A stretch of DNA of 64,000 nucleotides from Sinomicrobium kalidii (lineage in GTDB: Bacteria > Bacteroidota > Bacteroidia > Flavobacteriales > Flavobacteriaceae), in assembly GCF_021183825.1 (NCBI RefSeq), contig NZ_CP089211.1, positions 496,001 to 560,000 on the forward strand, in the 5' to 3' direction. Of the stretch, positions 1 through 64,000 are shown piece after piece. The translations under genes and the position numbers were made by a program. A model generated the notes under the pieces. That model saw only the letters and a list, made by a program, of their open reading frames with translations, ran no database searches and was not told the origin of the DNA. How positions within the stretch are numbered: the stretch's first letter is position 1; each line of letters begins with the position of its first letter.

Positions 1-660
1 CCGGTTAAGGTGCCAGCCGTAATCGGCATTTATGCTCCACCTCGGGGTTATCTTGTACCTTCCGCCCACGCCCAGTGCAAACTGGGAATTATCCTGCGTA
101 TCGACCACCACATAGTTTTCATGTAAGAACGTAGGCATTAATTGGAGGGAAAAGTTTTCGGTGAACTTCCTGGAAATAAGAAGCTGTGATGTATAGGAAA
201 GCCGGTGCTTGAACTCCATTTTCGGTAAATCGTCCTTGCTCATGGCCGTATTTGCAGCAATAAGATGATAGCCCGCCACCGTAAACGGAAAACCGTCTTT
301 CCTCTGTTGCAGCAGCCTGTATTTTACCGTTGCACCATATGTTTTCTGGTAAGAACTCCTGGAAACCCCCACCGTTAACCCGTCGGTAATGCCGTAAAGG
401 AATTGCAACCGGGTCACCGCCTGGTCCAGGCCGAAAAAATCGTCGAAACCGTATTTTACACTTCCGAAACGGTGCGATACGACAAAGTAGAAGTCCTTTT
501 TATAAAGCAGTTTTGTAGATTCAAAATTAACGATCTTTATACCTTTGAATGCTGCCCTTACGGAATTGTCTGCTTTCAGTTCCCCGTCCAGTTCCTCCAG
601 CAGGTCCTCCTGGCCGGAACAAAGCAGGGGAAAAGCCAGTAAAAATAAAATGAATTTCAT
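1..660 (-). CDS. DUF5777-type outer-membrane beta-barrel protein (C-terminus cut by window)
   Basis: The reading frame is open for 220 codons from the ATG at 660 down to the left edge and has no stop inside the window, so the C-terminus is missing. It starts with a signal peptide (KFILFLLAFPLLCSGQ). The segment SHRFGSVKYGFDDFFGLDQA followed by LYGITDGLTVGVS matches my memory of the DUF5777 barrel family of Flavobacteriia, whose function is unknown. The remainder shows the alternating aromatic and polar pattern of outer-membrane strands. It begins one base after the stop of the OB-fold gene, so the two are probably translationally coupled. The family assignment is from memory of the motif and could not be searched. 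Confidence 0.72.
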   Translation of the reverse strand, partial: MKFILFLLAFPLLCSGQEDLLEELDGELKADNSVRAAFKGIKIVNFESTKLLYKKDFYFVVSHRFGSVKYGFDDFFGLDQAVTRLQFLYGITDGLTVGVSRSSYQKTYGATVKYRLLQQRKDGFPFTVAGYHLIAANTAMSKDDLPKMEFKHRLSYTSQLLISRKFTENFSLQLMPTFLHENYVVVDTQDNSQFALGVGGRYKITPRWSINADYGWHLNR

Positions 661-661
661 A

Positions 662-1045
662 TTATTGCTGATTTAAGATGTAGCATTCATCCAGACGGAT
701 CTCCTCCAGCAATTCGTCATATCCCACACACCTGCCCTTAAAAGAGATCGGGGCGCCTGCTTTCTTTCCGGAGGTTTCCCGGAACCGGGCAACGATATTA
801 TCATCCACAATCACATGGTCCTTCTCCACAGCTGTAATATTCCCGTTTATTCGGATGACCTCATTCACATACTTTTCCGAAGCCATTGCGGCATCTTCCC
901 GAAATTCACGGATAAACACTTCCGAAGAAAAAGCATACGAGGCTTCCTCCTTTTCAATGTCCCTGTGCGGGCGGTATACATACTTATACGCCACAAAAGC
1001 AACGACGAGAATACCCAATACTATCCAGAGTAGTTTCCTCCCCAC
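662..1045 (-). CDS. Membrane-anchored OB-fold (tRNA_anti-like) protein
   Basis: A 127-residue protein with one N-terminal membrane helix (about residues 4-20, LLWIVLGILVVAFVAYKYVY). It is followed by a small beta domain with the pattern KYVNEVIRINGNITAVEKD, then VARF and GAPISFKGRCVGYDE, which is the look of the tRNA_anti-like OB-fold family of Bacteroidota. Family members are small anchored proteins of unknown role. The name comes from fold similarity and does not imply tRNA binding. It is the first gene of a pair with the DUF5777 barrel gene, one base apart. In relatives such pairs tend to sit near YceI-like genes, which would lie beyond the left edge; that last point is from memory. Confidence 0.7.
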   Translation of the reverse strand: MGRKLLWIVLGILVVAFVAYKYVYRPHRDIEKEEASYAFSSEVFIREFREDAAMASEKYVNEVIRINGNITAVEKDHVIVDDNIVARFRETSGKKAGAPISFKGRCVGYDELLEEIRLDECYILNQQ

Positions 1046-1220
1046 GACCCAACAATATTATCATTATTTAACTAAAAATATTATTAAATTTACAAAAAAT
1101 AATCTTACAATAAAACAAATCATCAACAAACAATTTCTTTAACCGGCTTAAATGGTATACTTCGGTTTTTGTATTTTTATTCCCGGAAATATACATACAA
1201 AAGTTCCCTTCAAACTACAT

Positions 1221-1844
1221 ATGCAAACCATCGATAAAGAAAGATATCTCACCGAACTCCGGGCCGCCATAGAACGTTATGTCCCGATAACCGATGATTC
1301 CTGGTCGCTCATAAACTCCATCACCGCATTTCAAACGCTGGAAAAAGGGGAAACCCTGCTTCGCGAAGGGCAGGTGGCCAGATACCTTCATTTTATTTGT
1401 AAGGGAGCATTGAGGACCTGTTTTACAGACTCCGAAGGCAACGTCTACAACAAGAACCTTTTCATGGAAGGAAATTTTGCGGCTTCCAAGGTATCCCTGC
1501 TACAGGGCACACCTTCTTATTTTACTATTGAAGCCCTGGAGCATTCCGTGCTCGTCAATATCAGTTATAAGGGCTATCGCGAACTCATCCGGAGCAACGA
1601 AGATGTGCGGAACTTCTACATTGCCTACATTGAGAAAAACTGGATCATCGAAAAAGAACAAAAGGAAATTTCCCTGGTAATGGAAAATGCGACCGACCGG
1701 TACCTCAAACTTCTGGAAAAACATCCGGATATAGACCGGAGGATTCCCAAACTGCACATTGCAGCCCACCTGGGTATTACGCCTACCCAGTTAAGCCGGA
1801 TACGAAAAAAATTGAAAATAAAAGACCAAAATCAACCTATGTAA
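1221..1844 (+). CDS. Crp/Fnr-family transcriptional regulator
   Basis: The cyclic-nucleotide-binding fold occupies about residues 25-120, including LEKGETLLREGQVARYLHFICKG and a GNFAAS turn. A C-terminal winged helix-turn-helix lies at about residues 173-197 (IPKLHIAAHLGITPTQLSRI). The domain lacks the arginine-rich phosphate cassette of true CRP, so its ligand is unknown; many Bacteroidota paralogues are of this ligand-unassigned type. An in-frame ATG exists 69 bases upstream, but the extra 23 residues do not resemble the family. I chose the ATG at 1221, giving 207 residues, close to the usual length. It stands alone upstream of the oxidoreductase operon and may control it; this is inference. 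Confidence 0.85.
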   Translation: MQTIDKERYLTELRAAIERYVPITDDSWSLINSITAFQTLEKGETLLREGQVARYLHFICKGALRTCFTDSEGNVYNKNLFMEGNFAASKVSLLQGTPSYFTIEALEHSVLVNISYKGYRELIRSNEDVRNFYIAYIEKNWIIEKEQKEISLVMENATDRYLKLLEKHPDIDRRIPKLHIAAHLGITPTQLSRIRKKLKIKDQNQPM

Positions 1845-1877
1845 AGGCATCGCACATACCTTACCGCTAATTTTGTC

Positions 1878-1922
1878 CCTGATTAATCATTATGCGTTTA
1901 CCGGTAACGCAGGTAAATCAGG
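1878..1922. promoter_or_regulatory. Nested inverted repeat upstream of the oxidoreductase operon
   Basis: An outer pair CCTGATT (1878-1884) and AATCAGG (1916-1922) encloses a near-palindrome, GCGTTTACCGGTAACGC (1894-1910). No T-run follows, so it is not an ordinary terminator of the Crp/Fnr gene. It ends 24 bases before the start codon at 1947. It could be a regulator binding site or a 5'-UTR structure; the Crp/Fnr regulator next door is one candidate binder. This is inference only. Confidence 0.35.
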
Positions 1923-1946
1923 AATAACAAATAAAACGAAAAAGGT

Positions 1947-2576
1947 ATGGAATTGACCGAAAACCTGAAATGGCGGTACGCCACCAAAAAGTTCGATCCG
2001 GGGAGGAAAGTTGCTCCGGAGGACCTGGAAAAAATAAAAGAGGCCATCCGGTTGTCCGCTTCTTCATATGGGCTTCAATTGTACAAAGTTCTTATTATCG
2101 AGGACCGCGAATTGCGGGAGAAACTAAAGTCTGTCTCCTGGGGACAACACCAGATCACGGACGCTTCCCACCTTATTGTTTTCTGCAATTACACCAGACC
2201 GGGACAGGAACATGTGGAAGAGTATATCAACCTGAAGGCAGGTATACAGGAAATCCCTGTGGAAAATCTGAAAAGTTACAGTGATTTTATGGTGCAAAAA
2301 CTAAGTGAAAAATCACTGAAGGAACAGGAAGAGTGGACAGCCAGGCAAACCTACCTCGCCCTTGGCAATTTACTGGCCGCCTGTGCAGAACTCAGGATCG
2401 ATACCTGTCCCATGGAAGGGTTTCAGCCCGACCGTTACAACGAGATCCTCGGGCTCTCTGACCGGGGACTGAATACTTCCGTCCTGGCAACCATAGGCTA
2501 CAGATCGGCCGAGGATACTTCGCAGTATGAAAAAAAGGTCAGAAAACCCGGGAACAAATTATTCGAAGAACTTTAA
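1947..2576 (+). CDS. NAD(P)H-dependent oxidoreductase of the nitroreductase (NfsB-like) family
   Basis: A 209-residue flavoprotein, close to the family length. The FMN-phosphate motif RYATKKFDP sits at residues 10-18, followed by the conserved ASSYGLQLYKVLII stretch at about 38-51. A second block, TARQTYLALGNLLAACAELRIDTCPMEGF, and the YRSAED tail complete the typical dihydropteridine reductase/NfsB-like layout. The enzyme should be a cytosolic FMN-dependent reductase of quinones or nitro compounds. The physiological substrate cannot be read from sequence. It is the first gene of a three-gene operon; the next gene starts 10 bases after its stop. Confidence 0.88.
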   Translation: MELTENLKWRYATKKFDPGRKVAPEDLEKIKEAIRLSASSYGLQLYKVLIIEDRELREKLKSVSWGQHQITDASHLIVFCNYTRPGQEHVEEYINLKAGIQEIPVENLKSYSDFMVQKLSEKSLKEQEEWTARQTYLALGNLLAACAELRIDTCPMEGFQPDRYNEILGLSDRGLNTSVLATIGYRSAEDTSQYEKKVRKPGNKLFEEL

Positions 2577-2586
2577 GCTGTAAACA

Positions 2587-3036
2587 ATGAACCAGTTAAC
2601 GCTATCCGCATTGGCTTTTGTGGGCGGAATATTTCTCGCTGCCCAGGGAAGTTATAATGCCCACCTGGGGGTTTTGCTGAAAAACCCGTTTCTCGCCTCT
2701 GTCCTGGCATTCTTTTTCAGTACGATTTTTGCCCTGGTTATCGCCATCATCAGCCTGAAAGAATTTCCGGACAAGGAAACGATACGGCACATTCCTTTTT
2801 ATATGTGGTTTATCGGAGGACTTTTCTGTGTTATGGGCATCAGCCTGTATTACTATACCATCCCCAGGCTGGGGATGGCCTCCATGATATCCCTCGGCCT
2901 GTGCGGTCAGCTTATCTTTGCCGTAATAGCCGGTCATTTCGGATGGCTGAACCTGCCCACCGAACCCATTACTCTCAGAAGGACCATCGGCGTCATATCC
3001 ATGATTGCCGGTATCTTACTCATAAACCTGAAATAA
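2587..3036 (+). CDS. YdcZ/DUF606-type membrane transporter (DMT superfamily)
   Basis: A 149-residue, highly hydrophobic protein with five predicted membrane helices, the size and pattern of the YdcZ/DUF606 half-size family. It opens with GGIFLAAQGSYNAHLG, contains the family-like GMASMISLGLCGQLIFAVIAGHFGW block, and ends with IGVISMIAGILLINLK. These proteins belong to the drug/metabolite transporter superfamily and probably act as dimers in the inner membrane. No substrate is established. Tight spacing (10 bases on each side) places it in one operon with the nitroreductase-like enzyme and the acetyltransferase, which suggests detoxification or resistance, but this is inference. Confidence 0.82.
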   Translation: MNQLTLSALAFVGGIFLAAQGSYNAHLGVLLKNPFLASVLAFFFSTIFALVIAIISLKEFPDKETIRHIPFYMWFIGGLFCVMGISLYYYTIPRLGMASMISLGLCGQLIFAVIAGHFGWLNLPTEPITLRRTIGVISMIAGILLINLK

Positions 3037-3046
3037 AATAAAACCG

Positions 3047-3793
3047 ATGAAAACACAAGAAAAAACAAATCTCACCAAAGCCAATATAGAAAACCTGACC
3101 TCTTTGTGGGCAACCGTAAGTTCCCCTTTCCGGTCCTATCACACACACGATTTTTTTGACTACGCCACGGTACCTGACTCCGACTGGCCCAACCGCTTAT
3201 GGTTTAACCGGGATTTTACGGACGACACGATAGAAGACGTATTGCGCATCCTTAAATCGGGTGCTGTGAAATTAACCGTACCCTACTGGGATACTTACGG
3301 CAGCGAATCGTACAAAATCCTGGAATCCCGCGGTTTTACGAAAACCTTTGAACAGGTAGGGATGTCATTGCCCTTAACAGCGTGGTTCCCGGAACCGGAG
3401 CGGCTAGACATCCGCCTTGTTACCAACCGTTATGAAGCCCGGACATGGGCTGAGCTCTACCCCGGGGCTTTCGGTTATCGCATCGGGGAGAACATACTGC
3501 AGCATGCCCACGAAAACACATCGTTTTTCCTCGTGTATTTCCAGGAGCGTCCCATAGGTACCGCCATCATACATTATACAGGTAAGGTGGCAGGAATTCA
3601 CGGCGTAGGGGTTATACCCGAAATGCGAAGGAACGGTTTTGCCGCGGAAATCATGGAATTCACCCTGAATAAAGCCATTGAAGCGGGGGCCACACATGCC
3701 ACCCTCCAGGCGTCTGCAATGGGAAAAGGACTCTATGACAAACTGGGGTTCACCGAACAGTTTGTTATGAAAAACTACAATCTGGTCCCTTAA
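3047..3793 (+). CDS. GNAT-family N-acetyltransferase
   Basis: A 248-residue protein. The C-terminal half carries the GNAT fold: the beta4 strand AGIHGVGVIPEMRRNGFAAEI (about residues 184-204) includes the acetyl-CoA pyrophosphate loop in the form RRNGFA. It ends with LYDKLGFTEQFVMKNY, the usual YxxLGF motif. The N-terminal half is more divergent and probably forms a second, degenerate GNAT-like or substrate domain. The substrate is unknown. It is the last gene of the operon with the oxidoreductase and the YdcZ-like transporter. Modification of a small toxic amine would fit that company, as speculation. Confidence 0.82.
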   Translation: MKTQEKTNLTKANIENLTSLWATVSSPFRSYHTHDFFDYATVPDSDWPNRLWFNRDFTDDTIEDVLRILKSGAVKLTVPYWDTYGSESYKILESRGFTKTFEQVGMSLPLTAWFPEPERLDIRLVTNRYEARTWAELYPGAFGYRIGENILQHAHENTSFFLVYFQERPIGTAIIHYTGKVAGIHGVGVIPEMRRNGFAAEIMEFTLNKAIEAGATHATLQASAMGKGLYDKLGFTEQFVMKNYNLVP

Positions 3794-3852
3794 AAAATAC
3801 GGGGGAAACAGGTGACGGAAGCTATCGTATATTTGTCCTTTTCCGTGCTTTG

Positions 3853-3882
3853 TTTGGGAAATAAAAAACGAATCTATACTTT
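3853..3882 (+). promoter_or_regulatory. Bacteroidota-type promoter of the RidA-like gene
   Basis: A -33 box TTTG (3853-3856) and a -7 box TATACTTT (3875-3882) are separated by 18 bases. This is one mismatch from the Bacteroidota consensus TTTG-N(17-23)-TAnnTTTG. Transcription would start near 3889, leaving a leader of about 40 bases before the ATG at 3930. A second full-match -7 box, TATATTTG, lies at 3828-3835 but lacks a partner at -33. Confidence 0.5.
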
Positions 3883-3929
3883 TAGACAGCGAAACTTTTT
3901 AATTTCAGTCCCAATCCATTTTTCAAAGT

Positions 3930-4379
3930 ATGAGAACGGCATTCCTTATCTTGTTTTCCCTCTTATTTCTTGCCTGTGCCCCGGAAACCCGGGACACCAG
4001 GTACATCGATGTTTCCGAAAGGGGATATTCACACAGTGTGGAGATCGACCTTGGCAGTTCAAAAATGGTAGTGCTCTCGGGACAGATTGCCGTGAATGCC
4101 GACGGAAAAATAGTAGGCGTCAATGATTTTGAAGAACAAACCGACCAGGTTTTCCGCAATATCAAAGCATTGGTAGAAAAATCAGGTGGTACCATGGATG
4201 ATGTGGTGAAGATAGATTGCTATTTTACCGACATTTCCAAACTGGCCGAATTCCGGAAAGTAAGGGACCGTTACATCAACCTCAAAACACCGCCCACCAG
4301 TGTAGCCGTAGAAGTTAATCAACTAGTCAATAAGGAGTTGATGATCGAAATAGGGGCCGTGGCAGTCATCGGGAAATAG
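3930..4379 (+). CDS. RidA/YjgF-family lipoprotein lacking the catalytic arginine
   Basis: The first 16 residues form a lipoprotein signal (FLILFSLLFLAC, lipid Cys16), so the protein is exported and lipid-anchored, which is unusual for RidA. Residues about 25-149 follow the RidA fold: VVLSGQIAVNADGKIVG, EEQTDQVFRNIKALVEKSG, DDVVKIDCYFTDISKLAEF, and the closing IEIGAVAVIG with Glu140. RidA imine deaminases use an arginine in the P-x-R-S/A-V motif. Here that position reads PPTSVAV with Thr123, so 2-imino acid hydrolysis is unlikely. A binding or non-deaminase role is more plausible. It is a single-gene unit with its own promoter. Confidence 0.85.
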   Translation: MRTAFLILFSLLFLACAPETRDTRYIDVSERGYSHSVEIDLGSSKMVVLSGQIAVNADGKIVGVNDFEEQTDQVFRNIKALVEKSGGTMDDVVKIDCYFTDISKLAEFRKVRDRYINLKTPPTSVAVEVNQLVNKELMIEIGAVAVIGK

Positions 4380-4432
4380 ACAAGGAATCCCTTATTAAAA
4401 AAGACAGGTCTCTTTTCCGGAAAAATATATAA

Positions 4433-4514
4433 CTGTCATCTCAAGCCCTTAGGCTGTTGCTCAGGGTAAGCTGAAGCGGAAGGGTTTTTAGCCTGTCCTG
4501 AGTTTATCGAAGAG
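4433..4514. repeat. Degenerate intergenic repeat (REP-like)
   Basis: The gap between the RidA-like gene and the TssD gene holds CTGTCATCTC (4433-4442) and CTGTCCTGAGTTTATCGAAG (4492-4511). The second resembles the CTGTCCTGAGCTTGTCGAAG-type interspersed repeat that I remember from many bacterial genomes. The copies are decayed and no open frame is present. No function is proposed. Confidence 0.3.
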
Positions 4515-4650
4515 TTTCTTACAGCATTAAATTATATAACTGACCATCAGTGAAAAATAAAATTCAAAGGGGAAGTTTTTACACATCCCCCGGATTACAC
4601 TAAATTTTGATGATGTGTAAATGAATACTGTATTCAGACAGGGGATTAAA

Positions 4651-5037
4651 CTACACCCATTCGTTCATATGTTCCCCGCCACCGCTGGAAATCACACGAC
4701 AGGAAATAGTAAAGGTCTCTGTTAAAGGATTTCTCCCGGAGGCATCGAAATTTTCCCTGTACTTCACAAGATAGCCTTCCGTGAAGTGTACCTCTCTCAG
4801 TTTGGCATCGGTATCACGCTTACTATAGGTGATCATCCCGTTCTTACGCTCAAAATTGTTGGTCATCCACTCAAAAAAGAAAGAATCCCCGGTAGATTCT
4901 ACGGTGAGATAGATCCTCCCCCCGCGTGTAACAGAAGAAGGACGCCCCGTAGCATCCACTTCCTGTGTGAGGTCGTAGTTGGCATTCAAGATATTTACTT
5001 TCTTACCGCCTACACTTAACATGGCTTTAAATGACAT
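4651..5037 (-). CDS. tssD: Type VI secretion tube protein TssD (Hcp-like), orphan
   Basis: A 128-residue protein matching the Bacteroidota (subtype iii) Hcp/TssD pattern: MSFKAMLSVGGKKVNILNA at the N-terminus, QEVDATGRPSSVTRGGRI, FEWMTNNFERKNGMITYSK, and FTISCRVISSGGGEHMNEWV at the end. TssD hexamers stack to form the secreted tube of type VI systems and often carry or accompany effectors. No sheath, baseplate, ClpV or membrane-complex gene lies nearby, so this is a stand-alone copy that would work with a system elsewhere. It has no C-terminal effector extension. The gene is divergent from the lactonase gene across a 283-base gap. Confidence 0.87.
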   Translation of the reverse strand: MSFKAMLSVGGKKVNILNANYDLTQEVDATGRPSSVTRGGRIYLTVESTGDSFFFEWMTNNFERKNGMITYSKRDTDAKLREVHFTEGYLVKYRENFDASGRNPLTETFTISCRVISSGGGEHMNEWV

Positions 5038-5216
5038 ACTTATCGGTTTTTAAAAATTAAGGTTTAAAAAAAATATACCAAATCAAATATTGAATTACAT
5101 ACCTCTGCAAGGTATTAAAGATTACCCTATTCCACAAAACAAATACCGTTTATTTTCTACCCTGTTGTAAGAATTCACTTTTTGTATAAAGTCGGACCAG
5201 AACCTTTTTCGCCATA

Positions 5217-5256
5217 TTTTTCACCACGATCATATCGTGAAAAATACCTATTTTTG
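5217..5256 (+). promoter_or_regulatory. Palindromic operator candidate and -7 box upstream of the lactonase gene
   Basis: TTTTTCAC (5217-5224) and GTGAAAAA (5237-5244) form a perfect inverted repeat around 12 bases. An alternative inner palindrome, CACGAT-cat-ATCGTG, lies at 5225-5239. Five bases further on is a full-match -7 box, TATTTTTG (5249-5256). A protein bound to the palindrome would cover the -33 region. The element lies in the 5038-5320 gap between the divergent tssD and lactonase genes. The rest of that gap is AT-rich and unremarkable. Confidence 0.4.
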
Positions 5257-5320
5257 GATAACCGAAAAAACGACGTTCTGAAAACAGCGGATCATCATCC
5301 CGTACAAAAACACATTCCGA

Positions 5321-6517
5321 ATGCTAAAAAATATAGTTGTACTCTTTCTCCTCTCCGCAAGTCTCTTTGCATGCAAGGAAAAGAAAAACAAACCCGGAAC
5401 TACTGCAAAAAGCAACAACAGCACGACATCAAAAACCGTAAAAAAGGCTTCGTTTGCCTTTATAGGTACCTATACCAGGAAGGAAGGGCACGTAGACGGC
5501 CAGGCGGAAGGCATATACCTGTTACAGAGAAACCCGGAGAACGGGCTGCTCAAACGGGTGGCCACGGTGGCAAAAATGACAAACCCGTCCTTTCTTGCCG
5601 TTTCGCCGGACAATCAGAACCTCTATGCCGTGAGTGAAGTGGCCCGTGAAGGAGAAACGGGAAAGTTACTGGTGTTCGGACTGGACGATTTAAAAAAACC
5701 CGACCTTCTCCAGGAATTGACCACGGATGCCAAAGCGCCCTGCCATGTGAGCCTGGACACTGACGGTAAATATGTGTTTGTCGCCAATTATGCAGGTGGC
5801 GTGGTCAAAATGTACAAGAGGGATGAAAAAGGCAGATTATCGCCTGCCGATACTGTCCAGCTTCAGGGATCAGGACCTGATGCTGCACGCCAGGAAGTGT
5901 CGCATCCCCACTCTGCTGTGGTCTCTCCCGACAATCGTTTTGTCTTCGTTCCCGACCTGGGGAGCGATAAAATCCGGATTTTCAGAATTGACCGGGAAAA
6001 CGATCGCCTGCTGCCTTCTTCCCCAGGATTTATTTCCACACCTCCCGGTGCAGGCCCCCGGCATTTTGCGTTTCATCCGGATGGCCGCCATGCCTATGTT
6101 ATCAACGAGTTGGACAATACCATCCTCGCTTTTTCCTATGATTCACAGTCGGGGAAACTGACAGAAATACAGAAAATATATACCCTGCCGGAAGGATTTA
6201 AAGGAAAAAGCAATACCGCAGATATACACATCCACCCCAACGGAAAATTTCTCTATGGGTCCAACCGCGGTCACAACAGCATCGTGGTTTTTACCATAGC
6301 CCCGGAAACCGGGAAATTGTCACTTGTGGAACACGAGCCCACCAAGGGGGATTTCCCCAGGAACTTCGCTGTTCACCCCTCGGGGAAACAACTTTATGCA
6401 GCCAATCAAAATTCGGGAAACATCGTACAATTTGCCATCGATGCGAAAACCGGGAAACTGTCTTACGAACAGGAACTCGAGGTAAAAACACCGGTTTGTA
6501 TCAAATTTTTTCCCTGA
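5321..6517 (+). CDS. Lactonase-family (6-phosphogluconolactonase-like) beta-propeller lipoprotein
   Basis: A 398-residue protein with a lipoprotein signal (VVLFLLSASLFACK, lipid Cys18) and a short Lys/Ser/Thr-rich linker. It is followed by a seven-bladed propeller of the lactonase (YbhE/Pgl) family. Recurrent blade motifs are FIGTYTRK, NPSFLAVSPDNQNLYAVSE, PCHVSLDTDGKYVFVANYAG, SHPHSAVVSPDNRFVFVPDL, GPRHFAFHPDGRHAYVINEL and FPRNFAVHPSGKQLYAANQN. Cytosolic members hydrolyse 6-phosphogluconolactone. An exported lipid-anchored copy cannot feed the pentose phosphate pathway directly and more likely acts on sugar lactones outside the inner membrane. The exact substrate is unknown. Confidence 0.85.
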   Translation: MLKNIVVLFLLSASLFACKEKKNKPGTTAKSNNSTTSKTVKKASFAFIGTYTRKEGHVDGQAEGIYLLQRNPENGLLKRVATVAKMTNPSFLAVSPDNQNLYAVSEVAREGETGKLLVFGLDDLKKPDLLQELTTDAKAPCHVSLDTDGKYVFVANYAGGVVKMYKRDEKGRLSPADTVQLQGSGPDAARQEVSHPHSAVVSPDNRFVFVPDLGSDKIRIFRIDRENDRLLPSSPGFISTPPGAGPRHFAFHPDGRHAYVINELDNTILAFSYDSQSGKLTEIQKIYTLPEGFKGKSNTADIHIHPNGKFLYGSNRGHNSIVVFTIAPETGKLSLVEHEPTKGDFPRNFAVHPSGKQLYAANQNSGNIVQFAIDAKTGKLSYEQELEVKTPVCIKFFP

Positions 6518-6533
6518 ATTTGTGCAATTTGCT

Positions 6534-6541
6534 TATTTTTG
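6534..6541 (+). promoter_or_regulatory. -7 promoter box for the fluoride-riboswitch transcript
   Basis: TATTTTTG matches the Bacteroidota TAnnTTTG -7 box exactly and starts 16 bases after the lactonase stop. The expected start of transcription near 6548 would place the riboswitch aptamer about 14 bases into the transcript. The -33 region is only T-rich (TTTTTT at about 6507-6512) with no clean TTTG. Confidence 0.45.
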
Positions 6542-6561
6542 CTGCTTTAAAACACATCAGT

Positions 6562-6644
6562 GGCAATGGTGTCTGCCGGAAACCGCCCTTTTACCGGGGA
6601 TGATGGCGCCTGTTAATCCCCACTATCGTTACGGATAACGATAG
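6562..6644 (+). promoter_or_regulatory. Fluoride riboswitch (crcB motif) with expression-platform hairpins
   Basis: The aptamer runs from about 6562 to 6612. GGCA (6562-6565) pairs with TGCC (6574-6577). GGTGTC (6568-6573) pairs with GGCGCC (6605-6610), allowing G-U pairs. The conserved AAAC joint lies at 6580-6583, a CCC/GGG helix surrounds 6586-6599, and the conserved TGATGG is at 6601-6606. This layout and these invariant bases match the crcB/fluoride riboswitch, recalled from the 52-nt Thermotoga petrophila aptamer. Downstream, GGGGAT (6596-6601) can pair with ATCCCC (6616-6621), which would break the aptamer. A perfect 9-bp hairpin, CTATCGTTA/TAACGATAG, follows at 6623-6644. The next gene is a CLC-F-like antiporter, as expected for this riboswitch class. 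Confidence 0.9.
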
Positions 6645-6657
6645 CGGCACATTATTA

Positions 6658-8004
6658 ATGATAACAGGTATTGCCATGACCAGACAAGAACTTTCCGGAA
6701 AGCTGCTTTCGATACAACAACTCCCTTCCCTTTTTTTCCTGGGCAAATGGATAATGCTGTCCGCACTGGTCGGTATTTTAGCGGGTACGGCCTCTGCATT
6801 TTTTCTCATTGCTCTCAACTGGGCCACAGATTACCGGGAGGCCCATACCTGGATCATCTGGCTGCTTCCCCTGGGGGGACTGATCATAGGATTGAGTTAT
6901 CACTATTGGGGGCAGGACGTGGTAAAAGGAAATAACCAGCTCCTTGAAGAATTTTACAGCCCGAAACAGATCATCCCGCTCAAAATGGCCCCTCTGGTCC
7001 TGTTCGGCACCGTGGTCACCCATTTTTTCGGAGGGTCGGCAGGCCGTGAAGGTACTGCAGTCCAAATGGGAGGCGCCATTGCCGATCAGTTTACCCGGCT
7101 GTTCCGCATGCGGCCCAGGGACAGGAAGATACTACTCATTATCGGGATCAGCGCCGGGTTTGCCTCGGTCTTCGGCACACCGCTTGCCGGGGCGGTCTTT
7201 GCCCTCGAAGTCCTTGTGATCGGCAGGATGCGCTACGAGGCCCTCCTGCCCAGTTTTATCACTGCGGTCATTGCCGATTTTGTTTGTCGCTGGTGGCAGG
7301 TAGGCCATACTCACTACCATATCGCCGTAGTCCCTCAAATGCAGTTTTCCTTTTTGATGTGGGCAATCCTTGCCGGAATTTTTTTCGGACTGGCGGCACT
7401 CGCCTTTTCCCGTTCTACCCATTTCTTCGGCAACCTGTTCGGGACGAAAATAAAATATCCGCCCTTACGCCCCGTCATCGGCGGAGTGGTTATCGCCCTG
7501 GTCGTTTTCTTTATGGGCACCACAAAATATATAGGGCTGGGCATTCCCACGATCGTGGACGCTTTTGAAACAGAACTCCCGCCCTACGACTTTATCCTGA
7601 AAATATTTTTAACCGCATTCACTCTCGGGGCAGGTTTTAAGGGCGGTGAAGTTACACCCCTGTTCTTTATCGGGGCCACCCTGGGGAATGCCCTGGCCAT
7701 CTTTATCCCCCTGCCCGCCGCATTGCTCGCCGGAATGGGGTTTGTCGCCGTTTTTTCGGGAGCTACGAATACGCCCATTGCCTGCACCATTATGGGCATA
7801 GAACTCTTCGGTATTCAAAGCGGTATGTTCATAGCCATAGCCTGTGTTACGGCTTACATCTTCTCCGGGCATTCGGGCATTTATTCCTCACAAATTATCG
7901 GCAGTCCGAAACACCTCTTTTACGGCAGGGACCGCGGAAAAACATTAACAGAGGTGGACAAAAAACACAAACAAACATCAAAAAAAGACTTGCGGGGACT
8001 TTAA
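6658..8004 (+). CDS. CLC-family fluoride/proton antiporter (CLC-F / EriC-F type)
   Basis: A 448-residue CLC-family membrane protein. The proton-gate motif GREGT is at residues 129-133, and the C-terminal filter region reads FKGGEVTPLFFIGA. The chloride-type GSGIP signature is replaced by GNN at residues 91-93 (VVKGNNQLLEEF), the substitution described for fluoride-selective CLC-F proteins. The fluoride riboswitch directly upstream agrees. The protein should sit in the inner membrane and export fluoride in exchange for protons. A second start (ATG at 6676, giving MTRQELSGK) is equally plausible. The first ATG lies 13 bases after the platform hairpin, consistent with control at translation or at early elongation. 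Confidence 0.9.
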   Translation: MITGIAMTRQELSGKLLSIQQLPSLFFLGKWIMLSALVGILAGTASAFFLIALNWATDYREAHTWIIWLLPLGGLIIGLSYHYWGQDVVKGNNQLLEEFYSPKQIIPLKMAPLVLFGTVVTHFFGGSAGREGTAVQMGGAIADQFTRLFRMRPRDRKILLIIGISAGFASVFGTPLAGAVFALEVLVIGRMRYEALLPSFITAVIADFVCRWWQVGHTHYHIAVVPQMQFSFLMWAILAGIFFGLAALAFSRSTHFFGNLFGTKIKYPPLRPVIGGVVIALVVFFMGTTKYIGLGIPTIVDAFETELPPYDFILKIFLTAFTLGAGFKGGEVTPLFFIGATLGNALAIFIPLPAALLAGMGFVAVFSGATNTPIACTIMGIELFGIQSGMFIAIACVTAYIFSGHSGIYSSQIIGSPKHLFYGRDRGKTLTEVDKKHKQTSKKDLRGL

Positions 8005-8227
8005 CCGGGTAACAGTGGCCGGGATATTCGGTTTTCGGTAATCAGTACCTGCCGTTACCGGTTTCAAAACAGCAAAAACCAGGCTTATTCAGACATGGCC
8101 GAATCAGTAACCTGTAACGTGCTACCTGCAAACCGGAAATCTGTTCTTCATGCAATAGTTAAACCCTCCCCCTGGCCTTTGCCGACTAAAAACAATACGC
8201 TAAATTGTACCCTTTAAACACCTGCTT

Positions 8228-9097
8228 ATGGAAAAGAAAGGAAACGATTCGGGTTACCGTCAAACCATAGAAATCCCCCGGAGTATACAATATACGGGCA
8301 AATTTCTTCAATTACTCTCCCCTGCCCTGGCCACAAAGTTCGCCACCCGGCTTTTCACCTCCCCTTTAAAATACAAAATTCCGAAACGGGAGGAACACAT
8401 GGATGAACAAAGTAAACAGACCCGAAAAGCCGTAGCTTCCATCGATAAGGAGATCGTGGTATATGAATATGGCGACAGTCCGAAGAAAATATTACTGGTT
8501 CACGGATGGAGCGGCAGAGGCACGCAACTGGTGAAAATTGCCGATGCTTTGTGTAAAGCCGGGTATGCTACCATAAGTTTTGACGCTCCCGCACACGGCA
8601 AGGCAGGAGGAAAAGACTCCAATATGCTCGAATTTATCGAAGCGGCAATGCTGCTCGAAAAGGAATACGGGCCTTTTGAAGCCGCAGTAGGCCATTCCCT
8701 CGGGGGAATGACCCTGCTCAATGCGGTAAAGAAAAAATCGGACATCCGGAAACTGGTCATCATAGGTTCCGGGGATATGGTATCGGATATTGCCCTCGAC
8801 TTTGTGCGGACACTGGGGTTAAAGGATGAAATAAGTTACAGCATGAAAAGCGCATTCGACCGGCAGATGGGTTTTGACATCGATGACCTTTCCGCCAGTA
8901 TTGCCGCCCGTGACGTACACACTCCCGTATTGATCGTACATGATGAGGATGACCGGGACGTACCGGTAAGTGCGGCAAAGCATATCCTGGAAAACCTGAG
9001 TGACGGAGAACTGATGATCACTACCGGCCTCGGCCACAGAAAAATTCTCGGGGATACACGGGTCATTCAGAAAATCATTACCTTTATCAAAAATTAA
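8228..9097 (+). CDS. Alpha/beta hydrolase
   Basis: A 289-residue cytosolic hydrolase. The oxyanion motif HGWSGRG is at residues 92-98, the nucleophile elbow GHSLGG has Ser157, the likely acid is Asp242 in HDEDDRDVP, and the catalytic His270 lies in GLGHRKIL. The triad is therefore complete. The first 75 residues form an extension with no signal peptide before the hydrolase core. Esterase or thioesterase activity is likely, but the substrate cannot be read. The collagen-like lipoprotein gene starts 10 bases after its stop, so the two may be co-transcribed. The 223 bases upstream hold no gene or clear promoter. Confidence 0.85.
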   Translation: MEKKGNDSGYRQTIEIPRSIQYTGKFLQLLSPALATKFATRLFTSPLKYKIPKREEHMDEQSKQTRKAVASIDKEIVVYEYGDSPKKILLVHGWSGRGTQLVKIADALCKAGYATISFDAPAHGKAGGKDSNMLEFIEAAMLLEKEYGPFEAAVGHSLGGMTLLNAVKKKSDIRKLVIIGSGDMVSDIALDFVRTLGLKDEISYSMKSAFDRQMGFDIDDLSASIAARDVHTPVLIVHDEDDRDVPVSAAKHILENLSDGELMITTGLGHRKILGDTRVIQKIITFIKN

Positions 9098-9107
9098 AAC
9101 AAAAGCG

Positions 9108-9644
9108 ATGAAAAAAATTCTTGCATTATTATTGGTAACTCCCCTGATTTTTATTTCATGCGAAGGCGATCAAGGACCTCCCGGGCCTCCCGGAGAAGAT
9201 GGTCTGGATGGTGGTCAGGGAAGAATATATGAAGTAAGTGTTGATCAGTTTGAGTATATTGAAGGAGATAATATATACAGTGCCATATTTGATTTCTCGG
9301 ATGTCTTTAGTGAATCTCACAATGTATTCGTATATCACTTGCTCGTAATTGAAGACGATCAGGGTAATCCGGTAGACAGTTGGGATTTACTACCCTATAG
9401 CGTGTTTACCGATCAGGGAACATTCCAATATTCCTTTAATCATACTTCTTTTGACCTGGAAATATTAATCAATGGAGATTATGACCTTTCCAACATAAGC
9501 ACAGCTTATACACAAGACCAGATTTTCAGGGTTGTTGTTACCAATAATACGATAGAGGAGGTAGCAAATATCAACAATATGGAAGAAGTAATGAAAACCC
9601 TTAAAATAAACAATATAGAGCAACTAAATATCAGGAAGAACTAA
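9108..9644 (+). CDS. Lipoprotein with a short collagen-like Gly-X-Y stretch
   Basis: The signal peptide ends in LIFISC (lipid Cys18). It is followed at residues 20-38 by six Gly-X-Y triplets (GDQGPPGPPGEDGLDGGQG) and a 140-residue acidic beta-rich domain that I do not recognise. Short collagen-like tracts just after the lipid anchor are common in Flavobacteriia surface lipoproteins and probably act as a stalk. Base composition is visibly more AT-rich than the neighbours, with codons such as ATA, TAT and GAT frequent, which suggests a separate origin. A strong terminator follows at 9688. Function unknown. Confidence 0.75.
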   Translation: MKKILALLLVTPLIFISCEGDQGPPGPPGEDGLDGGQGRIYEVSVDQFEYIEGDNIYSAIFDFSDVFSESHNVFVYHLLVIEDDQGNPVDSWDLLPYSVFTDQGTFQYSFNHTSFDLEILINGDYDLSNISTAYTQDQIFRVVVTNNTIEEVANINNMEEVMKTLKINNIEQLNIRKN

Positions 9645-9687
9645 TCAAAAGAGACCTTTGTTTTAGTCAATTTGAAACAAATATAGC

Positions 9688-9727
9688 GAAACCGATAGGC
9701 CATTCAATACCTATCGGTTTCTTTTTT
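9688..9727 (+). terminator. Intrinsic terminator after the collagen-like lipoprotein gene
   Basis: A perfect 12-bp stem GAAACCGATAGG (9688-9699) / CCTATCGGTTTC (9710-9721), with a 10-base loop, is followed by six T residues (9722-9727). Confidence 0.9.
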
Positions 9728-9757
9728 GAGTTAAGTAATTTTATAGCTGTATTTTTA
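9725..9757 (+). promoter_or_regulatory. Candidate msrB promoter
   Basis: TTTG (9725-9728) and TATTTTTA (9750-9757) are spaced 21 bases apart, one mismatch from the Bacteroidota consensus. They overlap the end of the preceding terminator. The msrB ATG is 28 bases downstream of the -7 box. Confidence 0.4.
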
Positions 9758-9784
9758 CAGTACCAAACTTTTATTCCCTCCGCT

Positions 9785-10183
9785 ATGAAAAACAAAGAGT
9801 ATCCCGTTACTAAAACCGACGAAGAATGGAAAACACAGCTCTCCCCGGAAGCCTACCGGGTATTGCGCGGCGGCGGTACGGAATTTCCCCATTCCGGGGA
9901 ATACAACCTTCATTTTGAGAACGGCACCTATTCCTGTAAAGCCTGCAACACCCCCTTGTTCAAAAGTGATTATAAATTCCGGAGCAATTGCGGCTGGCCG
10001 AGTTTTGACCAGGCCCTGGACGGTGCCATCGAGTACCTGAAAGACACTTCGCACGGTATGCTCCGTACGGAAATCCGCTGTGCCAACTGCGGCGGCCATC
10101 TGGGTCATGTTTTTGACGACGGGCCTACTGAAACCCGAACAAGATACTGTGTAAACTCCGCCGGACTGGACTTCAGGAAATAA
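9785..10183 (+). CDS. msrB: Peptide-methionine (R)-S-oxide reductase MsrB
   Basis: A 132-residue protein of standard length. The structural zinc is held by Cys51, Cys54 (CKAC) and Cys99, Cys102 (CANC). The SNCGWPSF motif (residues 68-75), CGGHLGHVFDDGP, and RYCVNSAGL with catalytic Cys122 complete the family signature. Cys69 could be a resolving cysteine. There is no signal peptide, so it repairs oxidised methionine residues in cytosolic proteins. It is a monocistronic gene between a terminator and the pruA promoter region. Confidence 0.95.
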   Translation: MKNKEYPVTKTDEEWKTQLSPEAYRVLRGGGTEFPHSGEYNLHFENGTYSCKACNTPLFKSDYKFRSNCGWPSFDQALDGAIEYLKDTSHGMLRTEIRCANCGGHLGHVFDDGPTETRTRYCVNSAGLDFRK

Positions 10184-10333
10184 ACTATATTCCACTGTTT
10201 TCCTGTCCTGAAACACACTTTTCACAACACATGTATACTGTTAATTAACAGATGTTTAACACCCACTTCAACCCCTTTTCCCCGGGGGTAAAAATTTCTT
10301 TGATAAATGCGTCTAAAACCTTTTCGTATTTCT

Positions 10334-10341
10334 TACCTTTG
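10334..10341 (+). promoter_or_regulatory. -7 promoter box for pruA
   Basis: TACCTTTG matches TAnnTTTG and lies 88 bases before the pruA ATG. No clean TTTG was found at the -33 spacing. The 245-base gap from msrB to pruA otherwise shows an AT-rich leader and no open frame. Confidence 0.4.
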
Positions 10342-10428
10342 ACCCATATTGTGCTGTACAATATATTCCCTGAAAAGATATTCGGGACTTTAAAAGGAAA
10401 CACTAAACATTAAAATTTGATCTTAGAA

Positions 10429-12054
10429 ATGGGAAAAGGTTTTTTTCATGTCCCTGTGGCAGTCAATGAACCCGTAAAGTCATATGCCCCGGGGAGCCCC
10501 GAAAGAGAAGAGGTGTTAAATCAGTACAAAGCCTATTTTAACGGTTCGGAAGATATTCCCATGTACATAGGGAACGAGGAGATCCGTACCGGGAACACCA
10601 GGTCCATTGCGCCTCCGCATGACCACCAGCACGTTATAGGCCAGTACCACCTCGCTGAAAAATCGCATATAGAAAAAGCCATTGCTACGGCACTGGAAGC
10701 CCGTAAAAAGTGGGCCGCACTGCCCTGGGAACAACGGGCAGCCGTGTTCCTTCGGGCAGCCGATCTGTTTGCAGGCCCCTACCGGGCCAAAATGAATGCG
10801 GCCACCATGATAGGACAGTCCAAGAACATCCACCAGGCCGAGATCGATTCGGCATGTGAGATCGTGGATTTCCTGCGGTTTAACGTGGAATATATGTCGC
10901 AGATATACAACGACCAGCCCGAATCGTCCGAAGGTGTCTGGAACCGGGTGGAATACAGGCCTCTCGAAGGTTTTGTATATGCCATTACCCCGTTCAACTT
11001 CACGGCCATTGCCGGGAACCTTCCCTCCAGTGCAGCACTCATGGGTAACGTTGTAGTGTGGAAACCCAGCGACAGCCAGATATTCTCTGCAAAGGTCATA
11101 ACAGACGTATTCAGGGAAGCAGGAGTGCCCGACGGAGTGATCAACGTGGTTTACGGCGATCCGGCCATGATCACCGATACCATCCTGGCCAGTCCTGATT
11201 TTACGGGAATACACTTTACAGGGTCAACCAATGTATTCAAGAACATATGGTCCAAAATAGGCGCCAATATACATACTTACAAAACGTACCCGAGGATTGT
11301 AGGTGAAACGGGAGGAAAAGACTTTATCATTGCCCACCCGAGCTCCAAAGCAAAACAGGTGGCCACAGCCATTTCCAGGGGTGCTTTTGAATTCCAGGGA
11401 CAAAAGTGCAGCGCCGCTTCGAGAGTGTACCTGCCTGCATCCATGGCCGATGAAGTACTGAATTTCGTAAAGGCGGATGTGGAGTCCTTCAAAATGGGAT
11501 CGCCCGAAGATATGGGCAATTTCATTACCGCCGTTATCCACGAAGGTTCTTTTGACAAACTGGCCAGCTATATCGATCAGGCCAAAACAGACCAGGATGC
11601 GGAGATCATTGCCGGCGGGAACTACGACAAATCAAAGGGCTACTTTATAGAACCTACGGTTATTCGTACCACCAATCCGCAGTACAAGACCATGACCACC
11701 GAACTGTTCGGTCCGGTAGTTACGGTTTATGTCTATGAAGATGAAAAATGGGAAGAAGCCCTTCAACTGGTGGATACCACATCGGAATACGGACTTACGG
11801 GCGCTGTTTTTGCCAACGACCGTTACGTCGTGGAACAGGCTACCAAGGCCCTGCAAAACAGTGCGGGTAATTTCTATATCAACGACAAGCCTACGGGAGC
11901 CGTTGTAGGACAACAGCCATTCGGCGGTGCCAGGGCATCCGGAACCAATGACAAGGCTGGTTCCGCACTTAATCTCCTGCGGTGGGTTTCCACACGCCTC
12001 ATCAAGGAAACTTTTGTATCGGCCGAAGATTACCGTTACCCGTTCCTCGGATAG
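10429..12054 (+). CDS. pruA: L-glutamate gamma-semialdehyde dehydrogenase (1-pyrroline-5-carboxylate dehydrogenase)
   Basis: A 541-residue aldehyde dehydrogenase matching stand-alone bacterial PruA enzymes. Visible landmarks are the N-terminus MGKGFFHVPVAVNEPVKSYA, AITPFNFTAIAGNLP, FTGSTNVF, the general-base region VGETGGKDFIIAHP (Glu293), and the catalytic cysteine in FQGQKCSAASRVY (Cys327). It oxidises glutamate semialdehyde to glutamate with NAD+, the second step of proline breakdown. A TTG codon 12 bases upstream would add four residues; the ATG at 10429 gives the usual N-terminus. No proline dehydrogenase is adjacent. A terminator follows at 12089. Confidence 0.96.
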   Translation: MGKGFFHVPVAVNEPVKSYAPGSPEREEVLNQYKAYFNGSEDIPMYIGNEEIRTGNTRSIAPPHDHQHVIGQYHLAEKSHIEKAIATALEARKKWAALPWEQRAAVFLRAADLFAGPYRAKMNAATMIGQSKNIHQAEIDSACEIVDFLRFNVEYMSQIYNDQPESSEGVWNRVEYRPLEGFVYAITPFNFTAIAGNLPSSAALMGNVVVWKPSDSQIFSAKVITDVFREAGVPDGVINVVYGDPAMITDTILASPDFTGIHFTGSTNVFKNIWSKIGANIHTYKTYPRIVGETGGKDFIIAHPSSKAKQVATAISRGAFEFQGQKCSAASRVYLPASMADEVLNFVKADVESFKMGSPEDMGNFITAVIHEGSFDKLASYIDQAKTDQDAEIIAGGNYDKSKGYFIEPTVIRTTNPQYKTMTTELFGPVVTVYVYEDEKWEEALQLVDTTSEYGLTGAVFANDRYVVEQATKALQNSAGNFYINDKPTGAVVGQQPFGGARASGTNDKAGSALNLLRWVSTRLIKETFVSAEDYRYPFLG

Positions 12055-12088
12055 ATCAATAACTTCGGACGAATATCATAAAATCAAC

Positions 12089-12119
12089 ATCCCTGCCGTG
12101 CTCCGGCGGGGATTTTTTT
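12089..12119 (+). terminator. Intrinsic terminator of pruA
   Basis: ATCCCTGCCG (12089-12098) pairs with CGGCGGGGAT (12104-12113) through one G-T pair, with a 5-base loop, and is followed by seven T residues. Confidence 0.9.
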
Positions 12120-12276
12120 GCTTTCGCTTTACTGCACATTCCCTTTATTCATGCCCCTTTCCGGCGATTAAGTGTTGAATTCGACATTTAACAAACATTT
12201 AACCCTCTCCCCTTAAACCTTGACCTACATTTACGATCTAACTAAAAAATCCTAAAAAAAGTAACTCACCTAAGTA

Positions 12277-14739
12277 ATGAAAAAGACCTTATTATTACTG
12301 AGTATTTTCCTTTTACAATACTCTTTTGCACAGCAGTCAGATTCCGGAACAGTAACACTCACCGGGAAAGTTGTAGATGCCGAGACCAAAGAACCACTGG
12401 AATTTGCCACTCTTGTTGTGCGCAGCCTCGACAACCCCGAAAAAGTTAGCGGGGGAATGACTGATACGGAAGGAAAATTTAAAGTAACGGTAAGTGCCGG
12501 AAATTATGATGTAAGCGTGGAATTCATGTCTTACAAATCCTATACATTAAAAAGCCAATCCCTCACCGGTTCCAAAGATTTCGGGACTATTACACTTGAA
12601 CTCGATGTTGCGCAACTCAATGAAGTAGAGGTTGTAGGCGAAAAAACCACTGTGCAACTGCGCCTGGACAAAAAAATATATAACATCGGTACGGATCTTA
12701 CCACTCAAGGAGCTTCTATTTCCGATGCACTTGACAACGTTCCCTCGGTAACAGTAGATGTAGATGGTACCATCGCCCTTCGTGGTAACGACAATGTGCG
12801 TATCCTTATAAACGGGAAGCCTTCAGCCATGGCCGGTTTTGGAGACACCAACATCTTTCAGCAACTCCCTGCCGATGCCATTGAAAGTGTAGAAGTAATC
12901 ACAAGCCCGTCGGCACGCTACGATGCCGAAGGTACGGCCGGTATCCTTAACATCATCTTAAAGAAAGATGAAATACTGGGATTTAACGGTTCTGTTTCCC
13001 TTAGGACCGGGATACCTGAAAACCATAACCTTTCTGCCAACATTAATTACAGGAGAAAAAAATTCAACATCTTTAACACCACAGGTGTCTACTACCGAAA
13101 ATCCCCGGGGAATGCTTTTTATGAGAACCGTTATTTAGGTGACAGCGTAGATGTAGACCACACTCTGGAAGACAGGGATAGAGATCGCCGATACAGAGGT
13201 ATTAATACCAACCTGGGAATAGAATATTACCTCACCGAAAACTCTTCTATTACCGGAAGTGTTTTTGGCAGATTGGGTGATGACAAGAGTATTGTAGAGA
13301 ATACGACCTCACGTTTCCTTAATGGCGAAACGGTAAACGAAACTTCCAGGGTAGAAACCGAAGGGGAAAAAGACACCAGCATACAGTTTGCGGTGAATTA
13401 TATAAATAATTTTAATGATGAAGGACACAAATTAACCGCTGATTTTCAATATTCGTATGACAAAGAAGACCGTCCTACTTTTATTGAGGAAAATCTGTTT
13501 TATCCTACCGAAGGTTTAATGGCGAGGGAACAGATTTTTCAAAATGAAAAACAAAATGAATACCTTATTCAGGCCGATTATGTATTGCCGATGGGTGACG
13601 CTCAGTTTGAAGCCGGTTTCAGGAGTAATATGGAAAACGAGGTGACGGATTATGCACTGGAACAATACAATTTAAACACGGGGGAATACGAACCCAACTT
13701 AGGACTTACCAATATTTTTGATTACACCGAAAACGTACACGCCCTCTACACACAATACGGCAACAAAATAGGAAAATTGTCCTTTTTATTGGGCCTGCGT
13801 TTAGAGAATACCGTTTTAAAAGGAAAGGTAACAGGCGAAGATTCGGCTATCGACCTCCCTTACGAGCCCAATTTTGACAAAAATTATGTCGGCCTCTTCC
13901 CTACTGTAAACCTGATTTATGAACTGGGCGAAGAAGAAGACCTCTCTGTGGGATATAACCGCCGTATTAACCGCCCCAGGGGCTGGTTCATCAACCCGTT
14001 TCCCTCCCGCGACAGCCGTACTAACATTTTCCAGGGAAATCCGGATTTAGACCCGGCCTTTTCCGATGCTTTTGATGTGGGCTATTTAAAAAGATGGGGG
14101 AACCTCACCTTTTCCACCTCGGTCTATTTTCAACACGAAACCGAGTCGTTTGAATTTATCCAAGAAGATACCGGTCTGACTACTGAAGATGGCGTAGCTA
14201 TTATTCGTTCCATACCCATTAACCTTTCCAGTGAGGATCGTTTTGGAGGTGAGTTCAGTATCATGTACAACCCCTCAAGAAAAGTGAGGCTCAATACCAG
14301 TTTCAACATATTTAAATCTCAAACCGACGGGGAGTTTAACGGTATAGACTACAGTGCTGAAAATACCAGTTGGTTTTCCAGGTTAAGTGCCAATATCACC
14401 TTACCTGCCAAAATACAATGGCAAACCACCGGTTTTTACAGAGGTCCTTCTAAAACCGCCATTTCCGAAAGAAAAGGTATGTTCGGACTTAACATGGCCG
14501 TGAGCAAAGACCTTATTAAAGACAAGGCCACAATCAACCTGAACGTAAGCGACTTGTTCAACAGCCGTAAAATGAGGTCATATACCTTTACCGATGACTT
14601 TACTTCTGACAGTGAAAACCAATGGAGAGAACGTCAGTTCACGCTCTCTTTCACCTATCGTTTTAATCAGCCTAAAGAAGAAAGAAGAGGCAAAGGAAAT
14701 GGAAATATGAACGAAGACATGGGAGGTTTTGAAGGGTAA
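12277..14739 (+). CDS. TonB-dependent-receptor-like outer-membrane barrel protein with carboxypeptidase-D-like N-domain
   Basis: An 820-residue protein. A signal peptide (KKTLLLLSIFLLQYSFAQQ) is followed by a CarboxypepD_reg-like beta-sandwich at residues 27-105, a plug-like domain at about 115-235 (VTVDVDGTIALRGNDNVRIL, SVEVITSPSARYDAEGTAGI), and a long barrel. The barrel contains VGYNRRINRPRGWFINPFPS and FQGNPDLDPAFSDAFDVGY, typical of the outer-membrane beta-barrel family 3. There is no STN domain and no SusD partner, so it is not a glycan importer of the SusC type. The cargo is unknown and could be a metal complex or peptide. It is monocistronic with a terminator at 14811. Confidence 0.88.
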   Translation: MKKTLLLLSIFLLQYSFAQQSDSGTVTLTGKVVDAETKEPLEFATLVVRSLDNPEKVSGGMTDTEGKFKVTVSAGNYDVSVEFMSYKSYTLKSQSLTGSKDFGTITLELDVAQLNEVEVVGEKTTVQLRLDKKIYNIGTDLTTQGASISDALDNVPSVTVDVDGTIALRGNDNVRILINGKPSAMAGFGDTNIFQQLPADAIESVEVITSPSARYDAEGTAGILNIILKKDEILGFNGSVSLRTGIPENHNLSANINYRRKKFNIFNTTGVYYRKSPGNAFYENRYLGDSVDVDHTLEDRDRDRRYRGINTNLGIEYYLTENSSITGSVFGRLGDDKSIVENTTSRFLNGETVNETSRVETEGEKDTSIQFAVNYINNFNDEGHKLTADFQYSYDKEDRPTFIEENLFYPTEGLMAREQIFQNEKQNEYLIQADYVLPMGDAQFEAGFRSNMENEVTDYALEQYNLNTGEYEPNLGLTNIFDYTENVHALYTQYGNKIGKLSFLLGLRLENTVLKGKVTGEDSAIDLPYEPNFDKNYVGLFPTVNLIYELGEEEDLSVGYNRRINRPRGWFINPFPSRDSRTNIFQGNPDLDPAFSDAFDVGYLKRWGNLTFSTSVYFQHETESFEFIQEDTGLTTEDGVAIIRSIPINLSSEDRFGGEFSIMYNPSRKVRLNTSFNIFKSQTDGEFNGIDYSAENTSWFSRLSANITLPAKIQWQTTGFYRGPSKTAISERKGMFGLNMAVSKDLIKDKATINLNVSDLFNSRKMRSYTFTDDFTSDSENQWRERQFTLSFTYRFNQPKEERRGKGNGNMNEDMGGFEG

Positions 14740-14810
14740 GATCAATGCGCTTTCGATCTGTCTCCTTTGAACAGAGGCTTTATTTTTCCGTTTTGGAAAT
14801 AGAAAATAAC

Positions 14811-14844
14811 AGAGGGTGTCTTCAAAAAAAGACGCCCTCTTTTC
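14811..14844 (+). terminator. Intrinsic terminator of the barrel-protein gene
   Basis: AGAGGGTGTC (14811-14820) pairs with GACGCCCTCT (14831-14840) through one G-T pair, followed by TTTCTT. Confidence 0.85.
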
Positions 14845-14888
14845 TTATATGGTTTTGTAGCCTAAAATCCGGTTTTTAATAAAAGAAT

Positions 14889-14912
14889 GTCACAAGTCTG
14901 GAGACTTGCGAC
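14889..14912. repeat. REP-like palindrome
   Basis: The near-perfect palindrome contains CAAGTCT (14893-14899) and AGACTTG (14902-14908) with a 2-base centre, flanked by GTC and GAC. I recall similar CAAGTCTCCAGACTTG elements scattered through Bacteroidota intergenic regions. It lies just past the stop of the MocR-like gene and, read on the minus strand, might serve as a weak terminator. Confidence 0.4.
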
Positions 14913-14936
14913 GGGTACGGGATATATTATGACGTT

Positions 14937-16454
14937 CTAAGCGTAGCTTTTTACTTTCTGTTCCAGAGATGTCATGGTTGTTTCCAGCCTGTCCATCGCT
15001 TCTTTTATCTCATCGAGGGTAAGTGAAGCAAAACCCATACGGAGACCGGGATAGGGATTATCAATGGTATCGTCTTCATCACCGCAATACCCGCCCAGTT
15101 TCAATTTGTTTTTCCGGGCTTCGGCCTTTACCTCGTCCCAGTCATACCCTTCCCTGAGTTTCACCCAGACAGCCATCCCACCTTCGGGTTTCCGGAATTC
15201 GAAGTACTCCCCCAGCCTTTCCTTCAACAGTGAACAAAACAGGTCGCGCCGCGCATGGTATATTTTCAGGGCCTTTTTGCTGTGCCTTTGTATTTCTCCC
15301 TCACGTATCATCCGGGCCAGGGTCAGTTCAAGGAGCTGATCGCCCTGCCGGTCTATAACCCTCCTCATAAGGGCCGCCTCGTCCGTAAAGGCCTTCGGGG
15401 CCACCAGATATCCCACACGAATGCCCGGGGCCACGATCTTACACAAGGCGCCTATATAAATGACATTTCCCCCGGAATCGCTACTGGCCAGGGGCAAAAT
15501 GGGGGCATTACAGTAATGAAAATCATAATCGTAATCGTCCTCAATGATCGCAAAACCATATTTCTGCGAAAGCTCCAGGAGGTGCATGCGCCGGTGTGCA
15601 GAAAGGGTTACCGTTGTAGGATGATGATGGTGCGATGTTACATAAACCGCCCTTATTTTCCTTTTCCTGCAGAGCGTCTCCACATCATCGGTCCTGATCC
15701 CGTTCGCGTCTACCCGTACCCGGTTAAGTGTTCCCCCCGCTTCGGTGAATGCCTTGTTGGCCGAGCGGTAATTGGTCTCCCCCACCACTATGTTCTCCCC
15801 TTGTTCAAGCAGTAACCGCGCAGACAGGTAAATGCCCATCTGGCTTCCCCGGGTAATGAGGATATTTTCCGGTTCGGTACTCAGCCCCCGGGTATCGTTC
15901 AGGTAATCGGCAAGGGCCTCCCGGAGCTCCATATTGCCATAAATAGACCCGTACGACAGGTGCTTCCTGTTATAGGATTTTTTCACGATATTCCGATACA
16001 CCCTGGCAATTTCCTCAATGGGGGCAATACGGGTATCGGGCACACCGTCGTCCAGTCCGAGGATACCTTCTTTCGGAAATTCCGTATCCCTTGCGTTCAA
16101 ATGTTCCCTCCGGATAAAAGCAAATCCCGGAGACTGCTTCCTCATTTTTGCCTTTTCTGCGGCTTCCGTACCCGGGATGGGTTGTTGTTCTACTATGGGT
16201 AAAGAACTGTTAACAAACGTACCCTTGGCCGGACGCACCTCGATCCAGTCCTGAGCCATCAGTTCGTCATAGGCCGCCACTACCGTTTTCCGATGGACCT
16301 GAAGGGTGTCTGCCATCCACCTTGATCCCGGAAGTTTGGTGGAAGGAGGTAATATCCCACATTTTATTAATTGGATGACCTGATTGCACAACTGGATATA
16401 TACAGGCGTGCATGATTTTCTGTCGAGCGTAATAATCGTTTTGTAAGGAATCAT
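14937..16454 (-). CDS. MocR/PdxR-like transcriptional regulator (GntR HTH fused to aminotransferase fold)
   Basis: A 505-residue fusion. The N-terminal GntR-type winged helix spans about residues 15-75 (TPVYIQLCNQVIQLIKCG, then LPGSRWMADTLQVHRKTVVAAYDEL). A class-I aminotransferase fold follows, with LITRGSQMGIYLSARLLL, the ATP-independent PLP-binding region VTSHHHHPTTVTLS, AIIEDDYDYDFHY, and the PLP lysine motif ALCKIVAPGIRVGYL. MocR proteins sense vitamin B6 or amino-acid adducts through PLP. A longer start at 16496 is possible, but the ATG at 16454 lies directly after a direct-repeat operator and removes 14 atypical residues. It is divergent from osmC and a PNPOx-like gene, its probable targets. 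Confidence 0.9.
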   Translation of the reverse strand: MIPYKTIITLDRKSCTPVYIQLCNQVIQLIKCGILPPSTKLPGSRWMADTLQVHRKTVVAAYDELMAQDWIEVRPAKGTFVNSSLPIVEQQPIPGTEAAEKAKMRKQSPGFAFIRREHLNARDTEFPKEGILGLDDGVPDTRIAPIEEIARVYRNIVKKSYNRKHLSYGSIYGNMELREALADYLNDTRGLSTEPENILITRGSQMGIYLSARLLLEQGENIVVGETNYRSANKAFTEAGGTLNRVRVDANGIRTDDVETLCRKRKIRAVYVTSHHHHPTTVTLSAHRRMHLLELSQKYGFAIIEDDYDYDFHYCNAPILPLASSDSGGNVIYIGALCKIVAPGIRVGYLVAPKAFTDEAALMRRVIDRQGDQLLELTLARMIREGEIQRHSKKALKIYHARRDLFCSLLKERLGEYFEFRKPEGGMAVWVKLREGYDWDEVKAEARKNKLKLGGYCGDEDDTIDNPYPGLRMGFASLTLDEIKEAMDRLETTMTSLEQKVKSYA

Positions 16455-16490
16455 AACCGGACTACTTGATATATTAAAACCGGACCACTT
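16455..16490. promoter_or_regulatory. Direct-repeat operator candidate for the MocR-like regulator
   Basis: Two direct copies of AACCGGACYACTT lie at 16455-16467 (Y=T) and 16478-16490 (Y=C), 23 bases apart, about two helical turns. On the minus strand each reads AAGTRGTCCGGTT. MocR-family dimers typically bind two direct repeats on one DNA face, and AAGTGGTC-like half sites are known for PdxR-type members, from memory. The element sits directly before the MocR ATG and 110 bases from the divergent osmC start. It could therefore control both directions. Confidence 0.6.
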
Positions 16491-16599
16491 AAACACCCCA
16501 TAAAACTACTACTTTTGAATGTGAAAATCAACAGGAATCCGACAATTTCAGTTTTTCGGAGACCTTATTTGTATTGAATCCATCAAAACAAGAACGGTT

Positions 16600-17073
16600 A
16601 TGCATAAAAAGCACGATTACAATATTACGGTAAAATGGACGGGGAACGAAGGGACAGGAACCAGTAACTACAAAGCCTACAACCGGGGGCATACCATTGT
16701 AAAAGAAGGTAAAGCCGATATCCTCGGATCGTCAGACCCTGCTTTTCTGGGCGACCCGGAAAAACATAATCCGGAAGAACTGCTCGTAGCTTCGGTCTCT
16801 TCCTGTCATATGCTGTGGTTTTTGCACCTCGCTGTAAAGGCAGGAGTTATTGTTACTGCTTATGAAGACCGTGCCACGGGAAATATGGAGGAAGACCCGG
16901 AAGGCGGCGGACGTTTTACGGAGATCGTGTTACATCCCAGGGTAACGGTAACCGAAGCGTCGATGTGTAGCAACCTGAAGGCATTACATCACGAGGCCAA
17001 CCGGCTCTGTTTTATTGCCAATTCCTGCAATTTCCCCATACGGCACGAGCCTGTTTGTGAAATAGAAAATTAA
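16600..17073 (+). CDS. OsmC-family peroxiredoxin
   Basis: A 157-residue cytosolic protein with the OsmC/Ohr fold: HNPEELLVASVSSCHMLWFL carries the peroxidatic Cys69, and HHEANRLCFIANSCNFPI carries the second redox Cys137. The GDPEKHNPEELL and RVTV blocks match the OsmC subgroup rather than Ohr. It should reduce organic hydroperoxides with thiol or lipoyl reductant. It starts 145 bases from the MocR-like gene on the other strand and is followed after 47 bases by the PNPOx-like gene. It belongs to the probable MocR-controlled unit. Confidence 0.9.
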   Translation: MHKKHDYNITVKWTGNEGTGTSNYKAYNRGHTIVKEGKADILGSSDPAFLGDPEKHNPEELLVASVSSCHMLWFLHLAVKAGVIVTAYEDRATGNMEEDPEGGGRFTEIVLHPRVTVTEASMCSNLKALHHEANRLCFIANSCNFPIRHEPVCEIEN

Positions 17074-17120
17074 AAAGCGACTAAAGGGCACAACCGTCCT
17101 GTAACCAAGATTTCAGACTT

Positions 17121-17783
17121 ATGGCAAATTTCGATATAACACCGTTAAACAAACTGGTAAGAGGACCGAAAAGGGCTTCTTATGACAGGGAACAGATCTA
17201 CGACATCCTGGACGGAAAGTTCCTCTGCCATATCGGTTATTCCTGGCAGGGAAAGACCGTTGTTATTCCCACCGCCTACGGCAGGAAACAGGATAAAATA
17301 TACATTCACGGTTCCCTGAAAAACCGGATGATGCTTTCACTTACCGAGGCCGGGGAAGCCTGTATTTCAGTTACCCATCTGGACGGACTGGTCCTGGCGC
17401 GTTCGGCATTTCACCATTCGGCCAATTACCGTTCGGTCAACATATTCGGAAAAGTAAAAAACATCGAAGGGAAAAAGGAAAAAATGCAGGCCCTGAAGTG
17501 TATCCTTAACCATATGGTCCCGGATCACTGGGAATACGTAAGACATCCCAATGACAAGGAGCTCAGTGCTACCATGGTCCTGGAAATTTCGATAGATACC
17601 GCTTCAGCCAAAGTACGGACCGGGGATGCAGTTGATGAAAAAGAAGATCATGAACTTCCTGTCTGGGCAGGGATAATCCCCATATCGGAAACTGTCGGAG
17701 AACCTGTTTACGATCCTTTGCTTCCGGATACTATAAAAGCCCCGGAATCTGTTTTGAATTATGTAAAAAACAATAACCCTTAA
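17121..17783 (+). CDS. Pyridoxamine 5'-phosphate oxidase-family (FMN-binding split-barrel) protein
   Basis: A 220-residue protein of the split-barrel flavoprotein family. It shows VRGPKRASYDREQIYDILD, then FLCHIGYSWQGKTVVIPTAYG, IYIHGSLKNRMM, and FHHSANYRSVNIFGKV, where the histidine-serine block would contact the flavin phosphate. It is the PNPOx-related type found next to MocR regulators and is not PdxH itself; B6-related or general oxidoreductase roles are possible. It sits between osmC and a 59-residue Cys-motif gene that begins 13 bases after its stop, and the unit ends at the terminator at 18005. Confidence 0.87.
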   Translation: MANFDITPLNKLVRGPKRASYDREQIYDILDGKFLCHIGYSWQGKTVVIPTAYGRKQDKIYIHGSLKNRMMLSLTEAGEACISVTHLDGLVLARSAFHHSANYRSVNIFGKVKNIEGKKEKMQALKCILNHMVPDHWEYVRHPNDKELSATMVLEISIDTASAKVRTGDAVDEKEDHELPVWAGIIPISETVGEPVYDPLLPDTIKAPESVLNYVKNNNP

Positions 17784-17796
17784 AAACAAAAAAGCT

Positions 17797-17976
17797 ATGT
17801 CTACACCCGCACCATGCCAATGCAATACATCGGTTTGCGAAAGCAATAATTATTCCCGGACCGGGATCTCCGATCTCCTGCACACCTTTATAGAAAAGCA
17901 GGTAAAAAAACCGGGAAAGGAACATCTGGATCGTATTTCCGTCCTGATCCCGGAATATTTATCCAAATCCAAATAA
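17797..17976 (+). CDS. 59-residue Cys-motif hypothetical protein
   Basis: A short frame beginning ATGTCTACACCC 13 bases after the PNPOx-like stop and ending at TAA 17974-17976. The protein opens with MSTPAPCQCNTSVC, giving Cys7, Cys9 and Cys14, then continues as an amphipathic helix-rich tail (SDLLHTFIEKQVKKPG, LDRISVLIPEYLSKSK). Coding character is supported by the charged helical pattern, the tight spacing and the terminator 28 bases past its stop. No family is recognised. The Cys cluster could bind metal or act in a redox step with the OsmC and flavoprotein partners; this is inference. Confidence 0.6.
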   Translation: MSTPAPCQCNTSVCESNNYSRTGISDLLHTFIEKQVKKPGKEHLDRISVLIPEYLSKSK

Positions 17977-18004
17977 TTCCGCTGATTGTGTTCTTTACAA
18001 TGAG

Positions 18005-18038
18005 ACAAGCCCGACAGACAGTTTGCCGGGCTTGTTTT
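18005..18038 (+). terminator. Intrinsic terminator of the osmC unit
   Basis: ACAAGCCCG (18005-18013) pairs perfectly with CGGGCTTGT (18027-18035), followed by TTTG. The rest of the 309-base stretch up to the next gene (17977-18285) holds a 7-bp hairpin GCCGTTA/TAACGGC at 18070-18092 and the susD terminator. No gene is visible in it. Confidence 0.8.
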
Positions 18039-18206
18039 GTGAGCAAGACAAAGCACGAACAGACAATAAGCCGTTAATTCCATTATAACGGCAAACGTGA
18101 AGCTACATCATACGTAACCCTTAATACGTTTGAAGTAACGGAATGATCTGCTTTCGGGTCAGTCAATAGCACGATCTCCGTTTATATCCCCTTTCTTTTC
18201 ATATAT

Positions 18207-18263
18207 AAAAGCCGCTCCGTACACAATGTACGAAAGCGGCTTTCCGACCAACTAACTAACTCC
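18207..18263 (-). terminator. Terminator of SusCD system A with GAGTTAGTTAGTT tag
   Basis: Read on the minus strand, AAAGCCGCT (18243-18235) pairs with AGCGGCTTT (18216-18208), with an inner CGTAC/GTACG stem, and is followed by TATATATG. The tag GGAGTTAGTTAGTTG (18263-18249) lies just before the hairpin and 22 bases after the susD stop. The same tag precedes hairpins at 27142 and 41631. Confidence 0.8.
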
Positions 18264-18285
18264 ATCTGATGTATGCTTCCCGAAT

Positions 18286-19884
18286 TCAGTACCCCGGATT
18301 CTGTTTGAGATTCGGGTTTACCTTCAGGCTGCTTTCGTGAAAAGGCCACAAATAGTTATACGGGGCAAATGAACGGTCTTCGATCTTTAGTGACATCTTT
18401 TCGCCATTGACCATCCTTGTATGTCCCAAAGCAGGTTTATTAAGTACGTCTTCCGCTATTCCCCAACGGATGATATCGTCATAACGCAAGCCTTCCCCGG
18501 CAAACTCGATACGGCGTTCATTCCTGATCAGGTCTATCCATTGCTGCTGCGTATAGGCGCTGTAATGCGGCAGGGTGACATCGGCTACGGTCATATCCAG
18601 ACCTGCCCTTTCCCTGACCCGGTTGATACAGTTCCTGGCCAGGTTATCCACGTCGTTCATCATGATCTTTGCTTCCGCATAAGTGAGAAGTACCTCGGCA
18701 TAACGCAACAGCCCGTAGGTCAGGTTACCGTTTCGGAAAGCATCGGCCTCCGACACGAATTTCCGGAACCAGTAGCCGGAACGGCTGGCCCGCTGGTTTT
18801 CGTGAAACATCGGGTTATTAGAATTATAGATATCTATGGTTTCCCCGTAAAACTCATCGCCGTGCCCCATGATACTGGCTTCATAGCGGGGATCGCGGTT
18901 CAGTTTGGGATCCAGTTCATATTCTTCTTTGGTATGGAGCGGGCATTCGTCTATGGGGCGCCCCTGTAAGGTCCAGTATGAATCCACAAGCGACTTCAAC
19001 GGCACGCAATAGGATTCCCCGTTCCCCGTTCTGAAGTGTGGCCCCAGGTCGCGGAACGAATAGGTAGTGCTTCCGCTGAAACTTTCGATATCCTGGTGCT
19101 GGATAAATTCGTTATTGGTGGTAGCCCCTTCGTATTGAAACAGGTCCCTGTAATCGGGGTGCAGGCTGTAATTTCCGCTGTCCATGATCTCCCTGGCCAA
19201 CCGTGCTGCAAGTTCGTACCGTTCGTTGTAAAGGGCATAACGCATGACCAATGCCTTAAAGGAATACTTATTGAACATGTACTTATTGGTCGTATATTCT
19301 TCCGAAGGAAGCCTGTCTGCTATTTCCTCCGACATTTGAAATAACCGGTCCAGTATTTCTTCCCTGGGGGTAGGTTCCAGTTTAGCCCCTTCGACGGTAG
19401 TAGGTTCAAGCAGGAAAGGAACGTCACCCCAGCGGGCGGTCATTTCAAAATAATGCCATACCCGGAGGCCTTCCAGTATGCTCTTATAGCGGGCCCGGAT
19501 GGCTTCGTCCTCCACATAGGGTACATCGATATTGGCGATATAGGTATTTAACCGCCCCACGTGCTTGAGCCGCAAAGTATAGTAATATTCGAACGCACGC
19601 GTATTGCTGTTTATGGTTCCGTTGGCGATACGAAGATGGTGGTCGCCTTCGGAACGGGCATAGGCATTGTCACTTCTGCCGTCTTTCATGTACAGCAAGG
19701 TCCTCCTGTTGCTGTGATGGGTAAATACATCATAAAAACTACTGTAGGTTACCCGGCGCAGGTCGTCCTCATCGACAAAAAACTCCTGGAAAGTGGTAGC
19801 CGTGGGGTCGGTCTTGTCCAGGAAAGATTCACAGCCGGTCATTCCCACGGTTATAAAAACGGAAATAATAAGTAATTTCTTCAT
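18286..19884 (-). CDS. SusD/RagB-family glycan-binding lipoprotein, system A
   Basis: A 532-residue SusD-like protein with lipoprotein signal (KLLIISVFITVGMTGC, lipid Cys18) followed by ESFLDKTDPTATTFQEFF. The TPR-rich body includes VWHYFEMTARWGDVPFLLEP and PREEILDRLFQMSEEIADRLP. The C-terminal blocks are LLRYAEVLLTYAEAKIMMND, LIRNERRIEFAGEGLRYDDI and the family ending NPNLKQNPGY. It caps the SusC barrel at the cell surface and captures the substrate. The gene begins 19 bases after the susC stop and is the last gene of system A. No enzyme follows, so the substrate is not indicated. Confidence 0.95.
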   Translation of the reverse strand: MKKLLIISVFITVGMTGCESFLDKTDPTATTFQEFFVDEDDLRRVTYSSFYDVFTHHSNRRTLLYMKDGRSDNAYARSEGDHHLRIANGTINSNTRAFEYYYTLRLKHVGRLNTYIANIDVPYVEDEAIRARYKSILEGLRVWHYFEMTARWGDVPFLLEPTTVEGAKLEPTPREEILDRLFQMSEEIADRLPSEEYTTNKYMFNKYSFKALVMRYALYNERYELAARLAREIMDSGNYSLHPDYRDLFQYEGATTNNEFIQHQDIESFSGSTTYSFRDLGPHFRTGNGESYCVPLKSLVDSYWTLQGRPIDECPLHTKEEYELDPKLNRDPRYEASIMGHGDEFYGETIDIYNSNNPMFHENQRASRSGYWFRKFVSEADAFRNGNLTYGLLRYAEVLLTYAEAKIMMNDVDNLARNCINRVRERAGLDMTVADVTLPHYSAYTQQQWIDLIRNERRIEFAGEGLRYDDIIRWGIAEDVLNKPALGHTRMVNGEKMSLKIEDRSFAPYNYLWPFHESSLKVNPNLKQNPGY

Positions 19885-19903
19885 TTTGGTTTTGCTTAAA
19901 CGG

Positions 19904-22900
19904 TTATAAAATGGTAAGCTTCAGTCCCAGGCTGTATGTTGCCATCCTCGGGTAATTGCCGTTTCCTCCGTCTCTTTCGGGTTCCAGGCCTTCCCAGTTG
20001 GTAAAGGTGATGGCATCCTGGGCGTTCAGGTATATACGCAGGTTTTTAATGCTTTTCCCGATTTCCGGAATGGTATAGCCCAGTTGCAGGGTTTTTACCC
20101 GGAAATAGGCGGCATTGCTCAACCAGACATCACTGAGTACGGCATTGGAACTGGCCCCTGTCCACGCCCTCGGAAAACGGCTGTCCGGGTTATCCGGTGT
20201 CCACCGGTTGTCCATATAATATTGTCGGGGTGTCCCGAGGTTATTGTTTTCCCCGTCCATGAGCACCGGGTATCCTTCAAGGCCATTAAGCCTGCTGGTA
20301 CGTTTGCCCACTCCCTGTCCCAGCATACCGAAATCCCAGCGCTTATAACGCATGTTCAGCGTAATGGAATAATTCATATGGGGAAAAGGGTCACCGAGGT
20401 TTACCCGGTCCTGATCGTTAATGATACCGTCCCCGTTCTGATCCACGTAGCGAATGTCCCCGGGAAGAGTATTCGGCAACTTTGCCGTGGTGGCCTCCAC
20501 TTCTTCGCGGGTCTGAAAATAGCCGTCACTTTCATATCCGTAAAAATTGTCTATGGCAATCCCCTTGTACCATACCTTATCTGCATTTCCTTTAAATACA
20601 AGTGTATCGGACTCGGAATAGCCCGCTTTCAGCACCTTGTTCCTGTTGTCGAACAACATGGCGCCGATGCTGTATGAGAAATCGCCGGCCTGATCGCTCC
20701 AATTTGCCGAGACCTCCCAGCCCTTGTTCTCCACTTCACCGATATTCACCGAGGATTCCAGGCTGTGCGATCCCGTGAGCGGAGGTACGGTAAAACTGGA
20801 GTAGATAAGGTCATAGGAATGTTTTTTATATACTTCGGCAGTGAGACTCAACCGGTTATTCAACACCGTAAGATCCAGTCCGATATTTCCCTGTCGCTGC
20901 TTTTCCCAGGTAAAGTTGGGGTTGGGCACACGCATGGTCCATCCCCAGTTGTTCACCACTTCCTGCCAGAGGTAAGGATCGACATTTTCGTTACCGATAA
21001 GGCCGTAAGACAAGCGGATTTTCAGGTTATTGATAGTGCCGTTCTCCCGGAGACCGGAGAGGAAATCTTCGTTATGAAGGTTCCAGGCCAAAGCTGCAGA
21101 GGGAAAGAACCCCCAGCGATGCCCCGGAGCAAACTTGCTACTGCCGTCAGTACGCGCGGTCATTTCCAGAATGTAGCGGTTGTCGAAGGAATAATTGAGT
21201 TTTCCGAAAAAGGAGGCCTTACTGATCTCGCGATAATCGGTATAGTTGTAATTCATGATCTCCGATCCGGCAATGAGATAGAGTTTGTCCTGATTCTTCC
21301 GAAGGGCCTGTTCATAATTGATATTTGCCCTGGCAGTAATTTGACTTACACTTACCCCCTGCTCGGCCCCTACGCTATTCTCCCAGGTTGCTGCAGGCTT
21401 GCCGTCACCGTCAAAAAATTTAAATGTCTGCCTTTTCTCTTTCCAGGCCGATTTGTTTATCATATAGGATACATTACCGTCAATGGAAAAATTATCAGTT
21501 ATAAAATACCGGGGCCTGAGGTTAATGGTACTCCTGTCATATATATTATTTCTCAATCCCCCGTGATGAATGGATGCTACCGGATTCAGATCATTATAAA
21601 GGACATAGTGCTCCGGAAGATCAGAATCGTAAAATATTTCCTGTGTGGGGTTCATTTTCCAGGCATCCTCATACAACCCGTGACCGTCCGTATTAGCCAT
21701 AAGCCTGTCTACCCGTAGCCGGTGAGCATAAAAATCGGCCATAAGCACAAACTTGTCATCTATATTGATATTGGTGTTGAACCGGGCGCTGAATTTTTCG
21801 CTTCCTTCATTGACATTTAACCCCATATCGGTAATATACCCTAACATCAGGTTAAAGGTCCCTACTCCCCCGCCCCCGGAGATACTTGCGGAAGCGTTGT
21901 AGGAATGCGCCCTTCTTTCCATGATCTCATCAAGCCAGTCCACATCCGGATAAAGCCCCTGGTCGGCCTGGCTGATATCTTCCTCGGTAAATAACGGTGT
22001 TTGCCCCTGCATGGTCCTGGCCTCGTTGTTGATCCTCATATAGTTTGCCGAATTTACAAAATCGGGCAGGTCTATGGGGTCGCTTATGGCTGCCCAGGTG
22101 TGCAGGTCTACCTTGAACTGCCCGGTTGTACCGCGTTTGGTCTCGATAATGATTACCCCGTTGGCCCCGCGCGAACCGTATAAAGATGCGGAAGCGGCAT
22201 CTTTCAGTACACTTATGCTCTTTACCTGGTTAGGGTCTATATCCGTCAGGCTTTGTTCCATTCCATCTATAATCACCAGGGGAGTTTCATTTTGCAATGT
22301 ACTTATTCCCCTGATGGAAATGGTTCCGGGCACTTCGCCGGGCATGTTGTTCCCCTGCAGCAGGGTTACTCCCGGAAGGGTTCCGCTAAAGGCTTCCTGC
22401 AGTTTGAATATCGGGCGGTTCACGGCGCGGTCCATATTCATTTCGGCCACAGATGATGCCACATGCTGTTTTTCTATGGTACTGTACCCTGTTACCACCA
22501 CCTCATCCAGGGCGGTACTGGCTTCCTTCAGGAAAATATCGATCTGCGTTCGCCCTTCGGTGCGTATCTCCTCGCTCTTATAACCGATCATACTGAACAT
22601 AAGAACGGCTTCTTCCCGGACCGCGAGCTGGTAATACCCGTCTTCATTCGTGGTAGTCCCTACATTGGTCCCTTTGACAAGAACGGTAACCCCCAGTAAG
22701 GGTTCGCCTTGTTCATCGGTGACGGTACCGTATATCATATCCTGCTGATACCTCAGGTTGTTGGTATTTCCGTAGCGGAAAACCGGGGACCTTTTCCGGG
22801 TCAGCACTATCTGTTCGTTCACAACCTTATAATTGACATCCGATTTTTTAAAAAGTTCGTCCAGGATGCGGTTGAGTTGTTTTTTGTCCGCTTTAATGGA

Positions 22901-23152
22901 TACGTTTTTTCGGGTATCGACATCGTCAAGATTGTAAAAGAACTTGTATTCAGTCTGTGACTCTATGGCCTTGAATATCTCTTCCAGAGGTTCATTTTCC
23001 ATATGCAGGGTCACTTTCGTTTTTTGTCCGTAGGACGAAAACGCCTGAAGCTGGAAAAAGGAAACGACTGTAAACAGTACAGCGAGCTTCATTTTCAGAT
23101 CAAATTTTAAAGGACAAAGGGGGATGCCTTTAATCCGTAATGGATTTTTCAT
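19904..23152 (-). CDS. SusC/RagA-family TonB-linked outer-membrane protein with STN domain, system A
   Basis: A 1082-residue receptor. After an N-terminal arm and signal region (residues 1-42) comes an STN signalling domain at about 45-118 (VTLHMENEPLEEIFKAIESQ). A carboxypeptidase-D-like domain follows at 139-218 (IYGTVTDEQGEPLLGVTVLV), then the SusC plug with ISIRGISTLQNETPLVIIDG and VLKDAASASLYGSRGANGVI, then the barrel, which ends near LGLKLTIL. STN domains contact FecR in the periplasm, so this receptor should sense its ligand and start the sigma cascade. A stem-loop lies 52 bases before the ATG, which sits in the context AAAAGTATG. Confidence 0.95.
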   Translation of the reverse strand: MKNPLRIKGIPLCPLKFDLKMKLAVLFTVVSFFQLQAFSSYGQKTKVTLHMENEPLEEIFKAIESQTEYKFFYNLDDVDTRKNVSIKADKKQLNRILDELFKKSDVNYKVVNEQIVLTRKRSPVFRYGNTNNLRYQQDMIYGTVTDEQGEPLLGVTVLVKGTNVGTTTNEDGYYQLAVREEAVLMFSMIGYKSEEIRTEGRTQIDIFLKEASTALDEVVVTGYSTIEKQHVASSVAEMNMDRAVNRPIFKLQEAFSGTLPGVTLLQGNNMPGEVPGTISIRGISTLQNETPLVIIDGMEQSLTDIDPNQVKSISVLKDAASASLYGSRGANGVIIIETKRGTTGQFKVDLHTWAAISDPIDLPDFVNSANYMRINNEARTMQGQTPLFTEEDISQADQGLYPDVDWLDEIMERRAHSYNASASISGGGGVGTFNLMLGYITDMGLNVNEGSEKFSARFNTNINIDDKFVLMADFYAHRLRVDRLMANTDGHGLYEDAWKMNPTQEIFYDSDLPEHYVLYNDLNPVASIHHGGLRNNIYDRSTINLRPRYFITDNFSIDGNVSYMINKSAWKEKRQTFKFFDGDGKPAATWENSVGAEQGVSVSQITARANINYEQALRKNQDKLYLIAGSEIMNYNYTDYREISKASFFGKLNYSFDNRYILEMTARTDGSSKFAPGHRWGFFPSAALAWNLHNEDFLSGLRENGTINNLKIRLSYGLIGNENVDPYLWQEVVNNWGWTMRVPNPNFTWEKQRQGNIGLDLTVLNNRLSLTAEVYKKHSYDLIYSSFTVPPLTGSHSLESSVNIGEVENKGWEVSANWSDQAGDFSYSIGAMLFDNRNKVLKAGYSESDTLVFKGNADKVWYKGIAIDNFYGYESDGYFQTREEVEATTAKLPNTLPGDIRYVDQNGDGIINDQDRVNLGDPFPHMNYSITLNMRYKRWDFGMLGQGVGKRTSRLNGLEGYPVLMDGENNNLGTPRQYYMDNRWTPDNPDSRFPRAWTGASSNAVLSDVWLSNAAYFRVKTLQLGYTIPEIGKSIKNLRIYLNAQDAITFTNWEGLEPERDGGNGNYPRMATYSLGLKLTIL

Positions 23153-23203
23153 ACTTTTATATTTTGGTGGTTCTACTTTTATTTTTAATCACTAAAATCC
23201 CTG

Positions 23204-23231
23204 ATCGGGGAATGTGGCGGCATTCCCCGGT
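23204..23231 (-). other. Leader stem-loop between fecR and susC, system A
   Basis: CGGGGAATG (23206-23214) pairs perfectly with CATTCCCCG (23221-23229) around a 6-base loop, and two weaker outer pairs extend it. Read on the minus strand it is followed by CAGGGATTTTAG with no real T-run, so it is not a standard terminator. It ends 51 bases before the susC ATG. Systems B, C and D have stem-loops at nearly the same place. The rest of the 276-base fecR-susC gap shows nothing clear. Confidence 0.6.
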
Positions 23232-23428
23232 CTTTTTAGTACTTCTTAAAATCGGGCATGTATTGTCAAGGCATAGCTACAAAGTAGGCGGCCTTATGGA
23301 AAATCGTTTCATAATTTGGTTGTTTTATGTTAGTTGATCTGTACGTACAGTAAAAAATGTACTAAGTAACCACACAAATATTACGTTTGTGTTTTGCTGA
23401 TGTTAATGTAGTATTAAATATATATCAC

Positions 23429-24571
23429 CTATTCCCCGGGTTTTTCGATAACTATAACATTGTCCCTTACATGATAACTAAAAAGCCGGCTCTCGGTGAA
23501 CGTGTGCAATACCTGTTCTATGGTTTCATTGTCGAAAGTAGCCTTGAAACGCTCTTCATTCAACCCGGTATAATTGTTCTTTATGGTCACATTGTATTTC
23601 CGTTCGAGAATTTTCAGCACGTCACTGAACGCCTTGTTATCAAAAATCACCTTGCCCTCCATCCAGGCGGTATAGTCTTCCACATCCACTTTTTCCGTCG
23701 TTATCTGCGATGTGCGTTTGTCTATCACTCCCATTTGTCCCGGTGACAGGACCGTTGTGACTTCTGTTTCTTCGGTTCCCCGAACGCCAACCTTTCCCCG
23801 GGTCAATACCACCTTTGTTTTCGGGTCATCCTGATACGCCGAAACATTGAAGCGGGTCCCTGTCACGGTAACATCCATTTTTTCTGTCCGGACCAGAAAA
23901 GGATTGTCCGGATCGCTTTTTACCTTAAAAAAGGCTTCGCCTTCGAGGAAAACTTTTCGGGTCCCTTCCCCGAATTTCACCGGGAACCTCAACCGGGTGC
24001 CTGCATTGAGATGGGCTATTGTACCATCGGAGAGTTTTAGTTTAAAGGTCTTTCCGTACGGTACGCGAAGCGTGTTGTACAACAGTTGATCCTGCGGAAG
24101 TACCGAAGCGTAATGCAGGGTGTCCCCTTTTTGAACAGTTATCGTTTTATTGGTACCGGTGATGATATGCTGCCGTTCTCCGGAAACAATGGTCTGTACG
24201 GTGCCGTCTTCCAGTTCCAGGGTGATTTGTTCATCCGGAATGACAAGTTCCCGTGTGTTCGACGACATGTAAGTATAAAGAAAATAGCCGCAACCCAGCA
24301 GAACAACAAGTATGGCAGCATACCGGATATATCCCCAACGGGTAGCGGTGCGTTTTTCAGACCGCCGGATCGTATGCGAAGTGCGGGCGTAGGCCTGTTC
24401 TTCGTCAAAATGATATAGCGAAGCGTGGAGAAGGTGCTGTAATTGTATCTCCTTTTTCAGGAACTCCTTTCCGCCCGGAGTTTCCATCCAGGTTTTAAGT
24501 ACGCCCGCCTCTTCAACAGACAACTCGTCCCGCAGGAATTTTTTAATGAGATGCTTCGGTTTATCCTTCAT
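23429..24571 (-). CDS. FecR-family anti-sigma regulator, system A
   Basis: A 380-residue protein when started at MKDKPKHLIKKFL; an upstream start at 24607 adds 12 unlikely residues. The cytoplasmic anti-sigma part (FLRDELSVEEAGVLKTWMET) covers about residues 1-80. One membrane helix follows (YIRYAAILVVLLGCGYFLYT). The periplasmic FecR domain shows VPYGKTFKLKLSDGTIAHLN, FLEGEAFFKV, TEKMDVTVTGTRFNVSAYQD and VLTRGKVGV. It ends with a DUF4974 domain (VIFDNKAFSDVLKILERKYN). It should hold the ECF sigma factor until SusC signals. Its sigma partner is divergent, starting 226 bases away, instead of upstream in the same operon. Confidence 0.93.
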   Translation of the reverse strand: MKDKPKHLIKKFLRDELSVEEAGVLKTWMETPGGKEFLKKEIQLQHLLHASLYHFDEEQAYARTSHTIRRSEKRTATRWGYIRYAAILVVLLGCGYFLYTYMSSNTRELVIPDEQITLELEDGTVQTIVSGERQHIITGTNKTITVQKGDTLHYASVLPQDQLLYNTLRVPYGKTFKLKLSDGTIAHLNAGTRLRFPVKFGEGTRKVFLEGEAFFKVKSDPDNPFLVRTEKMDVTVTGTRFNVSAYQDDPKTKVVLTRGKVGVRGTEETEVTTVLSPGQMGVIDKRTSQITTEKVDVEDYTAWMEGKVIFDNKAFSDVLKILERKYNVTIKNNYTGLNEERFKATFDNETIEQVLHTFTESRLFSYHVRDNVIVIEKPGE

Positions 24572-24796
24572 GTAGATTATAACTACGCCTTTTAAACATT
24601 TACACACGGTTCTTATTGCGCCTTCCCGATATTATTCCCGAGGAATCAAGAACCTTTTTTCTGTTTTCCCGTACCTTTCTATATAGTATTACGCAGCTTT
24701 TATAAAAATCCCCCATGCCTTTTTAACTTTTTTTTGGAAAAGTATTATTCTATCTTTAATTTACTGTCCCAAAAAATGGAGACCCCCTAAATAATC

Positions 24797-25405
24797 ATGG
24801 AATATTTTCCGGAGAACGAAACGAAATCGATTTCAGCTATCCGGTCAGGCAGCGAGGCTGCTTACCGGTCTGTATATCTGTACTATTACGAACGGTTGTG
24901 TATTTATGTCCTCAACTTTACTTCAGACCGGGTAGTTGCCGAGGATGTCGTACAGGAGGTCTTTCTCAAACTGTGGACCAGGAGACAACAACTCAAACCG
25001 GACGGTTCACTCAACGGCTATTTATACACCCTTGCGTATAACGAATACATAAACATTTACCGTAAAAACAGGCAACGGGACAGGGAACTGGAGGTTTTCA
25101 GATTAAAAAGCCTTTCGGAATTGCTGGAAGGTAATGAAGAGGCCTACCAGGAAAAACTAAGCCGTGTAAAAAAAGCTATTGAAGAGCTCCCTCCACGCTG
25201 TAAGGAGGTCTTTCTTCTGAACAAACAGCACGGTTTGCGCCACAAGGAAATTGCGAAACGGCTCGATATTTCAGTAAAAACAGTGGAAAACCAGGTAGGT
25301 AAGGCCATGACCCAGTTACGAAAAAAGGTGACTTCAGATTCGTTGATGTTGTTTTTCTTCCTGAAAAAAGTGCTGAAAAGCCACAACTTCAGAAAAATAC
25401 ACTGA
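24797..25405 (+). CDS. ECF RNA polymerase sigma factor (Bacteroidota sigma-70 family), system A
   Basis: A 202-residue sigma factor. Region 2 spans about residues 20-95 (YRSVYLYYYERLCIYVLNFT, VAEDVVQEVFLKLWTRRQQL, NGYLYTLAYNEYINIYRK). Region 4 is at about 125-180 (IEELPPRCKEVFLLNKQHGL, HKEIAKRLDISVKTVENQVG). It should transcribe the system A genes on release by FecR. It is transcribed away from fecR, so the pair is controlled from a shared intergenic region of 225 bases. That region has a TATCTTTA box at 24751-24758, 14 bases after a TTTG, which is short for a normal promoter. Confidence 0.93.
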   Translation: MEYFPENETKSISAIRSGSEAAYRSVYLYYYERLCIYVLNFTSDRVVAEDVVQEVFLKLWTRRQQLKPDGSLNGYLYTLAYNEYINIYRKNRQRDRELEVFRLKSLSELLEGNEEAYQEKLSRVKKAIEELPPRCKEVFLLNKQHGLRHKEIAKRLDISVKTVENQVGKAMTQLRKKVTSDSLMLFFFLKKVLKSHNFRKIH

Positions 25406-25429
25406 AAAAAACTTATACATGTATTAATT

Positions 25430-25466
25430 AACAGGCCTCATCCCGACAAGGAAAAGGCCTGTTTTC
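25430..25466. terminator. Bidirectional terminator between sigma A and the system B protease
   Basis: AACAGGCCT (25430-25438) pairs perfectly with AGGCCTGTT (25455-25463), followed on the plus strand by TTTC. Convergent genes end on both sides at 25405 and 25489. Confidence 0.8.
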
Positions 25467-25488
25467 ACTTCTAAACTGTCGTCTCAGA

Positions 25489-27069
25489 TCAATGATATAC
25501 ACCAATTTCCGCCAAAGCTGCAAATTGCTGTCCGTCGTGTGCTGACCGGGCTATGAATTTAAAATACCGGAACGTTCTTTCCGCCGGGAGTTCCAAAACC
25601 TGCTCATAAGTGTCTTCCAGGTCGCCCTGTAATACGGTTTCCCAGCTTGTGTTGTCATTACTCACCTGTATCTCGTAACCTTTTACGGCCCGGCTGCCTA
25701 CGCGCTGGTGAATCACAAAACCTTTGGCCTGAAGTTCCTCCCCGGTATCGGTTACCAGGAAGTGGGGATAGCCGGGGGTATCCGTGTTCCAGCGGGAATG
25801 CCAGTATGTCTGCGGATTATTGTCTATGATATTGACGGCCGCCCCGTCTTCATTTACGGTTTCTTCCGAACTGAAATCCGTTACCTGCCAGTTGCTCTTG
25901 TCGTACTCGTTCTGCTGTCCGATACTGATATCAATATCCGGAACACCGGATACAAAGGCATAGTTGAAACCCGTCCAGGTATTGTTCCCGTTCTCATGAT
26001 TCAATATAACACTGAACGTATATTCATTATTTTCCTTTTCCTTGAATTCGGACACCGGCATTCTTATTGAAAAACTGTTGTCGCCTCCCGGTTTGTTCAC
26101 CCAGGTCACCGCCCTATACCCTCCGGGATCGGTCCCCGGCTTGTGATAGTAGGTGACATCTGTTACCGGGATATCACTTACAAACGATCCGGAAACCACA
26201 ATATCACCGGCATCATAATATGCGCTCAATGCATCTATATAGGCATTGGTTTCGGTATAAAAGGCTTTCTCTTCCCTGGAAAAAACCTGGCAATTGTTCA
26301 CTATGGCGGCGCTGGAATGTGCCAAAAAGGTAGGGCTGATACCAAAAGTGGAATTTCCCGGTCCCATCAGTGAAGTACCGTATGTACTGCTTTCGGATTC
26401 CGATACCGTAGACCCGCAATGCGGGAGGTTCAGGCCGTGTCCCATTTCGTGGTACAGTCCCCCGATCCACTTTGTGGCATTCCAGCCTACATCCCCGCCG
26501 GTCCCCAGGTTATCGTAACTCATACCGGGATAGTCCAGGGCGTAGGCATCTCTTCCGATACCGTAAAAAGGGACTCCCACTTCCATTTCTTCTCCTTCAT
26601 CGAGTTTTTCGTTCACGGCCATGATGATCAGGTTGTGATCACCGGCCTTTTCTTCGGGATGTTCTGAAAAATACGCATCAACCTCAGCCTTGACTGCGGT
26701 GGCACCCCCTTCGTAAGGATAATTGTCGGAAGTCTTTTCTCCCTGGATGAAATGAAGTTTTACGAGTTGCTGTTCTTCGTTCTTCAGCAGTCCGAAGGTT
26801 TTGTTTCCATAGCCCCAATGCTGCATCCAGTCGCCGAAAAACTGTTGTCCTTCGAGCATTATTTTACTCAGTCTTTCGTGATAGTTTTCATTGAACTCCC
26901 TGTCGCTTGCCACAAAATAGATAACGTTCAGGTTATAGGCATGCGCCGATGTATAACCGTTTTCTTCCGGTTTTTCACCGGGACCGGGAAAGGTGTCGTC
27001 CGGTGCACAGGAATTGAACATTACAACAGCCGCCAGGGCTATCAGCTTAAAAAAGGATTTTCGTTTCAT
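25489..27069 (-). CDS. Metzincin-like zinc metallopeptidase lipoprotein with C-terminal discoidin (F5/8C) domain
   Basis: A 526-residue lipoprotein (signal to Cys21). The zinc site HEMGHGLNLPH (His207, Glu208, His211, His217) is followed by a candidate Met-turn in GTSLMGPGN (Met235), the metzincin arrangement. The N-terminal part YNLNVIYFVASD ... KTFGLL ... VKLHFIQGE is shared with the protease at 43688, so they are paralogues. The C-terminal 130 residues resemble a discoidin/CBM32 domain (IIDNNPQTYWHSRW, VKGYEIQVSNDNTSWETV, FRYFKFIARS), a likely glycan-binding module. The peptidase family number is not certain. It follows system B susD, but a tagged hairpin lies between them. A surface glycoprotein-directed protease is the best reading. 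Confidence 0.82.
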   Translation of the reverse strand: MKRKSFFKLIALAAVVMFNSCAPDDTFPGPGEKPEENGYTSAHAYNLNVIYFVASDREFNENYHERLSKIMLEGQQFFGDWMQHWGYGNKTFGLLKNEEQQLVKLHFIQGEKTSDNYPYEGGATAVKAEVDAYFSEHPEEKAGDHNLIIMAVNEKLDEGEEMEVGVPFYGIGRDAYALDYPGMSYDNLGTGGDVGWNATKWIGGLYHEMGHGLNLPHCGSTVSESESSTYGTSLMGPGNSTFGISPTFLAHSSAAIVNNCQVFSREEKAFYTETNAYIDALSAYYDAGDIVVSGSFVSDIPVTDVTYYHKPGTDPGGYRAVTWVNKPGGDNSFSIRMPVSEFKEKENNEYTFSVILNHENGNNTWTGFNYAFVSGVPDIDISIGQQNEYDKSNWQVTDFSSEETVNEDGAAVNIIDNNPQTYWHSRWNTDTPGYPHFLVTDTGEELQAKGFVIHQRVGSRAVKGYEIQVSNDNTSWETVLQGDLEDTYEQVLELPAERTFRYFKFIARSAHDGQQFAALAEIGVYH

Positions 27070-27141
27070 TGTATATAAAGTTTAAGTGGTTAAATTCTCT
27101 TATTTTCCGGTATTTACTTCCGGGGCATTAAATCCGTCGTA

Positions 27142-27194
27142 TAAAAAGGCTGCCCCGCTCCGGGCAAGAGCAGCCTTAACAACTAACTAACTCC
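27142..27194 (-). terminator. Hairpin with GAGTTAGTTAGTT tag between susD B and the protease gene
   Basis: On the minus strand the tag GGAGTTAGTTAGTT (27194-27181) is followed by AAGGCTGC (27177-27170), an inner CCCG/CGGG stem, and GCAGCCTT (27153-27146), then TTTAT. The stem has a one-sided 5-base bulge. It could be a partial terminator or a processing/stability element, because the downstream protease gene on the same strand appears to belong to the same system. Confidence 0.65.
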
Positions 27195-27277
27195 GTCAGC
27201 CGGTCATCACCGGCCAACTTATCGTTCTGTCATACGAAATTTTCATATCCCTGTTTTCAAGATTTCCCTGTACGGCA

Positions 27278-28927
27278 CTAATATCCCGGGTTCTGTTCTA
27301 TTATCCCGTCAGACAGATCAATTTCAGACTGCGGCACGGGCATCAGATAGAGTTTAGCGTCCCAGATACGGCTCTGGGCCGTAGTGTTCCTGATATTATT
27401 GATGTCTTTCATGACCTCGGGAGCCGTTTCCCAGCGCCTGATATCCATATACCTGTGTCCTTCCAGGGCCAGCTCTACCCTTCTTTCGTTCCGGATGACC
27501 TCCCGCAGTTTTTCCTTCGTGTTGTGAAAATTCCTGTCTACAGGCGGCATTCCGGCCCTTTCCCTGATCTGGTCGAGTGCGTCGTAAACAGAAGCATCCG
27601 GGCCACTCAACTCGTTTCCGGCTTCGGCATAGGTGAGCAGTACCTCCGCATATCGTATTAAAATGACATTGGCATGGTTCCCGATATTCTCCCGGTATAT
27701 TTTCGGGTCTACCAGTTTCCTGAAATTATACCCGGTCTGCGACATGTTGGAGGCTCCCTGTATCCATTCGAATACAAAACCGTCTTCTATGGCATTCCAG
27801 GGAGAGCCGGGAAACATTATGGTAGCATACAAACGCGGGTCACGGTTGCGGAACTCTTCTTCAAAAGCAGGGTCTTCACTGTCATACCAGGTGGCACGCT
27901 GCTCCGGAGAAGGAGGAGTTACGGGCTCGCCCGTCTTATAACTGTTATAGCTGTTTACGAGTTCCTGTGTGGGTGTTACGGAACTCCATCCTCCTATGGA
28001 CCCGGGAGGCAGATAGGTATTCAGGAAATTGTCGTCTACCTGGGGAATGCGCTGTCTGTCGAGAATAACCTCTTTATTACCTTCGTATTCCTGGTGAAAA
28101 AGGGCTTCGTAGCTTCGCAATCCCAGCCTGAACCTTTTTTTATCTGCTTCATCATCAAAATCCACCCAATGGCTGTAGTTATCCTGAAGGTTGATATTAC
28201 TCTCCGTATCCAGTTTAAACAGGTCGTAAACTCCGAGATCCATGACCCGGCGGGCGGCATCTGCAGCTTCCTGCCATTGCCCTTCATAGAGATGCACCCT
28301 GGCTTTCAGGGCCAATGCAGCTCCTTTGGTGACCCTGCCTTTTTCGTCGGGTTTTCCGCCGGGATAGCTTACCGGAAGTACTTCGGCAGCTGCTTCCAGT
28401 TCATTCAGGATAAAATCCAGTACTTCCTCCCTCGGGGTACGGGGCACATCAACTTCGTCAATATTCAAGGTAGTGGTGACAAGAGGGACGGCACCGAACT
28501 TGCTCATCATCCTGAAATAGGAAAAAGCCCTGATAAACCTGACTTCGGCCTTATACCGGGCCAGCAGGCCGGGATCGGCATTTTCCACGGCATCGGCATT
28601 TTCCAGGAAATAGTTGCAGCGGCGTTTATCGATATATCCCCAACCGGCATTGGCGGCTGTTGTTATACTTCCGGAGGATACCTCGGTTGCGGTACTTTCC
28701 CAGGGATACTGGGCATGGGCATTGTCTGAAGAGCCGTCGTCATAAATAAAACCTTCTGCCGGCAGTTGATTGTATATGCCATTGACCGCCTTGTAAAGGT
28801 CTTCTTCCGTTTTCCAGAATGTGTCTTCGGAAAGTTCGTCGAGCGGGGGCCTTTCCAGAAAATCGTCAGAACACGATACCATTAAAACCATGGCCCCGAT
28901 GAGTGTATATATTAATCGCTTATTCAT
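27278..28927 (-). CDS. SusD/RagB-family glycan-binding lipoprotein, system B
   Basis: A 549-residue protein from MNKRLIYTLIG; a start four codons upstream is possible. The lipoprotein signal ends at Cys19 (AMVLMVSC). Family blocks are FLERPPLDELSEDTFWKTEE, VRFIRAFSYFRMMSKFGAVP, PREEVLDFILNELEAAAEVL, GAALALKARVHLYEGQWQEA, ILIRYAEVLLTYAEAGNELS and VIRNERRVELALEGHRYMDI, ending IEQNPGY. It pairs with the SusC encoded just upstream (31-base gap) as the surface lid. The neighbouring protease suggests a glycoprotein or peptide-glycan ligand, as inference. Confidence 0.95.
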   Translation of the reverse strand: MNKRLIYTLIGAMVLMVSCSDDFLERPPLDELSEDTFWKTEEDLYKAVNGIYNQLPAEGFIYDDGSSDNAHAQYPWESTATEVSSGSITTAANAGWGYIDKRRCNYFLENADAVENADPGLLARYKAEVRFIRAFSYFRMMSKFGAVPLVTTTLNIDEVDVPRTPREEVLDFILNELEAAAEVLPVSYPGGKPDEKGRVTKGAALALKARVHLYEGQWQEAADAARRVMDLGVYDLFKLDTESNINLQDNYSHWVDFDDEADKKRFRLGLRSYEALFHQEYEGNKEVILDRQRIPQVDDNFLNTYLPPGSIGGWSSVTPTQELVNSYNSYKTGEPVTPPSPEQRATWYDSEDPAFEEEFRNRDPRLYATIMFPGSPWNAIEDGFVFEWIQGASNMSQTGYNFRKLVDPKIYRENIGNHANVILIRYAEVLLTYAEAGNELSGPDASVYDALDQIRERAGMPPVDRNFHNTKEKLREVIRNERRVELALEGHRYMDIRRWETAPEVMKDINNIRNTTAQSRIWDAKLYLMPVPQSEIDLSDGIIEQNPGY

Positions 28928-28958
28928 TTTTCTTGTCATTTATACGGTTAGTAATGGA

Positions 28959-31900
28959 TTAAAACCTGAAGTTAAACCCGAGGGAAAAGGTTTTTACACC
29001 GGGATACCCTCCCCTTCCCGACCCGGATTCCGGGTCGTAATCCGCAAGGCGCTTATCGGCCATAAAGGTGAACGGATTGTTGGAGGTGGCGTATACACGG
29101 CACATGGACATCCCCAGTTTTGAACTCACTTCTTCGGGAAATGTATACCCCAGGGTAATGGCCCTCACCCTGAAATAGGAACCGTCAAACAGCCAGAAGG
29201 AAGAACGATTGCCCGTAGCATAATTCTGGTTTCCGTCCTGAGATAACAACAATCGCGGAAAATCGGCATCAGGGTCCGGGTTGTCGGTGGTCCACCTGTT
29301 CTTTAACTCTTCCTTGATGCCTGCACCGTTGAAGAACGGGAAGGAAGCTTCATTGTCCAGGTAGGTCTTCACCTTACCTACGCCGTAAGTGAGCACTTCC
29401 AGGCTGATCCCCTTATAGGCGGCACTGAGGTTAAAACCGTAGTTTAACCAGGGAACATCATTACCGATAACCACACGGTCGTCTGCATTAATTACACCAT
29501 CTCCGTTAATATCCCTGTACTTTATATCTCCCGGGGCGGTTGCAGCCGATTGAAATGCGTGATTTTCCACATCGGCTTCATCTGCAAAGAGACCATCGGC
29601 CTTATACCCGTAAAAGTCACCTACGGAACCGCCTACCCTTTCTATCCAGTAACCGCTGATCCTTTCTTCACGGCCACCGCCCAGGCTTAGGATCTCATTG
29701 TCGATCGTGGAGAAGTTCCCTCCTATGGTATACCGGAAATCATCTCCTATTTTATCGGAGTAGCTGACCGTGAGCTCAAATCCTTTGTTCCTGGTCTTGG
29801 CTATGTTTTCGTAAGGGATCCCATCATCCGGAATTCCATACGTTGCTAACACCGGTCTCCTCGTGAGGATATCCCGGGTGTCTTTTATGTAATAATCGGC
29901 CGTAATATTTAATTTGTTATTAAACAGGATTATGTCGAGCCCTACATCGGTCATATTTACTTTTTCCCAGGAAGCCAGCTTGTTTACGCCGTTGCCCTGC
30001 CATACACCATCCTGGGGGCCGTTTTCAAAATTATATTGATACCCAATATTCAGCAGGTCAAAGTAATTTCCTATACGCACCACGTTCTGATTCCCCAGAG
30101 ATCCCCATGAGCCACGGAGTTTCAGATGGTCCAGCCAATCTACATTTTCCATAAAGGATTCCCTGGAAATGATCCACCCGGCAGAAAAAGAGGGGAAAAC
30201 GGCCCGGCGGTGATCCGGGTGAAAACGGGAGGAATAATCGATACGGGTATTGGCTTCGAGCAAATACTTGTCGGCAAAGGTATAGTTAAACCTTCCGAAA
30301 AAGGATCGCATGGCCCATTCTTCCTGGCTGCTTCTGTTAGCCTGTCCGTCATTGTCCGAACTTATGTCCTCGGGATTCCCCGAACCGCTGCCCACGGTGG
30401 TCATATTGTCATTGGGAAAGTTTTTTCTCCCTACAAATGCCGTACGGAAGGTGTTGCTTTCCTGGCTCGCCCCGACCGTTACTTTTCCGTAGTGGTCGCC
30501 GAAACGACGCTCGTAATTTACGGTTCCCTGTATCAGGAATTCCTGTCGTTTTCTCCAGTATTCCTTCATTTCGTTAGGGGTTACCCGTGTAGCGTTCATG
30601 GGATCGCCGGTAAGGAAACTGTTTATGGGAGCTATAGTACTGTTGAAGGACCAGGAATTGGAATTGGTGTATTTCAGGGAAGTAAGTCCGTTTATGGATA
30701 ACCCTTCGAGCGGGGTCAGGGAAGCATTGGCCGCCAGTTGCAGGTAATTATCCCTGTCCCAGGCACTCCCGCCTTCTTCGAGGATTCGCAACTGGTTGCG
30801 CCCGGCAGTCTGGGCATTTTCATTACCGGCATCCACAGAGCCCCATGCTCCGTTGGACTGGCGTACTACGGATGTGGGCAAAGAGCGGTTGAGTTCCGTC
30901 CAGCTTATATTTCCGCCGTCGCGGTCAAAATCCTGTTTGATAAAGGAGAAGTTGGTTCCTACTTTTAGAATGTTTTCAATAACCTTACTCTCCGTATTCA
31001 GTTTGGCCACTATCCTGTCCTGTTTTTTCCCCGGAATAAGCGATTCCTGATCAAAATAAGATACCCCGAGATAATAATCGGTAACCTTTCCGGGGGCACT
31101 GATGCTGAGGCTGGCTTCCCGTTGCGGTGCGGCCGAACGTAATACAGTCTCGTACCAGTCCGTGTTCGGGTATAAGTCGGGTTCGGAACCATCTGTAAAT
31201 TTTTGGATTTCTTCGTCCGTAAAAATGGGTGCCCTTCCTGCATTGTTCAATGCTTCGTTATACAGCCTGGCGTAATCTGCCGAATTTACATAATCGGGCA
31301 GTTTGGTAGCCGACTGCCATCCGTAGCTCGTATTAATTTCCACCGTTACCTTTTTGGCACTTCCGCGTTTTGTGGTAACCACAATAACCCCGTTGGCCGC
31401 ACGTGAACCGTACAACGCTGCGGAAGAGGCATCTTTGAGGACCGACATGTTTTCAATGTCATTCGGGTTAAGTGCGGCAAATTCCTGTGCGGTAGCGGGA
31501 ATACCGTCAATGATGTACATGGGCCCCGGGGACCCCAGGTTGCTGCGTCCGCGGATGGTTATTCCCCCTGTATTATTACTGGTTCCGTCACTGTTACGCC
31601 CCACATCCCCGGGACGTTGCAATATGGTAACGCCCGGAGCAATTCCCTGCAGGGCATTTTGTGTGGATGTCACGGGACGGTTCACAAGTTTTTCATTGCT
31701 CACGGAAACCACTGCCCCTGTCAGGTTTTCTTTTTTCTGTGTTCCATAGGCCACTACAATCACCTCATCGAGTTCGGAAACGTCTTCTTTGAGGATCGCA
31801 TCTATTTTTTCCTGTCCGTTTACGGCAATTTCACTGGTAACGAACCCTATATAACTAAAAACCAAAACAGCATCCGGCCCCGGAACGGAGAGTTCATAAT

Positions 31901-32411
31901 TTCCGTCGAAATCCGTTGCAGTTCCGGTTTGTGTCCCTTTTACCAGTACCGTTACTCCCGGTAGCGGGCCACCATTCCGGTCGGTTACCGTTCCGGTGAC
32001 CTGTAACTGCCGGTTTTCTGTGGTTCCGGATACTTTCACCGAACCGTTTTCACGTTCTGTGAGGAATATCTGTTCACCGATAATGCGATATGCGGTTCGG
32101 GTATCACCGAAAATGCGATGCAGTACGGCGGTTATTTCTTCTTCCTCCGCTTTTACCGAAAACGTGCGTTGCAGATCAACATCCCTCGTCCTGTAGACAA
32201 AGTGAAAATCGCTTTTACTTTCAATAACATCTATAAGGCGTGCCACGGTAATGTTGTGCATATCCAGGGAAATCCTGTTTTTTTGTGAATAAGAGGTATT
32301 GGCCTGCGCCGTAAACAGCACGATACATAAGAACAGGGTACTAAGCCTTATTTTGGCCTTAAATCCGGCATATAGAAGTCCGCCTCTTCTTCGGTGAAGA
32401 AAATTTTTCAT
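28959..32411 (-). CDS. SusC/RagA-family TonB-linked outer-membrane protein with STN domain, system B
   Basis: A 1150-residue receptor. The N-terminal arm (MKNFLHRRRGGLLYAGFKAK) and signal region are followed by an STN domain (ISLDMHNITVARLIDVIESK) and a carboxypeptidase-D-like domain (VTGTVTDRNGGPLPGVTVLV). The SusC linker motif LDEVIVVAYGTQKKENLTGA, the plug (IRGRSNLGSPGPMYIIDGIP, VLKDASSAALYGSRAANGVI), and the barrel ending FSLGFNFRF complete it. The STN domain implies direct control of the FecR/ECF pair of this system. The ATG context AAAAGTATG and a stem-loop 52 bases upstream match system A. Confidence 0.95.
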   Translation of the reverse strand: MKNFLHRRRGGLLYAGFKAKIRLSTLFLCIVLFTAQANTSYSQKNRISLDMHNITVARLIDVIESKSDFHFVYRTRDVDLQRTFSVKAEEEEITAVLHRIFGDTRTAYRIIGEQIFLTERENGSVKVSGTTENRQLQVTGTVTDRNGGPLPGVTVLVKGTQTGTATDFDGNYELSVPGPDAVLVFSYIGFVTSEIAVNGQEKIDAILKEDVSELDEVIVVAYGTQKKENLTGAVVSVSNEKLVNRPVTSTQNALQGIAPGVTILQRPGDVGRNSDGTSNNTGGITIRGRSNLGSPGPMYIIDGIPATAQEFAALNPNDIENMSVLKDASSAALYGSRAANGVIVVTTKRGSAKKVTVEINTSYGWQSATKLPDYVNSADYARLYNEALNNAGRAPIFTDEEIQKFTDGSEPDLYPNTDWYETVLRSAAPQREASLSISAPGKVTDYYLGVSYFDQESLIPGKKQDRIVAKLNTESKVIENILKVGTNFSFIKQDFDRDGGNISWTELNRSLPTSVVRQSNGAWGSVDAGNENAQTAGRNQLRILEEGGSAWDRDNYLQLAANASLTPLEGLSINGLTSLKYTNSNSWSFNSTIAPINSFLTGDPMNATRVTPNEMKEYWRKRQEFLIQGTVNYERRFGDHYGKVTVGASQESNTFRTAFVGRKNFPNDNMTTVGSGSGNPEDISSDNDGQANRSSQEEWAMRSFFGRFNYTFADKYLLEANTRIDYSSRFHPDHRRAVFPSFSAGWIISRESFMENVDWLDHLKLRGSWGSLGNQNVVRIGNYFDLLNIGYQYNFENGPQDGVWQGNGVNKLASWEKVNMTDVGLDIILFNNKLNITADYYIKDTRDILTRRPVLATYGIPDDGIPYENIAKTRNKGFELTVSYSDKIGDDFRYTIGGNFSTIDNEILSLGGGREERISGYWIERVGGSVGDFYGYKADGLFADEADVENHAFQSAATAPGDIKYRDINGDGVINADDRVVIGNDVPWLNYGFNLSAAYKGISLEVLTYGVGKVKTYLDNEASFPFFNGAGIKEELKNRWTTDNPDPDADFPRLLLSQDGNQNYATGNRSSFWLFDGSYFRVRAITLGYTFPEEVSSKLGMSMCRVYATSNNPFTFMADKRLADYDPESGSGRGGYPGVKTFSLGFNFRF

Positions 32412-32463
32412 ACTTTTAAAAATGTTTAAGTGTGGTTAAATTTTGGTTTAATCACCGTTCCGA

Positions 32464-32493
32464 AATCGGGAAATGCGTCACCATTTTCCGATT
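32464..32493 (-). other. Leader stem-loop between fecR and susC, system B
   Basis: AATCGGGAAATG (32464-32475) pairs with CATTTTCCGATT (32482-32493) through one G-T pair around a 6-base loop, giving 12 bp. On the minus strand it is followed by TCGGAACGG and no T-run. It ends 52 bases before the susC ATG, the same position as in system A. Confidence 0.6.
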
Positions 32494-32589
32494 TTTTGTT
32501 CCTGCTTCCGGTCAGGACAGTGATACGTTTCCGAATAATTTCCGTCAGTCTGCTGGTCGTTTCATAAATATTTGAGTTTTAGCGTTAGT

Positions 32590-33756
32590 TTATTCTATGA
32601 TTATTTTATCCTTTTTCACGGTGTATTTTATACCATAGGTGATCTCCAGGTATTCCAGTACCTTTTCTACCGGTTCACTGCCAAAACTGGCATTGAATTC
32701 TTCGCTGGCAAGGTTTTTATTGTGAATACTGATGGACACGTTGTAATGCCTTTCAAGTTTTCTGAGGATGTTTTCAAAGGTCATGTTCCTGAAAACGAGT
32801 TCGCCATTCATCCAGGAAGTGTATACCCCGGTTTCCACCGGCTTTATCGTTAAACGTTTCTCACGGCGGTCAAAACTGCCTTTATGTCCCGGAGTGAGCA
32901 TGGTTTTCGAAACGGTATCGGTTTTGTCTTCATATAATCCGACGGAACCCTCTACCAGTACCACATCAGTCAGACGGTCTTCCGGGTAAACGGAAACATT
33001 AAACCGCGTACCGAATACTTTTACCTGAAGCCCACCGGTATTTACTATAAAAGGATGTTCTTTGTTCTCTGTTACTTCAAAAAAGGCCTCCCCGGTAAGG
33101 AATACCTCCCTGTTCCCTTCCGATGAAAAGCTTTCCGGATATTTCAGGGTGGTCCCGGCATTCAGATATGCTGTTGTACCATCTGAAAGCACCACGTCAA
33201 AACGTTTCCCGTAGGGCACTTTTAATGTATTGTAAGCCATTTTGTTTTCTTTCTCCGAAGCGGTATAGGTCAACCGGTTTTTGTCCTGTTTTCCCACCAC
33301 ATGCCCGGAACTTCCTATAACTTCACCGGAGTTTCCGGGTTCGATTACCCTTACCTCCCCGTTACCCAGTTCCAGTGTGACGGATTCTTCCTGCACAGTG
33401 GTTTCAGGACTGTTTTCAAAAAGCGCGGCAGCCAGGAAAAACGTCCCGGCGGAGATTAAGACAAGGATAAACGCTGCAACGGTTAAATACCTTTTTTTAA
33501 AGCGTTTCTTCCGTATCGGAACGACCTTGTCTTTTTTTTGACCTTTTTCCAGGATTTTATGATAAATAGCATCGGCCTTACTTTCCTCCATCCCGGGCCT
33601 TTCTTCCAATAGCTCCAGTATATCCTCCACGGAGGGTATCTCACCGGATGGTGTTTGTTCCCTGAAAAACGCCACTACCTCTTCTGTTTCCTTCCCGGAG
33701 CATTCTCCGAGAACGAATTTTTCGAACAGTAGCCGTATGTCCTTTTTGTCTTTCAT
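32590..33756 (-). CDS. FecR-family anti-sigma regulator, system B
   Basis: A 388-residue protein from MKDKKDIRLLFEKF; a start nine codons upstream is possible. The cytoplasmic domain is FVLGECSGKETEEVVAFFRE, about 95 residues up to the basic stretch KKRFKKRY, then a membrane helix (LTVAAFILVLISAGTFFLAA). The periplasmic FecR domain contains VPYGKRFDVVLSDGTTAYLN, FLTGEAFFEV and VKVFGTRFNVSVYPEDR. A DUF4974 end follows (LVFRNMTFENILRKLERHYN). It precedes susC by 178 bases. The matching sigma gene lies 482 bases upstream, on the same strand, with a plus-strand zinc-ribbon gene inserted between them. Confidence 0.93.
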   Translation of the reverse strand: MKDKKDIRLLFEKFVLGECSGKETEEVVAFFREQTPSGEIPSVEDILELLEERPGMEESKADAIYHKILEKGQKKDKVVPIRKKRFKKRYLTVAAFILVLISAGTFFLAAALFENSPETTVQEESVTLELGNGEVRVIEPGNSGEVIGSSGHVVGKQDKNRLTYTASEKENKMAYNTLKVPYGKRFDVVLSDGTTAYLNAGTTLKYPESFSSEGNREVFLTGEAFFEVTENKEHPFIVNTGGLQVKVFGTRFNVSVYPEDRLTDVVLVEGSVGLYEDKTDTVSKTMLTPGHKGSFDRREKRLTIKPVETGVYTSWMNGELVFRNMTFENILRKLERHYNVSISIHNKNLASEEFNASFGSEPVEKVLEYLEITYGIKYTVKKDKIIIE

Positions 33757-33984
33757 TAAAATGTTGTTCGAGCACACTTTCATGTATAATACAGTTGAAA
33801 GTAATCTGAGTACTATTTAAAAAGTCTTTTTTTTGATCTGCAGAATTTTCCTGACCTCATCTTGTAGAACAAGTTCTAAATGTTATTCCGCAATTATAGC
33901 ACTGTTCTTTATACCTAATCACGTATTTTAGTGCCTTTAAAATTATCGGGGGTAAATTGTTTTGTTTTACAAAATCAACTACAT

Positions 33985-34206
33985 ATGATTATTTTCGGGA
34001 CCAGGGGGATTTCCTCTACGCAGACATCGGGCAAGTTTCATTGCCCGCAATGCAATGCACAACAGTCTTACAAAAGAAAAAAGGTAACAAAGTTTTTTAC
34101 CTTGTATTTTATACCGCTTATCCCCCTTGGCAAGAGAGGGGAATACGTGGAGTGTACTACATGTAAAACTACATTTTATACCGGGATTTTAGGGGATCCC
34201 GAATAA
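33985..34206 (+). CDS. Small zinc-ribbon protein
   Basis: A 73-residue protein from the ATG at 33985 (MIIFGTRGISSTQTSGKF). Two CxxC knuckles, CPQC and CTTC, flank a hydrophobic segment (VTKFFTLYFIPLIPLGKRGE), the layout of the zinc-ribbon family widespread in Bacteroidota. A start at 33931 would add 18 residues unlike the family. It lies on the plus strand between the sigma and fecR genes of system B, which are both on the minus strand. It is therefore an unrelated insertion or a resident gene caught between the two parts. Its stop is 31 bases from the convergent sigma stop. Function unknown. Confidence 0.8.
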   Translation: MIIFGTRGISSTQTSGKFHCPQCNAQQSYKRKKVTKFFTLYFIPLIPLGKRGEYVECTTCKTTFYTGILGDPE

Positions 34207-34237
34207 AAGAAAGCAGGCTACGGAAAATACCGGGATA

Positions 34238-34834
34238 TCATAAGGCGCCCAAAACGGACAAAAACAACACAAAAGTAAGGTCGCTGTGGGCAAACAGAAA
34301 ATTACGTATGGTTTCCAGGGCGCTACTCATCTGATTTTTTACGGTGCTTACGGAGATCCCGAGTTCTTTGCTTATTTCCTCATAACTCATCCCCTGGTTA
34401 CGGGACAATTCAAAAATACGCCTGCGTTTCGGGGGAAGTATGGCTATGGCCTCCTGTTTTATACGATTGTAATAGGCGTCATCAATCGTGTTTTCGGCGT
34501 GGTTGCAGGATTGCCGACTCATGTAAAATATCTCGTTCCGGAGTTTGTGGTCATTGGCCGCTTTTTGTAAAAAATTGATAGCAAGGTTCCGGGTAATGGT
34601 GAACACGTAAGATTTAAAAGAAAGATCGGGATTCAATTTTTCCCGGTTCAGCCATATTTTAAGAAATACATCCTGTACGATCTCTTCGGCATAATCGTTA
34701 TACTTCAGTATACTTTTCCCGTAAGCATAAACATCATTCCTGTAAAGATCAAATAACTCCCGGAATGCTGTTTCATTGTGGTCCAGCAGTTTTTTTACCA
34801 ATGACTTCTCCCTATTTCCACTCCTTACACGCAT
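34238..34834 (-). CDS. ECF RNA polymerase sigma factor, system B
   Basis: A 198-residue sigma factor: region 2 reads AFRELFDLYRNDVYAYGKSI, AEEIVQDVFLKIWLNREKLN and SYVFTITRNLAINFLQKAA. Region 4 reads LPPKRRRIFELSRNQGMSYE and ISKELGISVSTVKNQMSSAL. A hydrophobic C-terminus (LTFVLFLSVLGAL) follows, as often seen in this Bacteroidota family. It is the likely partner of the FecR at 32590, from which it is separated by the convergently placed zinc-ribbon gene. System B therefore cannot be read simply as one sigma-fecR transcript without passing antisense through that gene. Confidence 0.92.
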   Translation of the reverse strand: MRVRSGNREKSLVKKLLDHNETAFRELFDLYRNDVYAYGKSILKYNDYAEEIVQDVFLKIWLNREKLNPDLSFKSYVFTITRNLAINFLQKAANDHKLRNEIFYMSRQSCNHAENTIDDAYYNRIKQEAIAILPPKRRRIFELSRNQGMSYEEISKELGISVSTVKNQMSSALETIRNFLFAHSDLTFVLFLSVLGAL

Positions 34835-35106
34835 GGGTTAAATACTATTATTCCAACATCATTTCAGTTGTTATGCATAATTTCAGAAAACCGGAAGGCA
34901 ATCCTTTCATAAAAGTGTACGAACACACAATTATTTTAAAAAAAATGCAAGTGTTGCCTTTATTCTGTATTACCTGCATAATTATTCTTAAAAAAATCTT
35001 AAAACTTCAGCTAATATATAACTTTTTTCGATGTACGGAAAAAATGCTTTTTCTTTTTTGTCCCTTTTTATTTCAAAAAACAGCATTCCTTTCTGAAAAA
35101 ACAGAT
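34835..35106. other. AT-rich intergenic stretch, no gene seen
   Basis: Together with the terminator at 35107 this makes a gap of about 345 bases between the system B sigma start and the metallopeptidase stop at 35180. It is strongly AT-rich with T- and A-runs. It presumably contains the minus-strand promoter of the sigma gene, but no convincing TTTG/TAnnTTTG pair was found. A 120-codon plus-strand frame here overlaps the sigma gene and looks non-coding. Confidence 0.5.
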
Positions 35107-35143
35107 AAAAACCGTCCCTGGTACTGACTTCGGGACGGTTTTT
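35107..35143 (-). terminator. Intrinsic terminator of the metallopeptidase gene at 35180
   Basis: AAAAACCGTCCC (35107-35118) pairs perfectly with GGGACGGTTTTT (35132-35143). The minus strand reads into a T-run, so it terminates the gene ending at 35180. The hairpin is symmetric enough to act in both directions. Confidence 0.85.
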
Positions 35144-35179
35144 GTTATTGTGAATACTGATTTCCGATTATCTTCCGGA

Positions 35180-36424
35180 TTACTCTGTTTCCGATATAAA
35201 GGTGCCGTTCGCCCCCTCTGCCGTATTTTCTTCTGCATCCGGAGCTACAAGTTCGGGCAGTTTTTCTTCAAACAGTTCATAGAACTCCTGACCGGACATA
35301 ATATGGCCCTGTTTATGCACGTTACGGGCCAATTCATAAGCCCATTCGGCAGCGGCCATACGCTGGTTCGGCGTGCCGTGATGGCCGGAATTGGTAAATC
35401 CGCAGTCGCCTATATTGTAAAACACTTCAAAAAACTGTTTCACACGTTTCCAGTTCATCGTAGCGCCTCTTTTATGTGTAAGGTAATATGCGGCAAAGGC
35501 ATCGGCCATTAATTCCGTTCTCCTGGTCGCTTCAGGTTCGTCTTCGGGGTCTACGTCTACAAAATAACCGTTATCGTACTGGATCTGATGCCCGAACTCA
35601 TGTGCGAGTATGGCCTGGGGAGCCACATCACCGAAACCTATGGCGTCCATGCCCTGCATGATACCGTCACCCATTACAATTTTATCCGGGATAAATCCTA
35701 AAGGTGCTACTTCCTGTCCCTGAAAGGCAAAAGCGTTGAAAGTAAAGATAGCCCCGTTTTCGCGGTTAAGGGTTTCGTATTCCTCTACAGTTTCCTTCAG
35801 GAATTCCGCGGTGCCCATATTTTCTTCTATGGTGCCCCCGTAGAGCAGTTGCAGTGTTTCTGCCGATTTTTGAAGATCGAGATAGGTATCGAAATGCATT
35901 CCGGCGAGTTCCATGTCACCCGCATCGATATCCCAGAAACGGGACAGGTCCCTGAAGGTCCGTTGTATTTGATTGGTATACTCCCCGTCAGGGCCGAAAT
36001 AGGCCTTTTTGTTTACGTCCTCATCCAAAAGCAGGGCATAATATGTAGGTATATCCCCGTAGAATGTATAGACCAGCGCCTCGAACAAGCTCCAGCCTTC
36101 GGTCAGATAGCTCGTGTATTCCGTAAGGGGAAGCTCATCCGTACTGCATTCATAATCATCGCCGTCGATAGCACTTTCCACCTGACTTTTGAACTGTCCG
36201 TCAATAAAATTAAACCGATCGGTAAATTCCCCGAGTTTTTCTTCCGCACTTTCCGGAAGCGAGGCCCTCAGCCTGTCCATTCGTTCCGATTGTTCTACCG
36301 TGTCAATTTCCGTTACGGTATACTGGGCATTCAATTCTTCTTCGTAAGCACTTTCTTCATTACAGCTCACGAACAAACCGGCAGACAAGGTGCAAACACC
36401 TAATAGCATCTTAATTCTTTTCAT
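35180..36424 (-). CDS. Putative zinc metallopeptidase lipoprotein (HExxH + ELxAD type)
   Basis: A 414-residue lipoprotein from MKRIKMLLG; a longer start at 36454 is unlikely. The lipid Cys21 follows AGLFVS. The zinc site is HEFGHQIQYD, with a third ligand expected from the Glu in TELMADAFAAYYLTHKRG. That HExxH...ExxAD order resembles neutral zinc or M48-like gluzincins rather than the metzincins of systems B and C. The N-terminal 200 residues are helical and unrecognised. Homologues in Bacteroidota are usually named putative neutral zinc metallopeptidase. It is followed by its own terminator and preceded by a 115-base gap, so it seems monocistronic. Confidence 0.75.
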   Translation of the reverse strand: MKRIKMLLGVCTLSAGLFVSCNEESAYEEELNAQYTVTEIDTVEQSERMDRLRASLPESAEEKLGEFTDRFNFIDGQFKSQVESAIDGDDYECSTDELPLTEYTSYLTEGWSLFEALVYTFYGDIPTYYALLLDEDVNKKAYFGPDGEYTNQIQRTFRDLSRFWDIDAGDMELAGMHFDTYLDLQKSAETLQLLYGGTIEENMGTAEFLKETVEEYETLNRENGAIFTFNAFAFQGQEVAPLGFIPDKIVMGDGIMQGMDAIGFGDVAPQAILAHEFGHQIQYDNGYFVDVDPEDEPEATRRTELMADAFAAYYLTHKRGATMNWKRVKQFFEVFYNIGDCGFTNSGHHGTPNQRMAAAEWAYELARNVHKQGHIMSGQEFYELFEEKLPELVAPDAEENTAEGANGTFISETE

Positions 36425-36539
36425 GGTAATAGTGATTTGTTTAAAATTTAACATTATTCACACTATTAGTTAAAAGAAGTTCCGTTTTCTTACACGGAAA
36501 GGACTCTTTTTGACAAAAAAGACACAAAAACACTACATG

Positions 36540-37199
36540 TCAAATATTTATATCGGAGAGTAGTCGGCGTAATTTCCGGATTCTCCATCCGTAAAAGAGC
36601 CAGACCAACAACCAGAAAACGAGAAAGAGTACCGCACCGAAAAAGAGCTCATTCCCTATGAAGAATACATACCTTTTTAAGGGGTTTTCCATTTGCAGAA
36701 ACTCCAGTGACCTTTTACTCACTGCATGGAAATCACTGCCTTTTACCAGGGTACCGACAATGTAATATATAATGATACCCAGTGCATAAAACAGGGCAAA
36801 CAGTAGATAATACCTGTAAAAGCGTTTCATCAGTTCCAATACCTTTTCGGTATTTTCCTTTACGGAAAGCGTTCGGTTAAAAGGGCTCTTTATTTTCCGG
36901 ATGACCCGTATAAAAATAACCATAAGTACCACAGAAAAAAGAATATTAACCAGTTCAAAGTTTTTGGCCCAGCGATCATCTGTCTTAAAAAACATAATGG
37001 CCGAATCGACGATCTCCCATGCAAAGATCAGGATCTCCAGACGTAAAAATATCCGGAAATAACGCAAAGCAGCCCTGCGTTTCGACCGGATTATCGAAAC
37101 CATCTCTTCCTTGCCAGGCATTTCAACGGCAGGAGTGTCGAGCTTTTTGCTCAATGTGGTTTTAAAATCGTCTAAATCCATAATCGGCCTGTCCGGCAT
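36540..37199 (-). CDS. Multi-helix membrane protein coupled to an ECF sigma gene (possible anti-sigma factor)
   Basis: A 219-residue protein with a soluble N-terminal stretch of about 45 residues. Four hydrophobic segments follow, around RIFLRLEILIFAWEIVDSAI, LVNILFSVVLMVIFIRVI, YLLFALFYALGIIIYYIVG and FFGAVLFLVFWLLVWLFYGW. It has no FecR or zinc-finger anti-sigma motif. Its ATG shares one base with the stop of the sigma gene upstream (TAATG), which implies translational coupling, so a role as membrane-bound anti-sigma factor is the simplest reading. I do not recognise the family. Confidence 0.65.
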   Translation of the reverse strand: MPDRPIMDLDDFKTTLSKKLDTPAVEMPGKEEMVSIIRSKRRAALRYFRIFLRLEILIFAWEIVDSAIMFFKTDDRWAKNFELVNILFSVVLMVIFIRVIRKIKSPFNRTLSVKENTEKVLELMKRFYRYYLLFALFYALGIIIYYIVGTLVKGSDFHAVSKRSLEFLQMENPLKRYVFFIGNELFFGAVLFLVFWLLVWLFYGWRIRKLRRLLSDINI

Positions 37200-37678
37200 T
37201 AATAGTTACCGGCTTCCTTTTTTAAAAACTGTTTTATCCTGTTTATTTTCACCCCTACATTACTAACGGAAATTCCAAGTATTTCTGACATCTCCTCGTA
37301 ACTGTGATTATCAATGTACAACAATACCAATGCCTTATCTACGGGAGAAAGCTTGTTTATCGTTTGATATAAGATATCGATCTGCGATTTTCTGGACTCA
37401 TCTTCGCCTCTGAGATTGATGTATCCGGATTCGATAAGCTTTGTCCGATCGTTCTTTTTGCGTTTCTTGATTTGTGTAATAGCAGTGTTCATGGCTACAC
37501 GATACAGCCATGTGGAAAATTTGGAATTGCCTTTAAAATTCGGGAAGGACGACCACGCCTGGTAAAGAATTTCCTGAAACAGGTCTTTTTTATCCGATGC
37601 TACCTCAGCATAAAGGTTTACCACTTTATGAATTATTTTCTGGTTTTCCCCGATAAGTTCCATAAACCTTTCCTCCAT
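37199..37678 (-). CDS. ECF RNA polymerase sigma factor (not part of a SusCD system)
   Basis: A 159-residue sigma factor. Region 2 shows KDLFQEILYQAWSSFPNFKG and FSTWLYRVAMNTAITQIKKR. Region 4 shows LSPVDKALVLLYIDNHSYEE and MSEILGISVSNVGVKINRIK. It is shorter than the SusCD-linked sigma factors here and lacks a hydrophobic tail. It is coupled to the membrane protein at 36540 rather than to FecR, so it answers a different stimulus. Its -7 box candidate (37750-37757) overlaps the terminator region of the fucosidase gene. Confidence 0.9.
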   Translation of the reverse strand: MEERFMELIGENQKIIHKVVNLYAEVASDKKDLFQEILYQAWSSFPNFKGNSKFSTWLYRVAMNTAITQIKKRKKNDRTKLIESGYINLRGEDESRKSQIDILYQTINKLSPVDKALVLLYIDNHSYEEMSEILGISVSNVGVKINRIKQFLKKEAGNY

Positions 37679-37749
37679 AGCAGATCATGTCATTTGCCAT
37701 ACATGCCAGATAATGCTTAGGGGGGTAGTTGGATGTAATTTGATACTGA

Positions 37750-37757
37750 CAAACATA
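37750..37757 (-). promoter_or_regulatory. -7 promoter box for the sigma gene at 37199
   Basis: On the minus strand 37757-37750 reads TATGTTTG, an exact TAnnTTTG match, 71 bases before the ATG. No TTTG stands at the -33 spacing; that region is the T-rich tail of the fucosidase terminator. Confidence 0.4.
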
Positions 37758-37770
37758 CTATTTTTTAACA

Positions 37771-37821
37771 GAAAAAGGTACCTGAGAGAACCATAAATAT
37801 GATGTTCCCGCCAGGTACCTT
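37771..37821 (-). terminator. Intrinsic terminator at the end of operon C (after GH29)
   Basis: On the minus strand AAGGTACCTG (37821-37812) pairs perfectly with CAGGTACCTT (37784-37775), with an inner GAAC/GTTC pairing, followed by TTTCTG. Confidence 0.85.
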
Positions 37822-37864
37822 ACATTAATTCTGTTCCGACAAGCCGAAAATCCGGTCCCTAAAA

Positions 37865-39310
37865 TCAGGTTTTGGCCTTTTGATAATTTCCATCATCCGT
37901 ACCAGCACCGGACGTTTCGATGACGATCACAAAGGGTTTGTTTACGGAAGCATCCGGTTTGTGGTATATAAAATATTCATCACGGTGTATTTTTTCGATA
38001 TTCAGCTCAGTTTCCGGTTTTTCCAGCAGGTAGGCCTTTTCCAGCCGGTTTTTTTTCGGGGTTTTTACGCGGAGGGCACCGGAGACAGGGGTATTGAAGA
38101 CCACCATGTATGTTTTTCCGGTTTTCCGGTTTACGGTGTAGTAGCCCCAGTCTTCTTTTTCCCAGGCCAGGTGTCCGCATCCGTATACGGCTTCGCTGTT
38201 TATCGCCATCCAGTCTCCTATTTCCGCTGCCAGTTCCGTTTCTTCCGGTCGGATATTTCCCTGTCCGTCCGGGCCGAAATTGAGTACGAAATTACCGTCC
38301 AGTGAGACGGCCTTTACCAACATTTCTATCAATTCGTTACTCGTCTTTACATGGCCCCTCCAATCGGAATGATAACCCCACTGGTTCTCCGGAATGGTCA
38401 TAACACAATCCCAGTCGTTGCCATTGGTATCTTCTATGGTATTCGGCATTTTACGCTCCCAGCCCTGTTCATAATCCCCTATCAGATCGCCATTGGTATC
38501 AAAGTGGCGGTTGCCGTTTTCATCCGGGCGAAAGCGGCTCCCGATGATAAGCCCGGGCACCATTTCCCGAAGCTCTTCACCCAGTGCATCGGCAAACTCT
38601 GCCTGTTCCTTCCAGGCCGGGTCCCATGTACCGTCAAACCATAAGCCCTTGGTTGAAGGGTACCGGGTGAGCAGTTCCACAAGCTGGTTACGGGTGAATT
38701 TTTTGAATGCTTCATATCCCTCCCTGTCTTCTTCACTCTTCAGACTACTCCTATATCCGGGATGGTTCCAGTCTATGATAGAAAAATACAGGTAAACATC
38801 TATCCCTTCGGCATCATAGGCTTCTACCAGTTGTCCTATGATATCCTTTTTATACGGGCTTTTTTCAACGGTATAATCAGTATATTCACTGGGCCACAGG
38901 CAAAAACCGTCGTGATGTTTTGTAGTGATGATCACATATCTGGCCCCCATATCTGCGGCCTGTTCTGCCCATGACTTAGCATCGAATTTTTTCGGGTTGA
39001 ATTGCTTGTAAAGGTTGTCATACGCATCTTTCGGCATGCCCTTCCAGGAACGTATCCATTCGGCTGCACCCGGATAATATTTACCGTCCCAGTGTCCGCC
39101 GGGAATGGCATATACCCCCCAGTGTATGAATTGTCCCAGTCCGTAATTGCGCCAGGTCTGCATGTATTTGTCGGTACGTTTTCCGAGCCGGTGTGCTCCG
39201 TGTTCAAGATTTACCGAAACTCTTTTTTCCGGTTTATGCGATTGGGCGTTCAGGCCCATGCCAAATGATAAAAATGTTATCAGCAAATAAATAAACGCTA
39301 TTCTTTTCAT
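37865..39310 (-). CDS. Alpha-L-fucosidase, glycoside hydrolase family 29
   Basis: A 481-residue secreted enzyme from MKRIAFIYLLITFL; a start 32 codons upstream does not give a signal peptide. The GH29 core is clear: YGLGQFIHWGVYAIPGGHWD, YVIITTKHHDGFCLWPSEYT, DVYLYFSIIDWNHPGY, and LLTRYPSTKGLWFDGTWDPA, where the Asp of WFDG is the expected nucleophile. VSLDGNFVLNFGPDGQG precedes a C-terminal beta-sandwich. It removes terminal alpha-L-fucose, and its place after GH2 and the proteases suggests trimming of fucosylated glycoprotein glycans. The GH2 stop lies 80 bases upstream of its ATG. Confidence 0.93.
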   Translation of the reverse strand: MKRIAFIYLLITFLSFGMGLNAQSHKPEKRVSVNLEHGAHRLGKRTDKYMQTWRNYGLGQFIHWGVYAIPGGHWDGKYYPGAAEWIRSWKGMPKDAYDNLYKQFNPKKFDAKSWAEQAADMGARYVIITTKHHDGFCLWPSEYTDYTVEKSPYKKDIIGQLVEAYDAEGIDVYLYFSIIDWNHPGYRSSLKSEEDREGYEAFKKFTRNQLVELLTRYPSTKGLWFDGTWDPAWKEQAEFADALGEELREMVPGLIIGSRFRPDENGNRHFDTNGDLIGDYEQGWERKMPNTIEDTNGNDWDCVMTIPENQWGYHSDWRGHVKTSNELIEMLVKAVSLDGNFVLNFGPDGQGNIRPEETELAAEIGDWMAINSEAVYGCGHLAWEKEDWGYYTVNRKTGKTYMVVFNTPVSGALRVKTPKKNRLEKAYLLEKPETELNIEKIHRDEYFIYHKPDASVNKPFVIVIETSGAGTDDGNYQKAKT

Positions 39311-39390
39311 GTTTTTAATTCCTTTTTTTGTATTGGTTCCAATGTTCCTAACAAATCCGACAGACGACTTCGGGAGATGTATTTTTTTGT

Positions 39391-41520
39391 TTATTCCAGC
39401 ATCCATTCCATTTCATCCGTAAGGTCTTTTCCCCTGTTTTTTCCTACAGCCCTGATCTTGTTCACTCCTTTTTCCAATTGCACTTCAAACACGCGGTGTT
39501 TATCGTTTACTCCCCGTTTCCCCGTCACTTCTTTCCCGTTTACAGTAAGGGTGATTTTATTGAGGTTGGAAAAAAGCTGCACAGTAGTATCCGGTTGTGT
39601 ACGTTTGTTATCTCGCCTGTTGGCCAGATATAGCATCGGTTCCGGATTCCAGTTGGCCTTATACCAGTAAAAAGCATCTTTTTTCCGTTTGCGGTCAAAA
39701 GTGATAAGGCCTTTAAGGTTGCGGGCGTTCACTCCTCCCCTGTTCCACATGGGAACGGCAAATTCGAACATATTCCACAGATAAGAGGCTGTAATATACG
39801 GGTGCTTTTCAATAATGGCCCATTGCCGGATATGGGTTTCCGTCTGGTAGTTTTCGGGGAAAAACTTACCGCTTACGGGATTTCGTTTTTCCGGGAGTTC
39901 TTCGGCACTTTGATCGATATTTCCATCGGCGCCGTATTCTGCGAGGATGAGCTTATAGCCCGGATATTCCTTTTCGAGCCCCGTTACCCAGTTTTTCAGG
40001 TCACCTATCCTGCCCTGGTACCATCCGTAGTACCTGTTCATTCCCTGTACGTCCCCGGCAAGGTTTGCCGGCCTGTCCATTTCGCCGTAGCCGCTTACAG
40101 CCCCTGTTAACCTGTCCGGGTCGTTGGTTTTTGCAATAGCGTTCAGTTCGCGGGTAAGTACGGCCACATATTCGTCGGGGGTTTTGGAATACACCTCGTT
40201 GTGCATGCCCCAGATGTAAATGGAAGGGTGATTAAAGTTCTGGCGGATAAGCTCGGTCATCTGTTGTTTGGCATTGGCCGCTTCTTCCAGGGTATAGGTA
40301 TTTACAAAAGGAATTTCGGCCCAGATGAGAAAGCCCATTTTATCAGCAAGTGCATAAATATGATCGGATTGTTGATAGTGGGCCAGGCGTATGGTGGTGG
40401 CCCCGATTTCCCGGATAAGCTCCATATCTTCTTTTTCCTGCTCCGGGGAAAGTGCATTGCCGTATTTCCAGCGGTCCTGGTGACGGGTAACACCATACAT
40501 GGGATATTTTTTTCCGTTCAGGAACATGCCCTCACCGGCTTTGAGCTTGAAATCGCGAACCCCTAAAGGTTGTGTAACAGCATCTGTTGCTCTTCCATTT
40601 TGTATGACCGAAGTGGTCAGGGAATACAGGTAAGGGTCTTCCACACCCTGCCAGAGGTGCGGGGAGCGCAATGTGAGCTCCTGTTCTGCTATGGTCATGC
40701 CCTGCGGACTTACGGTAACTTCTTTTTCTTTGAAGACCACTTGTTTACCGTCAGCATTTTTTATTACGGTTTGCAGCGTGACCTGTTTAGCTTTTTTTTC
40801 CCTGTTCTCCAGTTTGGTTTTTACAGTTATATCTGCTTTTCGTTTGGTGACGTTCTTTTGTGAGATATAGATTCCGGGAGAAGCGTAATCGGTTACGGTA
40901 ATATTTATCTTATCGGTAATGATAAGGTCGACCGGCCGGTATATTCCTCCGTAGATGGGGAACAGAAAGTGGTTTACGGGCAGTACATCCTTTCTGGCCT
41001 CGTTATTGACCTTAACGAGTATGGTGTTCTTTTTTCCATAATCAACAGAATGTGTGATCTCAAACGCAAAAGCGGAGTAGCTTCCTTTGTGCTCTCCTAT
41101 AAAACGGTCATTTATGTAAAGTGCCGCCACTGAGCCCACTCCTTCGAACCTCAGAAAAAGCCTTTTGCCTTTCCATTCCTTTTTTGCAAAAAGTTCTTTT
41201 TTGTAGAAAGCATCGCCCGTATAAAAATCCCGGCCGAGTTGCATGTCTTCCTTGTTGTAGGAATGCGGAATATCGACTTGTTCCCAGTCGCGGTCTACAA
41301 AGCCTGTACTTTTTTCATAATCTTTTTCCCCTTTTTTAAACTCCCATTGCTCATTGAAGTTTATGATCTCACGGCCCTGGGTATAGCCTTTTGAAGCAAA
41401 TATTATACCTGCCATAATTAAAAATACAAGCCTGTATGGGATTGTATTTTTAATAAAAAAATTCGTCCTGTCTGAGGTTTCGATTACTTTTTTCATTTGT
41501 AGGTGATCCTTCATTTTCAT
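39391..41520 (-). CDS. Glycoside hydrolase family 2 (beta-galactosidase-like)
   Basis: A 709-residue secreted enzyme with an N-terminal signal around IPYRLVFLIMAGIIFASKG. The sugar-binding domain (WEQVDIPHSYNKEDMQLGRD, YINDRFIGEHKGSYSAFAFE) is followed by an immunoglobulin-like domain and the TIM barrel (GVTRHQDRWKYGNALSPEQE, IGATTIRLAHYQQSDHIYAL). The acid/base is the Glu in IYIWGMHNEVYS and the nucleophile the Glu in KLILAEYGADG. WNMFEFAVPMWNRGG is typical of Bacteroidota GH2 beta-galactosidases. Substrate specificity within GH2 is not fixed by sequence. It lies downstream of a tagged hairpin that separates it from the proteases of operon C. Confidence 0.92.
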   Translation of the reverse strand: MKMKDHLQMKKVIETSDRTNFFIKNTIPYRLVFLIMAGIIFASKGYTQGREIINFNEQWEFKKGEKDYEKSTGFVDRDWEQVDIPHSYNKEDMQLGRDFYTGDAFYKKELFAKKEWKGKRLFLRFEGVGSVAALYINDRFIGEHKGSYSAFAFEITHSVDYGKKNTILVKVNNEARKDVLPVNHFLFPIYGGIYRPVDLIITDKINITVTDYASPGIYISQKNVTKRKADITVKTKLENREKKAKQVTLQTVIKNADGKQVVFKEKEVTVSPQGMTIAEQELTLRSPHLWQGVEDPYLYSLTTSVIQNGRATDAVTQPLGVRDFKLKAGEGMFLNGKKYPMYGVTRHQDRWKYGNALSPEQEKEDMELIREIGATTIRLAHYQQSDHIYALADKMGFLIWAEIPFVNTYTLEEAANAKQQMTELIRQNFNHPSIYIWGMHNEVYSKTPDEYVAVLTRELNAIAKTNDPDRLTGAVSGYGEMDRPANLAGDVQGMNRYYGWYQGRIGDLKNWVTGLEKEYPGYKLILAEYGADGNIDQSAEELPEKRNPVSGKFFPENYQTETHIRQWAIIEKHPYITASYLWNMFEFAVPMWNRGGVNARNLKGLITFDRKRKKDAFYWYKANWNPEPMLYLANRRDNKRTQPDTTVQLFSNLNKITLTVNGKEVTGKRGVNDKHRVFEVQLEKGVNKIRAVGKNRGKDLTDEMEWMLE

Positions 41521-41630
41521 GTTTATGGTTAAACTCGTTTTGTCAGGTTCTCTCTGGCAAGATATAAAGTTATTTCAAAAATGGGTTCGAGCACAAAAAA
41601 TATTAACGTATTAATTTCCTACGGATAGAA

Positions 41631-41676
41631 GGCTCCCCTTCCCGGAGGAAAGGAGAGCCAAAAAACTAACTAACTC
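41631..41676 (-). terminator. Hairpin with GAGTTAGTTAGTT tag inside operon C
   Basis: On the minus strand GAGTTAGTTAGTT (41676-41664) is followed by GGCTCTCCTT (41659-41650) pairing with AAGGGGAGCC (41640-41631) through one G-T pair. The T-run is weak (TTCTATCC). In this 268-base gap between the small secreted protein and GH2 the hairpin could cause partial termination or protect the upstream mRNA. Confidence 0.55.
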
Positions 41677-41788
41677 ACAACTCAAACATTGGTGTGAGAC
41701 TTTTTCCCGTTCCCTATATCCGATATTGATCAAACCGGGTGCGTATGCGAAACGGGAATTCCGAAGACCGGGTTAAAGCCCTGTCCTA

Positions 41789-42139
41789 TCAGTTTATCCG
41801 GACGCCATTCCCCGTTCCCACGGTATAGCTTTGTCCGTTATAATCAAATTGTACATAAACCACACCAACCGTAGGAGCGGACACATCGTCCCAACGTACG
41901 TCTGCGGTAGTACAATATTCCTGTATGGATTCCAGTGTGCCGTACTCCACATGCCACTGCACATTACTTATTGCAGGTCCGGAACTCTCACAGACAAGTG
42001 TGCCATTATACAGCAGGGAATACCTGGTTTCCTGTCCTCCTGCGACATCGGTCATACCTGCCATTGTAAATCCGCTGTCCTGCGCAGCTACAGAAAAGCT
42101 AAAAAGGGTGATTAGTAATAGAAAAAATACTCTTTTCAA
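41789..42139 (-). CDS. Small secreted protein of unknown function, Ig-like pattern, operon C
   Basis: A 116-residue protein with a clean signal peptide (RVFFLLLITLFSFSVAAQ) and no lipid cysteine, so it is released to the periplasm or outside. The mature part (about 97 residues) contains two cysteines (VCESSG and EYCTTAD) and the strand pattern VQWHVEYGTLESI ... ADVRWDD ... GVVYVQFDYNGQSYTVG. This resembles PKD/Ig-like modules of flavobacterial adhesins that have W-x-V and V-x-W strands. I do not recognise a family. It starts 53 bases after the M60 stop and is the last gene before the tagged hairpin. A carbohydrate-binding or enzyme-accessory role is a guess. Confidence 0.7.
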   Translation of the reverse strand: MKRVFFLLLITLFSFSVAAQDSGFTMAGMTDVAGGQETRYSLLYNGTLVCESSGPAISNVQWHVEYGTLESIQEYCTTADVRWDDVSAPTVGVVYVQFDYNGQSYTVGTGNGVRIN

Positions 42140-42192
42140 GGTTTTCGGTTTTAAAGATTAATTATTCATGATCGTTTTTATGCAAGGCCGTC

Positions 42193-43560
42193 CTACTCTT
42201 CATCCCTGAGTAAAGTAAGGTCTTCCTCCGGTGCCGGTAAATTCAATGCAGCGATCTCATCATAAACGCTTCGGGCTACGGGAAGCCCCCATTTCCGGAA
42301 GAAATCCGTAAGATCATACCCGGATATGGTACAGGATTTCAGCATAAAATACCGCATCCTGTCACTATTAGTCCCCGGATCAGGGTTTTCCTCACGGGTT
42401 TCCTTGTGCAGTCGGATGTAAAAGTCATCGCCGTATGCCAGCCACAACTGGTGGAACATGGCCATGCGTATCCCGTGTGATGCGGCGGAAGAGTTAAAAT
42501 TCCGGTCTGCATCCGGCAGGGCCAGATAGGTTTCTACCACGGGCCATTCGCCATTGGTAGACACCCGGGAAGGAGAAAGGCCAAATGCCCTTTCGGCAGC
42601 CAGCGAATATATATTTACCGTAGCTTCCCCTACTTCAGACCACGTCCACGCCGCCTGCTGATGTACATGCCCTGCTTCGTGCCAGGGGCCCCAGCCGTTC
42701 ATTCCCCCGAGTTTTTCGGGCATAAGAAGCCTGTCAATAACACCCCGGGTAAAATAAAGGGCTATACTGGCGGCCATATATCCGCCTGCTTCGGGAGCTC
42801 TCACGGTAAGCAGAAATTTATATTCCCGGTTTTCATGTACGGGGGAAGATCCGTCCAGTCCGCTTATTGCACCTTCGGCTTCCATGATCCTGTCGAGGTA
42901 TTCGCACATCAGGTCCTGGTCTTCGTCTTTATGGGCAATGGCATCTTCGAGGCCCACGGTAAGCATGGCGTGATCGGTAACAAACATCACATCCCTTACA
43001 TCATCGAATATATCGAGCATCTGAAGCCATTCGCTTTTTGTGGTCGCTCCCTTAACATAGTAAGGGACTTTCTTAAAGCCGTCCTGGAACTTGATTTCAG
43101 CAGAACTGTCAGGCGCTTCCGTGGTGACATAACGTACATAAACGGTACCGCCATATTCATCGGCCACAAAAATGTTATTACCTTCTTCCAGAGAGTAGTA
43201 TGTTCTTAAGGGCCTTACATTATCACGGAAAGGTGTTCCCACCACTACCTGCGGCAAACGGTTCCCGGTTAATTGTGTCACCTTTACTTTTAAAGTGTCG
43301 AAAGGGGCTACGTGAAACCCGGTGGGCAACATATCGTTATGATTTCCGCGTTGGGCCAGTCGCTCTTTTACCTGGCCCTGGGTAGGGCCTTCTTCAAATA
43401 CCTGTTTGCGTTTGGCACCCAGTTCTTCGGCGAGATAAATGCTTTCCTCACTGGTCAGGGTAACATCTTCCGTCTCTGTTTCACGGCTACAGGAAACGGC
43501 CAGCATGGATACAATCCCCCAAAACATGGCATATCGCATCTGTTTTGCATAAGTTTTCAT
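42193..43560 (-). CDS. M60-type (enhancin-like) zinc metallopeptidase lipoprotein
   Basis: A 455-residue lipoprotein from MKTYAKQMRYAMFW, lipid Cys24 (SMLAVSC). The zinc motif HEAGHVHQ (His294, Glu295, His298) is followed by a downstream Glu in WSEVGEATVNIYSL (Glu309 or Glu312), the M60 arrangement HExxH-x(8-28)-E. The N-terminal beta domain (FDTLKVKVTQLTGNRLPQVV, YYSLEEGNNIFVADEYGGTV) and FVTDHAMLTV also fit the family. M60 enzymes in host-associated bacteria cleave mucin-type O-glycoproteins and recognise the glycan. Here it points to glycoproteins as the substrate of system C. Gap to the metzincin gene: 127 bases. Confidence 0.88.
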   Translation of the reverse strand: MKTYAKQMRYAMFWGIVSMLAVSCSRETETEDVTLTSEESIYLAEELGAKRKQVFEEGPTQGQVKERLAQRGNHNDMLPTGFHVAPFDTLKVKVTQLTGNRLPQVVVGTPFRDNVRPLRTYYSLEEGNNIFVADEYGGTVYVRYVTTEAPDSSAEIKFQDGFKKVPYYVKGATTKSEWLQMLDIFDDVRDVMFVTDHAMLTVGLEDAIAHKDEDQDLMCEYLDRIMEAEGAISGLDGSSPVHENREYKFLLTVRAPEAGGYMAASIALYFTRGVIDRLLMPEKLGGMNGWGPWHEAGHVHQQAAWTWSEVGEATVNIYSLAAERAFGLSPSRVSTNGEWPVVETYLALPDADRNFNSSAASHGIRMAMFHQLWLAYGDDFYIRLHKETREENPDPGTNSDRMRYFMLKSCTISGYDLTDFFRKWGLPVARSVYDEIAALNLPAPEEDLTLLRDEE

Positions 43561-43687
43561 GGTGTGTTCTTTTTTGGTTAAAGTCATCTGGTTTTTTCAT
43601 ATTTCCCGATTTTCCGGGACTAAAGATCCCGGGTTATCCTTTTCACTAAAACGGAATATGAATACCCGGAATCTTTTTGAACATCAA

Positions 43688-45067
43688 TCAATTTTCGCTT
43701 ACAATAATGGAGGATGCCTTGTCATTGAACGATGACAGGAAGGAAACATCTCCCGTAAGTTCATAAGATTCTCCCGTAAAATTATCTTCCGAGTATAAGG
43801 TAACTTTAAGTCCCAGAGGAACCTTTACAGAACTAATATCGTTATCCAATCCTCCGAGTGTTATGAGGTCATTTGTGGAATAAGAACCTACTTCCAGTTC
43901 CACTCCCCATCCGTTATAGCTGGAATGCTGAAATACCCCCGCTTTGGTATTTTGAGTGTATTCGCCATTTACGAATTCAAAGGAATAGGTGTGAGTTTTA
44001 ATGGTCCCGTTTTCCAGGAGGAGTTTGATCTTCAGCTCATACGGCCAGTCGCCGTGATCCTGTATTTCACCGATCGGAATATCGATCTGGAATGAATTGT
44101 TATTCTTGTTGGCGATCCACGACACCGAATTGTAGTCCTTATTAACCCCGGACCCTTCGCCGTTCACATTGGGATCGAGCCATACCAGTACCTTGCTTAC
44201 GGGTTTATCACTGGTAAAAGTTCCCGAAAGCTGAATGACATCATTCATATCATCATAACTTAAAACGGGGGTTACGGTAGTGGTAGCTCCTCCGTAGATA
44301 TCGGAAACCGGATTGGACTGAAAGACCTGGTTCCTGTTAAGTATGGCACAGTCTGCCGGTGGAATAAACGTGGCTTCTCTTCCCCAGGTATAATTTCCGG
44401 AGCCCATGAGTGAGGTTCCCAGTGTCTGCTGGTCAGAAACCGTAGCCTTATTGTGGGCCAGGTTCAGGCCATGTCCCAGTTCGTGCAGCATCCCCGCAAT
44501 TAAATTTGAGGACGTGCTTGGAATTTCTTCCACGCTGATGTTCGGGTTGTCCACCGCAAAACAGCTTCTTCCCCAGCCGTAGAAGGGCTGGCTCCCGCCA
44601 TCCGTGCGCTGTGGTAATATGATCAGGTTATGCTGGCTGGTAAATTCCCCGGGGTGGCTTGCTTTATAGGCATTGATCTCATTGATAATGGTACTTCCGC
44701 TACCGTAATCATAGGTGGCCTGATCGTGTTCCCCGTAAATGGTAATGAGTTTTACCCTGTTGTTTACGGAATCCAGGGGGAGTCCGAAGGTTTTTTCTCC
44801 AAAACCATTCCGGTCCATTTCCGATTTTATATAATCCTGGAAATAAATGAGAAGCTCACTCAACCGATCTTTATAATCCGCTACTTCGGGATTATCGTTA
44901 GGCACAAAATACACGACATTCAGGTTTTCCGGATGTGTTACAAATCCCGGATCAGGTGTTTCCGGAAACGGATTGTCTTCTCCTGCGGGCGGTACATCGC
45001 AGGAAAACGTAAACAATAAAACACTCCATAGCACGGCGGACAATGTCCACTTACATAAAGTTTTCAT
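43688..45067 (-). CDS. Metzincin-like zinc metallopeptidase lipoprotein with C-terminal beta-gamma-crystallin domain
   Basis: A 459-residue lipoprotein (lipid Cys23). The zinc site HELGHGLNLAH (His195, Glu196, His199, His205) and SLMGSGN (Met221) match the protease at 25489. The shared N-terminal blocks are LNVVYFVPND, KTFGLPLDSVNNRVKLITIY and QHNLIILPQ. The last 85 residues differ: WGVELEVGSYSTNDLITLG, then VTLYSEDNFTGESYELTG and FNDKASSIIV, a beta-gamma-crystallin motif instead of discoidin. It follows susD by 49 bases and precedes the M60 gene, so system C exports two unrelated proteases. Confidence 0.84.
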   Translation of the reverse strand: MKTLCKWTLSAVLWSVLLFTFSCDVPPAGEDNPFPETPDPGFVTHPENLNVVYFVPNDNPEVADYKDRLSELLIYFQDYIKSEMDRNGFGEKTFGLPLDSVNNRVKLITIYGEHDQATYDYGSGSTIINEINAYKASHPGEFTSQHNLIILPQRTDGGSQPFYGWGRSCFAVDNPNISVEEIPSTSSNLIAGMLHELGHGLNLAHNKATVSDQQTLGTSLMGSGNYTWGREATFIPPADCAILNRNQVFQSNPVSDIYGGATTTVTPVLSYDDMNDVIQLSGTFTSDKPVSKVLVWLDPNVNGEGSGVNKDYNSVSWIANKNNNSFQIDIPIGEIQDHGDWPYELKIKLLLENGTIKTHTYSFEFVNGEYTQNTKAGVFQHSSYNGWGVELEVGSYSTNDLITLGGLDNDISSVKVPLGLKVTLYSEDNFTGESYELTGDVSFLSSFNDKASSIIVSEN

Positions 45068-45116
45068 AATTTAAAAGATTTTGGATTAATAATTAAGGTT
45101 AAAAGAATTCATAGTT

Positions 45117-46901
45117 CTAATCGGACTCCCATCCCGGATTCTGTTCCAGGTTCGGGTTGAGCACCAGGTCTTCTACGGGAATGGGAAACAGGTACTGGCG
45201 ATCGTCCCAGGTCCGCCCTTCGGGCAGGGTTTCGTAATACGGCCGGATAAATCCTTCGTCACTGAGAAATACATCGGCCCCCACAACAACACCGGGGAAC
45301 TGTTCCTGTACGAATTTGATCCCTTCCACGGGTTTTTCGAGAAACCTCCCGGCTTTCCAGCGCATGAGGTCGTCCCAGCGGAAATTTTCGAAAGCCAGTT
45401 CTATCCGTCTTTCACGGCGTATTTCACGGAGTACGGGTTGGGGAACATAGTCGCAATACGTTGCATAATCACCGTCCAGCACCGGATCGTCCGGAATGCT
45501 TCCCAGTTTAAGCGGCGGCATGTCTACCCTGGCCCTGATCCGGTTTACGGTCTGGTCTATCACGTCCTGTCCTATCTGTCCCAGTTCGTATCTGGCCTCG
45601 GCATAGTTGAGCAATACTTCGGCATAACGGAATACGGGAGCGGCCTGCATGCCCAATGTTGTACGGCCCCAGTCATCAGGTTCATTAAAGAACCATTTGG
45701 CTACCCGATATCCTGTAGGGCATCTGTTTCCGCTAAGGCCGGGAATATTGGGCAGCGGGGCATTGTCTGCTCCCATTACCCCTTCCTGCAGGGCGTATTC
45801 GCCAAAATTGCATATGGTCTGCCGTAATCTGGGGTCGCGGTTCAGCATTTCCTGCTGAATAGAATCCCTGCCTTCAAACAGCGGACTGGACGCAATCGGT
45901 TGTCCGTCCGTACACAAATAAGTATCTACCAGAGCCCTTGTAGCCCCGTGGCGATGGCGGAGGTTCTGGGCATAATACCGGCTGAATGCCACCCCCATAC
46001 CTTCACTTTCACTGTATTCCTTCCACAAAATGATCTCCGGGTTATTGGCATAGGAATACTGTGCAAAAAGGTTGTAATAATCTTCGTTGCTGTCTCCCGT
46101 GGAATAGAGCGCGTACCCGGCATTCATTAATTGCTGTGAAGCCTCCGCACTGGCTTCGAGAAATCGGGTACCGTCCAGACCGAGTTCAGTGTGATATTTT
46201 CTATAAGTGCCTTCAAAAAGGCCTATCCTGGATTTCAGGTGTAATGCCACATCCCTGTTTACCCTTCCCGGTTTTTCTTCTCCCTTCGCCGGCAGATAAG
46301 TAATGGCCTCATCCAGTATTTTCATCACGGAGTCCATAACTTCTTCCCTGGGCGTACGCGGAGCATACAGTTCTTCCGAATCTGTTTCAAGAACATGGGT
46401 GTACCACGGTACATCACCAAAGATCTTCACTTTTTTAAAGTAGTCCCACGCCTTAAAAAACAGGATCTCACCGAGGTACACATTCCTGACCTCGGGAGCC
46501 ACATCTCCCCGCTTATAGTTATCGAGAAAGTAGTTGAGTTTCCTGATATTGCCCCAGTTCCAGCCCCCGCTGCCGCTACCTCCGGTAACATGACTTGTAT
46601 ATTCATTGGCGGCTACCCTGGAATAGGAGTTGGGTGCCGCATTGTCGGTAATGACATCCCCATAGGCAATAGCAGCTTCATTATAGCCATATGGGCTTAC
46701 TGTCTGATATGCCCATCCTGTACTGAATCCCGTAATATACTTGTCGTACAGATCATTACAATACAGTTCGAGATCCTGTTCGGTCTGCCAGAAATTTTCA
46801 TCGGTAACCTGGTCCAGGGGATACCTTTCCATAAAATCGTCGTTACAGCTACCTACAAGAAGTCCGGCACATACTGTTATGAGTATATATAATTTCTTCA
46901 T
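45117..46901 (-). CDS. SusD/RagB-family glycan-binding lipoprotein, system C
   Basis: A 594-residue protein, the longest SusD here. The lipoprotein signal ends in GLLVGSC (lipid Cys19). The blocks FMERYPLDQVTDENFWQTEQ, GEILFFKAWDYFKKVKIFGD, PREEVMDSVMKILDEAITYL, VFRYAEVLLNYAEARYELGQ and EIRRERRIELAFENFRWDDL are present, and the C-terminal ending is NPNLEQNPGW. Insertions relative to systems A and B lie in the middle, around 330-430, and may shape the binding site. It starts 22 bases after susC and leads the protease genes. Confidence 0.95.
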   Translation of the reverse strand: MKKLYILITVCAGLLVGSCNDDFMERYPLDQVTDENFWQTEQDLELYCNDLYDKYITGFSTGWAYQTVSPYGYNEAAIAYGDVITDNAAPNSYSRVAANEYTSHVTGGSGSGGWNWGNIRKLNYFLDNYKRGDVAPEVRNVYLGEILFFKAWDYFKKVKIFGDVPWYTHVLETDSEELYAPRTPREEVMDSVMKILDEAITYLPAKGEEKPGRVNRDVALHLKSRIGLFEGTYRKYHTELGLDGTRFLEASAEASQQLMNAGYALYSTGDSNEDYYNLFAQYSYANNPEIILWKEYSESEGMGVAFSRYYAQNLRHRHGATRALVDTYLCTDGQPIASSPLFEGRDSIQQEMLNRDPRLRQTICNFGEYALQEGVMGADNAPLPNIPGLSGNRCPTGYRVAKWFFNEPDDWGRTTLGMQAAPVFRYAEVLLNYAEARYELGQIGQDVIDQTVNRIRARVDMPPLKLGSIPDDPVLDGDYATYCDYVPQPVLREIRRERRIELAFENFRWDDLMRWKAGRFLEKPVEGIKFVQEQFPGVVVGADVFLSDEGFIRPYYETLPEGRTWDDRQYLFPIPVEDLVLNPNLEQNPGWESD

Positions 46902-46923
46902 TTGGAAATAATTTTAAGCGTTG

Positions 46924-49900
46924 TTAAAAGGTTACCTGCAGGCCAAGTGCAAAAGACCTCATCATGGGATAGTTGGCACTCATAAGTTCGGGGTCAAACA
47001 AGTCCGGTACGTCCGTATACTCCCAAATGTTATAGGCCGAAGCGGAAACACGAAGTTTTTTGATGTTTAATTTTTCCGTGACTTCATCCGGCAGGCTATA
47101 CCCCAGTGCCAGGTTTTTCAGGCGTATATAGGAAGCATCCTGTAAGTACCTGGTTTGCACCTGCCGGTTGGCTCCCTTGTTCTTGTAGGCCGGAAAGTAG
47201 GCATCCGTACGTTCGGGAGTCCAGGAATTGTTATACACGTCCCAGGTCCCCGTAGCGCCGGCCAGACCTCCCCAGTACATCCTGTCACCGATCCAGAAAT
47301 CCCTTTTGCCTACACCCTGGAAAAAGATATTCAGGTCGAAATTCTTCCAGAAGGCATTCATATTGAGCCCGAACTGATATCTCGGGGTGCTGTTACCGAT
47401 TACTTTTTTGTCTCCCGGATTCTCAACCGTATTTTCTCCCGGACCGATCTCCCCGTCACCGTTAAGATCTTCATAGCGGATATCTCCGGGGAACCACTGG
47501 GAATTCAGCAGGTGCTGACTCGGAGCAGCTTCTATTTCTTTTTCACTTTGAAAGATCCCCGCGGTCTCATAACCCCAGATTTCTCCCATTTTTTGTTTTG
47601 CATATAAATTGCCTAATATCTTATTCGGGTTTCCGTCAAAAACCAGGACCTCACTTTGATAATCCCATAAGTTTAGTGCTACATTATATCTGAAACCATT
47701 TTTCAGTTCGTCTCTCCATCTCATCTCCAGTTCCCAACCACGAGTTTGCATGGCCCCGGAATTTTTTGTCGGAGAAGATGCTCCCAGAACAGCCGGGAAC
47801 TTGTCTCCTGCGACCAATATATCCGTTGTTTTTCTTTGATACCAGTCAAACGAAATATCCAATCTTCGGAACAATGTCATATCCACCCCAACATCAAGTG
47901 TTGTAGACGTTTCCCAGGTCAGATCGGGATCGACCAGTCCGGGGGGCGTGATTCCCACGGGCCGCGTACCGTCAAAAAGGTGATTTACCTGTGATACCGT
48001 ACCATACGAAGGGATATAAATGTAATTGGACACATTCTGGTTGCCCAGACTGCCATATCCTGCCCTGAATTTCAATTCGTCGAATGCCGGCTTCAGAAAA
48101 CCGGCAAATGATTCCTCCGAAAATCTCCAGGCTCCGGATATGGAAGGAAAGAATTTAAATCGCCTGTCTGTTGGGAACCTGGAAGTTCCGTCATAACGCC
48201 CGTTAGACTCCAACAAATAACGGTCGTCATAGTTATATTTTATCCGGTAAAAAGCGCCTCTTACAGCCCAGTGGCTTTCGTTATCATAAGCAAACTCGTT
48301 CCCGGTAGTCTGATTGACGACAGGAATGTTGGGTGAAAGCAGACCTTCCCCTCTTCCCCTCAAATGTTCGTATTTCTGCCATTCCTGGTTAAAACCCGCC
48401 AACAGGCTGATATTGTGCCTGCCCAGAATAGCGGCATAATCGGAATAGATGTTCAGGGTATACTGGTCGGTATGATTGCTGCGCTTGTCTACATATGACG
48501 GATTGGTATGTGTGTTTATGAGATTCTCCCAGCTATCATCTACACGCCATAATTCGGGCATCACTTCTTTTCTCCTGAAATTCACAGACCTGTATGAAAA
48601 ATCGGCCTTAAGGTTCCAGTCTTTCAATATCCTTACGGAAGGGGCTATTTTCATAAGCAGTTGCTCATTGACTTCCCTCCTGTTCGATCCGTAACTCATA
48701 AAGGAGAGGATATTATCAGTGTACATCTCACCCACAGGAGAATCGGACGGGGTTTTTACGGGCATATTGATATTTCTCCCGGGTTCCTGGGCCATGGCAT
48801 ACCACCAGCTTCCTTTTCCGGCGGGACTAATGGGTTCTGTATATACCGAATTATTATAAGATACCTGATAATCCACTCCCAGCCAGTCGGTCACTTCGGA
48901 ACCGACATTAACCAATACATTATAGCGTTTAAACTTATCGGTATTTATTTTATAGATACCTTCCTGGTCCTGGTAACCAAGGGAAATCATATAAGTATTT
49001 CGCTCAGACCCACCCCGCAGACTCAGATTGTGCTTCATCATCGGGGCAGCGCTACGCACTGCTTCGTCGTACACCCGGGTGTTCCCCACCCAGACAATAC
49101 TTCCGCCCGGATTCATGATGTAAGACGGGTTTTCTTCCGGATGGTCCATATATGCTTTTATGGCATCCCGTTTATCATACATGTCGCCGGAAGGCGTGCG
49201 ATTTTCCAGTTCCACAGCTTTTATGGCTGCATCCTGTATAGTATAGGCATCCAGAAGGTCCGGACGGGCCGAAGGACGGTTAAACTGGAAGGACGTATTA
49301 TAGGTGATTTGCGGTTTTTGTGACTTTTTCCCTTTTTTAGTGGTTACCAATATCACACCATTGGCCGCCCGTGCCCCGTAAATGGCTGCCGAAGCGGCAT
49401 CTTTCAATACACTTATACTTTCTATGTCCTCCGGATTCAGCATATTAATATCCATCTGTACGCCATCTACCAGAACGAAAGGGGCACCGTTAACAAAAGA
49501 ATCACCGGACAAGGAAGTCCCTCCCCTTACATTAAAACTTGGTGTAGCATTCGGACTTCCGTTGGGAATATTAATATTAAGATTGGGCAACACCCCCTGT
49601 AATGCCTGCCCGATATTGGCCACAGGCCGGTTTTCAATGGCTTCTGCCGAAACCTGGCTCACCGCCCCGGTGAGGTTTACTTTTTTCTGTGTACCGTAAC
49701 CTACCACCACTACTTCTTCCAGGCTGGCCACATCTTCTTTCAGGGTCACATTGATCTCAGATTCCCCGTTTACCGGAACTTCTCTGGTAACAAACCCCAT
49801 ATAGGATACCACTAAAACAGCATCATTCCCGGAAACCGTAATGGAATAATTCCCGTCAAAATCAGTTTGCGTACCGTGTGTCGTCCCTTTTTCCACCACA

Positions 49901-50373
49901 TTGGCCCCGGGAAGCGGCAGTCCTCCCGAATCTACCACCATCCCGGATATCTCCAGTCCCTGGGGTTTTACAGATGACTCATCGGCCGCTTCGGGGATCT
50001 TTACGTTTTTTTTACGGACAATCACCTGCCTGCCATCAAGCTCATAGGTCAATCCGTCGGCTTTAAATACCCGTTCAAAAATATCCTGCAGGGTAGCATC
50101 GGTGACTTTTACAGATATTTTACGGTTTTCGTCAATAGTCCCGTCCTTGTAAAAGAATATATATTCGCTGTTTTTTTGTATTTCCCTGAACAGGTTCTCT
50201 ATCGTAACATTCTTAACATTGATATTCATTCGTGTCTGCGCGGAGGAATGGCTTGCATAAACCGAAGATAAACCGATGCCGATAAAGAGGAGAAAAATTT
50301 TCATTGCGGTCCACAGGTATCTCCATAAGGGGTTTACTCCTCTTGAGGAGACAGGGTTAGCATTTTTATTCAT
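46924..50373 (-). CDS. SusC/RagA-family TonB-linked outer-membrane protein with STN domain, system C
   Basis: A 1149-residue receptor with a long N-terminal arm and signal (WTAMKIFLLFIGIGLSSVYA). An STN domain follows (MNINVKNVTIENLFREIQKN), then a Lys-rich linker, a carboxypeptidase-D-like domain (ISGMVVDSGGLPLPGANVVE), the motif LEEVVVVGYGTQKKVNLTGA, the plug (VRGGTSLSGDSFVNGAPFVL, VLKDAASAAIYGARAANGVI) and the barrel ending FALGLQVTF. It imports the oligomers released by the system C enzymes and signals through STN. The ATG context AAAAGTATG and a leader stem-loop 61 bases upstream recur as in A and B. Confidence 0.95.
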   Translation of the reverse strand: MNKNANPVSSRGVNPLWRYLWTAMKIFLLFIGIGLSSVYASHSSAQTRMNINVKNVTIENLFREIQKNSEYIFFYKDGTIDENRKISVKVTDATLQDIFERVFKADGLTYELDGRQVIVRKKNVKIPEAADESSVKPQGLEISGMVVDSGGLPLPGANVVEKGTTHGTQTDFDGNYSITVSGNDAVLVVSYMGFVTREVPVNGESEINVTLKEDVASLEEVVVVGYGTQKKVNLTGAVSQVSAEAIENRPVANIGQALQGVLPNLNINIPNGSPNATPSFNVRGGTSLSGDSFVNGAPFVLVDGVQMDINMLNPEDIESISVLKDAASAAIYGARAANGVILVTTKKGKKSQKPQITYNTSFQFNRPSARPDLLDAYTIQDAAIKAVELENRTPSGDMYDKRDAIKAYMDHPEENPSYIMNPGGSIVWVGNTRVYDEAVRSAAPMMKHNLSLRGGSERNTYMISLGYQDQEGIYKINTDKFKRYNVLVNVGSEVTDWLGVDYQVSYNNSVYTEPISPAGKGSWWYAMAQEPGRNINMPVKTPSDSPVGEMYTDNILSFMSYGSNRREVNEQLLMKIAPSVRILKDWNLKADFSYRSVNFRRKEVMPELWRVDDSWENLINTHTNPSYVDKRSNHTDQYTLNIYSDYAAILGRHNISLLAGFNQEWQKYEHLRGRGEGLLSPNIPVVNQTTGNEFAYDNESHWAVRGAFYRIKYNYDDRYLLESNGRYDGTSRFPTDRRFKFFPSISGAWRFSEESFAGFLKPAFDELKFRAGYGSLGNQNVSNYIYIPSYGTVSQVNHLFDGTRPVGITPPGLVDPDLTWETSTTLDVGVDMTLFRRLDISFDWYQRKTTDILVAGDKFPAVLGASSPTKNSGAMQTRGWELEMRWRDELKNGFRYNVALNLWDYQSEVLVFDGNPNKILGNLYAKQKMGEIWGYETAGIFQSEKEIEAAPSQHLLNSQWFPGDIRYEDLNGDGEIGPGENTVENPGDKKVIGNSTPRYQFGLNMNAFWKNFDLNIFFQGVGKRDFWIGDRMYWGGLAGATGTWDVYNNSWTPERTDAYFPAYKNKGANRQVQTRYLQDASYIRLKNLALGYSLPDEVTEKLNIKKLRVSASAYNIWEYTDVPDLFDPELMSANYPMMRSFALGLQVTF

Positions 50374-50434
50374 ACTTTTGTTGTGTTTGTTGATTAATTT
50401 TTACTGTATAGCACAGTAAGGTTAATTTCTTTCC

Positions 50435-50462
50435 ACCGGGAGGTGTTGGCGCATCTCCCGGT
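50435..50462 (-). other. Leader stem-loop between fecR and susC, system C
   Basis: ACCGGGAGGTG (50435-50445) pairs with CATCTCCCGGT (50452-50462) through one G-T pair around a 6-base loop. On the minus strand it is followed by GGAAAGAAATTAACC, with no T-run. It ends 61 bases before the susC ATG. Confidence 0.6.
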
Positions 50463-50498
50463 TTCTGTTTGTAGTTCTATACAGCCATAAACAAGGTT

Positions 50499-51524
50499 TT
50501 AGTTAATAATCCATTTGTTGTTTTCTTCCGATCTGAAATATTCGAAATCCGTGGTTTTATTTATTGTTCCGATAACATTTTCCACACTTTCTTTCAGGTC
50601 GAGATAACCGGAAAATGTCTGTTTTGCCAGTTTTTTATCGGTTATCAGTATGTCGATATTGTAATACCTGGACAGCTTTTTAACAATGTCTTCCATCCTG
50701 CTGCTTTCCAGGATCAGGACACCGTCTTTCCATGCAAAAAAATCTTCCACATTCACTTTTTCCGAGGTCATTTTACCCGAACCCTTATCGTACACGGTCA
50801 TTGTCCCCGGACTTATCCTGACGGTTTCTTTCCCCTTCCACATACCGTCCCCCTTGTAGACCACTTCAACACTACCGCTCTTCAATACCGTTTTTACCGC
50901 ACTGTCTTCTGCATAACTACTCACATTAAAAACCGTTCCCAACACCCTGATCCGGTGATTGTCTGCAAGTACCTCAAAAGGTTTTTTCTTAGTATGGGCC
51001 ACCTCGAAAATCCCTTCTCCTTCCAGGTAGACCTCCCGTTTTTCTTCCTTAAAAACCGTGGGATATATCAGTTTGGACCCGGAATTCAGCCAAACCACCG
51101 TTCCGTCCGATAGTTTTATCTTCGACCTTCTGCCATAAGGGACGATCAATGTATTGTAGGCCATTTTACCTCCTCCCGTCTTCTCTTGCGAAATTGTTCT
51201 GGACGCCCCGATTTTAACTTTTTCTCCGGTCTTTGAATACGTAACAGTCGAGTCATTCTCGGCCAGTGCAACACGCTCCCCTTTTTCAAGAATAAGCTCT
51301 ACATCCCCTCCGTTTTTACGGTGGTCTTTCTTCCGGGTCTTTGCATAATCATAGAGTGCGGATGGCTGTACCTTACCGTAGTGATACACCCCTCCGGATA
51401 TTAACAGGATCACACAACCGAGCACCAGACTCCCCCGTTTCATACGCTTCCTTCTTTTGTGCCTGCTTACGGATCGCATAATCCGTTTTTTTAATGCTGT
51501 TTTATCTTCTTTACGGATTTCCAC
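50499..51524 (-). CDS. FecR-family regulator with shortened cytoplasmic domain, system C
   Basis: A 341-residue protein. Only about 31 basic residues (MEIRKEDKTALKKRIMRSVS and on) precede the membrane helix LVLGCVILLISGGVYHYG; the other three FecR proteins here have about 75-100. The start codon is GTG at 51524 and an in-frame stop lies ten codons upstream. The usual N-terminal anti-sigma helix bundle therefore appears to be missing. The periplasmic FecR domain is intact (VPYGRRSKIKLSDGTVVWLN, YLEGEGIFEV, RVLGTVFNVSSYAEDS), as is the DUF4974 end. Either this FecR acts without holding the sigma factor or the start lies elsewhere. Confidence 0.85.
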   Translation of the reverse strand: MEIRKEDKTALKKRIMRSVSRHKRRKRMKRGSLVLGCVILLISGGVYHYGKVQPSALYDYAKTRKKDHRKNGGDVELILEKGERVALAENDSTVTYSKTGEKVKIGASRTISQEKTGGGKMAYNTLIVPYGRRSKIKLSDGTVVWLNSGSKLIYPTVFKEEKREVYLEGEGIFEVAHTKKKPFEVLADNHRIRVLGTVFNVSSYAEDSAVKTVLKSGSVEVVYKGDGMWKGKETVRISPGTMTVYDKGSGKMTSEKVNVEDFFAWKDGVLILESSRMEDIVKKLSRYYNIDILITDKKLAKQTFSGYLDLKESVENVIGTINKTTDFEYFRSEENNKWIIN

Positions 51525-51706
51525 TACAGTTTTATCTGGTTTATTTCCGGTTTATCATATGATTTTCACGATCATCGGTCTTCTTTACAGTACCGGAAAA
51601 ATAGTTTAATGTTTGAAACGGGACACTTTTGAGTAAAAACCATCCTTTTAATATAAGAGACACTTTTTATCCTTTTATAGACAAAAATTTTACAAAAAAT
51701 TTACAT

Positions 51707-52318
51707 TTATTTCCCAAAAAAGAAGTAGAGGCCTATAAAAATGCAGGGAACAAGGTGTTTTCGTAATACTTTTACCGCCCTGTAAATGAGGGTCCGGGAA
51801 GTCGCTACGGAAATATTCATGATCTCCGCTATTTCTTCATACGGTTTTTCTTCGTTGAATTTCAAGGCAAGTGCCTGTCGCTGTCGGTCGGTTAGCAGGT
51901 GGAAAGAAGTGCGTAATCTCAGTATTTTCTCCGTCTGAAGTTCAGCAGATATGTATTCCTCTTCCATCGAATGTACGGAATACCCCGGAAAAGTAGTTTC
52001 ACCAACGCCATTTTCCGCGGGTAAGGTCTTTTTCTCCGTTTTGTGCTTTTGATTGATCTTGCGTTGCAGAGAGCGTACCAGGTAAGATTGTATACTGGAA
52101 CAGGGCGACAGCTTTTTACGGTATTTGTACAGGTCCAGGAAAAGATCGTGGATACAATCCATAACCTGATCCCTGTTGCCCGACATACGCATACCATAAG
52201 AAAATAATACATCGGCATACAGGTCGTACACGTCCCCGAGGGCTGTTGTACTCCCCTTGCGCAATGCTTCCCACAACTCTTCCGCTGTTACGGTGTCTGA
52301 TTCCTTATTCAATGGCAT
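51707..52318 (-). CDS. ECF RNA polymerase sigma factor, system C
   Basis: A 203-residue sigma factor: region 2 shows LGDVYDLYADVLFSYGMRMS and VMDCIHDLFLDLYKYRKKLS. Region 4 shows LTDRQRQALALKFNEEKPYE and IAEIMNISVATSRTLIYRAV. The tail is hydrophobic (LVPCIFIGLYFFFG). Region 4 departs from the other SusCD sigma factors at the recognition helix, so its promoter should differ. It is the first gene of operon C, 182 bases before fecR, and is divergent from the system D sigma gene. Confidence 0.92.
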   Translation of the reverse strand: MPLNKESDTVTAEELWEALRKGSTTALGDVYDLYADVLFSYGMRMSGNRDQVMDCIHDLFLDLYKYRKKLSPCSSIQSYLVRSLQRKINQKHKTEKKTLPAENGVGETTFPGYSVHSMEEEYISAELQTEKILRLRTSFHLLTDRQRQALALKFNEEKPYEEIAEIMNISVATSRTLIYRAVKVLRKHLVPCIFIGLYFFFGK

Positions 52319-52705
52319 TTTACCGGTATGAAAACGGGGTATCTTAATATGATGGTATTTACCCGTATTTGAAATTCTGGCTTTCGTTCCTGTCGTGGAT
52401 TCAAAATCGCCGTTTATAAATTCCTACAACAGTATTCTCATTTTATGTTAACGAACACATTTATGCTCTGTAAAGTTAACATAATTTTCATAAAAACAAA
52501 TAACAGCCCCTCAAAACACGATTTAATTCACAAAAAAACATTGACATTCCATTATTTTGCTCTAAAAATTAACAAAAAACACATTTTATTAAAATGCTAT
52601 TCGTATCTTAATTCCGAAAATTCCCGAACTGAGATTTAACCACGATTTCTTAAACATTTAGTAATAACCGGTTCCCGTAAATTTTATACTATTGTCTTCA
52701 CTACT
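52319..52705. other. 387-base divergent control region between sigma genes C and D
   Basis: The stretch separates two divergent sigma genes and must hold both promoters. It is very AT-rich between about 52440 and 52640. TTGACA (52540-52545) followed 16 bases later by TAAAAA resembles a classical -35/-10 pair, and TATCTTAA near 52605 is a weak TAnnTTTG relative. Neither is convincing. Short plus-strand frames here lack coding character. No RNA gene or repeat was recognised. Confidence 0.4.
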
Positions 52706-53263
52706 ATGGAAGTTACAGACAACAAGCTTTTTGACCTTATCCGTGAAAACAACGAACTTGCCTTTCACGAGATTTACAACAGGTATTGGCAAAAACTGCT
52801 TGCCCTCTCCTCTTCCATCCTGCAAGACCGGGAAATGGCAAAGGACGCCGTTCAGGATGTTTTTATACACATCTGGATAAAGCGGCAGGACCTGGATATA
52901 AAACATGTCAATGCCTACCTGCACCAGGCCATAAAACTGAAGTGCTTCGAATATCTCCGCAAAAACAGGATCAACCAAAATCTGCTGGCCCGCGTCAATC
53001 ACATCCTTCACACCAATAATGTTGAAGAAAACATGAACCTCAGGGAAACCCGGGAACTTTTGCAAAAAGGCATGCAATCCATCCCGGCCAAAAGTCTGGC
53101 CGTATTTAAAATGAGCCGGGACGATTCGATGTCCAATCGTGAAATAGCCGAAAAAATGCAGATTTCCCAAAAAACAGTCGAATATCACATAACCGTTTCG
53201 TTAAGGTACCTCCGTAAGCTTATGGCCGATTCCGCCATCCTGTTTTTATTTTCTTTTTTATAA
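52706..53263 (+). CDS. ECF RNA polymerase sigma factor, system D
   Basis: A 185-residue sigma factor. Region 2: AFHEIYNRYWQKLLALSSSI, AKDAVQDVFIHIWIKRQDLD. Region 4: IPAKSLAVFKMSRDDSMSNR, IAEKMQISQKTVEYHITVSL. The C-terminus is hydrophobic (ADSAILFLFSFL). It belongs to the same Bacteroidota family as A and B. It opens the plus-strand operon D; fecR starts 52 bases after its stop, the canonical order. A minus-strand frame of similar length over this gene is a shadow. Confidence 0.93.
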   Translation: MEVTDNKLFDLIRENNELAFHEIYNRYWQKLLALSSSILQDREMAKDAVQDVFIHIWIKRQDLDIKHVNAYLHQAIKLKCFEYLRKNRINQNLLARVNHILHTNNVEENMNLRETRELLQKGMQSIPAKSLAVFKMSRDDSMSNREIAEKMQISQKTVEYHITVSLRYLRKLMADSAILFLFSFL

Positions 53264-53315
53264 TTTTTTAGGGTTATCCCTTTTTGGTGCATCTATACTA
53301 TAGAAACACCTATAA

Positions 53316-54299
53316 ATGGACGAAAAGGAATTACAACAGCTTTTCCGGAAATATGTGGACGGGAAATGCTCTGAAGATGAAAAAACCCTGCTGGACAAAC
53401 TTTTTGACAGTTATGTCAGCGACCAGGAACACCTCCGGTTTCCGGACGGAAATAATCCGCGTATAAAAAAGGAAATGCTTTCCAATATCCGGAAAGGTAT
53501 CCGCAAGCAACAAAAAGAGCGCAAAAAACCCATGTCCCGGCGATGGATGGGCATTGCAGCTTCTTTCCTGCTCCTTATCGGGCTGGCATCGGGAATCTGG
53601 TATTACCGGGACATCTCCTCTACAGCCACTATTTCATATGAGACCATAACCACGCCGCCCGGAAAGCGTTATACCATAACACTCGAAGATAAAACCGTGG
53701 TAAAACTGAATGCCGGAAGCTCCCTGAAGTTTCCGGAAACATTCCGCGGCAATACACGAAATGTGGAACTTACGGGCGAAGCCTTTTTTGAGGTGGCCCG
53801 GAACCCTGAAAAACCTTTCGTCATTCATTCGCAGGGGCTCAATACAACTGTGCTGGGCACCTCCTTCAATATAAGGGCCTATCCCGAAAACAGTGCGGTA
53901 AAGATTACCGTAGCTACCGGAAAGGTAAGGGTGGCCCCCGAGCAGGCTTCACCGGGAACAAAAGCAGCATTCCTGCTCCCGGACCAGCAAGCCGTATTTG
54001 ACAAACAAACGCAGCAGGTAAGCACGCAAAATGTGGCCAATGCCAGCTTCCTCGAATGGATTGACGGAACTATCCGTTTTGACGATGCGTCACTCTCCGA
54101 AGCCATTGCCGTACTGGAACGTTGGTACGGAGTGAAGATCATCCGGGAAGGTAACCTGGAAAATTGCCATATCACAGCCAGATTCGAAAAAGCGGAACTC
54201 CCGGTAGTCCTCGAAAGTATCACTTTCGCCAAGGAAGACCTTGATTACGAGTTCGTATCAGAAAAAACCGTTCTTTTAAAGGGCTCTTGCAGTAACTAA
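53316..54299 (+). CDS. FecR-family anti-sigma regulator, system D
   Basis: A 327-residue protein. The cytoplasmic part (MDEKELQQLFRKYVDGKCSE, about 75 residues) has the usual L-x-x-L-F-x-K-Y-x-x-G-x-C-S-x-x-E pattern. The membrane helix WMGIAASFLLLIGLASGIWY follows. The FecR domain includes TPPGKRYTITLEDKTVVKLN, LTGEAFFEVA, LNTTVLGTSFNIRAYPENSA and VATGKVRVAP. A DUF4974 domain (IRFDDASLSEAIAVLERWYG) ends the protein. It stands between sigma and susC, in standard order. Confidence 0.94.
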   Translation: MDEKELQQLFRKYVDGKCSEDEKTLLDKLFDSYVSDQEHLRFPDGNNPRIKKEMLSNIRKGIRKQQKERKKPMSRRWMGIAASFLLLIGLASGIWYYRDISSTATISYETITTPPGKRYTITLEDKTVVKLNAGSSLKFPETFRGNTRNVELTGEAFFEVARNPEKPFVIHSQGLNTTVLGTSFNIRAYPENSAVKITVATGKVRVAPEQASPGTKAAFLLPDQQAVFDKQTQQVSTQNVANASFLEWIDGTIRFDDASLSEAIAVLERWYGVKIIREGNLENCHITARFEKAELPVVLESITFAKEDLDYEFVSEKTVLLKGSCSN

Positions 54300-54336
54300 C
54301 ATGGAAAACAAAGTGACAGGAAAAAACGGAATTGCC

Positions 54337-54402
54337 GTCCCCTCTCAAGGGGGAGCCTTAATGCTGTTAAAAAGCGTAACACCTCCCCCCTTGAGGGGGG
54401 AC
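54337..54402. repeat. Inverted pair of G/C-tract palindromic repeats between fecR and susC, system D
   Basis: GTCCCCTCTCAAGGGGGAG (54337-54355) and CTCCCCCCTTGAGGGGGGAC (54383-54402) are near-complementary, with a 27-base spacer. Each is itself almost palindromic. A further ACACC...GGTGT pairing reaches to about 54414. Similar CCCCCTTGAGGGGG elements are familiar to me as intergenic repeats in Flavobacteriia. In RNA this would fold into a strong stem that could slow or stop transcription from fecR into susC. Confidence 0.6.
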
Positions 54403-54488
54403 ACCGGGGGGTGTAACCAAGTAAGATGAAAAAAACTTTAAACCTAAAATGACCAGCCTATGACATAAACCCTCAGAAAAACAAAAAT

Positions 54489-54526
54489 GGCAGCCCGTAA
54501 CACTTTGGCGAGCAGAACGGGCCGCC
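54489..54526 (+). other. Leader stem-loop ahead of susC, system D
   Basis: GGC-A-GCCCGT (54489-54498) pairs with ACGGGC-C-GCC (54517-54526) with one internal mismatch and an 18-base loop. It ends 52 bases before the susC ATG, the same spacing as in systems A and B, although its stem sequence and loop size differ. Confidence 0.45.
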
Positions 54527-54578
54527 GGAAGCTTAACAGTATTGCGAGTACAATAACCATTAAACATTGTGTAAAAAT

Positions 54579-57500
54579 ATGAATTCATTAACTGGCAAAC
54601 AATTTCTAAGAGTGACCTTTCACATATTTTGTTATCTGCTCATCTTTACCTTGCTGAACCCTGTTCTCGCGGCAGAGATCAAGGGACAGAACCTTGAAGA
54701 TATCAACGTAAGCCTTTCCCTGAAAAAAGCTTCCGTAACCGATATCCTGAATAGTGTCGAGACGCAAACCGAATTTCATTTCGTCTACGACAGAAAGGTG
54801 AGTGACATAGACAAAAAGTTCGATATCGAGAGGAAAAATATTTCCCTGCTCGAAATCCTGAACCTCATCACGGAAAAAACCGGGCTGGCCTACCGGCGCA
54901 TAGACCGGTATATTTCCATCGGAACAATTAAGGGCGTAGCAAATGGTATTCCCGCATTTCAGACCATAACCGGAACGGTAACCGATGAAAACGGACGACC
55001 CCTCCCCGGTGCCACTGTTGTGGAAAAAGGGACCTCCAAAGGAACTACAACCGATTTTGACGGCAATTTTTCCATAACCGTACCCCCGGATGCAGTGCTG
55101 CAAATATCCTATATGGGCTATACCACACGCGAAGCGCCCGTAAACGGGAGGACATCGATCGTCGTACCTCTGCAACCCAATAATGAATTGCTCGACGAAG
55201 TGGTTGTAGTGGGATACGGAAAACAGGAAAGGCGGGAAGTGACCAGCGCCATTTCATCCTTTAAACCTACCGAAGAAAACGCACGGCCCGTTCTGGGTCC
55301 GGACCAGATCATGCAGGGCAGGATGCCCGGTGTATATATCGGTGCCGGGGCAGGGACTCCGGGCAGTAATGTAAGAGTAAGCATCCGTGGGATCGGGTCG
55401 CTAAGCGGGCAGAACGAACCGCTTTATGTGATTGACGGTATTCCCCTGGTAAAACACAACGCGGCCATGTACGACCTGGGAGAGAGCATGAACCCGCTTG
55501 CCGAGCTCAACCCTAACGATATTGAGTCCATAGAAGTGCTCAAAGATGCGGCATCTGCCGCCATTTACGGTTCCAGGGCCACCAACGGCGTGGTGATAAT
55601 TACAACCAAATCGGGAAAAGAAGGACAATCCCGGCTCAACGTCAATATACGGTCGGGAGTACAGTATCTTCCCAACCTCGACAAGCTGAAAATGGCCGAT
55701 TCCGATTTATACCTCGAAGTATTGAACGAAGCCGTGAACAACTATAACCGGCAATACGGCTACACACCGGGCAACAGCGAATTTATCAGCTATTACGAGA
55801 ACCCTTATCCCGGCCTCCCCGATACCGACTGGCTCGATCTCGTATTGCGCCATGCTTTTGTCACCGATGTGAACCTGTCGTTTTCCGGCGGTAACGAAAA
55901 AACCAAACTCTACCTCTCCGGCGGGTACCTGGACCAGGAAGGGGTTGTGAAGACCAACAAATTCAGGAAATACACAGCCAAGGTGAACATTACCCACGCT
56001 CCGACGGACTGGCTGGAGGTCGGGACAAAATCGACCATGAGTTTTACCCGCAACAATCGGATACCCAATGGTCAGTTCGGTTCTGCCATCATGTTGCGAA
56101 GTGTAGGGCAAAGACCTTTTGACCGGCCGTACAAGCCCAACGGCGATTATTACGTGGGTGGCACGGAAGAACTCCGGTACCACAATAATTTGCAGATACT
56201 CAATGAACAGGATACACAACTCGACAACTATCGTTACCTGGGAAATTTTTATGCGGATTTTATATTCAGCCCGGCTTTTCACCTGAAAAGTTCGGCCGGA
56301 GCAGATATTATTCACACCGAGGATTTCCTGTACTATACGGAAACACATCCGTACGGTGCAGGACAAGGAAGAATACTGGACCGGAGAAGGACCATCAAAA
56401 ACCTCCTGGTGGAAAATACGCTGTATTTTGACAGGACCTTCGGAAAACTCAAAGTAAATGCGCTGGCGGGACATTCCTTTCAGAAAGTAACTACCAGTAC
56501 CTCTTATATTGACGGCCGCGGCTTCCCCTCTCCTTCATTTGACGTGATTTCGGTAGCCGGAGAGATTGCGGGTGCCTCTACGGGCTTCGGGGAAAGTGCA
56601 CTCGAATCCTATTTCAGCCGGGTAAACCTGTCGTGGGCCGGCAAATACCTGCTTTCCATGTCTATCCGAGCCGATGGTTCTTCCAAATTCTCCCCCGAAA
56701 AACGTTACGGTGCCTTCCCTTCCGTATCCGCAGGATGGAGTGTCTCCGAAGAGCCCTTCTGGACCTCAAATACAACCAGCCTGAAATTAAGGGCAAGTTT
56801 CGGAGCTACCGGAAACCAGGACGGTATAGGCAGTTACGCCTATCAGGCACTTATGAGCGGCGGAGCCAATTACTCCAATAACAGCGGCATAGCCATTTCC
56901 ACATATGGAAATCCCGACCTTACCTGGGAAACTGCAGAGCAATTCAATGCGGGCGCAGACCTCTCTTTTTTCAGGGGAAAGCTCAATTTTACCGCCGACT
57001 ATTTCATTAAAAACACCGAAAACCTGCTCTACAGTATGCCCATTCACGCTACCAGCGGATTTTCCAGTATTACCAGTAACATCGGTTCTATGCGGAACAA
57101 CGGGCTGGAATTATCGTTCAATATCAACCACAATTTAGGCCCCGTAGAATGGACGAGTGATTTTAACATCTCCTTTATCAAAAACAAGCTCACCTCGCTC
57201 CTGGGAGATGAAGCCCTTCTTATCGGAGCGAACCGGACATTACAGGTAGGTGAAGAAGTGGGAAGTTTTTATATGTACAAAATGCTGGGGATTTTCCAGT
57301 CGGACCAAGAAGTTCCCGAACCGCTGTATGCAGAAGGCGTACGTGCCGGTGATGTGCATTACGAAGACCTGAACGGAGACGGTGTTATCAATGTGGATGA
57401 CCGGCAGATCATCGGTTCGTCCAATCCGGATTACTTCGGGGGATGGTCCAATATGTTCCGTTATAAGGGGTTCGACCTGAATGTATTTTTTACCTATTCC

Positions 57501-57926
57501 TACGGTAACGAAATTTATGCTACATGGCGAAAAACTACCGACAGGATCGGGTATGGCGACCAGGGGTTCCGCGAAAAGGTGGCCCTGGAACGATGGACCG
57601 GGCCGGGTACCGGCAATGAAGTGCCGAGAGCCATACACGGCAGCAGTTATAACCTTTATAACTCCAGTCGTTTTCTGGAAGACGGTTCTTTTCTTCGTTT
57701 GCGATCGTTAACGTTAGGGTATTCCCTGCCCAAACCCCTGCTGGAGAAGCTGAACCTGTCCAAAATCCGGCTCTACCTCCAGGGGGATAACCTCCATCTC
57801 TGGACCCGGTATTCGGGTATAGACCCCGAAGTTTCGAAGGACTACGATGCGCGGTTTATGTCTGACGACAATATGAATCTTCCGCAACCCAGGACCATCA
57901 GCCTGGGGATCAACGCTACATTCTAA
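54579..57926 (+). CDS. SusC/RagA-family TonB-linked outer-membrane protein with STN domain, system D
   Basis: A 1115-residue receptor when started at the ATG at 54579 (a TTG lies four codons upstream). Signal FCYLLIFTLLNPVLAAE, STN domain (VSLSLKKASVTDILNSVETQ), carboxypeptidase-D-like domain (ITGTVTDENGRPLPGATVVE), linker LLDEVVVVGYGKQERREVTS. The plug has VSIRGIGSLSGQNEPLYVID and VLKDAASAAIYGSRATNGVV. Barrel, ending ISLGINATF. No Bacteroidota N-terminal arm of the A-C type is present and the ATG context differs. This system is therefore from a separate lineage of the family. Confidence 0.95.
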   Translation: MNSLTGKQFLRVTFHIFCYLLIFTLLNPVLAAEIKGQNLEDINVSLSLKKASVTDILNSVETQTEFHFVYDRKVSDIDKKFDIERKNISLLEILNLITEKTGLAYRRIDRYISIGTIKGVANGIPAFQTITGTVTDENGRPLPGATVVEKGTSKGTTTDFDGNFSITVPPDAVLQISYMGYTTREAPVNGRTSIVVPLQPNNELLDEVVVVGYGKQERREVTSAISSFKPTEENARPVLGPDQIMQGRMPGVYIGAGAGTPGSNVRVSIRGIGSLSGQNEPLYVIDGIPLVKHNAAMYDLGESMNPLAELNPNDIESIEVLKDAASAAIYGSRATNGVVIITTKSGKEGQSRLNVNIRSGVQYLPNLDKLKMADSDLYLEVLNEAVNNYNRQYGYTPGNSEFISYYENPYPGLPDTDWLDLVLRHAFVTDVNLSFSGGNEKTKLYLSGGYLDQEGVVKTNKFRKYTAKVNITHAPTDWLEVGTKSTMSFTRNNRIPNGQFGSAIMLRSVGQRPFDRPYKPNGDYYVGGTEELRYHNNLQILNEQDTQLDNYRYLGNFYADFIFSPAFHLKSSAGADIIHTEDFLYYTETHPYGAGQGRILDRRRTIKNLLVENTLYFDRTFGKLKVNALAGHSFQKVTTSTSYIDGRGFPSPSFDVISVAGEIAGASTGFGESALESYFSRVNLSWAGKYLLSMSIRADGSSKFSPEKRYGAFPSVSAGWSVSEEPFWTSNTTSLKLRASFGATGNQDGIGSYAYQALMSGGANYSNNSGIAISTYGNPDLTWETAEQFNAGADLSFFRGKLNFTADYFIKNTENLLYSMPIHATSGFSSITSNIGSMRNNGLELSFNINHNLGPVEWTSDFNISFIKNKLTSLLGDEALLIGANRTLQVGEEVGSFYMYKMLGIFQSDQEVPEPLYAEGVRAGDVHYEDLNGDGVINVDDRQIIGSSNPDYFGGWSNMFRYKGFDLNVFFTYSYGNEIYATWRKTTDRIGYGDQGFREKVALERWTGPGTGNEVPRAIHGSSYNLYNSSRFLEDGSFLRLRSLTLGYSLPKPLLEKLNLSKIRLYLQGDNLHLWTRYSGIDPEVSKDYDARFMSDDNMNLPQPRTISLGINATF

Positions 57927-57943
57927 TCCAAAGCAAAAAAATA

Positions 57944-59245
57944 ATGATGAAACCAGTTTTAAAGATTTTCCTGATTATGATCTTCTTTTTTTCCGCTTCG
58001 TGCAGCAGCGAACTGGACCTGTATCCCAGGTCGGCAGTTTCGGCAGGTACGGAATTGACGGAAAAAGATATAGAAACCTTTTTAACGGGCGTGTATAACT
58101 CCGTGCAAAACGATCCCCGCCGGGAATCCTACATTCTCGGCGACCTCCTCGGTGGAGATCTTAACAGTGGCGGCTCTGCAAACGGCGGAGGGACCAATGC
58201 CTTTATCAGTAATATCCTCCGGCCCGAATATTCCGTTGTAAAAAACACCTGGACCGGGTATTTCGAAGCACTGTACCAGGTCAATACCCTTATTAAAAGC
58301 ATTGAGTCTCTCGAGCACAACGAACGTTTAAAGGAAGTAAAAGGTACCGCACATTTTTTCCGGGCGTACCTGTATTACAACCTGACAACCAGATACGGTG
58401 GTGTTCCCGTCCTTCGCGAAAATACCCTGGAAAAAGTGGCCAGGAATTCCGAAGCGGAAGTATGGCAGTTTATCGAAGAAGACCTGGAAACGGCCATATC
58501 CCTCGCACCTTCGTTCGGGCAAGGCCTGGGAGGCGATTTTTACTTTGTTTCTTCCGAAGCTGCAATTGCACTTATGGCCCGCGTTAAACTGGCACAACAA
58601 AAAATGGACGAAGCCGCAGCCCTGGCAGAACAACTCATCAATTCCCCGGTTTTTCAACTGGACGATTTCGATAAGATCTTCCGGAGACAGGACAATTCCG
58701 AAGTGATCTTTGCCTTCGAAAACTTAACGGAAGAATCCGGTATAACATTGTCCACGCTGTTCTATACCTATGCCCATCCCCAAAGCGGTTCATACGTTTA
58801 CAAACCCAATCCCGGCGCCATGAGCATGTTTGAGGACGGCGATCTCCGGGCAGCTACCTCGGTAGATACGTATGAAGGGCTGGATGTAGTGAACAAATAT
58901 CCCAGCGGGCAAACGGGAACAGACCCGGTAATCGTCAGCAGGCTGGGAGAACTCTATCTCATAAGTGCTGAAGCACAGGGACTCCGGGGAATTAACAGGC
59001 TCAATGAACTCCGGGAAGCAAGAGGCCTCAATCCCGTAAATGCCAGTTCAGAAGAAGAATACCTCAACCTTATCCTCGAAGAACGGAGACGGGAGCTTTT
59101 TGCCGAAGGGTTTCGCTGGTACGACCTGGTCCGCACCGGAAAAGCACAGTCGGTTATCGGTATCATGGAAAGAGAGACCCTGCTTCCTATCCCGGAAACC
59201 GAACTCCTTCTCAATGAAAACCTCACTCAAAACCCCGGCTATTAA
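57944..59245 (+). CDS. SusD/RagB-family glycan-binding lipoprotein, system D
   Basis: A 433-residue, compact SusD. The lipoprotein signal reads VLKIFLIMIFFFSASC, lipid Cys20. Blocks: LDLYPRSAVSAGTELTEKDI, FFRAYLYYNLTTRYGGVPVL, EAEVWQFIEEDLETAISLAP, SRLGELYLISAEAQGLRGIN, LILEERRRELFAEGFRWYDL, ending ENLTQNPGY. It is about 100 residues shorter than the SusD proteins of A-C, mainly between the TPR region and the C-terminal blocks. It starts 17 bases after susC. Two adjacent ATG codons make the first residue ambiguous by one. Confidence 0.95.
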   Translation: MMKPVLKIFLIMIFFFSASCSSELDLYPRSAVSAGTELTEKDIETFLTGVYNSVQNDPRRESYILGDLLGGDLNSGGSANGGGTNAFISNILRPEYSVVKNTWTGYFEALYQVNTLIKSIESLEHNERLKEVKGTAHFFRAYLYYNLTTRYGGVPVLRENTLEKVARNSEAEVWQFIEEDLETAISLAPSFGQGLGGDFYFVSSEAAIALMARVKLAQQKMDEAAALAEQLINSPVFQLDDFDKIFRRQDNSEVIFAFENLTEESGITLSTLFYTYAHPQSGSYVYKPNPGAMSMFEDGDLRAATSVDTYEGLDVVNKYPSGQTGTDPVIVSRLGELYLISAEAQGLRGINRLNELREARGLNPVNASSEEEYLNLILEERRRELFAEGFRWYDLVRTGKAQSVIGIMERETLLPIPETELLLNENLTQNPGY

Positions 59246-59274
59246 TAACACTAACCGCTAAAAAAACGTAAATC

Positions 59275-60195
59275 ATGAATACCCGAATAAAACATTATAT
59301 CTCATTATTCCTGTCCCTCTTTTTAATGTTGTCAACGGCAAGCTGCCAGAACGACGACGATACTTCCGCAATTGTTGCCAGGGAGTACGCCCCGGCGACT
59401 CAAACCCTTATGGAAGAGACCGAGCTTGTAAGCCGGGTGTTTTCAGACACCACTTTTGTCGTGGCCCCGGGTGTGGAAGAAACCGATATCCATTACCTGT
59501 CCATGAAAGGGCTTACCATGCGCATTTTTATCCTGAAAGCCGATCTGAAACAAGAGGGAGTATCCCTGGCGCCCCTCACTCCCTACGGTAGTAAGGGCTA
59601 TGCCATGCAAACAATTCCCGACATGCTGAAATGGCTGGACGAACCCCAACAAAAGGCCGTGGCCGCAGTAAACGCAGATTTCTTTAACATGACCACCGGT
59701 GAACCGCGCGGTATTGTACACATTGACGGAGAGGCCGTCCGTACTACCCCGTTACCGGGAAGGTCTTTTTTCGGTACCACAAAAAACGGAGAGGTCATCA
59801 TTGCCCATACCGATGATTACCCTGAAATGAAAGACCTGCTCCAAAATGCCCTCGGAGGGGGAGACCTGCTGATAAAAGATCATATCCGTACCGCTATCAC
59901 CAATGAAGATGTACATCCGCGCACTGCCGTGGGAATTACAGATGACAACATACTGTATTTTATTGCCGTTGACGGCAGGCAATTCGATTACTCCAACGGT
60001 ATGACCCTCTCTGAAGTGGCCGAAGTATTTGAAGCGTTGGGGGCCAAAGATGCCGCCAATCTCGATGGCGGCGGCTCCACAACTTTTGTTACGCTTCATT
60101 CCCTGGCTGACGTATATCACATACGCAACAGGCCATCGGACGGAGAACCCCGGCCCGTGGGGAATGGGTGGGCCATTACTGTAAACCAGCAATAG
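59275..60195 (+). CDS. NAGPA-type phosphodiester glycosidase family lipoprotein
   Basis: A 306-residue lipoprotein (lipid Cys24 in LSTASC). Residues about 75-303 match the NAGPA domain: AAVNADFFNMTTGEPRGIVH, HPRTAVGITDDNILYFIAVD and AANLDGGGSTTFVTL. The mammalian relative removes GlcNAc from a GlcNAc-1-phosphodiester on mannose. Bacterial members act on sugar-1-phosphodiesters in walls, capsules or glycans. It lies 29 bases after susD and 22 before the IPT/NHL gene, so it is the only clear enzyme of system D. A phosphodiester-linked glycan is the likely target. Confidence 0.87.
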   Translation: MNTRIKHYISLFLSLFLMLSTASCQNDDDTSAIVAREYAPATQTLMEETELVSRVFSDTTFVVAPGVEETDIHYLSMKGLTMRIFILKADLKQEGVSLAPLTPYGSKGYAMQTIPDMLKWLDEPQQKAVAAVNADFFNMTTGEPRGIVHIDGEAVRTTPLPGRSFFGTTKNGEVIIAHTDDYPEMKDLLQNALGGGDLLIKDHIRTAITNEDVHPRTAVGITDDNILYFIAVDGRQFDYSNGMTLSEVAEVFEALGAKDAANLDGGGSTTFVTLHSLADVYHIRNRPSDGEPRPVGNGWAITVNQQ

Positions 60196-60217
60196 TCTGT
60201 CAACTAAAAACAAAAAC

Positions 60218-61534
60218 ATGAAAAATATACATCTCTTATTTATCCTGACACTCATTCTTGTGCTTAATGCCTGTAGTTCAGACGATGACACTCCTGTAAG
60301 AGACCTTTCTCCAATGCTTATGTCCGTTGCTCCCGGACTGGGAATGGCCGGTGATGTGATAACCATCCACGGTCGTAATTTCAGTACCGCAAGAAATCAG
60401 AATAAGGTCACTTTTAACGGCGTGGAAGCAGTGGTCCTGGAAGCATCGGAAACACGACTGGAAGTTGTAGTCCCTGAAGGAAGCGGACAAGGAGATATTA
60501 ATGTGGAAGTGCAGGGCGAACAGGCAGACGGAACCGTTCCTGCTTTCAGCTACCTGGCTCCGCAGGAAATCTACATGGTAGCTGCCCTGGCGGGAAGTCT
60601 TGAATACGGACTTACCGACGGACAGGGAGTTTCCGCGCGCTTCCGGAACCCGGAAGGTGTAGCCATGACCCCGGAAGGGAACATTATCGTAACGGACAGA
60701 ACGAACAACAGCATTCGCCTACTTACACCCGAAGGAACCGTCACCACGGTTACCGGAAACGGCACCAAAGGCCATACGGACGGTCCGGCAAGCCAGGCAT
60801 TGCTCAACTATCCCTGGCGGTCCTGCGTGGACAGGGAAGGGAACATCTATGTTGCCGACCGGGACAATCACGCCATCCGGAAAATAAGTACGGACGGTAT
60901 TGTAAGTACCATAGCAGGTACGGGAACCGGAGGTTTTAAGGACGGTCCCGTTTCGGAAGCCCGGTTCTATCAGCCGATCGATGTGGATGTCGATAATGAC
61001 GGTAATCTCTTTGTTGCCGACAATATCAATCACCGTATCCGGAAGATCACACCGGACGGGATGGTGAGTACGGTCAGCGGTTCGGTATCCGGATTTAACG
61101 ACGGTGATGCATCCGAAGCCCTGTTTGCCAATCCTTCCGGCATCAGCCTGGATAAGGAAGGGAATATTTATGTGGCCGACCGGTTTAATCATCGCATCAG
61201 AAAAATCAGTACTGACGGAAAAGTTACTACGGTAGCCGGACAGGGAGATATTGGTGCTCAGGACGGTAACGCTTTGAGTGCACAGTTCAATAATCCCTAT
61301 GGCCTTGATGTGGCGGAAAACGGGGATATTGTGGTAGCCGACCTGTCCAACCACAAGATAAGACTGATCTCCGAAGGAGCGGTAAGCACTATTGCCGGGA
61401 CCTCTTCCGGGTTCCTGGACGGTGCAGGCTTCACGGCCAGGTTCTACAATCCCACCGATATTGCCATTGCCGGCGGGGTGATTTATGTAGCCGACCTGGG
61501 GAATCATATGATCCGGAAGATCGTCAAGGAATAA
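60218..61534 (+). CDS. IPT/TIG and six-repeat NHL propeller lipoprotein (surface-binding candidate)
   Basis: A 438-residue lipoprotein (lipid Cys19 in LVLNAC). An IPT/TIG immunoglobulin-like domain spans about residues 30-110 (APGLGMAGDVITIHGRNFST). Six NHL repeats follow, each of the form G-x-x-D-G-x-x-x-x-A-x-F-x-x-P, then GNIYVADRDNHAIRKIS-like strands and VSTIAG. Six blades fit a closed propeller. No catalytic residues are evident, so a surface glycan-binding or scaffolding role beside SusCD is most likely; NHL propellers with enzyme activity also exist. It is the last gene of operon D, followed by a terminator. Confidence 0.88.
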   Translation: MKNIHLLFILTLILVLNACSSDDDTPVRDLSPMLMSVAPGLGMAGDVITIHGRNFSTARNQNKVTFNGVEAVVLEASETRLEVVVPEGSGQGDINVEVQGEQADGTVPAFSYLAPQEIYMVAALAGSLEYGLTDGQGVSARFRNPEGVAMTPEGNIIVTDRTNNSIRLLTPEGTVTTVTGNGTKGHTDGPASQALLNYPWRSCVDREGNIYVADRDNHAIRKISTDGIVSTIAGTGTGGFKDGPVSEARFYQPIDVDVDNDGNLFVADNINHRIRKITPDGMVSTVSGSVSGFNDGDASEALFANPSGISLDKEGNIYVADRFNHRIRKISTDGKVTTVAGQGDIGAQDGNALSAQFNNPYGLDVAENGDIVVADLSNHKIRLISEGAVSTIAGTSSGFLDGAGFTARFYNPTDIAIAGGVIYVADLGNHMIRKIVKE

Positions 61535-61541
61535 ATCTTTA

Positions 61542-61573
61542 AAAGCCGGAACGATATCCCGTTCCGGCTTTCC
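61542..61573 (+). terminator. Intrinsic terminator of operon D
   Basis: AAAGCCGGAACG (61542-61553) pairs perfectly with CGTTCCGGCTTT (61560-61571), 12 bp with a 6-base loop, 7 bases after the last stop codon. The following T-run is short and interrupted (CCTTTTCC). Confidence 0.85.
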
Positions 61574-61613
61574 TTTTCCATACGATCATATCCCGTTAAA
61601 CAATATCGGAATA

Positions 61614-61790
61614 ATGATGAATTTTCTTCTTCCGGAAAGGAAAAAATACTCCCCAATAGTAATATCCTTTCTCTTTGCAATATCATTTTGTAGCGCACAA
61701 GATGCACCAAGTGATGGCGTCCACTTGTCCGATACCGGGCATTCCCGCCTGGTTGAACGTCTTGTTCGGGCCATCAGAAACATCCTGTAA
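61614..61790 (+). pseudogene. Collapsed SGNH/GDSL-hydrolase remnant (signal peptide joined to C-terminal block V)
   Basis: A 58-codon open frame. Residues 1-33 are a signal peptide (KKYSPIVISFLFAISFCSAQ) and residues 34-58 read DGVHLSDTGHSRLVERLVRA. The latter is the C-terminal Asp-x-x-His block of SGNH hydrolases with the helix that follows it. The roughly 180 residues that should lie between, including the GDS serine block, are absent. The frame is not broken, so an in-frame internal deletion is the simplest account. It lies between the operon D terminator and the convergent CE12-like gene. A short expressed peptide is possible but enzyme activity is not. Confidence 0.6.
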
Positions 61791-61815
61791 TTTCACCCGG
61801 TTTCCGGTGAAACTT

Positions 61816-62598
61816 TTATTCTTTCAGAAATGCAGACAGTCCCAGGTTGAGCTTTTTCAACGCGCTGACCGCCAGTGCAGACACTTCCCTCGCCCCTTTT
61901 ACGGAAAGGTGGGTATCGTCCTGCTTTCCTTCGGTATAGAAAGGAATTTCACCGGGTGTATACCACAAATGCAATGTTTTGGACTTTTCCGGGCCATACG
62001 AGATTTCCAGGTTTTCCGTAAGGCGTTGCAGATCTACAAACGGCACGTCCATATCACCAGCTACCAAACGGACGACGAGCGGATAATCGCCATGCGTATC
62101 CATCAGCGTACCGTGTTTGTTAAAATTTCTTCTGACGATGGACGTAAACAGGATGGGAATTGCTCCCTTTTCCCGGGTTTCCTTTACAAACCGCTCCAGG
62201 TTTTGCCGGTATCCGGTATAGGGATTGGTATAACGCGAAGGGTCTTTAAACTTCTGGTCGTTATGCCCGAACTGGATAAATACATAATCTCCCGGTTCAA
62301 GCCGGGAAAGCACTTTTTCCCAGCGTCCTTCAGAAATAAAACTCCTGGAGCTCCGGCCGTTGACGGCGTGGTTTTCCAGTGTCACGTCCCCGGTCAGGAA
62401 TTCCGGCATTAACTGGCACCATCCGCGTTCCGGGTTCCCGCCTTCCAACGGTTTATCGGCCATTGTGGAATCTCCGATGGTAAAAATGGTTACCGTTTTA
62501 TCCTTTTCCTTATTATTCTGGGCAAAACAGGTGGTCATCGCCAGCATAAAAAATATACCGAACGCGATTTTGTTTTTTATAAATGCACGATCTCGCAT
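61816..62598 (-). CDS. Rhamnogalacturonan acetylesterase-like SGNH hydrolase (CE12-like)
   Basis: A 260-residue secreted esterase from MRDRAFIKNKIAFG; a start 33 codons upstream lacks a signal peptide. Signal FGIFFMLAMTTCFAQ. SGNH blocks: TIFTIGDSTMADKP (catalytic Ser), NHAVNGRSSRSF, YVFIQFGHNDQKFKD (oxyanion Asn), and KQDDTHLSVKGAREVS (Asp-x-x-His). The GDSTMAD and GRSSRSF variants are those of rhamnogalacturonan acetylesterases. It should remove acetyl groups from pectin-like or related glycans in the periplasm or outside. It follows the GH43 gene by 80 bases on the same strand. A TTTCACC/GGTGAAA stem at 61791-61812 overlaps the downstream edge. Confidence 0.88.
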   Translation of the reverse strand: MRDRAFIKNKIAFGIFFMLAMTTCFAQNNKEKDKTVTIFTIGDSTMADKPLEGGNPERGWCQLMPEFLTGDVTLENHAVNGRSSRSFISEGRWEKVLSRLEPGDYVFIQFGHNDQKFKDPSRYTNPYTGYRQNLERFVKETREKGAIPILFTSIVRRNFNKHGTLMDTHGDYPLVVRLVAGDMDVPFVDLQRLTENLEISYGPEKSKTLHLWYTPGEIPFYTEGKQDDTHLSVKGAREVSALAVSALKKLNLGLSAFLKE

Positions 62599-62678
62599 GA
62601 TTATTTTTGATTTTATTTCCAAAGAATATGAAATTTCAGGGGATAGAAACGCACGGCCGTGCGTCTCTAACATGGGTG

Positions 62679-64000
62679 TCAATCTATCCTGAACCAATCT
62701 ATATCGGCAAAACCCGAATCATTGATCCGCGTATCACGGACCGCAAACAATCCGACCTTGGCCCCTATCCATTTGCCCGGAACCGCTCTAAATGTTTCTC
62801 CCAGCGTTTTAAATCTTCTGCCGTTGGTACTGTAACTAAAGGTACATTGTCCGCCCTTATCCACTTCTAGCCTGAACTGCACTTCGTTGCCCTTTAATTT
62901 TACTGTTTCCGACACTTCTTCCGGTTTACCGTGTTCGGCATCATCGCAAATAACCTGTTTGATATAAATTTCGTCACCTTTACTTTCCAGTGCGATATAG
63001 GCATAGCTCATCCCCATGACAAGCAGTCCGGCTTTTTCATTTTCCAGTTTGGGGTTCGGATGGAATTTAAGCTTTGTAGTGGCCGTAAATTCTTCCGCAG
63101 GGAATTTTTGCAGGAGCAGGTTGGGTGCGGCCCATAAATTCTCACTGTCTTCAGGAAGCCGGTCTGTAAACAACCGAAGCTTTCCTTCAGCGGGATTGGC
63201 AAAGGCCCATGTAGCCTTGGGATTGGCATGCCATTGCCATTGCAGGTTGATATCGTTCCCATCAAATTCGTCCGAATCCACAGGGGTTTCCACGGGATAG
63301 GTTTTACCTACGTCCGGCTTTTTGTAGCTCATAACAGGCTGTCCGTTACCATCCCCGTCCGGGTCTTCCCCGATTACCGGCCAGTCATTTTTCCACTGCA
63401 TGGGTTGCAGGTGAACAATCCGTCCGTAGGCTTCCTTGTCCTGAAAGTGTACAAACCAGCTTTCCCCGCTGTCCAGTTCTACCCATCCGCCCTGGTGCGG
63501 GCCGTTGATATCCGTTTTGCCCTGGTCCATAACCACCCGCGCTTCGTAAGGGCCGTAAGGGTCTTTCGCCCGCATGGCCAGTTGCCAGCCGGTAGAAACG
63601 CCTCCGGCCGGGGCAAAAATGTAGTAATACCCGTTGCGTTTATAGAATTTGGTACCTTCTACCGTGGGATGTTCGTCATGCCCGTCAAAAACGAGTTTTC
63701 CGGCGCCTGTGACTTCGGTACCTTCCGGGTTCATCGGTTTTACCACCAGTATGCTCTTTATGCTCGCCCGGCTTCCTGCAAAGGCATGAACAAGATAGGC
63801 TTTACCGTCATCATCCCAAAGGGGGCAAGGGTCTATAAGCCCTTTTCCTTCTTCTACCAGTACAGGAGGTTCCCACGGTCCGGCCGGGTCTTTGGCCTTT
63901 ACCATGTATATCCCGAAATCGGGATCGCCGTAATAGATATAAAATTCTCCGTTGTGATATCGTATGGCAGGGGCCCACACACCATTACCGTGTTGTGGTT
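62679..64000 (-). CDS. Glycoside hydrolase family 43 enzyme with C-terminal beta-sandwich (N-terminus outside window)
   Basis: The frame continues through the right edge (…PQHGNGVWAPAIRYHNGEFY), so at least 440 residues are present and the N-terminus with the base Asp is missing; an internal GTG is not its start. Propeller landmarks: IYYGDPDFGIYMVKAKDPAG, KGLIDPCPLWDDDGKAYLVH (pKa-modulating Asp) and DEHPTVEGTKFYKRNGYYYI (acid Glu). The last 200 residues (DSDEFDGNDINLQWQWHANP and on) form the concanavalin-like sandwich found in beta-xylosidase/arabinofuranosidase-type GH43. With the CE12-like esterase it suggests an arabinan, xylan or pectin side-chain locus continuing to the right. Confidence 0.92.
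   Translation of the reverse strand, partial: PQHGNGVWAPAIRYHNGEFYIYYGDPDFGIYMVKAKDPAGPWEPPVLVEEGKGLIDPCPLWDDDGKAYLVHAFAGSRASIKSILVVKPMNPEGTEVTGAGKLVFDGHDEHPTVEGTKFYKRNGYYYIFAPAGGVSTGWQLAMRAKDPYGPYEARVVMDQGKTDINGPHQGGWVELDSGESWFVHFQDKEAYGRIVHLQPMQWKNDWPVIGEDPDGDGNGQPVMSYKKPDVGKTYPVETPVDSDEFDGNDINLQWQWHANPKATWAFANPAEGKLRLFTDRLPEDSENLWAAPNLLLQKFPAEEFTATTKLKFHPNPKLENEKAGLLVMGMSYAYIALESKGDEIYIKQVICDDAEHGKPEEVSETVKLKGNEVQFRLEVDKGGQCTFSYSTNGRRFKTLGETFRAVPGKWIGAKVGLFAVRDTRINDSGFADIDWFRID

Follow-up and report, generated by a model that had tools for sequence, protein, structure and literature searches.

A fluoride riboswitch aptamer ahead of a CLC-F antiporter gene in Sinomicrobium kalidii, with a proposed helix that masks the start region

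A short leader in the genome of Sinomicrobium kalidii raises the question of what it senses, which gene it serves and by what means it might switch that gene. The window, that is, the whole stretch of 64,000 nucleotides analyzed here (positions 496,001 to 560,000 of NZ_CP089211.1), holds this leader immediately ahead of a gene for a CLC-type transporter. A preliminary description had read the pair as a fluoride riboswitch controlling a CLC-F-type antiporter, and both the aptamer score and the protein tree reported below support that reading. The fuller answer proposed here, which we consider likely, is that the fluoride riboswitch turns on the only recognized fluoride exporter of the genome by unmasking its start. 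The coordinates of all features are collected in Table 1.

Table 1. Features of the leader and of the CLC genes; positions are those of the window except in the last row.
Feature	Position	Strand	Basis
TATTTTTG, matches the Bacteroidota -7 box TAnnTTTG	6534..6541	+	sequence
Fluoride riboswitch aptamer RF01734	6553..6619	+	cmscan
Aptamer P1	GGCA 6562-6565 / TGCC 6574-6577	+	sequence
Pseudoknot 5' strand GGTGTC	6568..6573	+	sequence; alignment of 24 aptamers
AAAC	6580-6583	+	sequence
TGATGG	6601-6606	+	sequence
5' arm of proposed masking helix (aptamer 3' strand)	6603..6618	+	MFE, pair probabilities, duplex energy
Pseudoknot 3' strand GGCGCC, also inside the 5' arm of the masking helix	6605..6610	+	sequence, folding
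Hairpin within masking helix, arms 6620-6631 and 6636-6647	6620..6647	+	inverted repeat of 12 nt, 92% complementary
Alternative in-frame ATG, adds MITGIA	6658..6660	+	less likely start
3' arm of proposed masking helix, ends in start-codon A and U	6660..6677	+	pairing probabilities
CLC-F-type fluoride/proton antiporter, 442 aa, stop codon ends at 8004	6676..8004	+	Pfam, 6d0j, tree, motifs
Second CLC, 604 aa, HGIPS + GLEGP (L178, L032)	G000:C1:1293730-1294803		motifs, chloride-type tree side

The identity of the RNA was established by cmscan, which assigned the leader to the fluoride (crcB) family RF01734 with 46.0 bits against a gathering score of 34 (E 1.4e-9) and covered model positions 1-64 of 64, a full-length match. 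The crcB hit above the gathering cut-off that the preliminary description had asked for was thus obtained. No other family reached its gathering score in the whole 64-kb window, and the 5.36 Mb single-contig genome contains this one RF01734 match only. The earlier claim that all aptamer helices and invariant bases are in place stands for P1, the long-range pseudoknot, AAAC and TGATGG; it fails at the base of the second stem, where cmscan marks the bottom pair, G6585.A6600, as non-standard, so that both stems and the pseudoknot are present with one irregular pair. Further leaders were gathered into a set of 54, made up of 44 CLC-F loci with an aptamer (from the best 80 of 537), the window, L033 and eight family loci. 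An A instead of C at the second-stem foot was found in 13 of the 54, the window included, and 10 of these 13 leaders also carry the GGCGCC pseudoknot strand. The aptamer match ends 56 nt before the CLC-F start, which makes the RNA the leader of a fluoride-related gene, and from its sequence it would be expected to bind fluoride. Aptamers above the cut-off were present in all six Sinomicrobium genomes, the window's own included, and in 20 of 397, 42 of 395 and 46 of 395 genomes sampled from the family, the order and the phylum, respectively.

The -7 box that had been noted upstream also holds up, as TATTTTTG fits TAnnTTTG and this motif is enriched in the leaders: 44 of 54 have it in the 45 nt preceding P1, against 2.5 expected from single-base shuffles, and in those 44 it ends 7-20 nt before P1. 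Because the available text of PMC9723704 places the Bacteroidota box at -12 to -5, transcription in the window would start near 6546, giving a leader of about 130 nt. By eye, no -33 element was evident at the usual spacing in the window.

The best start predicted for the downstream gene is 6676 (MTRQEL), favored because Sinomicrobium relatives begin at the equivalent position; on the same ground, the start at 6658 is kept merely as an alternative. The encoded protein matches Pfam PF00654 (Voltage_CLC) with 262.6 bits, and among solved structures its best relative is 6d0j, a CLC-type F-/H+ antiporter, at 211.7 bits, compared with at most 44.5 for chloride CLCs. According to the available part of PMC11139923, three CLC-F signatures have been published, with both GNN and GMG occurring among them. 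The protein carries all three: GREGT and GNN in place of GSGIP, as previously described, plus GEVTP. GNN lies in the context VVKGNNQLLEE and is invariant among six aligned sequences, GGEVTP spans residues 323-328, and E125 and E325 occupy the alignment positions of the outer and inner glutamates in 6D0J; in the chloride-type rows, the motifs are instead HGIP or similar to GSGIP. In a tree of 27 rows grouped by motif, which gave a long-branch warning for 6d0j, L199, L196 and L171, a 100/99 branch separated 16 CLC-F rows, 6d0j among them, from 11 others, including E. coli ClcA and the genome's other CLC. Among the outside rows, L199, without either motif, lies nearest to the CLC-F branch. Placement inside the chloride clade, the outcome that would have told against the early reading, was therefore not what this tree gave. 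Identity reaches 90% to the protein of Sinomicrobium weinanense and 85% to that of S. oceani. From these relationships, the protein would be expected to prefer fluoride over chloride and to exchange F- for H+. The window RNA is almost certainly a fluoride riboswitch aptamer, and the gene that follows it a fluoride exporter.

A search for the CrcB family found no match in the genome, while the same search was positive in 10 of 14 control genomes. There are two CLC matches, and the second bears chloride-type motifs (Table 1), so that the CLC-F is the only fluoride exporter recognized in the genome, as predicted from sequence. Gene neighbors were tested in 12 loci, five of them Sinomicrobium. A lactonase gene precedes the leader at L037, L033, L038 and L044, and an alpha/beta hydrolase gene follows the CLC-F at L037, L038, L044 and L040; at L040 no lactonase match occurs within about 1.9 kb upstream, and the L033 sequence ends ahead of where the hydrolase would begin. 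Neither neighbor was present in any of the seven loci from other genera, and no tie of the lactonase or hydrolase gene to fluoride was found.

The pairing of aptamer and exporter was also followed in relatives. Among the best 80 of 537 confirmed CLC-F loci, from named genomes, 44 have an upstream aptamer at E 0.01 or better, and the remaining 36 (e.g., in Polaribacter and Lutibacter) have none at that E value. Starting from the aptamer, 18 of 20 over-cut-off loci in the family, the window's own included, precede a CLC-F and two precede a CrcB assigned by Pfam, in a set that leaves out two further over-cut-off places. In the phylum and order loci (L117-L170), identification of the downstream gene by motif gave 37 CLC-F and 7 CrcB, with 10 of 54 unnamed; among those ten, a Pfam search covered L139 and L141. 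The aptamer of L141 (1501-1562, minus strand) lies before a sodium/hydrogen exchanger (PF00999), which the available text of PMC11139923 gives as a known kind of fluoride-riboswitch target. That of L139 (1501-1563, minus strand) precedes a dynamin-family GTPase of 491 aa (Dynamin_N, 97 bits), an unexpected gene for a fluoride riboswitch, and its aptamer strand enters a duplex of -23.3 kcal/mol followed by a T run, which looks terminator-type.

A separate observation concerns an ATG that follows the aptamer core at 0-13 nt, seen in 27 of the 54 leaders against 12.9 expected from single-base shuffling and absent from the window leader. In L111, L065, L071, L077, L083, L087, L016, L062, L063 and others, this ATG begins a frame of 10 codons, similar to MAYATVESFI, with the last base of its stop 5-6 nt short of the CLC-F start; a few other leaders have an ATG that reads in frame into the CLC-F. 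Since the codons of the frame, read by eye in a number of Flavobacteriaceae, vary in sense, no peptide is claimed.

The question of how the leader might act on its gene led to the region between aptamer and start codon. When the window RNA is folded, the 3' strand of the aptamer pairs with the start region around a local hairpin, and pairing probabilities reach 0.96-1.0 at 6663-6668, 1.0 at 6673-6675, 0.99 at A6676 and 0.96 at U6677. With the downstream part folded alone, the start-codon A falls to 0.09 and the U to 0.32, while 6673-6675 still pair locally at 0.6-0.7; mean pairing over -20 to +20 is 0.53 in the free RNA versus 0.32 in the downstream part alone. A folding energy of -30.2 kcal/mol (z -3.78) was obtained for the element 6595-6690, a stability reached by none of 200 shuffles; for the complete leader, 6549-6720, stability is unremarkable (z -1.66, with 9 of 200 shuffles doing as well). 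The aptamer strand and the start region form a duplex of -17.8 kcal/mol, where shuffles average -11.0 (p 0.017). As the 5' arm of this helix uses bases of the 3' half of the pseudoknot, the docked and masked states are mutually exclusive. By calculation, the helix that hides the initiation site and the aptamer are competing structures, with some results weaker or against this.

Recurrence of this pairing was computed on the 54 leaders. The helix was first spotted by eye in the first leaders, so the 54-locus shuffle, swap and accessibility tests and the pair tests on 28 leaders described below were not blind; related loci are not statistically independent, and where several start codons were candidates (e.g., L043, L050, L059, L085) the choice was made by hand. 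When the aptamer strand was paired with a 38-nt stretch reaching to the second codon and compared with 300 dinucleotide shuffles, the mean z was -1.49, with p<0.05 in 22 of 54 loci and p<0.01 in five; the 32 loci that miss p<0.05 include the congeners L040 (0.20) and L044 (0.87). Cognate partners paired better than swapped ones across the 54 loci (-10.9 vs. -8.3 kcal/mol, Z -8.5, with p at the lowest value that 20,000 permutations allow). The swap test gave Z -6.6 for 30 start regions less than 60% identical and Z -5.3 for 29 loci in which no named genus or genus label appears twice, a value that was the same for the 28 loci without L020.

Further loci were then scored, 50 of 56 taken, since three lacked a core or frame and three had too short a leader. 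In this set, which is mostly fresh although L131 closely resembles L084, the L010 type was already familiar and many are near copies from one genus, 36 of 50 reached p<0.05 against shuffles (28/36 CLC-F, 7/9 CrcB and 1/5 others) and 14 were not significant. Swapping gave Z -5.95 for CLC-F, -2.5 (p 0.008) for CrcB and -5.9 for 22 dereplicated loci.

An alignment of 28 leaders (26 distinct), picked by eye from the 54 for their common layout, allowed the helix to be followed pair by pair. With the helix named, 86.2% of cells were paired in register compared with 33-51% when slid by 1-3 positions; of 500 shuffles, 15 matched the covariation score and 4 the number of cells with both bases altered. 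No excess over shuffles was seen for pairs altered on both sides (182/500 shuffles as high) or for pair types (489/500), and one pair, columns 10 and 50, was changed on both sides in eight rows, column 10 being also a pseudoknot position. On this alignment, RNAalifold predicted just a small GGC/GCC stem and not the masking helix, for which reason the helix was tested through the named-structure pair count and the swap tests.

The effect on the start region itself is modest. Over -15 to +12 in the 54 loci, pairing was 0.48 in the free and 0.41 in the docked state, a difference of 0.07 where shuffles gave 0.03; the accessibility change reached p<0.05 in 10 loci, the window showing the largest effect, and was reversed in 11, among them L003, L076, L012 and L044. 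The helix falls 10-14 nt short of the start codon in many Flavobacteriaceae, and a start-codon base takes part in it in nine of the 54 loci. The Sinomicrobium leaders of the window, L037 and L033 use different letters to pair with the AUGAUGG part. We lean towards the view that Bacteroidota fluoride riboswitches share a translational platform, in which the start region and the pseudoknot's 3' strand are complementary and evolve together.

The mechanism proposed for the window, and judged reasonably probable when the masking step is taken by itself, would proceed as follows. At low fluoride, the strand 6603-6618, which holds the 3' half of the pseudoknot, would pair with 6660-6677 around the local hairpin, masking the region just 5' of and into the start codon and keeping ribosomes off. 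Fluoride together with magnesium would bind the nascent aptamer and hold this strand in the pseudoknot, leaving the start region open to ribosomes that load without Shine-Dalgarno pairing. The CLC-F would then be translated and would export fluoride in exchange for protons, so that the switch would act in the ON direction.

Several other readings have to be weighed against this proposal. Database names suggest that the protein is a chloride CLC and its link to the riboswitch incidental: among the 120 public matches listed, nearly all named relatives are called voltage-gated chloride channel or H+/Cl- antiporter ClcA, and the nearest NCBIfam models are ClcB and ClcA, even though far under cut-off (110.8 of 482). 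Such a reading is very hard to reconcile with the 6d0j score, with GNN, GREGT and GEVTP, and with a tree in which the genome's other CLC, with HGIPS and GLEGP, sits on the opposite side; it is judged extremely improbable. The masking helix might instead be a by-product of composition and shared descent beside a real aptamer, with some other feature gating the gene, as would fit the failure of RNAalifold to recover it, the weak accessibility effect over the 54 loci and the non-significant loci of the first and further sets. A by-product would not, however, be expected to pair in one register on the 28 leaders, to favor cognate over swapped partners in all swap tests or to reach the AUGAUGG part through different letters in three Sinomicrobium leaders, and we hold this explanation to be improbable.

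More weight, although still that of an unlikely alternative, is given to a switch with the same aptamer and exporter that controls transcription, RNA polymerase being stopped at low fluoride by the masking helix or by Rho factor. Intrinsic terminators are well documented in fluoride riboswitches that act on transcription, as the available text of PMC13273304 and PMC11077080 indicates, and the duplex and T run of the distant relative L139 imply that the same aptamer strand can serve a terminator. In the window, however, a simple pattern scan from 6553 to 6676 turned up nothing terminator-like between the aptamer and the start codon, so an intrinsic terminator was set aside as its platform; from 6620 to 6675, runs of T reach a length of 2 at most, T runs of 5 occur in only 3 of the 54 leaders, and the window helix extends into the start codon. 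A Shine-Dalgarno-like core was found in 2 of 54 leaders by a strict definition and in 17 of 54 by a looser one that includes AAGG. The available text of PMC6847099, on Flavobacterium johnsoniae, describes Bacteroidetes as lacking Shine-Dalgarno sequences, with structure within -20 to +20 tuning initiation. Control of translation is favored given the absence of a terminator-like site, the rarity of T runs and initiation without Shine-Dalgarno sequences in the host phylum.

Part of this picture is familiar. Riboswitch-controlled CLC-F antiporters were reportedly described by Stockbridge in 2012. In their available portions, PMC11139923 and PMC13273304 already report CLC-F under riboswitch control, that CLC-F and Fluc almost exclude one another, and fluoride riboswitches that act on translation; the former gives about 30% of CLC-Fs as under riboswitches and CLC-Fs as commonest in Bacteroidetes, and the latter names the Pseudomonas syringae fluoride riboswitch as translational control. 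With riboswitch-controlled CLC-F antiporters established, the pairing of aptamer and CLC-F in the window is ordinary in kind, and the proposed expression platform is the added part. In the literature searched, mostly papers available without subscription and some of them in part, no treatment of the platform of Bacteroidota fluoride riboswitches was found. The analysis corrects a standing chloride-channel mislabel for a group of proteins, names the only recognized fluoride exporter of the genome and provides in its leader set a ready test of riboswitch gating of translation in bacteria without Shine-Dalgarno sequences. If the proposal is true, a single strand both reads the ligand and hides the start, an arrangement suited to ribosomes that work without Shine-Dalgarno pairing.

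Compared with known systems, the window shares with RF01734 fluoride riboswitches a full-length match above the cut-off, both stems, the pseudoknot and a downstream fluoride gene; it differs in a second stem that ends in G.A and in a proposed platform that would hide a start region without a Shine-Dalgarno sequence. Its protein has in common with the Enterococcus casseliflavus antiporter 6D0J a GNN/GMG-type site, GREGT, GEVTP, the glutamates and the side of the tree, whereas 6D0J has M79 where the window protein has N. P. syringae uses Shine-Dalgarno sequences, and its fluoride riboswitch reportedly hides the Shine-Dalgarno site. Both would be presumed ON switches without a terminator in which the initiation site is hidden, but where the P. 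syringae switch would cover its Shine-Dalgarno site, that of the window would cover the start codon and its 5' flank.
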